Position numbers and translations under genes: made by a program
Origin: Akkermansia muciniphila
GTDB taxonomy: Bacteria; Verrucomicrobiota; Verrucomicrobiia; Limisphaerales; SXQI01
Length of the DNA stretch: 42,385 bases
NCBI GenBank assembly: GCA_945867235.1
Contig: CAMBHS010000007.1
Span: forward strand, 1-42,385
Direction: 5' to 3'
In this document: piece after piece, positions 1 through 42,385 of the stretch
Layout of the letters: each line of letters opens with the position of its first letter
Position numbering within the stretch: the stretch's first letter is position 1
The notes under the pieces: model-generated
Database searches by the model: none
Seen by the model: only the letters and a program-made list of their open reading frames with translations
Told to the model about the DNA's origin: nothing

Positions 1-119
1 AACATTACCAGAATGGGCGGTTTGTCGGGAAGGGTCAGGGTCTGCACCAAACGGAAATTTGGTATGGATTTTGGCAAATTCCTAAGGAATTCAACCAACG
101 CAACCTCGAAAATAGTTAA
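1..119 (+). CDS. C-terminal end of an unrecognised protein (partial)
   Basis: An open frame enters from the left edge and ends at TAA 117-119, giving about 39 residues that contain TEIWYGFWQIPKEF. I do not recognise the family. The frame is the same as that of the H-like protein that follows, so the TAA could be the true end of an upstream gene or an interruption of one longer gene. Too little is visible to decide. Confidence 0.25.
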   Translation, partial: HYQNGRFVGKGQGLHQTEIWYGFWQIPKEFNQRNLENS

Positions 120-164
120 AATGAGGGTTCAGTAGCGAAAGTCGGGCTAGCTTCACGACCCAGC

Positions 165-368
165 GTGCTTGGCAAAGGAGTTCCGGTGCAATCAGGTCAG
201 ATTCTTGGCTGGGTCGAGGAGTTCAAGGCCCTATCGGATATTTACGGCATCGCGGATGGCGTTTTCCGGGGATTGAATCCGGGGTTGCGTGAAAAAATAG
301 CCCTCATAAGCAAAGACTGCTATGGCGCAGGATGGCTTTACATGGTAGAGGGTAGTCCTGACCCTTGA
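165..368 (+). CDS. Glycine cleavage H-like lipoyl-carrier protein, probably truncated
   Basis: The 67 residues from GTG 165 match the core of the GcvH lipoyl domain. EEFKALSDIYG aligns with the family's ESVKAVSDxY, which places the lipoylated lysine at K21, and YGAGWLY matches the conserved YGxGW segment. Family members are about 125-130 aa, so this is short at both ends. The frame is open back to 120, and the sequence EGSVAKVGLA there resembles the H-protein strand before the hairpin, but no ATG is present in frame. TGA 366-368 cuts off the usual C-terminal helix, which continues in frame (next entry). No T, P or L protein of the glycine cleavage system is in the window, so the target may not be glycine cleavage. 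The CobW-type GTPase directly downstream is the likely partner. This is a lipoyl-carrier homologue with a disturbed frame. The function is inferred. Confidence 0.6.
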   Translation: MLGKGVPVQSGQILGWVEEFKALSDIYGIADGVFRGLNPGLREKIALISKDCYGAGWLYMVEGSPDP

Positions 369-458
369 TGTTTGGATGTCGAATCCTACCGGCAGCTTTT
401 GGATAAGACGATCGACAACATAATAGAGAAACAGAAAGCAGATGATCGACCCGAGTAA
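369..458 (+). other. In-frame continuation of the H-like protein beyond TGA
   Basis: After TGA 366-368 the same frame runs open for 29 codons to TAA 456-458. It reads CLDVESYRQLLDKTIDNIIE and ends in a Lys/Glu-rich tail. This looks like the C-terminal helix of H proteins, where an SDPSELDxLLDxxxYExLL-type segment follows the GW motif. The extension ends 17 bp inside the cobW-like gene, a normal arrangement for translational coupling. The TGA is therefore more likely a recent nonsense change, a sequencing error or a recoded codon than the original stop. Confidence 0.45.
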
Positions 459-1611
459 GACAGAGTTGGACAGTCAATCGCCTCCGACCGGCACCCCCCG
501 GCCGGCACGGTATATTATGATCGGCGGGTTCCTAGGGGCGGGTAAAACCACCGCCATCTCACGGCTCGCCACTCACCTCGTGTCTCAAGGACGGAGGGTG
601 GGATTGATCACGAACGATCTAGGCTCCGAGCTGGTCGATACGACCACGTTGCGAGCTAAGGGATTTTCAACCGAGGAAATTCTGGGCGGCTGTTTTTGCT
701 GTCGGTTCAACTCCTTGACCGAAGCGGCAGGGCGTCTTACCGCTTCGACACAACCGGATGTTTTTATCGCGGAGCCCGTGGGGAGTTGCACCGATCTGGT
801 GGCCACGGTTTCCTATCCCCTGCGGCGCATGTATGGAGCGGACTTCAGCGTGGCTCCCTTGAGTGTTTTGGTCGATCCCATAAGGGCAGCGCGAGTTTTT
901 GGATTGGAGGAAGGCACGAAATTCAGCGAAAAGGTTGCGTATATTTACCGCAAGCAACTCGAAGAGGCTGATTTGATCGTGATCAATAAGTCCGAATTGA
1001 TTTCCACCGAACGCATGTCCCGCTTGAAGCAAGCCTTGCGAGAACAATTTCCGCGAACGGACCTGATCGAAATTTCCGCACGATTGAACAAAGGTTTGGA
1101 CGCTTGGATTGAGTTTCTCGAAGGATCCGTGCAAGGGTCAGGGAAGGCGATGGAGGTGGATTACGAAGTTTACGCCGAAGGTGAGGCATTGATGGGCTGG
1201 TTGAATGCCACGGTTCAAACCGCTTCTCGGAAGGGCTTTGATGGAAATCACTTTCTCAAATTATTGGCCACAGAAATCCAGTGCGTTCTCTCAGGAAACA
1301 GGGCCGAGATCGCGCATCTTAAAATGACTCTCTCGCCAGAGTTCGGATTGGGAGAGTTAGGGGTCATCAATCTCGTGCGTAATGATTGGGTGCCGGAGCT
1401 GGCCTCGGAAATTTCCGAGCCGGTCGAAAGCGGACAACTCATCATCAATCTGCGGGCTGAAGCGGCACCAGAATTGCTCCACGAAGCGGTGACCCAGGCA
1501 TTGCGATTGGCGGGAGAAATGGTGCCACACCTTTTTGTACGTTTGGAGCACTTGGAACATTTTCGACCAAGGAAACCTCAACCCACCCATCGATTCACTT
1601 CGCCCACCTGA
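442..1611 (+). CDS. CobW/P47K-family zinc-type GTPase (COG0523-like)
   Basis: This 389-residue protein is a G3E P-loop GTPase of the CobW/YjiA/ZNG1 group. Walker A is GGFLGAGKTT at residues 28-37, the family metal motif GGCFCC (CxCC) is at 82-87, and INKSE near 181-185 stands in for NKxD. A C-terminal CobW_C-like region follows. The family delivers metals or activates metalloenzymes using GTP; the client cannot be read from sequence. It starts at ATG 442 inside the tail of the H-like frame, so the two genes are probably co-translated. Pairing with a lipoyl-carrier homologue hints at a metal- or cofactor-dependent C1 or redox enzyme encoded upstream of the window. That last point is inference. 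The family assignment is secure. Confidence 0.85.
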   Translation: MIDPSKTELDSQSPPTGTPRPARYIMIGGFLGAGKTTAISRLATHLVSQGRRVGLITNDLGSELVDTTTLRAKGFSTEEILGGCFCCRFNSLTEAAGRLTASTQPDVFIAEPVGSCTDLVATVSYPLRRMYGADFSVAPLSVLVDPIRAARVFGLEEGTKFSEKVAYIYRKQLEEADLIVINKSELISTERMSRLKQALREQFPRTDLIEISARLNKGLDAWIEFLEGSVQGSGKAMEVDYEVYAEGEALMGWLNATVQTASRKGFDGNHFLKLLATEIQCVLSGNRAEIAHLKMTLSPEFGLGELGVINLVRNDWVPELASEISEPVESGQLIINLRAEAAPELLHEAVTQALRLAGEMVPHLFVRLEHLEHFRPRKPQPTHRFTSPT

Positions 1612-1816
1612 CCGATTTTCCGTTATGCACTTGCCTCGCCTGCTTTATTGCAACCTGCGTTGTAAGGGGTGGTGGTTGGATGTCGTGGTTCCACCCGAGG
1701 TTTTGCTGCTCGCAAAGGGCAGTCGTTCCCTTGACTCGCATTGCCACTCCACTAAGCTGCGCCGGTGATGTGGAGCCACTGCCCTGACAGACAATCGAGA
1801 CACGACTGATTTTTGA

Positions 1817-2998
1817 ATGAAGAAACCCTCCTTGTTGATTGTATTCCTCAGCGTTTTTATCGATCTCATCGGGTTCGGGATCGTGATCCCGCTGCTGCCT
1901 TTATACATCAAAGATTTTGGTGCCACCGGATGGATGATCGGAGCCATTTCCGCATCGTTCTCCTTGATGCAATTTGTGTTCGCGCCCGCGTGGGGACGCT
2001 TATCAGATAAAATTGGGCGACGCCCCGTTCTGTTGATCAGCAATGCAGGAGCAGCGTTGGCGTATGCGATGTTCGCGTATGCCTCGACGATGACAGGCTC
2101 GGCGGCGTTGTGGGTTCTGCTGACATCGCGGATTTTTGCAGGTATCGCGGGTGCCAACCTATCGGTGGCTTCGGCGTATATTGCAGACATTAGTCCTCCG
2201 GAGAAACGATCCAAAAGCATGGGCCTGATCGGCATGGCATTCGGATTAGGTTTTATTGTGGGTCCGGTTCTGGGAGCGTTGAGCACCAAACATCTCGGGT
2301 TGTCCGGTCCCGGGTGGGTGGCCGCATCCTTGTGTGCTGCAAACTTTGTGCTCGGTTACTTCATCTTGAGGGAAAGCCTCAAACCAAGCAGCGAGGCCGC
2401 CGCCAAAAGAGCCCAACTGGATGAGTGGAGTTTTTTTCTACGCAAACCCACGGTGGGTTTTTTGATCGTCTCCTATTTTTTCGCCACATTTTGTTTTGCC
2501 GCTTTTGAAATAACGTTCGGAATTTTTCTCGTTCGTGAACTGGGATACAACGTGGAGGCCATTGGTTACTTCCTTGCTTACTGCGGGGTTCTTGCGGCCA
2601 TCATCCAAGGGGGTGCGATCGGAAAACTCGTCAAGCGTTTGGGGGAACGCAAACTGATTGCGATAAGCCTTTTCGTTACCGCCGGAGGTTTGGCGATGCT
2701 CCCATTCGCCACCACGCTGCCTGCCATACTCATTGGGCTCGCGATTTTTGCGACAGGTTCTGGAATCAACCGACCTCCAACCTTCGGGCTGCTTTCGATT
2801 CTAACTCCCTCCACCGAACAAGGGGCGGCTCTGGGGGTTGCCCAAAGTGCGGGGAGTTTGGCGAGAATTATCGCACCGCCGTTTGCCACATTACTTCTCG
2901 ACCGGCATCCGCAGACTCCCTACTTGGTCTGTGCGGTGATTTCGGCGGTTGTTGGGGTTATCGCTTGGAAAAAACTTTGCTGCAAACCCTCCGCCTAA
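1817..2998 (+). CDS. MFS drug/proton antiporter, TetA-like (DHA1)
   Basis: The 393-residue protein has about 12 hydrophobic segments. The MFS signature GRLSDKIGRRPVLL lies between TM2 and TM3 (residues about 60-73), and a GLGFIVGPVLGAL stretch matches the antiporter motif C of drug:H+ exporters in TM5. Length and motifs fit the TetA/bicyclomycin-type DHA1 families. The substrate cannot be predicted. It lies 205 bp after the CobW-like gene on the same strand with no strong Shine-Dalgarno before ATG 1817. It probably has its own promoter. Location is the inner membrane. It ends just before the convergent AsmA-like gene. Confidence 0.85.
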   Translation: MKKPSLLIVFLSVFIDLIGFGIVIPLLPLYIKDFGATGWMIGAISASFSLMQFVFAPAWGRLSDKIGRRPVLLISNAGAALAYAMFAYASTMTGSAALWVLLTSRIFAGIAGANLSVASAYIADISPPEKRSKSMGLIGMAFGLGFIVGPVLGALSTKHLGLSGPGWVAASLCAANFVLGYFILRESLKPSSEAAAKRAQLDEWSFFLRKPTVGFLIVSYFFATFCFAAFEITFGIFLVRELGYNVEAIGYFLAYCGVLAAIIQGGAIGKLVKRLGERKLIAISLFVTAGGLAMLPFATTLPAILIGLAIFATGSGINRPPTFGLLSILTPSTEQGAALGVAQSAGSLARIIAPPFATLLLDRHPQTPYLVCAVISAVVGVIAWKKLCCKPSA

Positions 2999-3011
2999 CG
3001 GTCGGGAATGC

Positions 3012-3028
3012 TTGAAGGGTGCCTTCGA
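3012..3028. terminator. Small hairpin between convergent genes
   Basis: TTGAAGG and CCTTCGA can pair (one G-U) around a GTG loop in the 31-bp gap between the MFS gene and the AsmA-like gene. There is no U-run on either strand, so a role as bidirectional terminator is only suggested by position. Confidence 0.25.
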
Positions 3029-3029
3029 T

Positions 3030-6000
3030 TTACGGCAGTAATTCCTTCAACGTTTGAACCGGTCGAAAGGGAGCCAAAAGAAACTTCGGGATATGAACCG
3101 GCTCGGTTTTCGGGGCTTCGATCGTTCCCGATACGCGTGTTTGAAACACCTTGGCCAACGGCCAGAAGGCCAATGAAAATACCTTGCCGACTATCGGGGT
3201 GTCGCGCAGGGGTTCGAGCTCGGCGCGGGCATCGAGGGCTCCATCAAATCCTACTTTCCCAATGTATTTCAGGCGGAAGGTCGGGGCACGAACCTCCATA
3301 TCCTTGGTTTGAACGGAGGCTTGATCAATGGTGTAGGTCGCGGTTCCCGACGAGATGCGCGGTTTTCCAAGACCGGGGGAGAGAGAGTCTATCAATTCTG
3401 ACAAGGAACCAAAAACAGGAATCGACCAAAGGAATCCATCCCTCATTTCCATCTGGCCATTCCCTTTCCATGTGCTGATCGAGACGGTGTTGGCGGACGT
3501 GATGTGCATGGTTCCGTTAACCGTGCCCTCAATGGGGCTCGTACTGGGAGCGATGTCTCTGAGGATGGCAGAGAGATTCATGTTCTCCGTGATTCCAAGA
3601 AACGAGTAATCCGCTTCATCATTTGGAAAAAAAGTGAACTCTCCCTGCCAAGTAAGTTTTCCTCCGTAAAAAGGAGCGTGAACATTTGTGATCCATAATC
3701 GATCTCCCTGCCAATGGACATTGCCGGTTATTTTCGGCGTATGGAACCTCCAGTATCTGAAGTCCCCGCCGTCCACGTCGAAATAAAGATCGGTGCCATG
3801 GATATCTGTGTAGGGAACTTTACCGTTGATATTCACCGCTGGCGGGGTGGCGAATTGGTAGCGGGCGATCGCGGCTGCGGTGAGGGGGCCGATGATACGA
3901 GTAATGACGTAAGGATCCGCCGTACTAAACCCGTTGGTAATATACAAGGTGTTGTCTCGAAGATCGACCCCGACACTGGGAGCGGTCATCACCTCGCTTT
4001 GGGTTCGGTGGCACACGAGTTGGGTCAAAAGGATATGCTGATTGGTGTAGTTAAAGAGCGTAAAAAAATCTCCAATAGATTCCCCACGAGCCATAAAATT
4101 GGTCACGCGAACCGTGCCCTGGGCTTGGATTCCATTCCATTGCGAGAGATTTCCACGCACCGCCGCATCGATCCAGGGAGGCTCTCGAAACTCCACGAAT
4201 TTTATCCCTGATTCTGCTTCCGATGGGAGAAGTGGGATCAAGGCTTTAGGATCGAATCGGCTCTGGAGGTTGAGTTGATACTCCCGAGTTTTTGGATCCA
4301 ACTGACCGGAACCTCGTAAAGCCCCATTGTGGGTGAGTAATTCAAACAGTGGAATCTGGAGGTGTTGATTGGTGTAAAGGGCCACCGCCTTGAGGCTGGG
4401 GAGATTGAATTGCCCGTATCCGAGGTTGGTGGCGGAAAGGTTCGCGCTGACGGTGAGATTGGTCAGGTGACGAAGTTGCCATTGTTCCTCGGGTGCATCC
4501 CATCGGGGGAGTTGAAGCTGTGCCTTGAATTGAACCAGGGGCGGGATTGCCGCCCGTAACGGCTCGAGTTTGGCCAGTATGTCGGGTGGGAATAATCCAA
4601 ACCAACCCGCGAGATATGGAGCTGCATTTCCTCCTGCGTGAATGAGGCGATCACGAAGGTCCAGCTTTGCCTGGGCTTGAATGACGCCTTGTTTAAGGGT
4701 CGAGCGAAGGGAATGCAGCGTCAGGACGGGTGGTTTCCAATCGGCGTTGAAACTGACATTTTGGATGTCGAACTTCCCCGCCGTCGCCAGCTCCGCACGT
4801 CCCGATCCGGTGGCTTGAAAATATCGCAACCCAAATGCTTTCGTCCAACTGTCCCAATCACTCGAGTTTGTGTTTGCAGCACGAGAAACATTTCCTTGCA
4901 TCGTGGCACTTTGAACACGCCCAAACTCCCCGTCGGTCAATCCCAGTTCAAGTTTCCAATCCCCCTGCCATTCTTGGTTATGATCCCAAAAATTGAATAG
5001 GTTCGTGGGACCTTGGCTCTTCGATTGAATGAGGGCATTTGTGGAAGGAAAGATGGCGGCGATGGATTGGTTCAATGCCGCCCACGGGTGATGGTGAGAG
5101 AGATCAGCTTTCAGGACGGGGGTCTGACTGGTGAACCACGGAGTCGTGAATTCTTCTCCTTGGAATGAGAAGGTCGATTGAAACGCCTCTTGATGGGGTA
5201 ATTTCTGAAGCGTGGCGGCTTTGATGGCGGGTTTTTTTAGACGGGTCCATGGAGTGTGGACTTGCTGGGCGCGCGCTTCCCATGTGGATTGAAATTTCAA
5301 CGCGTTTGTTTTCAGGGGATAGGTTGTCGAGGAATCAATTTCGAGATGTTCTATCCTGCCCCAATGCGCTCGCAACTCATCCAAGCGAAAGACCAGACTG
5401 AGATCGCTCCCACCCGCCATTTCGCTCGGTCCCACTTTGGCGTCCAGTCGGACAGAGTCCGATTCGCCCCATGGACTCGTTGCTTTTGGGGCGCGAATAT
5501 GAAGGTCTGCGGTGACAGCCCCAAGTTCACGAGCATCGGCAGAAATAATCAGCTTCAAATTTGGGGGCGTGGAAAACTGAACCTGTTTCCAAGTGGCGAT
5601 CATTTGCTGAATCTGCTTTTGGCGGAGAGAAGCGTCGGTGACAGGAACCGAGGGGTGGGTGGGCCAATGGAGCCGAGACAATGTCGAAGCATTAGTGAGT
5701 GTGGCCGACATCTCGAGATGTGCCCCAAGGACGTCGCCACGAACATTGGCCAGCTCCCATCGATCCTCCGAATGCAGCAACCACTCTCCACTGACATGGG
5801 TGACTTGCAACAGATCGGGAGGCGAGTTGGTGGGAGATAAATTTAAGGTGATCGTGGAATCGCTCAAGTGCAGGGATTCGACCTCGATCCGGCCATGGAG
5901 CAACGCTGACGCACTAAAGTTCACAACCGCCAACGGAATTTCAATTCCAGCGGCCTGCTGCCCTTGGGAGTTCCTGAAGCGCACGTCCTCAAGGAGGAGG

Positions 6001-6197
6001 CGAGTGAATCCATCCAACCGGATCCGCCCGACTTGGAGATACACCTGTTGCTTCTCGAGTTGAGCCACCACCAGGTTTTGAAAAAAATGCGGCAACCCGA
6101 TTTGATTCAACCAAAGGAGAACCGCAGCGATAAGGAGAATCCCTGTCAACAATGCGACACGGAAGCCCCATACCAACCGCCGGATTATTTTAAACAC
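3030..6197 (-). CDS. AsmA-like inner-membrane-anchored envelope protein
   Basis: The 1055-residue protein has one N-terminal membrane anchor (residues about 12-32) followed by a very long, beta-rich periplasmic part. The N-terminal pattern, in which a membrane segment is followed by repeated segments describing RLDGFTRLLLEDV and LHLSDSTITL, is typical of AsmA/YhdP/TamB relatives. The last 250 residues (ILRDIAPSTSPIEGTVNG ... GTATYTIDQASVQTKDMEV) match the AsmA-like C-terminal region. Such proteins form hydrophobic grooves spanning the periplasm and are linked to phospholipid transfer and outer-membrane assembly. The start is GTG 6197, 57 bp after the DUF4340 gene, so it is probably the last gene of the Gld-type cluster. 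The molecular role here is inferred from the family. Confidence 0.75.
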   Translation of the reverse strand: MFKIIRRLVWGFRVALLTGILLIAAVLLWLNQIGLPHFFQNLVVAQLEKQQVYLQVGRIRLDGFTRLLLEDVRFRNSQGQQAAGIEIPLAVVNFSASALLHGRIEVESLHLSDSTITLNLSPTNSPPDLLQVTHVSGEWLLHSEDRWELANVRGDVLGAHLEMSATLTNASTLSRLHWPTHPSVPVTDASLRQKQIQQMIATWKQVQFSTPPNLKLIISADARELGAVTADLHIRAPKATSPWGESDSVRLDAKVGPSEMAGGSDLSLVFRLDELRAHWGRIEHLEIDSSTTYPLKTNALKFQSTWEARAQQVHTPWTRLKKPAIKAATLQKLPHQEAFQSTFSFQGEEFTTPWFTSQTPVLKADLSHHHPWAALNQSIAAIFPSTNALIQSKSQGPTNLFNFWDHNQEWQGDWKLELGLTDGEFGRVQSATMQGNVSRAANTNSSDWDSWTKAFGLRYFQATGSGRAELATAGKFDIQNVSFNADWKPPVLTLHSLRSTLKQGVIQAQAKLDLRDRLIHAGGNAAPYLAGWFGLFPPDILAKLEPLRAAIPPLVQFKAQLQLPRWDAPEEQWQLRHLTNLTVSANLSATNLGYGQFNLPSLKAVALYTNQHLQIPLFELLTHNGALRGSGQLDPKTREYQLNLQSRFDPKALIPLLPSEAESGIKFVEFREPPWIDAAVRGNLSQWNGIQAQGTVRVTNFMARGESIGDFFTLFNYTNQHILLTQLVCHRTQSEVMTAPSVGVDLRDNTLYITNGFSTADPYVITRIIGPLTAAAIARYQFATPPAVNINGKVPYTDIHGTDLYFDVDGGDFRYWRFHTPKITGNVHWQGDRLWITNVHAPFYGGKLTWQGEFTFFPNDEADYSFLGITENMNLSAILRDIAPSTSPIEGTVNGTMHITSANTVSISTWKGNGQMEMRDGFLWSIPVFGSLSELIDSLSPGLGKPRISSGTATYTIDQASVQTKDMEVRAPTFRLKYIGKVGFDGALDARAELEPLRDTPIVGKVFSLAFWPLAKVFQTRVSGTIEAPKTEPVHIPKFLLAPFRPVQTLKELLP

Positions 6198-6254
6198 CCG
6201 ACTGGAATATAAACGCCTGACTATGGAGTGATGAGGAGGCAGATTAAATAGGGA

Positions 6255-8054
6255 TTATGGGGTGGGGATAACTTTGCTCAATTGTTCCATCAAATCCGTG
6301 TAAAGCCTTCCGGGGAATTCAAAAATGACGCGTTCGATTTCACCGGGACGCACGACACTCGCATAGATATTTTTGCGCAACGTTCGCGCCCCGAAAGTAA
6401 CTTGATAGGTGGGGGTGGTGCCGATTCCAAGGACTTCAAAAGTAAGCGTATGAGAATTGTTGGAGAATCCTAACAACCTTAATTTGGAGTCCCCTCGGGC
6501 TGTCCATGACAAAGCTTCCAGTTGGCTTGTACGGAACAAGGTTTCCTCCACACCCGCATTGATGATGGAATCCTGCGACCATCCGTAGGAGGGATTCCGC
6601 GCGAGTCGGGGGTTGAGTCCATTGAACGAAGAGCTGATCGCAACGATGTTTGAGCTGGGGAAATTCCAGAGCTTCCGGTCGCGCAACTCGTAGGATTGTT
6701 TGGGTAATTGCAACAGATCCCCGTAGCGTGTGAGATAGGCTGGAGTTTCGTCAGGGCGACGCGCGTAGGAAGTATCAATTCGATTGGTGCCGAAATCGAG
6801 TTTTATAAGGGTCATATTCGTGGCAGCACCTGCGGCGTTCGTGACGGTGGTGCGGAGGGTGTAGGAACGCTGAGGCGGTACCAAACCGAATTCTTGCAGG
6901 TCCGCATCGGTCGGGACGTCCTTCGCGAAATCCACAATCTCCATCGCGATCAGGTTGGTCAGGAAATTTTGAACCCATAAGGTGTCTGCCAATGCGGGAG
7001 AGGGCTGGGTGATCTGCCAATGGCCATTGGCACCTTTCTGAAGGGTAAAATCCTCCACCCCATGAACCTCGATCTGATCGACACGATCGATCTCCACGTT
7101 GGCCAAGTGCAGATCGTGAAATGATTTATAGGGAAGGCTCAAGATTTCCAACAACGACCGTTCGACGGTGACGATATTGGTCTGGCTCAATCGCCGCGCA
7201 TAAATGTGGGAGGGATCGTTCGTCGGGCTGGCACCGAACTCAAGCGCTAGCAGGCGATTGGTTCCCTGCAAAAAATTCAATTCCAGTTCCGGTGGTTGAA
7301 GACCGAACCGTTCTAAATCCGCACTGGGCGAATCGGTGACGAATTGTCCGACACGAGCAAGGTTGAGTTGTTGCACCAATTGTTCGATCTTCACCGAATC
7401 GGCGCGGGCGGGCAAAGGCCTCGTGAGTCGCCAAATTCGGTTCGTCCTTTCGACCTCGACAAGGCGGGGACCGCTTCGGATTTGGATGCGGTCATAGGGC
7501 ACGCCGCTGAGTTGGATGAGTTGTAATGATCTCCATTCGTGGTTGGATTCAGGCAGGCCTCGCAGGAGTGCTGCTTCCGTCACCAACACATCGGGTTCTC
7601 CCAGCTTTTGCACATAAACTTGATCCCCGATAGGAGTTCGATTTCCAATCTTCAAGTCGAACCGGCCTTGACCTTGGTGAATCGTGATCGTGGCCGCCGC
7701 GGGTTCGAGTCCGAATGTTTTTAACCCACCCATTTCCGCCAAAACTTCCCGTGCCGTGATACGACCCAGTTCTCGCGCTTTGCCCAGTGTGGCGACTAGG
7801 GATTCAATGGGTGTGTTCTGAGCCGGATAGGAGGGAATTGTCAGTCGCCAACCTGCCGTGGCGCGTTCAACACGCAACAGTTCGTTGGTGGTGATATAAT
7901 CGAGGGCTACAATTTGTTCGCCATGGAACCAAGGAAATAGCGGAGGCGAACCCTTAACCAGACCCTTTCCATCACGTCGCCAATCTAGGAACCAGATCGC
8001 AGCGAATAGCCCAATCGCCACAATCACCAGCCGCAAGGTAGACTTGGAATTCAT
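6255..8054 (-). CDS. DUF4340 domain protein
   Basis: The 599-residue protein has an N-terminal signal anchor (about residues 7-22) and then repeated DUF4340 units. Each unit has a pattern like the LRVERATAGWRLTIP, LVEVERTNRIWRLTRP and FTLQKGANGHWQITQP lines, about 130-150 residues apart. DUF4340 proteins are periplasmic and almost always follow a GldG-like ABC auxiliary protein, as here (7-bp gap). Their biochemical role is unknown; they are thought to be accessory parts of the ABC system. The position and repeat pattern make the assignment firm, and the function stays open. Confidence 0.8.
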   Translation of the reverse strand: MNSKSTLRLVIVAIGLFAAIWFLDWRRDGKGLVKGSPPLFPWFHGEQIVALDYITTNELLRVERATAGWRLTIPSYPAQNTPIESLVATLGKARELGRITAREVLAEMGGLKTFGLEPAAATITIHQGQGRFDLKIGNRTPIGDQVYVQKLGEPDVLVTEAALLRGLPESNHEWRSLQLIQLSGVPYDRIQIRSGPRLVEVERTNRIWRLTRPLPARADSVKIEQLVQQLNLARVGQFVTDSPSADLERFGLQPPELELNFLQGTNRLLALEFGASPTNDPSHIYARRLSQTNIVTVERSLLEILSLPYKSFHDLHLANVEIDRVDQIEVHGVEDFTLQKGANGHWQITQPSPALADTLWVQNFLTNLIAMEIVDFAKDVPTDADLQEFGLVPPQRSYTLRTTVTNAAGAATNMTLIKLDFGTNRIDTSYARRPDETPAYLTRYGDLLQLPKQSYELRDRKLWNFPSSNIVAISSSFNGLNPRLARNPSYGWSQDSIINAGVEETLFRTSQLEALSWTARGDSKLRLLGFSNNSHTLTFEVLGIGTTPTYQVTFGARTLRKNIYASVVRPGEIERVIFEFPGRLYTDLMEQLSKVIPTP

Positions 8055-8061
8055 GTTGAAA

Positions 8062-9519
8062 CTAAGTGCGACGACGGACCCAAACCAAAAGTCCCAGCAA
8101 CAACACCGAACCGGGAACGATCACCACAAAAATAAGTCGTAACCGTTTGAGTTGTTGATCGGTGACATTGAATCGATAGCGGGCGAGGGCACGGGGCGGG
8201 ACTTCGCTGAGCAGCAGGTCTCGACTCACGAGCCAATTCACGGCGAGATGAGCAAAGTCCCGGTTGGCACCACTGTCGAAAAGCACATTACTCAGGAACA
8301 GGCTGTTCCCCACGACGACCAACCGGCTCGAACCGCGATCCACCTGCACACCCTGAATCCCCCCGCGCTCAACAGCAACCGCCAGAGGGATGGCTCCTGA
8401 TCTCTCGATCGTGCCCCGACCATTTTCGATCCGACCGACCACTTCCCCGCCTGAACTCGTAAAAACAAGTTCGACCACTTTGGGGGCGTCAGCGGCGGGT
8501 TTGACCTGTCGGCGTTGACCAATGCTCCGAGGAACCACTAGGTTCAGACTGGATCGTTGCAGGGGTCGCGTGACGGGATGGTTTGCAAATTGGCTGGCGA
8601 CCAGCGTTTGAGAATCTCCAGCCCTCGCTTGCGAGGCGTCCCGCACCTGGTTCAGCCCCACCTCGACGTTCCAATCGGCCAAGAGTCTTTCCAACCCAGT
8701 TTGTCGCAAATCCCATGGGAACAACACGAACAATCGTCCTCCTTGGGTCAAGTATTTCTGGATTTTCTCCAACTCCTCGGTAGCGAAGTTTTTTTCAGCA
8801 CCCGCAATAATCAGCAACTGGCAGTCGTTTGGGATGTCGGTTCCATTGAGTGGAGCTAGGGATTGAACCTCGATATTATTTTCCGTCAATAATTGTGAAA
8901 ATTTGCTCATGGCACGATCCCCGTTACTCGTCGGATCGCTTTCCCCGTGTCCTTGGGTGAAATAAGCCTTCACCTGTTTGGGATCGGTGACGCTGACCAA
9001 TGCGGAGGTGAAAAGTTGCTCGCCCTTGAAGGCTGACCGTTTGATTTCGCGCATGTCAGACATGTCGAATTCGGACATCTCACTGGCGAGGACGGTTTTA
9101 TAGCGACCGTTGCAATCAAAAATCACCCGGCTGGCGTCTGCGGCGGAGACCAGCTTGTATTTCTCACGGATCATCTCAGCGCGTCCCGGCATGCGGTAAT
9201 CGACAAATTCAACTTTGATGTGCGGCGATTGGCTTTCGTATTCCTTGGCCAGTTCGCGCACAGGTCCAAACAAGCCTTCGGTGCGATCAAAAAATACGGT
9301 GATTGAAACGGTATTCGTGAGGGAGGCAATCACACGTTGGGTGAGCGGAGTCACCCGAGGGTTTGCGGATTCCCCAATGTAAAACCGCCACGGAAACTGT
9401 ATGGCAAGATAATTGACCATGACGAGAATGGCCAATACCGCGAGGGTCGCCACAACGACATTGAAGCCGATAGACCATCGCCGCCAGAAAGAGAAACTAT
9501 GGGGTGCTTTATCAGCCAT
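8062..9519 (-). CDS. GldG-like ABC transporter auxiliary protein
   Basis: The 485-residue protein has a TM segment near residues 17-40, a large extracytoplasmic region and a C-terminal TM segment (LIFVVIVPGSVLLLGLLVW) followed by Arg-rich residues. This is the architecture of the GldG/ABC_transp_aux family. The YFTQGHGESDP segment in the middle is typical. GldG works with GldA and GldF in Bacteroidota gliding and secretion, and related clusters in other phyla are of unknown substrate. Its GGAAG site lies six bases before ATG 9519 and overlaps the end of the permease gene, so the two are coupled. Confidence 0.8.
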   Translation of the reverse strand: MADKAPHSFSFWRRWSIGFNVVVATLAVLAILVMVNYLAIQFPWRFYIGESANPRVTPLTQRVIASLTNTVSITVFFDRTEGLFGPVRELAKEYESQSPHIKVEFVDYRMPGRAEMIREKYKLVSAADASRVIFDCNGRYKTVLASEMSEFDMSDMREIKRSAFKGEQLFTSALVSVTDPKQVKAYFTQGHGESDPTSNGDRAMSKFSQLLTENNIEVQSLAPLNGTDIPNDCQLLIIAGAEKNFATEELEKIQKYLTQGGRLFVLFPWDLRQTGLERLLADWNVEVGLNQVRDASQARAGDSQTLVASQFANHPVTRPLQRSSLNLVVPRSIGQRRQVKPAADAPKVVELVFTSSGGEVVGRIENGRGTIERSGAIPLAVAVERGGIQGVQVDRGSSRLVVVGNSLFLSNVLFDSGANRDFAHLAVNWLVSRDLLLSEVPPRALARYRFNVTDQQLKRLRLIFVVIVPGSVLLLGLLVWVRRRT

Positions 9520-9522
9520 GGA

Positions 9523-10278
9523 TTACTTCCACCTCCTGCTCTCCACGACCTTGAGGGTCAGGAATAGAAAAAAACCAGTCAAACTCAGGTAAAAAACCAA
9601 GTTACTGGTGTCGATAATTCCACGGGAAAAATCTTCCAAATGTTCAGTCAGCGAAATAAATGTAAAAATTTTGGCCTGCCAACCTGCCATAGGGATGGGC
9701 ACCAAGGCTCGCAGGCTTAACAGAAAAATTGTCAACCCCATGCCGTAACTCAAGGCGGCTGCGATCAACTGGCTCCGGGACAATGCTGATGCAAAACAGC
9801 CCAATGAAATATATACCGATCCCAACAACCCAATCCCTAGATAGGTGGTGATCAACGTGCGGTAATCGAAGGAAGCGGAGGCTTGGTTCGTGTATTCGTG
9901 CAGGATCACCATGTAGCCGCCCAGTGGCAACCAGGTGACCATAAAAAATACCAACGCACCACTGAACTTGGCGAACACCACTTCGAGATCGCTCACGGGG
10001 GCGGTCATCAGTGTTTCAAAAGTCCCCGTGGATTTCTCATGGGCAAAGGTGCGCATCGTCATCACCGGCGTCGTGAGGAGCATTAGCATCCAAAAATAAA
10101 CGGTCGCATAAAAAATGCGGGTGATGGGTGTATCCGTCGGCTCGCCCTGCAATTTAGGGAGCATGTCCATGATGCTGAACCCCAAAAGGAGCAACACCAT
10201 GCTCACGATCACGTAGCCCGAGAGCGATAAAAAATGGCTGGCCAATTCCCGGCGCAGCAGGGTTAGGTAAACTCGCAT
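9523..10278 (-). CDS. ABC-2 type permease (GldF-like)
   Basis: The 251-residue protein has six hydrophobic segments in the ABC-2 arrangement. The segment MRTFAHEKSTGTFETLMTAPV after TM2 is the coupling-helix signature of GldF/NosY-type permeases. It begins with a strong AAGGAGGAG site placed inside the end of the ATPase gene and ends 3 bp before the GldG-like gene. With those two it forms a complete exporter or membrane-remodelling ABC complex in the inner membrane. The substrate is not predictable. Confidence 0.85.
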   Translation of the reverse strand: MRVYLTLLRRELASHFLSLSGYVIVSMVLLLLGFSIMDMLPKLQGEPTDTPITRIFYATVYFWMLMLLTTPVMTMRTFAHEKSTGTFETLMTAPVSDLEVVFAKFSGALVFFMVTWLPLGGYMVILHEYTNQASASFDYRTLITTYLGIGLLGSVYISLGCFASALSRSQLIAAALSYGMGLTIFLLSLRALVPIPMAGWQAKIFTFISLTEHLEDFSRGIIDTSNLVFYLSLTGFFLFLTLKVVESRRWK

Positions 10279-10285
10279 CGTGTCC

Positions 10286-11227
10286 CTACTCCTCCTTCTC
10301 CGTGCGGGTGATTTTTACGAACACATCCTCCAACGTATGACGTCCATGGGTTAACTCGCGCATCGGCCAACGCTGTTCGCAGGCCCATTGGCAAATCTGC
10401 GGGCGCAATTCCAGCCCCTCGCGACTCGTCATCGTGACGCGCTTCCAGTCTCCGTCAATGGAAATGATGTCGCACGTTTCCACCTCGGGCTGCGTCGCGA
10501 AGAATTCCTGAAGATCGTTTGTGGCCGCGCTGAGTTCCGTGACCACGGGGCTCCGTTGAAAAATTTTCCGATGTAAATTATCCGTCCCATCCGAGGCCAG
10601 TATCCGGCCTTGGTGAAGGATGAGCACATGGCTGCAGGTCGCCTCGACTTCGGGAAGGATATGGGTCGAAAGAAGAATGGTGTGTTTGCGACCTAGGTCT
10701 TTGATCAATTGCCGCACATTACGCAGTTGGTTGGGGTCGAGTCCGATAGTGGGCTCGTCCAAGATGATCAATTCTGGATCATGCACCAACGCATCCGCCA
10801 GACCCACCCGTTGCCGGAAGCCCTTGGAAAGCTGCCCGATAATGCGCTTCTGAACCTCGGTGAGGCTGCACATTTCCATAACCGCATCAACGCGTTGGTG
10901 GGAAGCGGATACCCCCAGACCCTTGAGGCGTGCGCGGAATTTTAGATACTCCCGGACACGCATATCGAGATGCAACGGATTGTTTTCGGGCATATACCCA
11001 ATGCGCCGACGCACCTCGTCCGCTTGGGTGAACACATCATACCCAGCGACACGGACTGTTCCGGAAGTCGCGGCGAGAAAACAGGAAAGTATGCGTAAAA
11101 TCGTGCTTTTACCGGCACCATTGGGCCCGAGCAACCCGACCACCTGACCGCGTTCCACCGTGAACGATTCGTTGGCCACCGCGAGGTGACCCGAGTAGCG
11201 TTTGGTCAGGTTAACCACTTCTATCAT
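10286..11227 (-). CDS. ABC transporter ATP-binding protein (GldA-like)
   Basis: The protein is 313 residues from ATG 11227. It has Walker A GLLGPNGAGKST, the signature LSKGFRQRVGLADAL, Walker B LIILDEPTIGLD and the switch His in LLSTHILPEVE. The C-terminal extension of about 90 residues is typical of ABC-2 ATPases. An upstream ATG at 11239 would add four residues; MIEVVNLTKRY is the usual family start and was preferred. It sits 58 bp after the HtrA gene and 7 bp before the permease gene. It energises the permease/GldG pair. Confidence 0.9.
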   Translation of the reverse strand: MIEVVNLTKRYSGHLAVANESFTVERGQVVGLLGPNGAGKSTILRILSCFLAATSGTVRVAGYDVFTQADEVRRRIGYMPENNPLHLDMRVREYLKFRARLKGLGVSASHQRVDAVMEMCSLTEVQKRIIGQLSKGFRQRVGLADALVHDPELIILDEPTIGLDPNQLRNVRQLIKDLGRKHTILLSTHILPEVEATCSHVLILHQGRILASDGTDNLHRKIFQRSPVVTELSAATNDLQEFFATQPEVETCDIISIDGDWKRVTMTSREGLELRPQICQWACEQRWPMRELTHGRHTLEDVFVKITRTEKEE

Positions 11228-11285
11228 CGGCTCAAGCATAGTTCAAACGATCCAAGGCAATACCAACATGCACTTTGGATAGGAA

Positions 11286-12650
11286 TTAGCGAACGCGCAA
11301 CTCTACAACCATTCGACGCAAAGGGCGACCTGCCAATATGGAAATTTTCAGGGTGCTTCCTTGCTTTTTATTATTCAGAAATCTGGCCGTACTGGTGATG
11401 CCATGAATCCGTTGGTTATCCAGTCCTAATAGAATCACGCCCCGCCCAAAATTCGCTGCACCCGTTGGACTCTCTTTTTCGACCGCCGTGATGATGAGTC
11501 CACCGATCGAATCGAGCCCCGCTCGCAGAGCGATGGCAGGGGTGAGTTCCTGCACTGTGCAACCCAGTTTTCGGCGGATAAGATCAGCGTTGAAAAAAGT
11601 CGTCTCAGCCACCAAACGCAGCACCATGTTTTTGCGCTGCCCATCCCGTTGGATGGTGAGTTTTATATCCTCCTTATCTCCTGCGTTGATCAATTCACGG
11701 TTCAATGCAAACGCATTGCGGGGCGTGTGACCATTGACCCGCACGACCTCATCCCCTTTCTGCAATCCGCATTTCTCCGCCGGACTCCCTTCCTCCACTC
11801 CGGCGACCAGCAAGCCGCTGGTGCCTGCCTGTATGCGAGCCCCAAACCAAAGTGAGGCCGCGCCTTCGGGAGTAAAAATCTCGTTAACAGCCTCGTTGAC
11901 GCGCTTGATGGGGATGGCGAATCCGATGCCGCTTCCTTCTTTGTAAATAGCCACATTCAATCCGATCAATTCTCCTCGCAAATTGATCAACGCTCCCCCG
12001 CTGTTTCCGGGGTTGATTGCGGCATCGGTCTGGATCCAATCTTCCCGTTCGAGTAAACCATCCTCCGCTTGGGAACGGCGCGTTTTGGCACTCAGAATCC
12101 CCCGGCTGACAGATCCTCCAAGGCCGAAAGGGTTCCCCAGAGCGATGACGGTTTCCCCCAATAGCAGATCGTCATCGATTGCGAATTTCACCGGAACAAA
12201 TTTTTCCCCTTTTTTACCTGCAAGTTTCAGCAAGGCGACATCACTGCGCCGTGTTCCACTCACGACGCGCGCTCCCAGAACCCGGCCATCATTCAACTTC
12301 ACACTGATTTCCGTGGCGTCCTCGATCACGTGAATGTTGGTGAGAACATAACCTTCCTCGTCGATGATCACGCCGGAACCTGCGCTTGTTTCGGGGGGCA
12401 TTTCCTGTGTGAAAGGAGCCCAAGCATCGCGCCACCAGTCGTAAATATAGCCCTGCCTTTTCGTCGTCGTTCGCGCACTGATATTCACCACACCCGGCAT
12501 GGCTAATTCAATCGCAGTGACTGTGGCATCGCGCCGTAATTCGCTCGATGGAGCCGCCGCTCGCGTGGGTTCCGCCTTGGAGAGGAGACTGCCATTGACG
12601 AGTAAAAATACCATCCCCGCCCCACAAAAAAGTCGCATTGTCCTGTTCAT
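11286..12650 (-). CDS. HtrA/Deg-type periplasmic serine protease
   Basis: The protein is 454 residues from ATG 12650. That start was chosen because AAGGA lies four bases upstream and a signal peptide begins there (residues about 5-25). The trypsin-like domain carries His107 (TNIHVIE), Asp137 (RSDVALLKL) and Ser217 (NPGNSGGA). Two PDZ domains follow (about 270-355 and 370-450). Deg proteases degrade or hold misfolded periplasmic proteins during envelope stress. It is the first gene of the run that continues into the ABC/DUF4340/AsmA cluster, which fits an envelope-maintenance theme. An upstream in-frame start at 12707 exists but would spoil the signal peptide. Confidence 0.9.
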   Translation of the reverse strand: MNRTMRLFCGAGMVFLLVNGSLLSKAEPTRAAAPSSELRRDATVTAIELAMPGVVNISARTTTKRQGYIYDWWRDAWAPFTQEMPPETSAGSGVIIDEEGYVLTNIHVIEDATEISVKLNDGRVLGARVVSGTRRSDVALLKLAGKKGEKFVPVKFAIDDDLLLGETVIALGNPFGLGGSVSRGILSAKTRRSQAEDGLLEREDWIQTDAAINPGNSGGALINLRGELIGLNVAIYKEGSGIGFAIPIKRVNEAVNEIFTPEGAASLWFGARIQAGTSGLLVAGVEEGSPAEKCGLQKGDEVVRVNGHTPRNAFALNRELINAGDKEDIKLTIQRDGQRKNMVLRLVAETTFFNADLIRRKLGCTVQELTPAIALRAGLDSIGGLIITAVEKESPTGAANFGRGVILLGLDNQRIHGITSTARFLNNKKQGSTLKISILAGRPLRRMVVELRVR

Positions 12651-12783
12651 CGGATCCTTAATTTTAAGCCTGAGTTTCCCTCCTACGCCGCATGAGTGCG
12701 TCAACAATCGTCAACCCACTGTGAACATCAATTTGCTTCCAAAGCTTGACTTTGCAAGACACTGCAAGGAAAAGCAATGGATC

Positions 12784-14250
12784 GTGCTTTTCTGGCCGAA
12801 TAATTTTTACGAGGAATGGCGTCAACACGGTGTCGCCGGCGGGTCATTAAGGGACGCCGATCCGACACCGCCGGAAAAATTACTGCAACAGATTTGGCTG
12901 CATCAAAGGATTCACCGGGATGGAATCACAACGATCGACGGTCAATCGGTTCGCATTTTGCACCCGGGTTTTTGGAATCACGAAGCAGGGCCCGATTTCC
13001 GCAACGCCATTGTTCAGTTTGGCAATGATCCTCCCCGGGTTGGTTCGGTGGAGATAGATCTTTCGCCGTCGTTTTGGCAAAGCCACGGCCATGAGTCCAA
13101 TCCACGTTACCGAGATGTTATTTTGCATGTCGTTTGGCAGGGTTCAAAACCAACCCAAGGTCGGGCTACCTTGCTGCTGAAACCGCTTCTGGATGCACCG
13201 CTGGAAGAACTGGCACTTTGGTTTGCCGCAGAAGAATTGCCCGGACCCCAAGCCAGCATCGGAAAATGCTCCGCCCCATTACGCAACCTCAAGGGAGAGT
13301 CGATCACGGAGTTGCTTCGCCAAGCGGCTCAAGTGCGGCTCCATCGCAAGGCCACGCAACTTCAAGCCCGTGCCCGCGAAACAGGCTGGGAGCAGGCCCT
13401 GTGGGAATTCGCGCTTTCCGCCCTCGGCTATAAACACAATCGCTGGCCTATGCGCCGATTGGCAGAATTAAACCCCTGGCTGTCGGGAAATTCAAAGAAT
13501 CCGCAAAGTCTGGAGGCTCGCCTTTTAGGTCTCGGCAACCTCCTTCCACGAGAATCCAAGGCGGGATCAGTTCATCTCCACCTCCGTGAACTCTGGGATG
13601 TTTGGTGGCGGGAGGCTGATGCGGTTCGATCTCTCATTTTGCCCCGTGAAAGTTGGTGCATGGCGGGGTTGCGTCCCGTCAATCAGCCCGTCCGTCGTCT
13701 TGCCCTAGCGGCTGGGTGGCTCGCTGAGGGACGGATGATCCCACGTCTGGAGCGTTGGCTGGAGCAATCTCTGCCTGATGAGGCTTTGCCACGCACTCTA
13801 GAGGCGGCATTTGCCGTTGCACCCCATCCGTTTTGGCAAAGTCACTGGACCTTTCGATCGTCGATCCAAGGAACCCCACAACCGATGCTGGGTTTGACCC
13901 GTGCCACCGATCTAGCGATCAATGTGGTCTTACCCTGGCTGTGGATGCGTGCGGTCGCCAGCCAGAATGATTCGTTGAGGCGTGTCGCCGAACATCGCTA
14001 TTTCGCGTGGCCGGCGAGTCAGGATAACGCGACACTGAAACTCGCACGCCTCCGTTTGTTGGGGGAAACGAAAAGTGCATTATTCAAAACCTCGTCCGCA
14101 CAACAAGGGTTGTTGCAGATTGCCCAGGATTTTTGCAACCATTCCAACGCGCTCTGCGAGGGTTGCCCCTTTCCGGAACTGGTCCAGGCATGGCAGGTGC
14201 GGTTATCTGGCGGAGTCCAATCGGTCGATCGATCCATCACACCTCTTTGA
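12784..14250 (+). CDS. DUF2851 family protein
   Basis: The protein is about 488 residues. The line PPEKLLQQIWLHQRI ... VRILHPGFWNHEAGPDFRNA is the hallmark of DUF2851, and a C-terminal CEGCPF-type cysteine segment (CNHSNALCEGCPF) may bind metal. The function of the family is unknown. The start is uncertain. GTG 12784 lies just before the conserved NFYEEW segment, and GTG 12721 is also in frame. The longer frame from 12499 runs back across the start of the HtrA gene and is unlikely. A 7-bp hairpin (12750-12756 with 12763-12769) covers part of the AAGGA at 12766-12770. The 3' end overlaps purU by 14 bp. Confidence 0.7.
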   Translation: MLFWPNNFYEEWRQHGVAGGSLRDADPTPPEKLLQQIWLHQRIHRDGITTIDGQSVRILHPGFWNHEAGPDFRNAIVQFGNDPPRVGSVEIDLSPSFWQSHGHESNPRYRDVILHVVWQGSKPTQGRATLLLKPLLDAPLEELALWFAAEELPGPQASIGKCSAPLRNLKGESITELLRQAAQVRLHRKATQLQARARETGWEQALWEFALSALGYKHNRWPMRRLAELNPWLSGNSKNPQSLEARLLGLGNLLPRESKAGSVHLHLRELWDVWWREADAVRSLILPRESWCMAGLRPVNQPVRRLALAAGWLAEGRMIPRLERWLEQSLPDEALPRTLEAAFAVAPHPFWQSHWTFRSSIQGTPQPMLGLTRATDLAINVVLPWLWMRAVASQNDSLRRVAEHRYFAWPASQDNATLKLARLRLLGETKSALFKTSSAQQGLLQIAQDFCNHSNALCEGCPFPELVQAWQVRLSGGVQSVDRSITPL

Positions 14251-15082
14251 CCACGCCCCAATACACGTCCAACCGCTGGCTCAAATAAAGGCGGATTGCA
14301 CGGACCAACGTCGGCGTTTCGAGTTTTTGTCCCGCTGCCACGATATCCTTGAGCTCCATTCCCGGGCGGATAAGAAAGCTGGATTGGGTGATGATCGGGC
14401 CTTCATCAAGGTGCATCGAAACAAAATGGGACGTCACTCCGGCGATCTTTACCCCGTGTTCATAGGCCTGACGGTAAGCCTGGGCTCCGGGGAAACTCGG
14501 CAATAAGGAGGGATGGATATTGATGATTTTATTTTTGTAATGCCAGACAAAGTGGGCTGCTAAAATTTTCATGAACCGCGCGAGAATGATAAAGTCCACT
14601 TCATGCTCGTCCAATAGTTGCAACACCTGCTCCTCCGCTTTGGATCGATCCTCCCACGGCACATGGACAAATTTTAGACCCGCCTCGCGTGCCATAGGCT
14701 CCAAGTCGCGATGGTTGGAAATGACGACTGCGATCTCCGCTTTGATCTTTCCGTCGCCGAAAGCCTTGATCAACCCTTGGAAACAATGGGACTCGCGAGT
14801 GACAAAAATCGCGGTGCGTTGACGCTGTCTGGGTTCCGTGAAACGAGCCTTGATCTGCATTCCCAGTGCTTTGGCGAGAACTTGCAAGCCGTCCTTCACC
14901 GCCGCCGGATCCATCGCATGCAAACTCCACGACGCTTGGATTGTCATGCTGAAATGCCCTCGCGTCACCTGCTCCTCCATCGCCTCGATATTCGCCCGCT
15001 GCGCAAAAAGGAAGCCCGTGACCCGTGCAATCACGCCCGTTTTATCCCGTCCAATCACCGTTATCGTCGCAAAATGCTTCAT
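14237..15082 (-). CDS. purU: Formyltetrahydrofolate deformylase
   Basis: The 281-residue protein has an N-terminal ACT domain (about 5-80) and a formyltransferase-fold domain (about 88-281). The catalytic set is N188, H190 and D226, seen in IINIHPSLLP and HLDEGPI. The enzyme hydrolyses 10-formyl-THF to formate and THF, balancing C1 pools and feeding formate to PurT in many bacteria. The length is typical. It is convergent with the DUF2851 gene and faces a 313-bp spacer upstream. Confidence 0.93.
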   Translation of the reverse strand: MKHFATITVIGRDKTGVIARVTGFLFAQRANIEAMEEQVTRGHFSMTIQASWSLHAMDPAAVKDGLQVLAKALGMQIKARFTEPRQRQRTAIFVTRESHCFQGLIKAFGDGKIKAEIAVVISNHRDLEPMAREAGLKFVHVPWEDRSKAEEQVLQLLDEHEVDFIILARFMKILAAHFVWHYKNKIINIHPSLLPSFPGAQAYRQAYEHGVKIAGVTSHFVSMHLDEGPIITQSSFLIRPGMELKDIVAAGQKLETPTLVRAIRLYLSQRLDVYWGVVKEV

Positions 15083-15395
15083 GGATCACCGAAGTAAACG
15101 TGTTCCTTCGAAATCTGAAAGATGAAAATATCAATCTTCGCTGGGAAGGGAGTCCGCAGAGGCACAAATTTTCGAATCTTGAGCGAATAATAATGGCAAG
15201 AATGGCGTCCTATATTGGAAGTTCAAATAGACATGCCTGCAACCCGTAAAATCCATTTCACCGCACCGCACCGGAACCCGCGAATCAGTCCCCCGAGATG
15301 GGGACAGGATCATCCGATCGAGTTGCGACCAATGTCCTTGACGTCCATCGCGCAGAAAATTACACATGTGAAACACATGATCCAACCTAGCACCC
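15083..15395. other. Divergent intergenic spacer, no gene seen
   Basis: This 313-bp spacer separates purU (-) from the Tat oxidoreductase gene (+). A frame on the minus strand covering part of it has no recognisable product. Apart from a promoter-like pair (separate entry) and a CACATGTG palindrome near 15364-15371, nothing stands out. Confidence 0.5.
15338..15366 (+). promoter_or_regulatory. Sigma70-like promoter candidate for the Tat oxidoreductase gene
   Basis: TTGACG (15338-15343) and TACACA (15361-15366) are 17 bp apart and end 29 bp before ATG 15396. The -35 is good, the -10 is weak. Confidence 0.3.
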
Positions 15396-16694
15396 ATGAA
15401 ATCTCCCATGAACCCCGATGACTCCCCGTCCCGTCGCGAATTTTTGAAATCCTCCGCAGTGGTGATGGGAGCTGTCGCCGCCCCCTATCTGCTTTTCCAA
15501 AGGGAAAGTTTTGCCGCCAATAGCGCCACGCTCAAGGTCGGGCTGATCGGTTGTGGCGGGCGAGGAAGCGGTGCGGCTAACCAAGCTCTGGCGGCTGACA
15601 AGAACGTCATCCTCACAGCGATGGGGGATGCGTTTGATAACCGTTTGCAGGGAAGTCTCAAGGCGTTGCAGGAATCCTCGGGCAAACAAGTGCAGGTGAC
15701 GCCTGACCATTGTTATGTGGGTCTCGATGCCTACCAGAAGGTGATCAATTCGGGGGTCGATGTCGTGATCCTCACCACACCCCCGGGTTTTCGTCCCGCC
15801 CATCTCAAGGCGGCGATCGCTGCGGGCAAACATGTTTTTTGCGAAAAACCGATGGCAGTCGATGCCCCCGGGGTTCGTTCAGTGTTGGAATCTGCGGCGG
15901 AAGCCAAAAAGCAAGGCCTCGCCATCGCCTCGGGTTTTTGTTGGCGATCCAACATGGGTGAACGCGCCATCATGAAAAGAATTCACGATGGGCAGATCGG
16001 CCAGATCCGCGCTCTTTACAACACCTACAACACAGGCCCGGTCGGGGGGGCTCCCGTTCGCAAACCGGAAATGACGGATATGGAATACCAGCTTCGTAAC
16101 TGGTATCACTTCACTTGGCTTTCTGGGGATCATATTGTTGAGCAGGCGGTGCACAGCCTCGATAAAATGGCATGGGCGATGAAGGACGTCCCGCCGGTTC
16201 GGTGCATGGCTCACGGCGGACGCCAGGCTCGAACGGGCGACGGAAACATTTACGACCATTTCGAAGTTGTTTACGACTACGCAAACGGGGAACGAGGCTT
16301 TCACTTCTCGCGGCAACAGGCCAACACCGCATCCGAAAATGCTGATTATTATGTCGGCTCCAAGGGTTACGGTAAAATAAAGGCTTTCGGTGCCCTAGAA
16401 CTCGACGGAGAGAACCCCTGGAAGTTTCAAGGGGAGCGTCCCGATATGTATCAGGTGGAGCACAACGAATTGTTCGCATCGATCCGCAGTGGAAATCCGA
16501 TCAATCACGGCGTATGGATGGCGTCCAGCACGATGCTGGCGATCATGGGGCGCATGTCTGCTTACACGGGTCAAGTCATCACTTGGGAGCAGGCGATGAA
16601 TTCGCAGGAAGTTCTCGCCCCCCTCCAGTTTGATTGGAACACCCCTTTGACCATGCCCAAGATCGCGATCCCTGGAGTGACCAAATTCATCTAA
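15396..16694 (+). CDS. Tat-exported Gfo/Idh/MocA family oxidoreductase
   Basis: The 432-residue protein begins with a twin-arginine signal (SRREFLKSSAV, residues about 12-22). A Rossmann NAD(P) domain follows with VGLIGCGGRGSG, then the CEKPMAVD motif that holds the catalytic lysine, then the Gfo/Idh/MocA C-terminal substrate domain. Such exported dehydrogenases are greatly expanded in Verrucomicrobiota and Planctomycetota and act on sugars or inositols, often from polysaccharide breakdown. Carriage of the cofactor by Tat export of the folded enzyme is consistent. The substrate is unknown. A second Met at 15408 is an alternative start. The Tat sugar isomerase gene follows after 50 bp and is likely co-transcribed. 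Confidence 0.9.
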   Translation: MKSPMNPDDSPSRREFLKSSAVVMGAVAAPYLLFQRESFAANSATLKVGLIGCGGRGSGAANQALAADKNVILTAMGDAFDNRLQGSLKALQESSGKQVQVTPDHCYVGLDAYQKVINSGVDVVILTTPPGFRPAHLKAAIAAGKHVFCEKPMAVDAPGVRSVLESAAEAKKQGLAIASGFCWRSNMGERAIMKRIHDGQIGQIRALYNTYNTGPVGGAPVRKPEMTDMEYQLRNWYHFTWLSGDHIVEQAVHSLDKMAWAMKDVPPVRCMAHGGRQARTGDGNIYDHFEVVYDYANGERGFHFSRQQANTASENADYYVGSKGYGKIKAFGALELDGENPWKFQGERPDMYQVEHNELFASIRSGNPINHGVWMASSTMLAIMGRMSAYTGQVITWEQAMNSQEVLAPLQFDWNTPLTMPKIAIPGVTKFI

Positions 16695-16744
16695 AAATCA
16701 GATAAAGTTATCGTTAAAGTAACTCCTGAACCATCAAAATACCC

Positions 16745-17638
16745 ATGAATCAGTCTTCTCGCCGAGATTTTCTTAAGACGTCGATTGTCGCTGCAACGGC
16801 GATCGCGGGCGGATCCGCAAGGGCGGCCAATACGCCGGTGAAACGCGTCCGTAAAGCGATCATGTATGCCACGGTCGGGGTTCCGGGCACGACCATGGAG
16901 AAATTCAAAATTCTTAAGGAGGTCGGGTTCGAAGGGGTGGAGCCGATGAGCCACATGAATCAGGACGAGGTTCTGGCAGCCCGAGACGCGACTGGATTGG
17001 AGATTTGCAGTGTCTGCTGCAACACCCATTGGGCCAAACCGCTTTCCTCGCCCAGCGAGGATGTGCGTAAGGTCGGGTTGGAGGGGCTTCTGCACACCCT
17101 TCGCGATGCCCATCGGTATGGTGCGTCATCCATTCTATTCGTGCCTGCGGTGGTGGACAAAAATATTTCCTACGCAGACGCCTACACCCGGTCGCAGGCG
17201 GAGATTCGCAAAGCTCTGCCGCTCGCCGCTGAGTTGAAGGTCAAGATCGCCATTGAAAACGTGTGGAACCAGTTCCTTCTAAGCCCGTTGGAAGCGGCGC
17301 GATATGTGGATGAATTCCAGAGCCCGTGGATCGGATGGCATTTTGATGTGGGCAACGTCATCAACTACGGATGGCCGGAACAATGGATTCGTATCCTCGG
17401 ATCCCGAATCCAGAAATTGCATATCAAAGAATTCAGTCGTAAACGACGTGATACCGAGGGGCTTTGGAAAGGGTTCGACGTCCCATTCCTTGAAGGGGAC
17501 AACGATTGGCCATCCATCATGAAAGCCTTGGGGGATATTAAGTATGAGGGCTGGGGGATTGCTGAACAGGGCGGCGGAGGCACCAAGGAAGGTCTGAGGT
17601 CGTTGTCGGAGAAAATGGATAAAATATTCGCCAGTTGA
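16745..17638 (+). CDS. Tat-exported sugar phosphate isomerase/epimerase-like protein (xylose isomerase-like TIM barrel)
   Basis: The 297-residue protein starts with a twin-arginine signal (SRRDFLKTSIVAATAIAGGSARA, residues about 5-27). An AP-endonuclease-2-like TIM barrel follows, with FEGVEPMSH early, AIENVWNQ in the middle (metal-ligand Glu), WHFDVGN, LHIKEF and a C-terminal EQGGG. These are the usual metal-binding positions of hydroxypyruvate isomerase and sugar epimerase relatives. It probably acts with the Tat oxidoreductase 50 bp upstream in sugar conversion outside the cytoplasm. The exact reaction cannot be inferred. Confidence 0.88.
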   Translation: MNQSSRRDFLKTSIVAATAIAGGSARAANTPVKRVRKAIMYATVGVPGTTMEKFKILKEVGFEGVEPMSHMNQDEVLAARDATGLEICSVCCNTHWAKPLSSPSEDVRKVGLEGLLHTLRDAHRYGASSILFVPAVVDKNISYADAYTRSQAEIRKALPLAAELKVKIAIENVWNQFLLSPLEAARYVDEFQSPWIGWHFDVGNVINYGWPEQWIRILGSRIQKLHIKEFSRKRRDTEGLWKGFDVPFLEGDNDWPSIMKALGDIKYEGWGIAEQGGGGTKEGLRSLSEKMDKIFAS

Positions 17639-17646
17639 TCTTCAGC

Positions 17647-17668
17647 CTCACGCTGTCACAGGCGTGAG
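17647..17668. terminator. Hairpin at the junction of convergent genes
   Basis: A perfect 7-bp stem, CTCACGC with GCGTGAG, encloses an 8-base loop and covers the stop codon of glgB, 8 bp past the end of the sugar isomerase gene. No U-run follows on either strand, so termination is only suggested. Confidence 0.3.
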
Positions 17669-19861
17669 CATCAACGCCGAAAGCGGAGGCAACGTGAGCA
17701 GGACGGATTGAGAATGCCCGTGGCTCGGCGTTGAGGAGGTCTCGACTCGACCGTCGTTTCCCATGTTGGAACCCCCGTAATACTCGGCGTCGGAATTGAA
17801 GGCTTCGAGCCATGATCCAGACCGAGGCAGGCCCAAGCGGTAGCTCTGACGTGGGGCTGTGGTGAGATTAAAAATTACCGCCACGGGATTTGAACCATCT
17901 TCGGCCTGTCGGATAAAAGAGATGATGCTGTTTTCGTGATCCGAGCAATCAATCCAATAAAATCCGGACGGTTGATAGTCGGCACACCAGAGCCCCCTTT
18001 GAGCGCGGTAAAGATGATTTAGATCTGCCACCATCCGTTGCACCCCGAGGTGAAAGGAGCCGTTGTTGAGCAATCCCCAATCCACCGAGGCGTTCTCGTT
18101 CCATTCGGTTTCCTGTCCGATTTCGTTCCCCATGAACAATAATTTTTTACCAGGAAAAGCCCATTGATAAGCCAGGAGGCACCGCAAATTGGCGAACCGT
18201 TGCCACTCATCCCCTCTCATGCGCCTGTGCAGCGACCCTTTGCCATGCACAACCTCGTCGTGGGAGAGTGGAAGCATGTAATTTTCCTGCCCCTGATACA
18301 GCATCGCGAAGGTGAGGTCGTTTTGATGATATTTGCGATGGATGGGCTCATGCTGGAAATATCGGAGAGTGTCATGCATCCATCCCATGTTCCATTTGAG
18401 AAGAAATCCAAGACCTCCGACATCGGGCGGTTGAGTGACCTTGGGCCAGGCGGTGGATTCTTCGGCAATGGTGATCACGCCGGGAAATTTAGTCAGAACA
18501 AGGTGATTCAATTCCCGCAGAAAATCGATCGCTTCAAGGTTTTCGCGCCCCCCATTTTTATTCGGCAGCCACTCCCCTTCCTTTCGTGAATAATCCAGAT
18601 ACAGCATCGACGCCACGGCATCCACGCGCAAGCCATCGATATGATAATACTCGCACCAAAAAAGCGCGTTGGCCGTCAGGAAATTTCTCACCTCATGGCG
18701 ACCATAGTTGAAAATTAGCGTGCCCCAATCCTGATGCACTCCGCGTCGTGGGTCGGCATGTTCAAAGAGGGCTGACCCGTCGAATTTGGCCAACGCCCAT
18801 TCATCGCGTGGGAAATGCGCCGGCACCCAGTCCAATATCACTCCAATGCCAGCCTGGTGAAACGCATTGACGAGGAATTGAAAATCATCCGGGGTGCCAT
18901 AACGGTAGGTGGGGGCATAAAACCCCGTCACCTGATAGCCCCATGAAGGATAAAACGCATGTTCCGCAACCGGCATGAACTCGACATGCGTGAAACCCAT
19001 GCGTCGCACGTAATCGACTAAAGTGTCGGCCAACTCGCGGTAATTGAACGACTCCGAGGCAGATTTCTTTTTCCACGAGCCGAGGTGCAATTCATAGACA
19101 CACACGGGCGAGCGTAGGGGGTCGCGCTGCCGTCGCTGTTCGCACCAAGCCTGATCCGTCCAAGCGAACGCGCCCGCATCCCAGACGATCGATGCGTTTT
19201 GCGGAGCCTTCTCGCAATAGAAAGCGAATGGGTCGCTCTTGAGGGACACCTTTCCGTCGCCCTCCACCAACTCGAACTTGTAATGCTGCCCCTGTTGAAT
19301 GGATGGGATGAAGATTTCCCAGATTCCAGACGCACCCAGCAGACGCATCGCATGTCGGCGGGGATCCCAATGATTGAATTCTCCGACCACACTCACACGG
19401 CGGGCGTTCGGCGCCCAGACTGCGAAGGAGGCTCCGGGGGTGCCATCCACAACTCGGAGATGAGCCCCGAGCTTATCGTAAATACGACATTCCTTACCCT
19501 GTCCAAAAAGAAAAAGATCGGTCTCGGTGAGGGTTGGAAGAAAGGAATAAGGATCGCGGGTGTGCCATTGCGAACCATCCGCTTGGGTGACGATGAGTTC
19601 GTAGGAGAACCGGGCATCCACCGATTGGGTAACGCCCTCGAAAACGCCGGTTTCACCTAAGGGATCGAGTCGGATTCTCGGCAACCCACTCTCTTGAGTA
19701 GAAAGAACCTCGACCGAAGTGGCTCCAGGAATAAACGCACGGATCACCCATCCCGCTCCATCCCCCAACGGATGCATCCCCAACACTTGATGGGGATGAT
19801 TATGGCGTAACTCAACGAGGCTGGCGAGTTCCTCGGGCGATAGGAGCCTAGTGCGTTCCAT
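17648..19861 (-). CDS. glgB: 1,4-alpha-glucan branching enzyme
   Basis: The protein is 737 residues from ATG 19861; an upstream TTG at 19912 would overlap the Dabb gene and was rejected. Two N-terminal beta domains (the second a CBM48, about 130-225) precede a GH13 barrel. The catalytic residues are Asp414 (HIDGLRVDAV), Glu467 (ITIAEEST) and the transition-state Asp535 (PLSHDEVVHG). The enzyme makes alpha-1,6 branches in glycogen. No other glg gene is present in the window. Its length is typical for two-N-domain GlgB. It lies downstream of the Dabb gene on the same strand and is convergent with the sugar isomerase gene. Confidence 0.95.
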   Translation of the reverse strand: MERTRLLSPEELASLVELRHNHPHQVLGMHPLGDGAGWVIRAFIPGATSVEVLSTQESGLPRIRLDPLGETGVFEGVTQSVDARFSYELIVTQADGSQWHTRDPYSFLPTLTETDLFLFGQGKECRIYDKLGAHLRVVDGTPGASFAVWAPNARRVSVVGEFNHWDPRRHAMRLLGASGIWEIFIPSIQQGQHYKFELVEGDGKVSLKSDPFAFYCEKAPQNASIVWDAGAFAWTDQAWCEQRRQRDPLRSPVCVYELHLGSWKKKSASESFNYRELADTLVDYVRRMGFTHVEFMPVAEHAFYPSWGYQVTGFYAPTYRYGTPDDFQFLVNAFHQAGIGVILDWVPAHFPRDEWALAKFDGSALFEHADPRRGVHQDWGTLIFNYGRHEVRNFLTANALFWCEYYHIDGLRVDAVASMLYLDYSRKEGEWLPNKNGGRENLEAIDFLRELNHLVLTKFPGVITIAEESTAWPKVTQPPDVGGLGFLLKWNMGWMHDTLRYFQHEPIHRKYHQNDLTFAMLYQGQENYMLPLSHDEVVHGKGSLHRRMRGDEWQRFANLRCLLAYQWAFPGKKLLFMGNEIGQETEWNENASVDWGLLNNGSFHLGVQRMVADLNHLYRAQRGLWCADYQPSGFYWIDCSDHENSIISFIRQAEDGSNPVAVIFNLTTAPRQSYRLGLPRSGSWLEAFNSDAEYYGGSNMGNDGRVETSSTPSHGHSQSVLLTLPPLSALMLTPVTA

Positions 19862-19898
19862 CAATACGCGAGCAGTTCTTGCTCTGAAAAAGAGCGGT

Positions 19899-20291
19899 TT
19901 ATTCTTTGGCAAAGAAATCGATCACAAAGACATCATCCAACAACGGTCCCACGAGCCCACCGAAAATTTTGTGTGCAGGATGAATGATATAGGCGCCGCG
20001 ATCCTTGTCCGAATTGAAAGTCAGGATATACCCATGCGTGCAGCCTTTGTTCAGGTTTTCCGGACTATTATTCAGACCCCATTCAAAACCTTTGATTTCA
20101 GATATTTTCCCAGGCAACGCCGAGAACGCTACCTCCACCGATTTGATCTGCTCGGGGGTTGTGGTGGATTTAAATTTGAACGCCACCACGTGACGAAGCA
20201 CGGATTTACCGGAATTGGCATCGGCGGCAAAACCGACGATAGCCAGAGAGGCGAGAGTGGCGAAGGTAATCAGGGTAAAAAACATTTTCAT
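19899..20291 (-). CDS. Secreted Dabb (stress-responsive alpha/beta barrel) protein
   Basis: The 130-residue protein has a signal peptide (about 1-23, ending GFAADA) followed by a Dabb domain. The domain shows LRHVVAFKFKSTTTPEQI at its start, then SEIKGFEWGLNNSPENL, and YIIHPAHKIF near the end. Dabb domains form small dimeric ferredoxin-like barrels. Exported versions are common in Verrucomicrobiota and Planctomycetota and have no known role. It sits just upstream of glgB. Confidence 0.85.
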   Translation of the reverse strand: MKMFFTLITFATLASLAIVGFAADANSGKSVLRHVVAFKFKSTTTPEQIKSVEVAFSALPGKISEIKGFEWGLNNSPENLNKGCTHGYILTFNSDKDRGAYIIHPAHKIFGGLVGPLLDDVFVIDFFAKE

Positions 20292-20494
20292 AGTGTGGGT
20301 GAAGTATCAAATTAACGGGGCGAATCTTAGGGAATGGATCGGTTCTTGGCAAGCAGCGCGACTGAATTCACATCGGTTTTATAGGCTACAGGAGGCATTA
20401 TTATCAAATTCCACCCGATTTTGGTGCTTTCATTTTTGAGACGAGGCATTACCATCCGCCGCCTGTCTTTGAATAATAAAACTTAATAAATAAT

Positions 20495-22561
20495 ATGGCT
20501 GCAGACACGTCCGTCGCCCAGCAAGTGACCGCCCCGACCCTTACCCCCTTCGCGATCCAGAGCAAGTTGGGAGCGACCCCCACCCTTCCTCCAAAATATC
20601 CCACAACCGTTAAAAATGCTGCGGGTCAGGATGTCGTGCTCGGTTGCCCCAAGGCCACCCGCGGTCTGGTTGCCCTGATGGATGTGCATGCGGTAATCGG
20701 GGGAGCCGCCTGCCATTGGGGAGGTCCTGCTGCATTCGCAGAAATGCTGGCTTCAGTTCACGGGATCATGTTTGCCGTCGCGGATCGTCCCTGGTTTGAG
20801 GCCTTTAATTTTGTGAACGATGCCGGACATGCTGAAAATGGCATCTACGCGCTTCAAGCAAATTATGGTTTCGCCGGAATGACCTTCGATGATCTCAAAG
20901 GATTCCGAAGCATCGCAAGCAGACTGACCGGGCACGGTGAATCGCATCTCAATCCTCAAGGCGTCTTATTAAGTAACGGTCCGCTCGGTTCGTCACTTCC
21001 CCAAGCCCAAGGTCTGGCTGTGGCAGATCGAATTGCCAAGAATCAGCGCACCACCGTCTGCGTCGTCTCGGATGGAGCGTCCATGGAGGGCGAGGCCAAG
21101 GAAGCGTTTGCGGCCATCCCCGGACTTGCCGCCAAGGGGCGCGTGAACCCGTTCGTGATGATTATTTCGGATAACGACACCAAGCTTTCTGGGCGTATCA
21201 CGAAGGATTCTTTCAGCATGCAGCCGACATTTACGGCGATGGATTCGTTGGGTTGGAACGTCATCCGTGTCGCTCAAGGTCATGATTTACAAGCGGTCTA
21301 TCTGGCGATTGAAAAAGGCATTGCCTTAGCACAAGCCAACGCGAATCAACCCGTCTGTCTGATCATCAAGACGATCAAAGGTTTTGGGGTGAAATCTACG
21401 ATGGAAAATTCAGCAGGGGGACATGGATTCCCCTTGGCCAACGGCGAGAAAATCATCGAATTTGTGGACGAGATTTTTGAGGGCCAAACACCGGAAGAAT
21501 TCAAATCATGGGCGATGGCTTTGCGTCAAGATTGGGAACAATCGGAGGCAGCAAAGAAGGCCAAAGCTGCCGCGGCTCAACCCTCCGCTCCGGCTGTCAA
21601 AAAAGACAAGGTGCAGGCAGGTCTGGCTAAAGGAGCGATCCGTGCGGCGATCGAAGGCTTGCCCGTGTTCTCGGTTTCCTCCGATGTGCAGGGGTCCACG
21701 GGGATCAGCCCGTTCCAGAAAACATTTCCAGAAAGATACATCGAAGTTGGGATCGCCGAATCCAACATGATCAGCACCGGGGCTGGTTTGGCTAAGGTGG
21801 GTTTTATTCCGATCGTCGATACATTCGGCCAATTCGGCGTCACCAAGGGCAACCTGCCCCTTACCATGGCGGCTCTTTCGCAAGCGGGCGTGGTGGCGAT
21901 GTTTTCGCATGTGGGCTTTCAAGATGCGGCGGACGGGGCTTCCCACCAAGCGACGACTTATTTCGCGGCTCTCAGTTCCATCCCCCATACCACCGTGCTG
22001 GCACCTTCCTGTTCGGACGAAGCGGAATCGCTCATGTATCAAGCCTTGCATCAATACGCTGAGGCTCGCCGTTCCGGTCACGAACCCGAGAATTATATCT
22101 TTTTTGTTGGACGCGAAAACTATCCGCTCAGTTGGGTTGAAGGAGCGACTTATCCTTGGGGCAAGGCTCAGGTGTTGCAGCAAGGCAGCGATGTCGTGCT
22201 GGTCGGTTGCGGACCGTTGCTGAGCAAAGCGATCGAGGCGGGAATAAAACTGAAAGCACTAGGGATTCACGCCACGGTGGTCAATGCCCCCTTTGTCAAC
22301 AAAGTGGATGTTGAGACCATCGGCAGTGCAGTCAAGGCTGCCTCCGGTCGGCTTGTCACCATCGAGGATCATCAGATCATCGGCGGCATGGGCGCGCAAC
22401 TGTCGCATGCCCTTTCTCGCAATGGAATTGCTCACCGCGTCAAGACTTTGGGAATCAATGGCGAGTTTGGTCAATCCGCTTACCTTGCAGAGGAGCTCTA
22501 TCAGAAGCACGGCATGACCGCAGACAAAATGGTCGAGGCCGCACTCGAGTTGATGAAGTAA
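20495..22561 (+). CDS. Transketolase
   Basis: The 688-residue protein has a TPP domain with VSDGASMEGE at residues 191-200 and the paired SDNDTK at 225-230 that bind Mg-TPP. An Ala/Lys/Pro linker lies at about 355-375, then a pyrimidine-binding domain with GIAESNMISTGAGLA and a transketolase C-terminal domain. It would exchange two-carbon units in the pentose phosphate pathway, in the cytoplasm. The SDG in place of GDG, the N-terminal lead of about 60 residues and the linker differ from the Escherichia coli type, so a specialised ketose transferase cannot be excluded. The spacer upstream is A/T-rich with no clear Shine-Dalgarno. Confidence 0.85.
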   Translation: MAADTSVAQQVTAPTLTPFAIQSKLGATPTLPPKYPTTVKNAAGQDVVLGCPKATRGLVALMDVHAVIGGAACHWGGPAAFAEMLASVHGIMFAVADRPWFEAFNFVNDAGHAENGIYALQANYGFAGMTFDDLKGFRSIASRLTGHGESHLNPQGVLLSNGPLGSSLPQAQGLAVADRIAKNQRTTVCVVSDGASMEGEAKEAFAAIPGLAAKGRVNPFVMIISDNDTKLSGRITKDSFSMQPTFTAMDSLGWNVIRVAQGHDLQAVYLAIEKGIALAQANANQPVCLIIKTIKGFGVKSTMENSAGGHGFPLANGEKIIEFVDEIFEGQTPEEFKSWAMALRQDWEQSEAAKKAKAAAAQPSAPAVKKDKVQAGLAKGAIRAAIEGLPVFSVSSDVQGSTGISPFQKTFPERYIEVGIAESNMISTGAGLAKVGFIPIVDTFGQFGVTKGNLPLTMAALSQAGVVAMFSHVGFQDAADGASHQATTYFAALSSIPHTTVLAPSCSDEAESLMYQALHQYAEARRSGHEPENYIFFVGRENYPLSWVEGATYPWGKAQVLQQGSDVVLVGCGPLLSKAIEAGIKLKALGIHATVVNAPFVNKVDVETIGSAVKAASGRLVTIEDHQIIGGMGAQLSHALSRNGIAHRVKTLGINGEFGQSAYLAEELYQKHGMTADKMVEAALELMK

Positions 22562-22582
22562 TCCTCGAAGCGGGTTCCAGCA

Positions 22583-22693
22583 TTAATTCTGTTTCCAGCC
22601 TTTGCCGGGTATAAATTCTCGACTGCCGGAGTGGCTGCAGCCTGAGCTCAACAAAACCAACCCCACAAAAGTGATCCACAAGAATTTCGTCAT
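22583..22693 (-). CDS. 36-residue lipoprotein
   Basis: From ATG 22693 the product is a signal sequence (TKFLWITFVGLVLL) ending in the lipobox LSSGC, followed by a mature peptide of only 18 residues that ends IPGKGWKQN. A longer frame back to 22795 has no signal at its start, so the inner ATG is preferred. Tiny lipoproteins with a PGKGW-like tail resemble small orphan lipoproteins of this phylum. That is a recollection, not a search result. The role is unknown, and it would be anchored to the cell envelope. It is convergent with the transketolase gene. Confidence 0.6.
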   Translation of the reverse strand: MTKFLWITFVGLVLLSSGCSHSGSREFIPGKGWKQN

Positions 22694-22788
22694 GGCTCCA
22701 CGATATTCGCTATTGTCAGGGGAGCAAGCATGGAGCAAATTGCCTTGGATCAGGAGTGGGGTAATTATTGAAGAAACCGTTGTAACCT

Positions 22789-23349
22789 GTGGCAAAAGAA
22801 TTTCAATCGCTCCGGGGTCTATTACTTCTGGATGGAGGTCAACTTCGGGGTTCGAGTTTTCATCGCGCGGTGGTGCTGGTGTGCCATCATGACGAGGATG
22901 GTGCCTTCGGATTGATCTTGAATCAGAAAAGTCATTCGAAACCGGCAGATGCTTTTTCGGGCAAGATTCCCCATGAACTCCAAGCGGAACCGGTTTTTAT
23001 TGGCGGACCTGTGGGGGATCGAACGTTGACTTATCTCCACTCGGACAGGTTCCTCCTGAACGCAAGTGTCATGCCCAATCTCCATATGGGGCACGACTTC
23101 GAAGAGGTGATCGAGTTAAAGGAATCCATGTCCACAACTCAACGTCTGCGGATTTTTTCAGGCTACTCGGGCTGGGGTTCAGGTCAATTGGACAATGAGC
23201 TGCGCCATGGTGCTTGGTTGTTACATCAAGCCACCGTCGATCTGGTATTTGATGAGGAGATCGAGACGCTTTGGAAAAGAATTCTCCTCGCCATGGGCTG
23301 GACGGGCAAATTGCTCGCGGACAGTCCCGATGATCTAAGTCTGAATTGA
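22789..23349 (+). CDS. YqgE/AlgH family protein
   Basis: The 186-residue protein starts at GTG 22789. LLLLDGGQLRGSSFHRAVVLVCHHDEDGAFGLILNQ is the standard beginning of the YqgE/AlgH fold (usually LL-A-P-L---F-rtVv--c-H---GA-GlilN). VFIGGPVGDRTLTYLHS and IFSGYSGWGSGQLDNEL are its two other conserved blocks. The biochemical function of the family is unknown. The length is typical. Its last 15 bp overlap the end of uvrB on the other strand. Confidence 0.9.
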   Translation: MAKEFQSLRGLLLLDGGQLRGSSFHRAVVLVCHHDEDGAFGLILNQKSHSKPADAFSGKIPHELQAEPVFIGGPVGDRTLTYLHSDRFLLNASVMPNLHMGHDFEEVIELKESMSTTQRLRIFSGYSGWGSGQLDNELRHGAWLLHQATVDLVFDEEIETLWKRILLAMGWTGKLLADSPDDLSLN

Positions 23350-25401
23350 GCGTTTGACGTTTTTCGAAGTTTTTCTCCCCCCGTTTTTGGTCGTCGAACC
23401 ATAGGTCACATTGCGTTTCGGTTCTGGGGAATCCCCACCGGCTGAAGTCGTGCTCCGTTTCAATTCGCGGATTTGATCACGCACCAATGCCGCCTTCTCA
23501 AACTCCAGATTGTTAGCGGCCGTCAGCATTTCCTCCTCAAGTTCTCTGAGGGTTTCGGTCACATCGAAATTACCTCCGGCATCATTGATGACAGAGGCCG
23601 CATGCCCCTCCTTGGGATTGCCGAGGCTCTCTTCGATATCCCGCGTCACACCTCGAGGCGTGATCCCATGTTCGACATTGTACGCCAGTTGTTTCTTGCG
23701 CCGATACGCGGACGTTGCGAGGAATCGTTGGATGCTCTGGGTCATCACGTCGGCGTAGAGAATCACATGACCATTGAGGTGGCGTGCGCCTCGCCCTGCG
23801 GTCTGGATCAGGCTCGTGGTCGAGCGCAAGTATCCTTCCTTATCCGCATCGAGTATGGCGACCAAGGAAACTTCCGGAAGGTCCAGTCCTTCCCTCAATA
23901 GGTTGATCCCCACGAGCACATCAAAATCACCCCGCCGCAATCCGCGCAGGATTTCAACACGCTCGATCGCGTCGATTTCGCTGTGCAGATAGCGCACATT
24001 AATTCCGATATCGCGCAGATAATCCGTCAACTCTTCCGCCGAGCGTTTGGTCAAAGTGGTCACCAGCACGCGCTCCTTTCGATCCACCCGAATCCGAGCC
24101 TCGTGGATCAGGTCGTCGATCTGTCCTTTCAATGGGCGGATCGTGATCTCCGGATCGACCAACCCCGTTGGACGCACAATTTGCTCGGCGATATGGGGCC
24201 CCGACCACGCCAACTCTTGCGGACTGGGAGTGGCGCTCGCATACAAGGTTTGCCCCTGCGTGGCCTGGAACTCGGGGAAATTGAGCGGCCGATTATCCAA
24301 TGCGCTCGGCAGTCGGAAACCGTGCTCCACCAACACCGTTTTACGCGCTCGATCCCCCGCATACATTCCGCCGATCTGGGGCACGGTTGCATGGGACTCA
24401 TCAAGGATGAGCAAATAATCCTCAGGAAAAAAATCAAACAAGGTGTTGGGCCGCGAGCCTGCAGGTCTCCCCGAGATGTGGCGTGAATAATTCTCGATCC
24501 CCGAGCAAAACCCCATCTCGATCATCATCTCCAAATCGTAATCCGTCCGCATTTTCATGCGCTGGGCTTCGATCAACTTTCCCTGTTTTTCAAACCACGC
24601 GATCCGATCCGTCAACTCCTCGCGAATCGTCAACGTGGCGTGTTTCAGCTTCGCCTGCGTGGTCGAGAATTGCTTTGCCGGATAAATAATCGTCGCGCTC
24701 AGTTGCTCCAACACATCTCCGGTCAGAGGATCGAACATCGTGATCCGATCGACAACGTCCCCAAAAAACTCTAACCGAATCCCGTCCTCCCGAGCCGACG
24801 GGCGCACTTCCACCGTGTCCCCGCGGACGCGGAATTGGGAACGCTCAAACGCTAGGTCGTTGCGTGTGTATTGGAGGTCCACCAACCGGCTTAAGAATTG
24901 ATCCCGTGACAGTTCTTGGTTCACACAAACCGGCAGAATAATTTCGGAGTAATCCTCCTTGCTGCCGATCCCGTAAATACACGAAACACTGGCCACCACA
25001 ATCACGTCACGCCTTGAGAAAAGTGAACTCACCGTGGAAAGCCGCAACCGCTCGATCTCCTCGTTAATGCTTGAATCTTTCTCGATAAAAGTATCCGTCC
25101 GCGGAATGTAGGCTTCAGGCTGATAATAATCGAAGTAACTGACAAAATACTCGACCGCATTCTTGGGAAAAAAACTTTTAAACTCGGAATAAAGCTGAGC
25201 CGCAAGAGTCTTATTATGCGAAATAACCAAGGTGGGCCGCCCGGTATTTCGGATCACATTCGCCATCGTGAATGTCTTGCCCGAACCCGTCACCCCTAAC
25301 AAAGTCTGATGCCTCACACCGCTGAGCACTCCCGCGGTCAGTGTTGCAATCGCAGCCGGTTGATCCCCCGCCGGTTCGTATTTCGACACCAGTTCAAACA
25401 T
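23335..25401 (-). CDS. uvrB: Excinuclease ABC subunit B
   Basis: The protein is 688 residues from ATG 25401; a TTG at 25422 would add seven residues. Walker A is GVTGSGKTFT. The beta-hairpin region is YYQPEAYIPRTDTFIEKDSSIN, which clamps the damaged strand. Helicase motifs follow, such as ILDESHATVPQIGGMY and QTAGRGARHL. The C-terminal UVR motif that binds UvrC lies in LEEEMLTAANNLEFEKAALVRDQI. UvrB verifies lesions in nucleotide excision repair. The Lys-rich tail after the UVR motif is a minor feature. Confidence 0.97.
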   Translation of the reverse strand: MFELVSKYEPAGDQPAAIATLTAGVLSGVRHQTLLGVTGSGKTFTMANVIRNTGRPTLVISHNKTLAAQLYSEFKSFFPKNAVEYFVSYFDYYQPEAYIPRTDTFIEKDSSINEEIERLRLSTVSSLFSRRDVIVVASVSCIYGIGSKEDYSEIILPVCVNQELSRDQFLSRLVDLQYTRNDLAFERSQFRVRGDTVEVRPSAREDGIRLEFFGDVVDRITMFDPLTGDVLEQLSATIIYPAKQFSTTQAKLKHATLTIREELTDRIAWFEKQGKLIEAQRMKMRTDYDLEMMIEMGFCSGIENYSRHISGRPAGSRPNTLFDFFPEDYLLILDESHATVPQIGGMYAGDRARKTVLVEHGFRLPSALDNRPLNFPEFQATQGQTLYASATPSPQELAWSGPHIAEQIVRPTGLVDPEITIRPLKGQIDDLIHEARIRVDRKERVLVTTLTKRSAEELTDYLRDIGINVRYLHSEIDAIERVEILRGLRRGDFDVLVGINLLREGLDLPEVSLVAILDADKEGYLRSTTSLIQTAGRGARHLNGHVILYADVMTQSIQRFLATSAYRRKKQLAYNVEHGITPRGVTRDIEESLGNPKEGHAASVINDAGGNFDVTETLRELEEEMLTAANNLEFEKAALVRDQIRELKRSTTSAGGDSPEPKRNVTYGSTTKNGGRKTSKNVKRSIQT

Positions 25402-25715
25402 CCGCCCCAACGTAAGATGCAAGAGACAGAAGTGTCAAACAGCCCGGAGACACGTATCCCACGGCGAGCTCATGAATGAGTGAACCCAAGCTCGGAACTC
25501 ACCACCGACTCATCTGCCCAACCATCCGGAACCTGCCTGCCCGGAGCCCATGGAACCATCCCCAAGAAATGTTGGAACACTTTTTCTTGGTCATTTGACT
25601 GGGCGAAAGAGGCTCCAGAAAATAAGATACTGGGTTGAAAAATACTAGACAAAATTGGGGGGGCTATATTATCAAAAGAAGACAGCAGGCGGTTAAAATC
25701 AACAACGCTCCATCT
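25402..25715. other. Divergent spacer between uvrB and the Sel1-repeat gene
   Basis: This spacer of 314 bp holds the starts of two divergent genes. A TAGACA and TATTAT pair with a 15-bp gap near 25647-25673 could drive the Sel1 gene, but the spacing is short. A minus-strand frame here has no recognisable product. No repeat or RNA gene was seen. Confidence 0.4.
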
Positions 25716-26279
25716 ATGAGAAATCTACAGGAATGGCTCTACGGTTTTGCCTTAGCATTGATACTGACCACCCAACCTCTGCACGCGCAAAAACCCATTA
25801 AGGATTCCAAAGAACTGACGGAACTCCGCGCCAAAGCAGAAAGCGGCGACGCCTTCGCGCAATACAATCTGGGGATCTGCTACGCCAATGGCGAAGGGGT
25901 GCCGAAGGATGTCGTCGAAGCCGTGAAGTGGTATCGCAAAGCCGCCGAGCAGAATCACGCCGGCGCGCAATCTAATCTGGGGCTCTGCTACTTCTTTGGC
26001 GAAGGCGTGCCGAAGGATGACGTCGAAGCCGTGAAGTGGTATCGCAAAGCCGCCGAGCAGAATCACGCCTTCGCGCAATGGTATCTGGGGGTCTGCTACG
26101 CCAAAGGCGAAGGCGTGCCGAAGGATTACGTGCAAGGCTACATGTGGTTCCTGTTAGCAGGGGCACAAGGCAATGAGAATGCCAAGAAAAACATCGAGAT
26201 AATCGAAAATAGGATGACGCGGGAGCAGATTGCTGAGGGCCAAAAGCTAGCACGCGAGTTCAAACCTCGGAAGCCGTAG
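25716..26279 (+). CDS. Secreted Sel1-repeat (TPR-like) protein
   Basis: The protein is 187 residues from ATG 25716, chosen because a signal peptide starts there (LYGFALALILTTQPLHAQ). An in-frame TTG at 25635 is less likely. Three Sel1 repeats of 36 residues follow, each with the form AQxxLGxCYxxGEGVPKDxVEAVKWYRKAAEQNHA, then a C-terminal partial repeat. Sel1 repeats form alpha-alpha solenoids that bind partner proteins. The repeats are almost identical at the DNA level (separate entry), which points to recent internal duplication. The partner is unknown. Confidence 0.88.
   Translation: MRNLQEWLYGFALALILTTQPLHAQKPIKDSKELTELRAKAESGDAFAQYNLGICYANGEGVPKDVVEAVKWYRKAAEQNHAGAQSNLGLCYFFGEGVPKDDVEAVKWYRKAAEQNHAFAQWYLGVCYAKGEGVPKDYVQGYMWFLLAGAQGNENAKKNIEIIENRMTREQIAEGQKLAREFKPRKP
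25857..26180 (+). repeat. Three 108-bp tandem repeats inside the Sel1 gene
   Basis: Units start at 25857, 25965 and 26073, each beginning GCGCAA and exactly 108 bp apart. The first two are nearly identical over most of their length, and the third diverges after its first half. They encode the Sel1 repeats and are not a CRISPR or intergenic array. Confidence 0.9.
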
Positions 26280-26313
26280 GCCGCTGAGGTGGATTGCGAT
26301 GTGCGGCTTTTTT
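26271..26313 (+). terminator. Intrinsic terminator after the Sel1 gene
   Basis: AAGCCG at 26271-26276 pairs with CGGCTT at 26304-26309, and alternatively GCCGC pairs with GCGGC. Six T residues run from the end of the stem (26308-26313). The stem begins at the last codons of the Sel1 gene. Confidence 0.55.
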
Positions 26314-26810
26314 GGATGTGGTTCACATCTTGGCGAGTTTGAACCGACATGCTTGTATCCATTTCCGGGTAACGCCCTATTTTGTTGCAACGTGCGGTTT
26401 CCACTCCGTTCCATTCTCACCCGACGGGTAACAATAATTTTGATTCAATTCGCACCACGACACTCGTTTTGACTTTCGTGATTTTTAGGAGCTTGACGAT
26501 GGGGGGCGTGACCTTGGCGACTCGCAAAGCAAGAACCGTGTCAACTTCGTGGAATTAGATTGGTTCTTTTTATACAGGCAAGAAAGGTATCTGTTGGACA
26601 CCTATCCCGTGTTTAAATCCTTCAAAGAGATTCCTTGGTGGGGCGGGTGGGGCCTCTGTCGGGATTCTCCTTCGTTTTTCTGGTCTTGATCCGTAGTGAA
26701 CGACGGTGCTTGACTGTAAATTTTACATACATTCTACATATAGTCAGAAGGCTAAACCATGAAGCAAAACGCTTGTAAGTGGTTGATTTTGAAGATGTTA
26801 GGAAAACTGG
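26314..26810. other. Gene-free spacer of about 500 bp
   Basis: Between the Sel1 terminator and the tRNA gene I see no supported gene. One plus-strand frame around 26495-26690 is open for about 65 codons and looks mildly protein-like (residues such as ELDWFFLYRQERYLL), but it has no ATG or GTG start and no family. It may be a decayed gene. A minus-strand frame over 26622-26999 is only the translation of the tRNA and its flanks. Confidence 0.4.
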
Positions 26811-26895
26811 AGGAGAGAGGGGGATTCGAACCCCCGTTACCTTTCGGTAATCACGCTTTCCAGGCGTGCGCCTTAAGCCACTCAGCCATCTCTCC
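26811..26895 (-). tRNA. tRNA-Ser (anticodon GGA)
   Basis: Read on the minus strand the sequence folds as a class II tRNA. The acceptor stem is GGAGAGA with TCTCTCC. The anticodon stem CACGC/GCGTG carries loop CTGGAAA (anticodon GGA at 26859-26861). The long variable arm TTACC/GGTAA has a GAAA loop, and the T-arm is GGGGG TTCGAAT CCCCC. The long variable arm and GGA fit serine, reading UCC and UCU. No CCA is encoded next to the acceptor stem. Upstream, TTGCGC and CATTGT about 17 bp apart could be its promoter. Confidence 0.95.
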
Positions 26896-27018
26896 AACCA
26901 TCCTCCTACAATGGAGAAGCCAAGCCACCCGCGCAATGTTTTTTGAAAATGGACGTGGCGGCAAAGTTCCAACAGATGAATCCCCACGAACTCCAACACC
27001 GGTTCCTGCCCCGAGGCG

Positions 27019-27747
27019 TCAGCTCTCTAAGGATTTCCCAAACAAGGAGGCATTTGAAAGTTTTCCCAATTCGTCTTTAGAAAGGGAGCAGTGCATGCTG
27101 AAATGGTCTGATAAGACCTTGGGAAGCACTTCAACCAACTTTTTTAAGGCGTCCATATCCCCCGTCATTAGTTCATAAAATAAAGGACCGCTCATGAGCC
27201 GGATATTTTCATTTAGGGTTCGCTTTTTACCCTGCTGAGTGTTGTCAGGCGGACAGAACGGATCATTATACTGGTTGCCTCCGTCAGGAATGATTTCAAC
27301 ATAATACCCGGTGAATTGACATCCGAATTGGCCTTCGTAATTCCTGATTGCTCCTTCGAGGTTGTCGTAGATTCCTTTTCTATCCGAGCCTTTAACCGTG
27401 TTATGTTTGTTTTTGATTTCTGCTACCCAACCCCCTTCAATATTCTCCACATCAATAATACCACCCGTCCCCAAATCCTTACAGCCATCAAATGATCCTA
27501 TGATCCGTTGGTGAAAATTGCCGATGGCATTTTGAATCGTTTTCTGAGCCTGTCTCGATTGTTCTGATGCCTTCCAATTTTTAAAGTTAAATCCATTAGC
27601 CGCACACCAAAAAACCGCACTGAAAACATCCAGTGAGTTTTTTTCTAAATCGACGGATGCTTTGGCCTTCTTTATGGCATTAACAACCTCTTGAATGGCC
27701 TCAATCAGCTTATTATCTTCAATAAACGGTAGAATTTTTTTAGCCAC
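27019..27747 (-). CDS. Eco47II-like type II restriction endonuclease
   Basis: The protein is 242 residues from GTG 27747, chosen because a strong GGAGGTT (27752-27758) stands just upstream; the longer frame to 27789 has no such site. The segment TGGIIDV ... GGWVAEIKNKHNTVKGSDRKG fits the Eco47II family, with a PD-(D/E)xK centre at D99 and E110-x-K112. Eco47II-type enzymes cut at GGNCC; the same specificity here is inferred only from family. It follows the methyltransferase gene after 54 bp on the same strand and is presumably expressed after it, which protects the host DNA first. Confidence 0.75.
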   Translation of the reverse strand: MAKKILPFIEDNKLIEAIQEVVNAIKKAKASVDLEKNSLDVFSAVFWCAANGFNFKNWKASEQSRQAQKTIQNAIGNFHQRIIGSFDGCKDLGTGGIIDVENIEGGWVAEIKNKHNTVKGSDRKGIYDNLEGAIRNYEGQFGCQFTGYYVEIIPDGGNQYNDPFCPPDNTQQGKKRTLNENIRLMSGPLFYELMTGDMDALKKLVEVLPKVLSDHFSMHCSLSKDELGKLSNASLFGKSLES

Positions 27748-27801
27748 AAGCAACCTCCACAACCGACTATTCAATTGGGGCAAGCACAAATCTTCGCCCA
27801 G

Positions 27802-29115
27802 TTAATTACCACCTAGAACCAATTCCAATTGGTTTTTGTCCCATGGTTTTCCTTCGATTTGTTTCCCTTCTGATTTGACGTAAAAATCATTGGGATTTTT
27901 TTTCCCATCCAACATCGAGATCAGACTGCGACCAACATGATAACCCAGATTGACGGGAACGGCATTTCCGATCTGCTTGTATTGGGATGAAACAGCCCCA
28001 CAAAATTCCCAGTCGTCTGGAAAAGTCTGAAGTCGGGCGTATTCACGCACATTCAGAGGGCGTGTTTCAATGGGATGACAGCGTTCAGTCTGTTTCTGGG
28101 CAGGATTACAGGTCAAGGTGAGCGATGGTTCATCCATGGAAAGACGTCTCGCCATACCCGTGCGTCCTCCTGCTTGGAAATAACTCGCCCCCATAAATTC
28201 CCGTTGCAGATCATCAGGCAGGTCGCGCCAATATCCACCCGGGGGAATCTGCTTCATGATCTCATACTTGCGGGCGGAATAGGTGTAGCCGACCGAAAGG
28301 GGAACATTTTGGAAGGCCTGCCTCAGGGTCACTGTATAATCGTGTTCCTTCGGAAATAAATGAATCGCGTCGAAATCATCCCGAATAGCCACGATGATAA
28401 GCCGCTCACGTTTTTGTGGGACATCAAGAAATTGTGCCCGCACAAGATGAAACATCGGTCTGTAACCGGACTCTTTCAAACAATGAAGCATCGTCGCCAA
28501 GGTGCGCCCTCCATCGTGCTGCAAAAGTCCCCTCACATTTTCCCCGACCGCTATTTTGGGGCGCACTTCATTCACCGCTCGTAAAAATTCGAAGAACAAA
28601 GTTCCCCGTGGTTCTCCGAACCCCAGACCCTTGCCCGCATAACTAAATGCTTGACAGGGAAACCCTCCCGCAACGATTTCCACCGATCCGTAGTATTCCC
28701 CAAAGTTCACATTTTTGATGTCATCAGAGACCACGTTCCATTGCGGTCGGTTCTTCCGCAATGTTGCCACCGCATTCTTCTCTATTTCGACCAAAAGTTT
28801 TGTTTGTAACCCTGCATTTTCAAATCCAAGTGCCATCCCGCCACAGCCAGAAAAAAGTTCAATGACGTTGTAGTTGGTTTCAGAATGCTTCAATACCTTC
28901 AACTCTGGAGCTTCAGAATCACCCCACTGGTAGTTAGATTGCATCCGCCGGAGTTCATCCATGTTGAATACTCTGTCATTGAGATGGTTGAGGGTGGGTT
29001 TTATGAGCCCCTTTTTTGCCCATCTGCGAATCGTTTCGATGGGAACACCCAGTATTTCCGCCGCTTGGCGTAACTGCAATAAGTCAGAGTTCACGGCAAT
29101 CCATCCAACAAGCAT
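27802..29115 (-). CDS. DNA cytosine-5 methyltransferase with N-terminal HTH
   Basis: The 437-residue protein has an N-terminal MerR/excisionase-like helix-turn-helix (LRQAAEILGVPIETIRRWAKKG, residues about 15-36). The C5-MTase domain carries motif I FSGCGG (88-93), catalytic motif IV GFPCQ (Cys154), ENVRG (VI), QKRERL (VIII) and QIGNAVP (X). The target-recognition region lies between VIII and X. It methylates the sites cut by the endonuclease encoded downstream. M.SsoII-type enzymes use such an N-terminal domain to repress their own gene and activate the nuclease gene, and a palindrome upstream fits that scheme. A GTG at 29094 is an alternative start. The gene lies 48 bp after mutS. Confidence 0.92.
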   Translation of the reverse strand: MLVGWIAVNSDLLQLRQAAEILGVPIETIRRWAKKGLIKPTLNHLNDRVFNMDELRRMQSNYQWGDSEAPELKVLKHSETNYNVIELFSGCGGMALGFENAGLQTKLLVEIEKNAVATLRKNRPQWNVVSDDIKNVNFGEYYGSVEIVAGGFPCQAFSYAGKGLGFGEPRGTLFFEFLRAVNEVRPKIAVGENVRGLLQHDGGRTLATMLHCLKESGYRPMFHLVRAQFLDVPQKRERLIIVAIRDDFDAIHLFPKEHDYTVTLRQAFQNVPLSVGYTYSARKYEIMKQIPPGGYWRDLPDDLQREFMGASYFQAGGRTGMARRLSMDEPSLTLTCNPAQKQTERCHPIETRPLNVREYARLQTFPDDWEFCGAVSSQYKQIGNAVPVNLGYHVGRSLISMLDGKKNPNDFYVKSEGKQIEGKPWDKNQLELVLGGN

Positions 29116-29130
29116 TGGTTATTATTTGCA

Positions 29131-29153
29131 ATTCGAATCACGTCCAATCGGAC
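29131..29153 (-). promoter_or_regulatory. Palindromic operator candidate of the R-M pair
   Basis: GTCC-AATC-GGAC at 29142-29153 is a perfect 4+4 palindrome, and ATTCGAAT at 29131-29138 is a perfect 8-bp one. Both lie between mutS and the methyltransferase start. M.SsoII binds a GGAC-AATT-GTCC style site, so the first element has the right style for self-repression. The link is inferred. Confidence 0.35.
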
Positions 29154-29163
29154 CACGGCGGGG

Positions 29164-31746
29164 TCATTGGAATAGATCCAACTGCGGGGCGGGAGTGAGG
29201 GATTGGAGTTGGCTGCGTTCGGCACGGTGACGCGAGAGGGCGCGGGGTTTGCCTTCGGGTGTGAGTTCGGATGCCTCAAGATTGGATAGGATTTCTTTGG
29301 CGCGTTCAACGACAGAGGGTGGCACGCCCGCCAGTCGTGCGACTTGGATGCCGTAACTTTTGTCCGTCCCACCGGCCACTATTTTTCTCAAGAAAATGAT
29401 TTGATCATTCCACTCGCGAACCGCCACGTTGAAATTTTTTATCCGCGTGAGCCGGAGTGCCAGTTCGGTCAGCTCATGGTAATGCGTGGCAAAAAGTGTT
29501 TTAGCTCCGACTTGATTGTGGAGATACTCCAGGATCGACCACGCGAGGCTCAGTCCGTCGAACGTGCTTGTCCCTCGCCCGACCTCATCGAGGATTACTA
29601 GGCTGCGGCGGGTGGCGTTGTTGAGGATGTTGGCGGTTTCGCTCATCTCGACCATGAAGGTGGATTGTCCACGCCAGAGGTCGTCGCTCGCGCCGATGCG
29701 GGTGAAGATCCGATCGATCAGGTCGATCCGGGCAACTCGCGCAGGCACGAATGATCCTGTGTGTGCGAGCAACGCGATCAGAGCCACCTGTCGGATGTAG
29801 GTGCTTTTTCCCGCCATGTTCGGTCCGGTGATGAGGGCGATCTGGTGGTGTTGCACATCAAGCAGCGTGTCATTCGGGACGAACCGTTCGTCCGTCACCG
29901 CTTGATCCAGCACGGGATGCCGTCCGTCCTCAATATGGAGCTGACCTTCGTCGCCCACCACAGGACGGGTGTAATGATGGAGCCGAGCGGTTTCCGCAAA
30001 TCCGGCAAGGACATCGAGTTGAGCCAATGCGGATGCCGTGCTCTGGATCGCGGAGAGTTGCGCGATCACAGCCTCCCGCAGGCGATGAAAGAGTTCATAC
30101 TCCAGCTTGACGGATCGTTCCTCGGCTCCGAGGATTTTTCCCTCCATCTCTTTTAATTCTGGGGTGATGTAACGTTCGCCATTGGCGACGGTCTGTTTGC
30201 GGATGTAGTGGGCGGGAACTTTATCCAAGTTTGATTTGGTGATCTCGATGTAATAACCAAACACGGAATTAAATCGAATTTTGAGCGAGCTGATTCCCGT
30301 CGATTCAATTTCCTGCTGCTGCATCTGAGCCAGCCAATCCTTGCCTCCCCGTGTGGCTCCACGGAGTTCGTCGAGGTCCTGATCAAATTGGTCTCGGATC
30401 ATGCCTCCTTCCTTGATGGCGAGCGGGGGTTCCTCGACGACGGCTCGTCCCAACAGATCGATCAGGTCCGGAAGTTCTGCCAGTTGATCGGCGAGTTCCC
30501 GTGTGAGATCTGTCGCCTCCGGAAAAATATTTGCGGGCGCAGGAATAAAATCCTCCTGCACCAAATCCATCGTACGCACGGAGGAGGGTGTGGAGAGCCC
30601 CGCAAGCAGCGAGCGGATCGGTGCAATCTCCTGCAAAGCAAGCCGGAGGGCGTGGAGATCGCGCGCATTCCCACTGCCAATGCTCAGGCGGCTCACGGTG
30701 CGTTCCAGATCGCGAATCTCCGTCAGGTGCTTTCGGAATGGTTCAAGGATTTCTGGATGATCCAGCCATTGTTGCACGGCTGTCTGACGTTGGTGAATGG
30801 CCGCTGTCGAGGCGAGGGGTTGGGTCAACCAATCACGCAACCGCCGCGCTCCCATCGGAGTCGAGGATCGGTTGAGCGCGCCATAAAGCGAAGCGGTGCG
30901 GACCGTGGTTTCCGTGCAGGGTTCCAGCACTTCCAATGTTCGCAAGGTGATGCTATCCAAGACGAGGTAGTCGGTGGCTTCGTAAAAAGTAAGACGAGTC
31001 AGGTGCGCCACATCACGCCGCAAATGTTGTCCGACATAATGCAGCAATCCTCCCGCAGCACCAATGGCAGCAGCCCGATCGCGCAATCCGAATCCATCCA
31101 GCGACGCCACCTTGAAATGAGCCCGCAGCGCGTAATGAGCCGTCTCCAGCGCGAACACCCAACCTTCGTGAACGTTGCCCACGGAAAAAACGCGAGCCAC
31201 CATTTCTTGCAACGCGAGTTGATCATCGGGAAAAATTATTTCCGCCGGCCGCAGTCTCTCGAGTTCTGTGGTCAACGCAAGTTCACCGCTGACTTCCGTC
31301 ACCTTAAAATCTCCCGTGGTAAGGTCCACCACGGCGACTCCATAATTTTTTCCGGAAGAAAAAACACCTGCGACAAAATTATTTTTTTCCGCATTCAGCA
31401 ATCGGTCATCGAAATGCGTTCCGGGACTGAGAATTTGCGTCACTTCACGCTTCACCAACTGCCCGGGGCGAGCCTCCTCGACCTGATCGCAGATCGCTAC
31501 TTTTCGTCCCGCTCTCAAGAGTCGGCTGATATATCCATTCGCTGCGTGAAACGGGATACCACACATCGGGACCGCACCCCGCTTGGTCAAAACGACATTC
31601 AGGATTTGCGAACACACCTGCGCATCCTCGAAAAACATTTCATAAAAATCTCCGAGGCGAAAAAAAAGCAACGCCCCTGCGGGCAATTCCCGCTTGATGC
31701 GCTGATACTGCGCCATCATCGGCGTGAGTTGAATTTCGCTGACCAT
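29164..31746 (-). CDS. mutS: DNA mismatch repair protein MutS
   Basis: The 860-residue protein has the mismatch-recognition domain I (FFRLGDFYEMFFEDA, with the Phe-x-Glu motif), then connector, lever and clamp domains, and the ATPase domain with Walker A GPNMAGKSTYIRQ and Walker B VILDEVGRGTSTFDG. It detects base mismatches and small loops. The length is normal for MutS1. The start is ATG 31746. The R-M pair follows directly on the same strand, which may let transcription run from mutS into it. Confidence 0.97.
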   Translation of the reverse strand: MVSEIQLTPMMAQYQRIKRELPAGALLFFRLGDFYEMFFEDAQVCSQILNVVLTKRGAVPMCGIPFHAANGYISRLLRAGRKVAICDQVEEARPGQLVKREVTQILSPGTHFDDRLLNAEKNNFVAGVFSSGKNYGVAVVDLTTGDFKVTEVSGELALTTELERLRPAEIIFPDDQLALQEMVARVFSVGNVHEGWVFALETAHYALRAHFKVASLDGFGLRDRAAAIGAAGGLLHYVGQHLRRDVAHLTRLTFYEATDYLVLDSITLRTLEVLEPCTETTVRTASLYGALNRSSTPMGARRLRDWLTQPLASTAAIHQRQTAVQQWLDHPEILEPFRKHLTEIRDLERTVSRLSIGSGNARDLHALRLALQEIAPIRSLLAGLSTPSSVRTMDLVQEDFIPAPANIFPEATDLTRELADQLAELPDLIDLLGRAVVEEPPLAIKEGGMIRDQFDQDLDELRGATRGGKDWLAQMQQQEIESTGISSLKIRFNSVFGYYIEITKSNLDKVPAHYIRKQTVANGERYITPELKEMEGKILGAEERSVKLEYELFHRLREAVIAQLSAIQSTASALAQLDVLAGFAETARLHHYTRPVVGDEGQLHIEDGRHPVLDQAVTDERFVPNDTLLDVQHHQIALITGPNMAGKSTYIRQVALIALLAHTGSFVPARVARIDLIDRIFTRIGASDDLWRGQSTFMVEMSETANILNNATRRSLVILDEVGRGTSTFDGLSLAWSILEYLHNQVGAKTLFATHYHELTELALRLTRIKNFNVAVREWNDQIIFLRKIVAGGTDKSYGIQVARLAGVPPSVVERAKEILSNLEASELTPEGKPRALSRHRAERSQLQSLTPAPQLDLFQ

Positions 31747-31958
31747 ATTTTTATGACGTTACGAATCTGCGGTAGCTGCAAAAAGGAAAATATTCTCGGC
31801 GCGAACAAAAAAAATTTCCGCGATGTAACGCGTTCGAAACATTAATTTGAAAATACTTTTACTTTTTTTCGATTTCCTCTGGTCAAGAAAAATCAATTGA
31901 GTAAAGTCACGAGGACAACCCGAAACTTAACTTGGATAGATTGGAGGTGAATTGCTCC

Positions 31959-32066
31959 ATGGCAACAAAGAAACTCGCTGCAAAAGCAGCTCCAGCAAAG
32001 AAAGTAGCTGCAAAAGCAGCTCCTGCGAAGAAAGCAGCTCCTGCGAAGAAAGCAGGTAAGAAATAG
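31959..32066 (+). CDS. 35-residue Lys/Ala-rich histone-H1-like peptide
   Basis: ATG 31959 follows a strong GGAGGTGA (31943-31950). The peptide has 12 Lys, 15 Ala and 3 Pro in 35 residues and is built on AAPAKK-type repeats (positions 10-15, 20-25, 26-31). It stops at TAG 32064. This is the composition of chlamydial Hc2 and eukaryotic H1 tails, which bind DNA without sequence specificity. Related Lys/Ala/Pro-rich proteins occur in Planctomycetota-Verrucomicrobiota-Chlamydiota. It has no other residue types except Met, Thr, Leu, Val and Gly, so a folded domain is not expected. The ribosome site makes it a real gene in my view. The role (nucleoid packing) is inferred. Confidence 0.7.
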   Translation: MATKKLAAKAAPAKKVAAKAAPAKKAAPAKKAGKK

Positions 32067-32210
32067 TCGAATCTCGATGAGCCGTCTTAAGTGACGGTAG
32101 GAATCTTCATCCACGTGGTGTAATAATTCCCTGTGAATTCCTGACACCTAAAAGAGTGCCCTTCGGTTGTAGAGTGCCCAGTGATCCGGAAGATTCTGTT
32201 TAAATTTCAC

Positions 32211-32272
32211 GCTGCAATCGCGTTTTGTTCTCTCTCCCGAGTTGAATCACGTGATTGCGGCTTTTCTTTTTT
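32211..32272 (+). terminator. Intrinsic terminator candidate upstream of the exonuclease gene
   Basis: GCTGCAATC (32211-32219) pairs with GATTGCGGC (32253-32261) over nine base pairs with one G-U, and TTTTCTTTTTT (32262-32272) follows. The loop is long (33 bases) and contains a CACGTG palindrome. It could end transcription from the histone-like gene. Confidence 0.4.
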
Positions 32273-32297
32273 CAAGGCTCTCTCCATCCTTGTTCCC

Positions 32298-33020
32298 ATG
32301 GCCAAACTTGTCTTCGACATCGAAACTCTCGCGCAACCTCTTGACCATTTCGATGACATCCAGCAGGAATACCTTTTTCGTGAAGCCAATCGAATCGCCG
32401 ACCCGCTCGCGAGCGCAGCTCGGCGTGTTGAGATTGAAAAAATGCTCAGCCTTTGGCCCCTTACTTCGAGTGTGCTTTGCATCGCGATGGTCAATGCCGA
32501 CACGGGTCGCGGCCAGGTGCTCTACACCGCCGACGATTTCGATCCCGAGGCCATTCACGATGATGCAGAGGTCGCATTTGTGCCATGCGTGGATGAGCGC
32601 GAGTTGCTCGCCACGTTCTGGGATGTCGCCCAGCATTACGACACGGCGATCACTTTCAACGGTCGTGGATTTGATGTCCCCTTTCTTTATTTACGTTCCG
32701 CTGTGCTCCAGGTGCCAATCACCAAAAAGAATTGGTTAGGCTACCGTTATCAAGTCGATCCCCATTGCGACCTCGCGGAGCAGTTCACCTTTTACAATGT
32801 CAGCGGTCGCGAAGGGGCCGCCCGGAAATTTAATCTAGATTTTTACTGCAAAGTTTTTGCTATCGAATCGCCAAAGGCTCAGGGAGTCGATGGCACTTGC
32901 ATGGCCGAAATGGTGGCCGCAGGTCGATACCGCGAGATCGCCGAGTATTGCCTGCGCGATGTCGTCGCCACCACACAGCTTTATCACATTTGGAAAGATC
33001 GCCTTGGCGGCATCAAATAA
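32298..33020 (+). CDS. Predicted 3'-5' exonuclease, PolB-like (DEDDy)
   Basis: The protein is 240 residues from ATG 32298; the frame also runs upstream to 32181, but that part crosses the terminator-like hairpin. Exo I is FDIET (D7, E9), Exo II is TFNGRGFDVPFL and Exo III is YCLRDVVAT. Together they give a DEDDy active site as in the PF10108 PolB-like exonucleases. These are thought to act in DNA or RNA trimming or proofreading, with no firm biological role. It is followed after 90 bp by fabD. Confidence 0.85.
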   Translation: MAKLVFDIETLAQPLDHFDDIQQEYLFREANRIADPLASAARRVEIEKMLSLWPLTSSVLCIAMVNADTGRGQVLYTADDFDPEAIHDDAEVAFVPCVDERELLATFWDVAQHYDTAITFNGRGFDVPFLYLRSAVLQVPITKKNWLGYRYQVDPHCDLAEQFTFYNVSGREGAARKFNLDFYCKVFAIESPKAQGVDGTCMAEMVAAGRYREIAEYCLRDVVATTQLYHIWKDRLGGIK

Positions 33021-33110
33021 ATTCTTCCCTCGATCACACGGCATCGGCATCCCAAATAAAAACCCGATTGCCAACCCGCCTGCCGCCACGCTAGAACTAC
33101 TCCCTTTGTT

Positions 33111-34070
33111 ATGTCGAAAACTGCTTTGTTATTTGCAGGTCAAGGTGCTCAATTCGTCGGGATGGGCAACGACCTCGCCGCTCAATACCCCACCGCCCGC
33201 GCTTTGTTTGATCGCGCCAACTCCGCCCTGGGTTACGATCTCGCCTCCATCTGCTTCAACGGTCCCGATGCGGAACTCCTCAAAACAGAGCATGCACAAC
33301 CCGGCATTTACCTCGTGAGCTGGGTTGCTTTTCAAATCCTTCGCGAACGCGTGCCCACACTCAAATTCCAAGCCACCGCCGGTCTGAGCCTCGGCGAGTT
33401 CACCGCGTTGACCGCTGCGGGGGTCATGGATTTCGAGGACGGTCTGGGCGTGGTGAAATTGCGCGGGCGTGCTATGCAGGAAGCCTGCGAAACCACCCAC
33501 GGCGCGATGGCCGCCATCATTGGTCTTGATGAAATCGCTACACGCGAACTCTGTGCCCAAGCAGATGTGGAACTCGCCAATCTGAATTGCCCCGGTCAAT
33601 TGGTGATCTCAGGAGAGTCCGATAAAATTTCCATAGCCTGCGAACTCGCCAAATCACGCGGTGCCAAACGCGCCCTCCCACTCCCCGTTGCGGGTGCTTA
33701 CCATTCCCGTTTGATGGCCTCCGCACAGCCCCAACTCCATGCCTCACTCGCCGCCATTCCGTTGAACCTTCCTGCCGTCACGGTTGTGAGCAACGTCACC
33801 GCACTCCCTCATGGTGTCGCGTCGGAAATCCACGCCCGCCTTGTCCAACAGGTCACCGCGTCCGTGCGTTGGGAGGAATCCATCCGCCATCTTCTCGCGC
33901 AGGGCTTCACGCGTTTTATCGAACTCGGGCCCGGCACCGCCCTGACGGGATTCATGAAGCGCATCGATAAAACAGTGCAAGTCCTCAACGTGTCGGATGT
34001 CGCGAGTCTTGAGCTGACTGTCGCGGCTCTATCCACCGAAAGTTCCGCAGCCACGCAACGCGACACGTGA
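33111..34070 (+). CDS. fabD: Malonyl-CoA:ACP transacylase
   Basis: The 319-residue protein begins [18 protein letters not shown], the standard FabD start. The nucleophile is Ser93 in GLSLGEF, the partner His198 is in AYHSRLM, and Gln11 sits in the GQGAQ oxyanion loop. It loads malonyl groups on ACP for fatty-acid synthesis. No other fab gene is in the window, so it is detached from the usual fab cluster. The last four bases (GTGA) form the start of rnhA. Confidence 0.93.
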
Positions 34071-34564
34071 AAGAAATCACGATTTATACCGATGGCGGTT
34101 GCGCAGGAAATCCGGGCCCCGGCGGATGGGCGGCCGTGTTGGCATTTGGATCTCATCTGAAAGAGGTGAGCGGAGGCGAACCCGCCACCACCAACAACCG
34201 CATGGAACTCTGTGCCGCTGTCGAAGCCTTGGGAATTCTCATCGAGCCTTGCCGCATCACCTTGCATACCGACTCCGTTTATCTCAAGGATGGGATCACT
34301 CAGTGGATCACTGGATGGAAGCGTTCCGGCTGGCGCACCCAAGCTAAAAAGCCCGTCAAAAATCAGGACCTCTGGATCGCTCTCGACCAAGCCACACAAC
34401 GCCATACCATGCGTTGGGAATGGGTCAAAGGCCACGCGGGCCAGCCCCAAAACGAGCGTTGCGATTTATTGGTCGGACTGGCCATCAAAAAAATCCGCCA
34501 ACAATTCCCTCCTGCCCAACTTCAATCTCTGCTCACGGAATTTAAATCCGCTCAATCGGATTAG
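34067..34564 (+). CDS. rnhA: Ribonuclease HI
   Basis: The 165-residue protein starts at GTG 34067, overlapping the fabD stop by four bases, so translation is coupled. The DEDD set is D9 ([15 protein letters not shown]), E47 (NNRMELCA), D69 (LHTDSVYL) and D133 (NERCDLLV), with the loop His at 123 ([10 protein letters not shown]). It cuts the RNA strand of RNA-DNA hybrids. The length is normal. Confidence 0.95.
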
Positions 34565-34578
34565 GCAGCGACCTCGGG

Positions 34579-36387
34579 TCAGGGTTGGGTTTTTTCTAAT
34601 GCCCGCCTGGTGTCTGTCAATGTTCGAAGAAAAGCCACCAGCGCCTTTTGATCCGCGAGACTGAGGTTCAATCCTTTCTCCGGATGCTTGGCCAGGTTGG
34701 GGTCGAGCGTCGGACTGGGGCGGATGCCCGAGCTGTAATGGGCGACGACTTGTTCGAGCGTTTCAAACCGTCCGTCGTGCATGTAAGGCGCGCTCAGAGC
34801 GACATTGCGAAGGGTGGGCACGGCAAATTTATTTTTGTCTCCCGGACGTCCTGTCACGCCGAACCGTCCCAAATCTTTTCCCGCCTCATCGAGTCCATTA
34901 TTCGCGAAACTTTGACTCTGGAATAACGGTCCTCCATGGCAGTGAAAACAATCCGCCCCCAACTGATTGCGACGTGGATCATACTCGGTGTTGAAAAGTT
35001 CAAACCCGCGTTTCTCTTCCGCGTTGAGTTCGGTTTCCCCCGCGAGCGAACGATCAAATGCCGAGCGGTAGGAGACCTGCGCGAGAAGGAATTGCTCCAA
35101 GCCACGAGCGATCCGATCCGCGGTAATGACCGGCGTTCCGAAAGCGCGTGCAAATAGGTTGGAATAATTCAAACCCGCTTGACTGGGCGCGTGCGTCAGC
35201 TTCTTCTCCACATTCGCCAAGGTCTCGTGCATTTCAAGAGGGTCTTGAATCGGCTGCAAAACTTGATCGCGTAGTCTCGACGATCGGCCATCCCAAAAAA
35301 ATGTTTTTTTCCATGCCAGATTCAATAAGGGCATCGCATTCCGCGACCCGATCTGTCCTTCGGCACCGAGACTCAATCGCCGAGGATCCGCAAACGCCGC
35401 CTCGGGCTGATGACACGAACGGCACGATTGTTTATTGTTGATCGACAATAACGGCTCTTCAAAAAGACGACGCCCCAACTCGACTCCTTCCACCGTCATC
35501 GGATTATCCACAGGCAAAAGGGGTTGGGGAAAATACCGGGCGAACGTGTAGCGATACAACCTGGCGGTCGCGGCCATTTCCACCTGTTGACGGCTGGCTC
35601 CGACGAGAGGTTTGGGTTCCGCCTTTTGAATTCCATCGACAACAAAGGCTCCGGCAAGATTCTCCTGCAGCCGCCCCGCCAGCTCGTCCTGCTCGCGTGA
35701 ATGGGTCGATGTCGTGTCCTCACTCAATGCGATCCGGTGCTTGCCAGAAAAAATTTCGCCCACCTCCAATCCAAGCAAGAGTTCTCGATCCTCACTCAAC
35801 TCCAAGGCAACGGGCAGTGTGATCGTTCTCAACAATCGATCCGTGGCGAGGTGGTAGGAATACCCGCTTCGTTTGCCATTTTGCCGCAACCAATCCCCTT
35901 CGATCGCGAGAAAGATATACCCCCCTTGCCAACTCCAATGGAGCCCATTCAGATTCGGATTGAGGGCGTGATCCGGCGGCAGGTGTGCTGGGTCTTCATG
36001 GTTTTCCTGCACCGGAACTCCAACATCAAATCGGATCCGGTCGTAACTCCCCTCGGGAATTGCATCCACACGAAACCAATTCCGCCCCTCCCTTCCGCTC
36101 ACGTAGGCGAACCTGTTTGAAAGCGTCAGCCAACCGCCGTCCCGTTGATGCAGGGCGAACGAGGAAACCAGATAATCCAACCGCGTGACGGAGATTTTCT
36201 GGCCATTCGCGAGAGTGTTCGTCAACGAATCAAACACCAGCGGTGCCTTGTTGAACCGCGGCCGGATTTCCACCTGCAACGCGTGATGCGAGGTCGCAGC
36301 CCTACCCGCCGCAAGACCACCCCATGTCAGGAATATGAAAACCAATACGCCCGACAATGAAAGTGCCGAGTGACGTTCCATCCTCAA
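34579..36387 (-). CDS. Fused MbnP-like copper-binding domain and MbnH-like di-haem cytochrome c peroxidase
   Basis: The 602-residue protein has a signal peptide (residues about 8-30). Residues 36-220 match the MbnP-like domain: SVTRLDYLVSSFALH (67-80), EGSYDRIRFDVGVP (112-125) and GLHWSWQGGYIFLAIEGDW (148-166). Residues about 275-598 are a di-haem peroxidase of the MbnH/MauG/CcpA group with haem motifs CRSCH (322-326) and CFHCH (480-484) and the distal PYMHDGRF (534-541). In separate-gene systems the MbnH enzyme oxidises a Trp of MbnP to kynurenine, creating a copper site. Here both parts share one chain. There is no Cys before 322, so this is not the four-Cys MbnP type. The start overlaps the YHYH gene by four bases. 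The reaction is inferred, the domain fusion is seen. Confidence 0.82.
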   Translation of the reverse strand: MRMERHSALSLSGVLVFIFLTWGGLAAGRAATSHHALQVEIRPRFNKAPLVFDSLTNTLANGQKISVTRLDYLVSSFALHQRDGGWLTLSNRFAYVSGREGRNWFRVDAIPEGSYDRIRFDVGVPVQENHEDPAHLPPDHALNPNLNGLHWSWQGGYIFLAIEGDWLRQNGKRSGYSYHLATDRLLRTITLPVALELSEDRELLLGLEVGEIFSGKHRIALSEDTTSTHSREQDELAGRLQENLAGAFVVDGIQKAEPKPLVGASRQQVEMAATARLYRYTFARYFPQPLLPVDNPMTVEGVELGRRLFEEPLLSINNKQSCRSCHQPEAAFADPRRLSLGAEGQIGSRNAMPLLNLAWKKTFFWDGRSSRLRDQVLQPIQDPLEMHETLANVEKKLTHAPSQAGLNYSNLFARAFGTPVITADRIARGLEQFLLAQVSYRSAFDRSLAGETELNAEEKRGFELFNTEYDPRRNQLGADCFHCHGGPLFQSQSFANNGLDEAGKDLGRFGVTGRPGDKNKFAVPTLRNVALSAPYMHDGRFETLEQVVAHYSSGIRPSPTLDPNLAKHPEKGLNLSLADQKALVAFLRTLTDTRRALEKTQP

Positions 36388-38141
36388 CGAATGGTAAATC
36401 CATTAGCGAGCGTGAACGTGACGTTGCCCATTCCCGGAGGCCCGGGGAACACCACACTCACCGTCACCACGCCCAGAGTCGCTGTCGCTGGAATCGCAAA
36501 ACTAGCCGTCACCGTGGTGCCGTTGCGACTCAGATTGGACCCCGCGATCGTCCCCACGGTGGCCGATAGCGGATTCACGTTCGTTGGGGGTGCCATCCCT
36601 CCTAAAACCATCGCCAACGATACGGTGCTCCCTCGATTCCCCGAGTTAGGCGTCACACTCGTCAGAGCCGGCCCTCCACCTCCGCCACCGGGTCCCGGTC
36701 CTCCCGTCGTCGTGGTGTTTGTTACAGAATCAAAATTCGCCATCCCTGTTTGAACCAGACGAAAAAACGACTGATTTTCCGACGTGCCCGTGACCTTCGT
36801 CACCCGATTCCTCACAGGCACCACATCGGCAGCCACGGGGATCCATCCCGTGAATTGAGACGTCGATTCCACGCGGTAAGTTCCCCCTTCCAAGGCGCTC
36901 CACACCAGCGTCACCTCGGCGTTCGCCCATTTCGAAACCTCTCCCTCAATAGGCGACTGTGCCCCTCCCATATAATTTGTCGTCACCGTTTCTGCCAGAG
37001 TCGTGACGGCGGCTCCGGTGGGATTGCCATAAAATGCGCGGCCGATATTATACGGAAAAATGGGCGTTCCATTCGCCGCGATGCTGACAAAATAGGCATA
37101 CGTCCCGTTCGGAAATTCCGGCGTCACCGCGAATCGACCATTCCACTCGTCCAAATCAAAATCCGTACCTTGGATTTTTCCACAATCCCCGAGGTAAGCA
37201 TTATCCTCCATATAGCGTCCCAACGGATAGGCCGTTGAAACCGCAGGCCCGCTCTGAGTGGCAGCGACCGCATACAACCGCGTCGCCCACGCCGGGATCG
37301 AGGTGCGGCCCGATGCACTCAGGGTATCCGTGCCGCGCTCGCCGTTTCTCAATTGATAACCAGAAATCATCCGGCGCACACCGCTCGCGGCATTCGCGGC
37401 GTTGGCATAACCGTAGGGTCCATAAATCGGAAACCCATCGCGCACCCAGCCGAGGATGGGCGAATGCTGAGCGACCGCTCCCACAGATTCGGAGTAAGCC
37501 TGGGTTGTCGCATTAAATTCCACGTGGTCTCCCAGAATGTGCCGCAGTGCGATCGGGTTCGCGTGGTAGTGATACGCTCCGTTCCCCGGTTGGTGGGCAT
37601 TCGCAGGATCGAATGTTGGCCCCTCGTTCACATACGCATCGCGATTCCAATACCCCACCCCGTTGCCTTCCGCCGATCCTGTCCAAACGAATCCATCCCG
37701 CGAATCGAACATCGCCACGCCATCCACAAAATACCCGATCGATCCCAGATCCGTCAGGGCATGCGTCATGCTCGCTGTTCCCTGACGTGGAAGTCGATAA
37801 AACGCGTGTTGGTTGACAGGCAGATTCGGAAAGTTCGCCGGCCAAGGTCCCATCGTGTGCAACCCCAGCCCCGTCGTGCGCAGGTAAATCCAGTTCGCTG
37901 ACGAATACAACTCCTGCACCCCCGAGTAGGACGGCAGAGCCTGCGTTTGCGTCCCGTTGCTCCACGTCGTCGAGGTGCTCCGTGCCGATTGTGCGGCCGC
38001 GTTGGCGTAAATCCGGGCGTAACGTCCGGAATCCTTTGTAAGCCACGAATCTATCCGAGCATCCCCGGCATAGCCCCACCCGGACATCACCATCCCAAAC
38101 CCCAGCAGCGTTGCAAGGGAACCCACTTTATTCTTTCGCAT
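36384..38141 (-). CDS. Secreted YHYH-domain protein with C-terminal IPT/TIG-like domain
   Basis: The 585-residue protein has a signal peptide (about 1-26) and a YHYH domain spanning about 90-300. Its namesake YHYH is at 190-193 within NGAYHYHAN, followed by DGFPIYGPYGY at 235-245. The family's His/Tyr cluster is thought to bind metal, though no function is proven. A linker of repeated Gly and Pro near 485-497 leads to an IPT/TIG-like Ig domain (ALTSVTPNSGNRGSTVSL onward). It starts 7 bp after a strong hairpin and overlaps the MbnP-MbnH gene by four bases, so the two are coupled. Location outside the cytoplasm is consistent with its neighbours. Confidence 0.85.
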   Translation of the reverse strand: MRKNKVGSLATLLGFGMVMSGWGYAGDARIDSWLTKDSGRYARIYANAAAQSARSTSTTWSNGTQTQALPSYSGVQELYSSANWIYLRTTGLGLHTMGPWPANFPNLPVNQHAFYRLPRQGTASMTHALTDLGSIGYFVDGVAMFDSRDGFVWTGSAEGNGVGYWNRDAYVNEGPTFDPANAHQPGNGAYHYHANPIALRHILGDHVEFNATTQAYSESVGAVAQHSPILGWVRDGFPIYGPYGYANAANAASGVRRMISGYQLRNGERGTDTLSASGRTSIPAWATRLYAVAATQSGPAVSTAYPLGRYMEDNAYLGDCGKIQGTDFDLDEWNGRFAVTPEFPNGTYAYFVSIAANGTPIFPYNIGRAFYGNPTGAAVTTLAETVTTNYMGGAQSPIEGEVSKWANAEVTLVWSALEGGTYRVESTSQFTGWIPVAADVVPVRNRVTKVTGTSENQSFFRLVQTGMANFDSVTNTTTTGGPGPGGGGGGPALTSVTPNSGNRGSTVSLAMVLGGMAPPTNVNPLSATVGTIAGSNLSRNGTTVTASFAIPATATLGVVTVSVVFPGPPGMGNVTFTLANGFTIR

Positions 38142-38148
38142 ATTAAAT

Positions 38149-38172
38149 CCGTTCCGCCCTCCGGCGGAACGG
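38149..38172 (-). promoter_or_regulatory. Hairpin with GGAG in the loop before the YHYH gene
   Basis: CCGTTCCGCC and GGCGGAACGG form a perfect 10-bp stem. In the minus-strand transcript the four-base loop reads GGAG, and ATG 38141 begins 17 bases after it. The stem would hide or position the ribosome site, or reduce read-through from the EF-hand gene. There is no U-run, so it is not a standard terminator. Confidence 0.55.
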
Positions 38173-38191
38173 AGCCCCGCTAGCCAGGACC

Positions 38192-38935
38192 TTAAGGCCT
38201 CCTGTCACCGTTGGGAGGCTGCGGTCTTCCGCGCCCTTCCCCTCCGGGACCACCTTGTCCACCCTGCCCACCCTGTCCACCCGGCCGCTGCGGGCGATAT
38301 TCGTCAGGCGTCACCTTGCCATCGCCATTCTTATCCAATTTTTTCAAAGCCCTCGCCGCGTGCTCGATCTCATCGGCATCAAAAATTCCATCCCCGTTCC
38401 GATCAAGCGCGCCGAGAAGCGGCGGCATCGGACGCTGTTCACCCATGTTCCCCCGTGGACCACCAGGCCCGCCCGGTCCACCCTGTCCACGGGGTCCTCC
38501 AGGACCACCCCGCCCTGCTTCGCCCGGTCCAAATTCACGCCGCGTGATCTCGACTCTCCTCTGTCCTTCCCCCTCTCCACCTTCCAACCTCAGAGACCCT
38601 CCACGCCGCTGGATCACCTCGACCTCCATCCTCTCATCCTCCCCACGACCTCCCGGCGGTCTCCGATCCTTCAATTTTTTCGCCTGCTCCGGTGTCAGGA
38701 TTTTTTCCAGTTTCGATTTTGAGCTCGCCTCCAGTTCATCCAGCTTCTTCTGCTGTTCCTTCGTGATGTCCAGAGCCTCCCTCGCCATCGGCGGCAGCAG
38801 ATGAAACGCCCCCCCGGGACGACCCTGTCGGATGATACTCACATCCATTTCGCGAGGAGCTTTTTCATCCTTCGCCATTCCGATCAGAGAGGAGGCACCC
38901 AGTGCCACCGCGAGAAAAGTGACCTTTGTATTCAT
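38192..38935 (-). CDS. Secreted EF-hand protein with collagen-like Gly-rich segment
   Basis: The 247-residue protein has a signal peptide (about 1-20). A helical segment about residues 50-95 (DITKEQQKKLDELEASSKSKLEKILTPEQAKKL) resembles Spy/CpxP-type LTPEQ segments. A Gly-Pro-Arg/Gln-rich stretch (about 135-165) follows. Two EF-hands sit near the C-terminus, LDRNGDGIFDADEI and LDKNGDGKVTPDEY, each with the D-x-N-x-D loop. It ends in a Gly/Arg/Pro-rich tail. It is the first gene of an operon with the YHYH and MbnP-MbnH genes (50-bp gap to the former). Calcium binding is predicted from the EF-hand loops. A chaperone-like or scaffold role is only a guess. Confidence 0.8.
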   Translation of the reverse strand: MNTKVTFLAVALGASSLIGMAKDEKAPREMDVSIIRQGRPGGAFHLLPPMAREALDITKEQQKKLDELEASSKSKLEKILTPEQAKKLKDRRPPGGRGEDERMEVEVIQRRGGSLRLEGGEGEGQRRVEITRREFGPGEAGRGGPGGPRGQGGPGGPGGPRGNMGEQRPMPPLLGALDRNGDGIFDADEIEHAARALKKLDKNGDGKVTPDEYRPQRPGGQGGQGGQGGPGGEGRGRPQPPNGDRRP

Positions 38936-38970
38936 AGCATTTGTGTGTTGAGGAATTTAAGAACTGATTG

Positions 38971-39010
38971 AGTGTCCAATAAATTCAAGTTGTGGTATTT
39001 CTGGGACACT
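38971..39010. promoter_or_regulatory. Inverted repeat upstream of the EF-hand operon
   Basis: AGTGTCC (38971-38977) and GGACACT (39004-39010) are perfect inverted copies 26 bp apart. They lie 36-75 bp before the start of the EF-hand gene (-). This may be a two-site operator or a weak hairpin. No regulator is known in the window. Confidence 0.3.
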
Positions 39011-39059
39011 ACCACACCCCCACCAACCGTTCAACAAATATTCTTCCACACCCGCAACC

Positions 39060-39908
<849 letters not shown>

Positions 39909-39910
39909 GG

Positions 39911-39993
39911 AACCGCAGAGGACGCCGGGTTTCTCTTGGCGGGACGGAATGGGTTCCGTTTTTGCCTGAGGTGGGCGGCGTTCTCTGCGGTTT
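39911..39993. repeat. 83-bp MITE-like inverted-repeat element
   Basis: AACCGCAGAGGACGCC (39911-39926) and GGCGTTCTCTGCGGTT (39977-39992) are inverted copies with one mismatch and a 50-bp spacer. ATGG flanks the element on both sides (39907-39910 and 39994-39997), which looks like a 4-bp target duplication. No coding region is inside. A hairpin or terminator role is an alternative. Confidence 0.4.
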
Positions 39994-40028
39994 ATGGGCT
40001 GTGGGTTTTGCGGGTGGGGATGGGGGTG

Positions 40029-41063
40029 TTAGCTGATCGTGAGTTTGCGCAGCCCTACGGTGGAGGTGACCACGCAGTTGCTGTAATGTTCGACTGTGAG
40101 ATCGATCATTTTCGCACTAACGGCCTGCTCGTAAATGCGGTATTTGCCGCCGCTTTCGACCGCGCTCCAGAACCGTTTTCCGTGGCTGGGATCATCCGGC
40201 CCGAGTCCATCCTCGGCAAAGAATTCCAGCACGATGTCCGGCGTGACTTTCGATTTGGCGGTGGCGGTGTTTTGGTATCGCTCGCGGGAGATTCGGATGC
40301 CATCGACTCCGAGGAACCCGGCGAGCTCAGGTGCGGTCAACCCTGCTGAGGCGAACCCTCCTGCACTCGCCTGGGCCCGGTGGGCGATCAGGCGTTTGTT
40401 CCAAGCCACATCCCCGAACAGGAGTCGATTGGGTCTCACGCCGGAGTCGTCCACGGCGGCGATGAGATCGGTGAGGATTTCTTGATCCGGGTCCTTTCCG
40501 GCGGTGGTGTCCCACGTTTTGGCGGTGTTTGTCGCGGCTCCGGAGAGGGCGGTGATTGCCCGCCGCAATTCGCTGCGCAAAAGGCGTTGCAGCAAACGCG
40601 ACGTGAAGACCTCGCGCCAGTTCGGCATTCCGTCCACTTGGTCCAGATCGATCCGTAGGGTCAGTCCCTTGTTGTAAGTTTTTTCCAACTGGGTGCTGCC
40701 CTTGTAATCGACGCGTTTGAAGTCCGCCCCGATCGCGCGGAGGTCATCGGTTTCCGAGTAAAAGGCTTCGGCATTGTCCGCTTTCTTGAACTCGAATCTC
40801 CGACCCACTTGCACCGGGGGAAAGAGGAAATCGAGAGTTTCCTCGATTTGATTGGGGTCACGCCAACCGACAGCGTAGGCCGTCAGGGGCTCGGAAAAAA
40901 ATGAGGCGTTGAAGCGCGACTCATTCGCGAGGGCAACTTGCCCGGGGGTCATGCGTCCATTGTCCACCGCGAACCGTTCTTCGGGACGGAATGCGGCGAG
41001 CGTGTCGGGAGCACTGCGGATGGGGAGGTCTAATTGAGGTTCCGTTTTCATAGGAGTATTCAT
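40029..41063 (-). CDS. Phage major capsid protein (HK97-fold candidate)
   Basis: The 344-residue protein has an N-terminal part with a repeated-residue scaffold-like character. The core segment DDSGVRPNRLLFGDVAWNKRLIAHRAQ and the later PDIVLEFFAEDGLGPDD are typical of capsid proteins from Mu/lambda-related phages. It follows a decoration-protein gene and a Mu-I-like protease gene in normal head-gene order. The HK97 fold is inferred from the gene order and such segments, not from a known fold motif. A second Met at 41051 is an alternative start. No tail or portal gene follows within the window. Confidence 0.65.
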   Translation of the reverse strand: MNTPMKTEPQLDLPIRSAPDTLAAFRPEERFAVDNGRMTPGQVALANESRFNASFFSEPLTAYAVGWRDPNQIEETLDFLFPPVQVGRRFEFKKADNAEAFYSETDDLRAIGADFKRVDYKGSTQLEKTYNKGLTLRIDLDQVDGMPNWREVFTSRLLQRLLRSELRRAITALSGAATNTAKTWDTTAGKDPDQEILTDLIAAVDDSGVRPNRLLFGDVAWNKRLIAHRAQASAGGFASAGLTAPELAGFLGVDGIRISRERYQNTATAKSKVTPDIVLEFFAEDGLGPDDPSHGKRFWSAVESGGKYRIYEQAVSAKMIDLTVEHYSNCVVTSTVGLRKLTIS

Positions 41064-41081
41064 ACGAGTTTTAGGTGGATG

Positions 41082-41579
41082 TTAGATGACACGGAGGAAG
41101 TAAAAGGGATCGACCTCGATCACATCCCCCGCTGCACTCGCTGCGTCCAAGGCGCGACCCACGACATGATGCGTCCCTACGCCGCTCCCCAGAGTGGCGA
41201 TGCGTCCGGAGGCAGCGGGTTCCACCAAGGCTCCTTGCGCGATGGCTGCCGAGGCCACCATGCGGATCGTGAAACCGGCGCAGCCCAGCAAGGCGACATT
41301 GACCATGTCGCCCACGGCGGCGGCTTCGTCGGTGATGACGCCCATGGGGGTATCGATCGCCGCACAGACGTTGACGCGGTCGGTCGTGCTGCCGATTTTT
41401 CCGAGCAGATAGCGCTCGGTAATGATCGCATCGGAGGCTTTCGTGATCTGGCCCGCGTGGATGCCTTCGGCGATGTTGGCCAGCTTCACGCGGCGGTGCG
41501 GTTTGTTCTCCGCCAACCATCGTTTGCGGAGGCGTTGGTAAAGGCCTTTGAAGGCTCGTTTCATTCCATTTGATTTCAT
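41082..41579 (-). CDS. Phage capsid cement/decoration protein (DUF2190-like)
   Basis: The 165-residue protein has a basic N-terminus (MKRAFKGLYQRLRKR) and then a beta-rich domain with PMGVITDEAAAVGDMVNVALLG, AIAQGALVEPAASGRIATL and a final GDVIEVDPFYF. This pattern, G-V-x-GD-V with an A-x-GDxI-V close, is that of DUF2190 and lambda D-like decoration proteins. These stabilise the capsid. An inner Met at 41564 could be the start. It lies between the protease and capsid genes. Confidence 0.65.
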   Translation of the reverse strand: MKSNGMKRAFKGLYQRLRKRWLAENKPHRRVKLANIAEGIHAGQITKASDAIITERYLLGKIGSTTDRVNVCAAIDTPMGVITDEAAAVGDMVNVALLGCAGFTIRMVASAAIAQGALVEPAASGRIATLGSGVGTHHVVGRALDAASAAGDVIEVDPFYFLRVI

Positions 41580-41616
41580 GTTTCTACTTTCTCTGTTGTT
41601 TTATTGCGGGGACACA

Positions 41617-41637
41617 CACCCCGGAACACCCGGGGTG
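41617..41637. terminator. Hairpin between the protease and decoration genes
   Basis: CACCCCGG and CCGGGGTG pair over eight perfect base pairs around AACAC in the 68-bp gap. No U-run follows on either strand, so it is more likely a processing or attenuation site than a terminator. Confidence 0.35.
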
Positions 41638-41647
41638 AAATTGGGGG

Positions 41648-42385
41648 TCAGGAGGAGGCATGAGTTCCGGTGCTCATGAGTTCAAAAAGGCGCGGTTGAT
41701 CGGTTTTGACACCGGCCCACGCCGCGTCGTAACTCATGCCCTGCGCCATTTTTGCGGCGACGGCTTCGCGCACGCGGTGGGCTCGATCTCCTCCCGACAC
41801 GGCACCCGATCGACGGCGCGACAAGTGTCGTGTGTGGCACTGGGCCTCGACATGCAGGACCGATGGCGGGAGACCCTGTTGATTCGCGAGATGCCCGGCG
41901 GCAAATTCCTGGCGGAGACGCATTTCCTGGGCGGGGGTCGCCCATCCGCTTTGCAGGGTGGTTTCCATCCACGCGTCAAAATCTGTCGCCGCGATGGGGG
42001 CGGTGTTGGCCAACGGGGGGACGGGCAGGTTGGGTTGGTTGGTCAACCCTGCGGAGATCAATCGCACGGGGCGGAACAAGGGGCGACCGTCTCGCGAACC
42101 GATCGGCTCGGCTTCCCAGAATGGCGAATAAAATTTGTAATGTCCGCCTTGGATCAACGCCCAACCTTCGGCCGTCCAGTGGACGCGGGCATACAATCCA
42201 TCCGCCCGGGGTTCAAGATCGAGAATCCAACCATAGGCTTTTGTCTCCACCGTAGAAGGAGCGGCGTCAGGATGCCCCACGTAAAACGGCAACCCTCCAA
42301 AGCACCGCCCCAGCCTGGCCCAGAATGATTTGAAATTCTGGTGCAACATTGCCAATGCCGCCGCGTCCACCCGCTGCCATCCGCG
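41648..42385 (-). CDS. Mu-like phage protease/scaffold (Mu I homologue), 5' end missing
   Basis: The frame runs past the right edge. The visible part (over 240 residues) contains GLPFYVGHPD, TKAYGWILDLEPRADGLYARVHWTAEGWALI and YKFYSPFWEA, which match the Mu I/Mu-like_Pro family (DH-like motif, GWi-dl-dGL-a-V-WT, YSPvf). The protein is a head maturation protease, and its C-terminal part may be the scaffold. The C-terminus (MSYDAAWAGVKTDQPRLFELM) is typical too. It is the first visible gene of a head module that continues with the decoration and capsid genes. Confidence 0.72.
   Translation of the reverse strand, partial: RGWQRVDAAALAMLHQNFKSFWARLGRCFGGLPFYVGHPDAAPSTVETKAYGWILDLEPRADGLYARVHWTAEGWALIQGGHYKFYSPFWEAEPIGSRDGRPLFRPVRLISAGLTNQPNLPVPPLANTAPIAATDFDAWMETTLQSGWATPAQEMRLRQEFAAGHLANQQGLPPSVLHVEAQCHTRHLSRRRSGAVSGGDRAHRVREAVAAKMAQGMSYDAAWAGVKTDQPRLFELMSTGTHASS

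Follow-up and report, generated by a model that had tools for sequence, protein, structure and literature searches.

The window, a stretch of 42,385 nucleotides that was analysed over its whole length, contains three adjacent genes on the minus strand, as are all features of the window given below. The first codes for a putatively secreted EF-hand protein (positions 38192–38935; Pfam EF-hand_5, 30 bits) and the second for a YHYH protein of 585 amino acids (36384–38141). Directly downstream of the latter is a gene for a fusion of MbnP and MbnH (34579–36387). An earlier note, made from the sequence alone, had described these three genes, and all were found. It had also given the YHYH and fusion genes an overlap of four bases, which holds if translation of the fusion starts at the TTG codon at 36387 (602 amino acids); with the in-frame ATG at 36381 (600 amino acids) it does not, the junction after the YHYH stop codon then being TGA-GG-ATG, with a gap of two nucleotides. 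Residue numbers of the fusion are counted from the TTG start. Judged by eye, the amino-termini of the three proteins look like Sec signal peptides, and they would be exported. The genome itself (2.72 Mb, 96% complete) contains a single match each for MbnP, YHYH and CCP_MauG; since all of these sit here, the grouping of the locus is not due to chance. Cytochrome c assembly genes were found in the same genome. Between the EF-hand and YHYH genes, just ahead of the start of the latter, the short intergenic stretch contains an 11-bp hairpin (38148–38173). Two close relatives (L043 and L044) have the EF-hand, YHYH and fusion genes in identical order; by eye, an inverted repeat is present in this gap in L044 and none in L043. 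At the right edge of the window, phage head genes are located (40029–42385), of which 40029–41063 matches the major head protein family phrog_1005; the phage-like reading frames in this area suggest that a prophage adjoins the locus.

The amino-terminal half of the fusion, which was searched for the MbnP-like domain proposed in the note, matches the profile PF20243 at residues 36–224 (35716–36282; 104.6 bits against a cut-off of 27; E-value 7.8e-31 in the genome search). The NCBIfam profile TIGR04052 (MbnP_like_WxW) gives 41.2 bits, below its cut-off of 140, so the fused MbnP forms a divergent branch. The domain was compared with those of 99 fusion loci (97 distinct ones, L024/L064 and L025/L112 each being the same locus twice) and with unfused MbnP and MbnH references from plasmids of Methylocystis, Trichormus, Pseudoalteromonas, Paracoccus and Ideonella, the Methylocystis parvus MbnP being a close homologue of the solved MbnP (PDB entry 7l6g). 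In several RefSeq plasmid annotations, for instance L124 3908–5068, the name given to MbnH genes is "methanobactin export MATE transporter MbnM", an evident naming error. The tryptophans W151 and W153, singled out earlier, form an exact WxW motif (W151-S152-W153, HWSWQGGYIFLAIEG, 35929–35937); all 99 fusions have it, as do the six unfused MbnPs. In work by Manesis from 2021, the first tryptophan of WxW is said to become kynurenine in Methylosinus MbnP, and W151 is the predicted kynurenine position in the fusion.

In the alignment of the 99 fusion loci, H150, W151, W153, H179, H229, S230 and D234 are invariant. H179 (35851–35853) aligns to the histidine of the HLGSTGC motif in all six unfused MbnPs and is a predicted copper ligand, with H229 (35701–35703) as the predicted second one. 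At the position of H229, the six unfused proteins have their sole invariant methionine besides the start, in the motif CM(S/G). The published copper site of MbnP consists of one histidine, one methionine, kynurenine and solvent; this and the invariance of the aligned methionine suggest that the latter is the MbnP ligand. Of this presumed ligand pair, the histidine is kept (H179), while the methionine is replaced by H229 in all 99 fusions. The predicted copper site of the fusion, formed by kynurenine, H179 and H229, would therefore resemble those of CorA and MopE* rather than the His/Met site of MbnP. The cysteines of the CM..D..C motif are gone from the fusions: 82 of the 99 fused domains contain 0–1 cysteines, versus 6–7 in the unfused MbnPs.

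The carboxy-terminal part of the chain, from about residue 285 to 594 (34606–35535), is a di-haem peroxidase domain of MbnH/MauG type. In the profile search, CCP_MauG is matched at residues 300–452 (165 bits), followed by a carboxy-terminal cytochrome c; together with PF20243 in the same reading frame of 602 amino acids, this bears out the joining of MbnP to an MbnH-like peroxidase in one chain. The MbnH structure (PDB entry 6e1c) ranks first both by sequence and by fold (fold E-value 2.6e-19, TM 0.71 by target), while TIGR04039 is matched with 221.6 bits, below its cut-off of 362.85. Both haem motifs are intact, as had been noted: CRSCH (residues 322–326, 35410–35424), of which C322, C325 and H326 are present in 99 of 99 fusions, and CFHCH (residues 480–484, 34936–34950), present in all 95 fusions that reach this site. 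By alignment, W365 (35293–35295, in FWDGR) is a candidate inter-haem tryptophan, conserved in 99 of 99 fusions and three of three unfused MbnHs; Y551 (34735–34737; 92 of 93 fusions and three of three unfused MbnHs) is, by homology, a candidate for the distal tyrosine of MauG and MbnH. Between D234 and D294, which belongs to the DNP motif of the peroxidase domain, the spacing has a median of 60 residues (5th to 95th percentile 57–65), and a distance so nearly fixed suits docking of the two domains within the chain. The structure model of the fusion, calculated from a 19-row alignment, is mediocre (pTM 0.50).

Judged by its relatives, the genome belongs to the Verrucomicrobiota. MbnP is present in 16 of the 289 genomes of the phylum sampled, and at every intact locus among them WxW and two CXXCH motifs are found in one and the same chain; two further loci (L034 and L040) are broken by frame changes. 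The note had presented MbnP and MbnH as known separate pairs. Such unfused pairs exist, but in the phylum sample the fusion is the sole intact form rather than a rarity. When the contigs of GTDB genomes were scanned with a pattern of the WxW region, 428 relatives were obtained. The best 80 of these were read and all are fusions, the search pattern itself having been derived from fusions; the closest among these 80, in a metagenome-assembled genome titled Verrucomicrobia bacterium Pedos-1123, is 65% identical. The domain order, MbnP before the di-haem peroxidase, is conserved over the 99 loci.

Within 3 kb of the fusion, YHYH is present in 63 of the 99 loci and a galactose-oxidase-like gene in 11; 15 loci with enough flank contain neither, no single alternative partner being seen among their neighbours, and in the remaining 10 the flank is too short. 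Conservation of the neighbours, for which the note had suggested a search with both the YHYH and the EF-hand gene, applies to YHYH. It does not apply to the EF-hand gene, which is found in about 20 of the 99 loci at varying places; owing to this scattered occurrence outside close relatives, it was rejected as a part of the conserved system and is excluded from the core. In a quick tree of the 97 fusions, with long outgroup branches to three unfused pairs, the fusions linked to galactose oxidase form one group (one change versus a mean of 10.5 after shuffling; SH-aLRT 88), and the YHYH-linked fusions fill the rest, several early branches included. In one locus (L033, 6502–10433), the fusion gene overlaps by four bases with a histidine kinase gene, ahead of which lies a response regulator gene; this pair is possibly a metal sensor.

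The YHYH gene is mostly located directly upstream of the fusion on the same strand; in 46 of 68 cases, the upstream YHYH reading frame stops no more than 60 nucleotides from it. Among the 289 genomes, YHYH is present in 16 of the 16 with MbnP and in 14 of the 273 others (Fisher 2e-18, uncorrected for kinship, related genomes not being independent). Its domain (residues 115–357, 37071–37799) matches the profile PF14240 with 142 bits against a cut-off of 25 and belongs to a fusion-linked class, of which 12 of 16 members adjoin a fusion, versus 1 of 17 in the other class (p 6e-5, counted by eye). Residues D178, H183, H191, H193, H226 and D235 are present in 63 of 63 fusion-linked YHYH proteins, with H226 replaced by lysine, arginine or glutamine in the second class; several tyrosines and tryptophans are also invariant. 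The AlphaFold model is confident (pLDDT 89, pTM 0.86), but a comparison with the PDB gave nothing better than an E-value of 2.7, so no solved fold was matched; a fold search of BFVD retrieved chiefly viral YHYH proteins. Fusions of YHYH itself were seen with a sulfatase (L022, 3852–6953) and with an EF-hand region (L024, 9219–10802). In L103 (11836–12960; 243 bits, full profile), an additional YHYH gene, which belongs to the other class, lies closely 3' of the MbnP–MbnH fusion, with similar arrangements in L046, L052, L054, L079 and L098.

The main evidence on the partner comes from the galactose-oxidase-like enzyme of the sister loci, beyond the single locus that the earlier note had in view. 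In the 11 loci its gene is always located directly downstream of the fusion, mostly with a four-nucleotide overlap, and in the 289-genome sample the six genomes with PF09118 all have this gene immediately behind a fusion. The protein aligns over its full length with solved galactose oxidase (E-value 5e-98), and the residues of the copper-radical site (C228, Y272, Y495, H496 and H581) are kept in 11 of 11. It also contains lectin and PKD domains and a carboxy-terminal di-haem region similar to CCP_MauG. In a literature search that left out the main MbnP papers, no publication on the one-chain form was found; within the same search, the exchange of the methionine ligand for histidine and the linkage of the fusion to galactose oxidase and YHYH appear to be undescribed. 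The kinds of domain are known, and domain databases may already show them joined in one chain.

The fusion has both domains in common with the MbnP and MbnH of methanobactin operons (PF20243/TIGR04052 and TIGR04039; PDB entries 7l6g and 6e1c), as well as WxW, the HLGS-type histidine, the MbnH fold, two haem c sites and the positions of the inter-haem tryptophan and distal tyrosine. It differs in being one chain instead of two, in the histidine at the methionine ligand position, in the loss of the CM..D..C cysteines and in H150 preceding W151; its neighbours are YHYH or galactose oxidase genes and not those of methanobactin or copper uptake. CorA/CorB of Methylomicrobium album and MopE*/SACCP are alike in an adjacent di-haem peroxidase and in a copper site of kynurenine and two histidines, which is predicted here and solved for CorA (His64, His114 and Kyn62; PMC3912023). 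As CorA and MopE have no marked sequence similarity to MbnP (PMC3621798), this likeness would be convergence. MauG, which acts in tryptophan tryptophylquinone biosynthesis, is likewise a di-haem enzyme that modifies a protein tryptophan with a homologous domain, but its substrate is on another protein. The MauG profile TIGR03791 is matched with 161 bits, which misses its cut-off, and Q375, P379 and E385 of the fusion have the same spacings, of 4 and 6, as Q103, P107 and E113 of MauG, residues that are named in PDB titles along with Y294. Maturation of the copper-radical oxidase GlxA in Streptomyces requires the copper chaperone Sco as well as the haem peroxidase DtpA, and galactose-oxidase genes co-occur with sco in Burkholderia (PMC4736821). 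In the sister loci too, a putative copper-binding factor and a haem peroxidase would serve a secreted enzyme of the galactose oxidase family; the fusion, by comparison, belongs to other families than Sco and the DyP peroxidases, would combine both activities in one chain and is gene-linked to the oxidase. On a Burkholderia ambifaria plasmid (L132, 6849–10198), a galactose-oxidase-like gene overlaps an SCO copper-chaperone gene by four bases.

The reading that we favour, with a probability of about 0.5, is that the fusion is a self-maturing copper-site protein which supplies copper to a co-encoded secreted metalloprotein or helps to mature it. The fusion would be exported as a single chain, its di-haem domain, driven by H2O2, would convert W151 in the MbnP domain of the same chain to kynurenine, and this residue, together with H179 and H229, would complete a copper site. 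Once finished, the protein would then serve the adjoining metalloprotein, which is YHYH here and the galactose-oxidase-type enzyme in the sister clade. Export, copper binding, tryptophan oxidation, action in cis rather than in trans and delivery to the partner are all steps that we infer. This account is proposed because an MbnH-type enzyme is tied to its own substrate domain, the copper-type site is conserved and a copper enzyme is the constant neighbour in one clade. Delivery to YHYH is extrapolated from that clade, with the Streptomyces pathway as a functional parallel. Counted against this account are the missed cut-offs of TIGR04052 and TIGR04039, the published prediction of YHYH as a zinc-dependent hydrolase (PMC7824862) and the 14 or more fusion loci that have neither partner within 3 kb. 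Outside methanobactin operons, MbnP and MbnH have no settled role, and the gene-locked one-chain form leads to a concrete hypothesis for a client. It would also be a simple, single-protein system in which to study enzyme-made kynurenine, with a predicted change of copper ligand, and offers a way into the function of YHYH, a widespread and uncharacterised family.

Two other accounts concern the action of the peroxidase domain. It might mainly clear the H2O2 of the partner oxidase, in which case the MbnP domain would store copper or serve for docking and any tryptophan oxidation would be a secondary matter. Galactose oxidases do produce H2O2, DtpA uses that made by GlxA (PMC4736821), and the galactose-oxidase partner bears a di-haem region of its own; however, the invariance of WxW and of both candidate histidine ligands in all 99 loci, those without an oxidase included, and the closer relationship of the domain to MbnH than to classical peroxidases make this account unlikely. 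Still less probable is that the domain oxidises the partner in the fashion of MauG, at a tyrosine or tryptophan of YHYH or at the Tyr-Cys site of the oxidase, and that the MbnP domain is an adaptor. This would fit the separate substrate of MauG, the tight co-encoding of partner and fusion, the way in which partner type follows the fusion tree and the invariant aromatic residues of YHYH, but an invariant substrate tryptophan, in a known WxW motif, is already available inside the chain. Moreover, the cross-link of galactose oxidase forms unaided, from copper and oxygen.

The nature of YHYH bears on the delivery step alone. That the fusion-linked class is a new family of cuproproteins or copper enzymes, whose fold the PDB lacks and whose site is built or loaded by the self-maturing fusion, as for galactose oxidase in the sister loci, is a tentative proposal. 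A comparably doubtful one, under which the fusion could still modify itself, is that YHYH has nothing to do with copper, being a surface protein or a hydrolase dependent on zinc or calcium that is co-expressed for ecological reasons, the fusion having a part in general copper handling. Iyer et al. predicted YHYH in phage tails to be a zinc-dependent hydrolase with a zinc site (PMC7824862), and the partner in this locus may accordingly be something other than a copper protein; the sulfatase-fused YHYH and the strong homologues of the other class, mostly unlinked to fusions, point the same way. Against this, the class that adjoins fusions has the extra invariant H226, and the partner that takes the place of YHYH in the sister loci is a copper enzyme.
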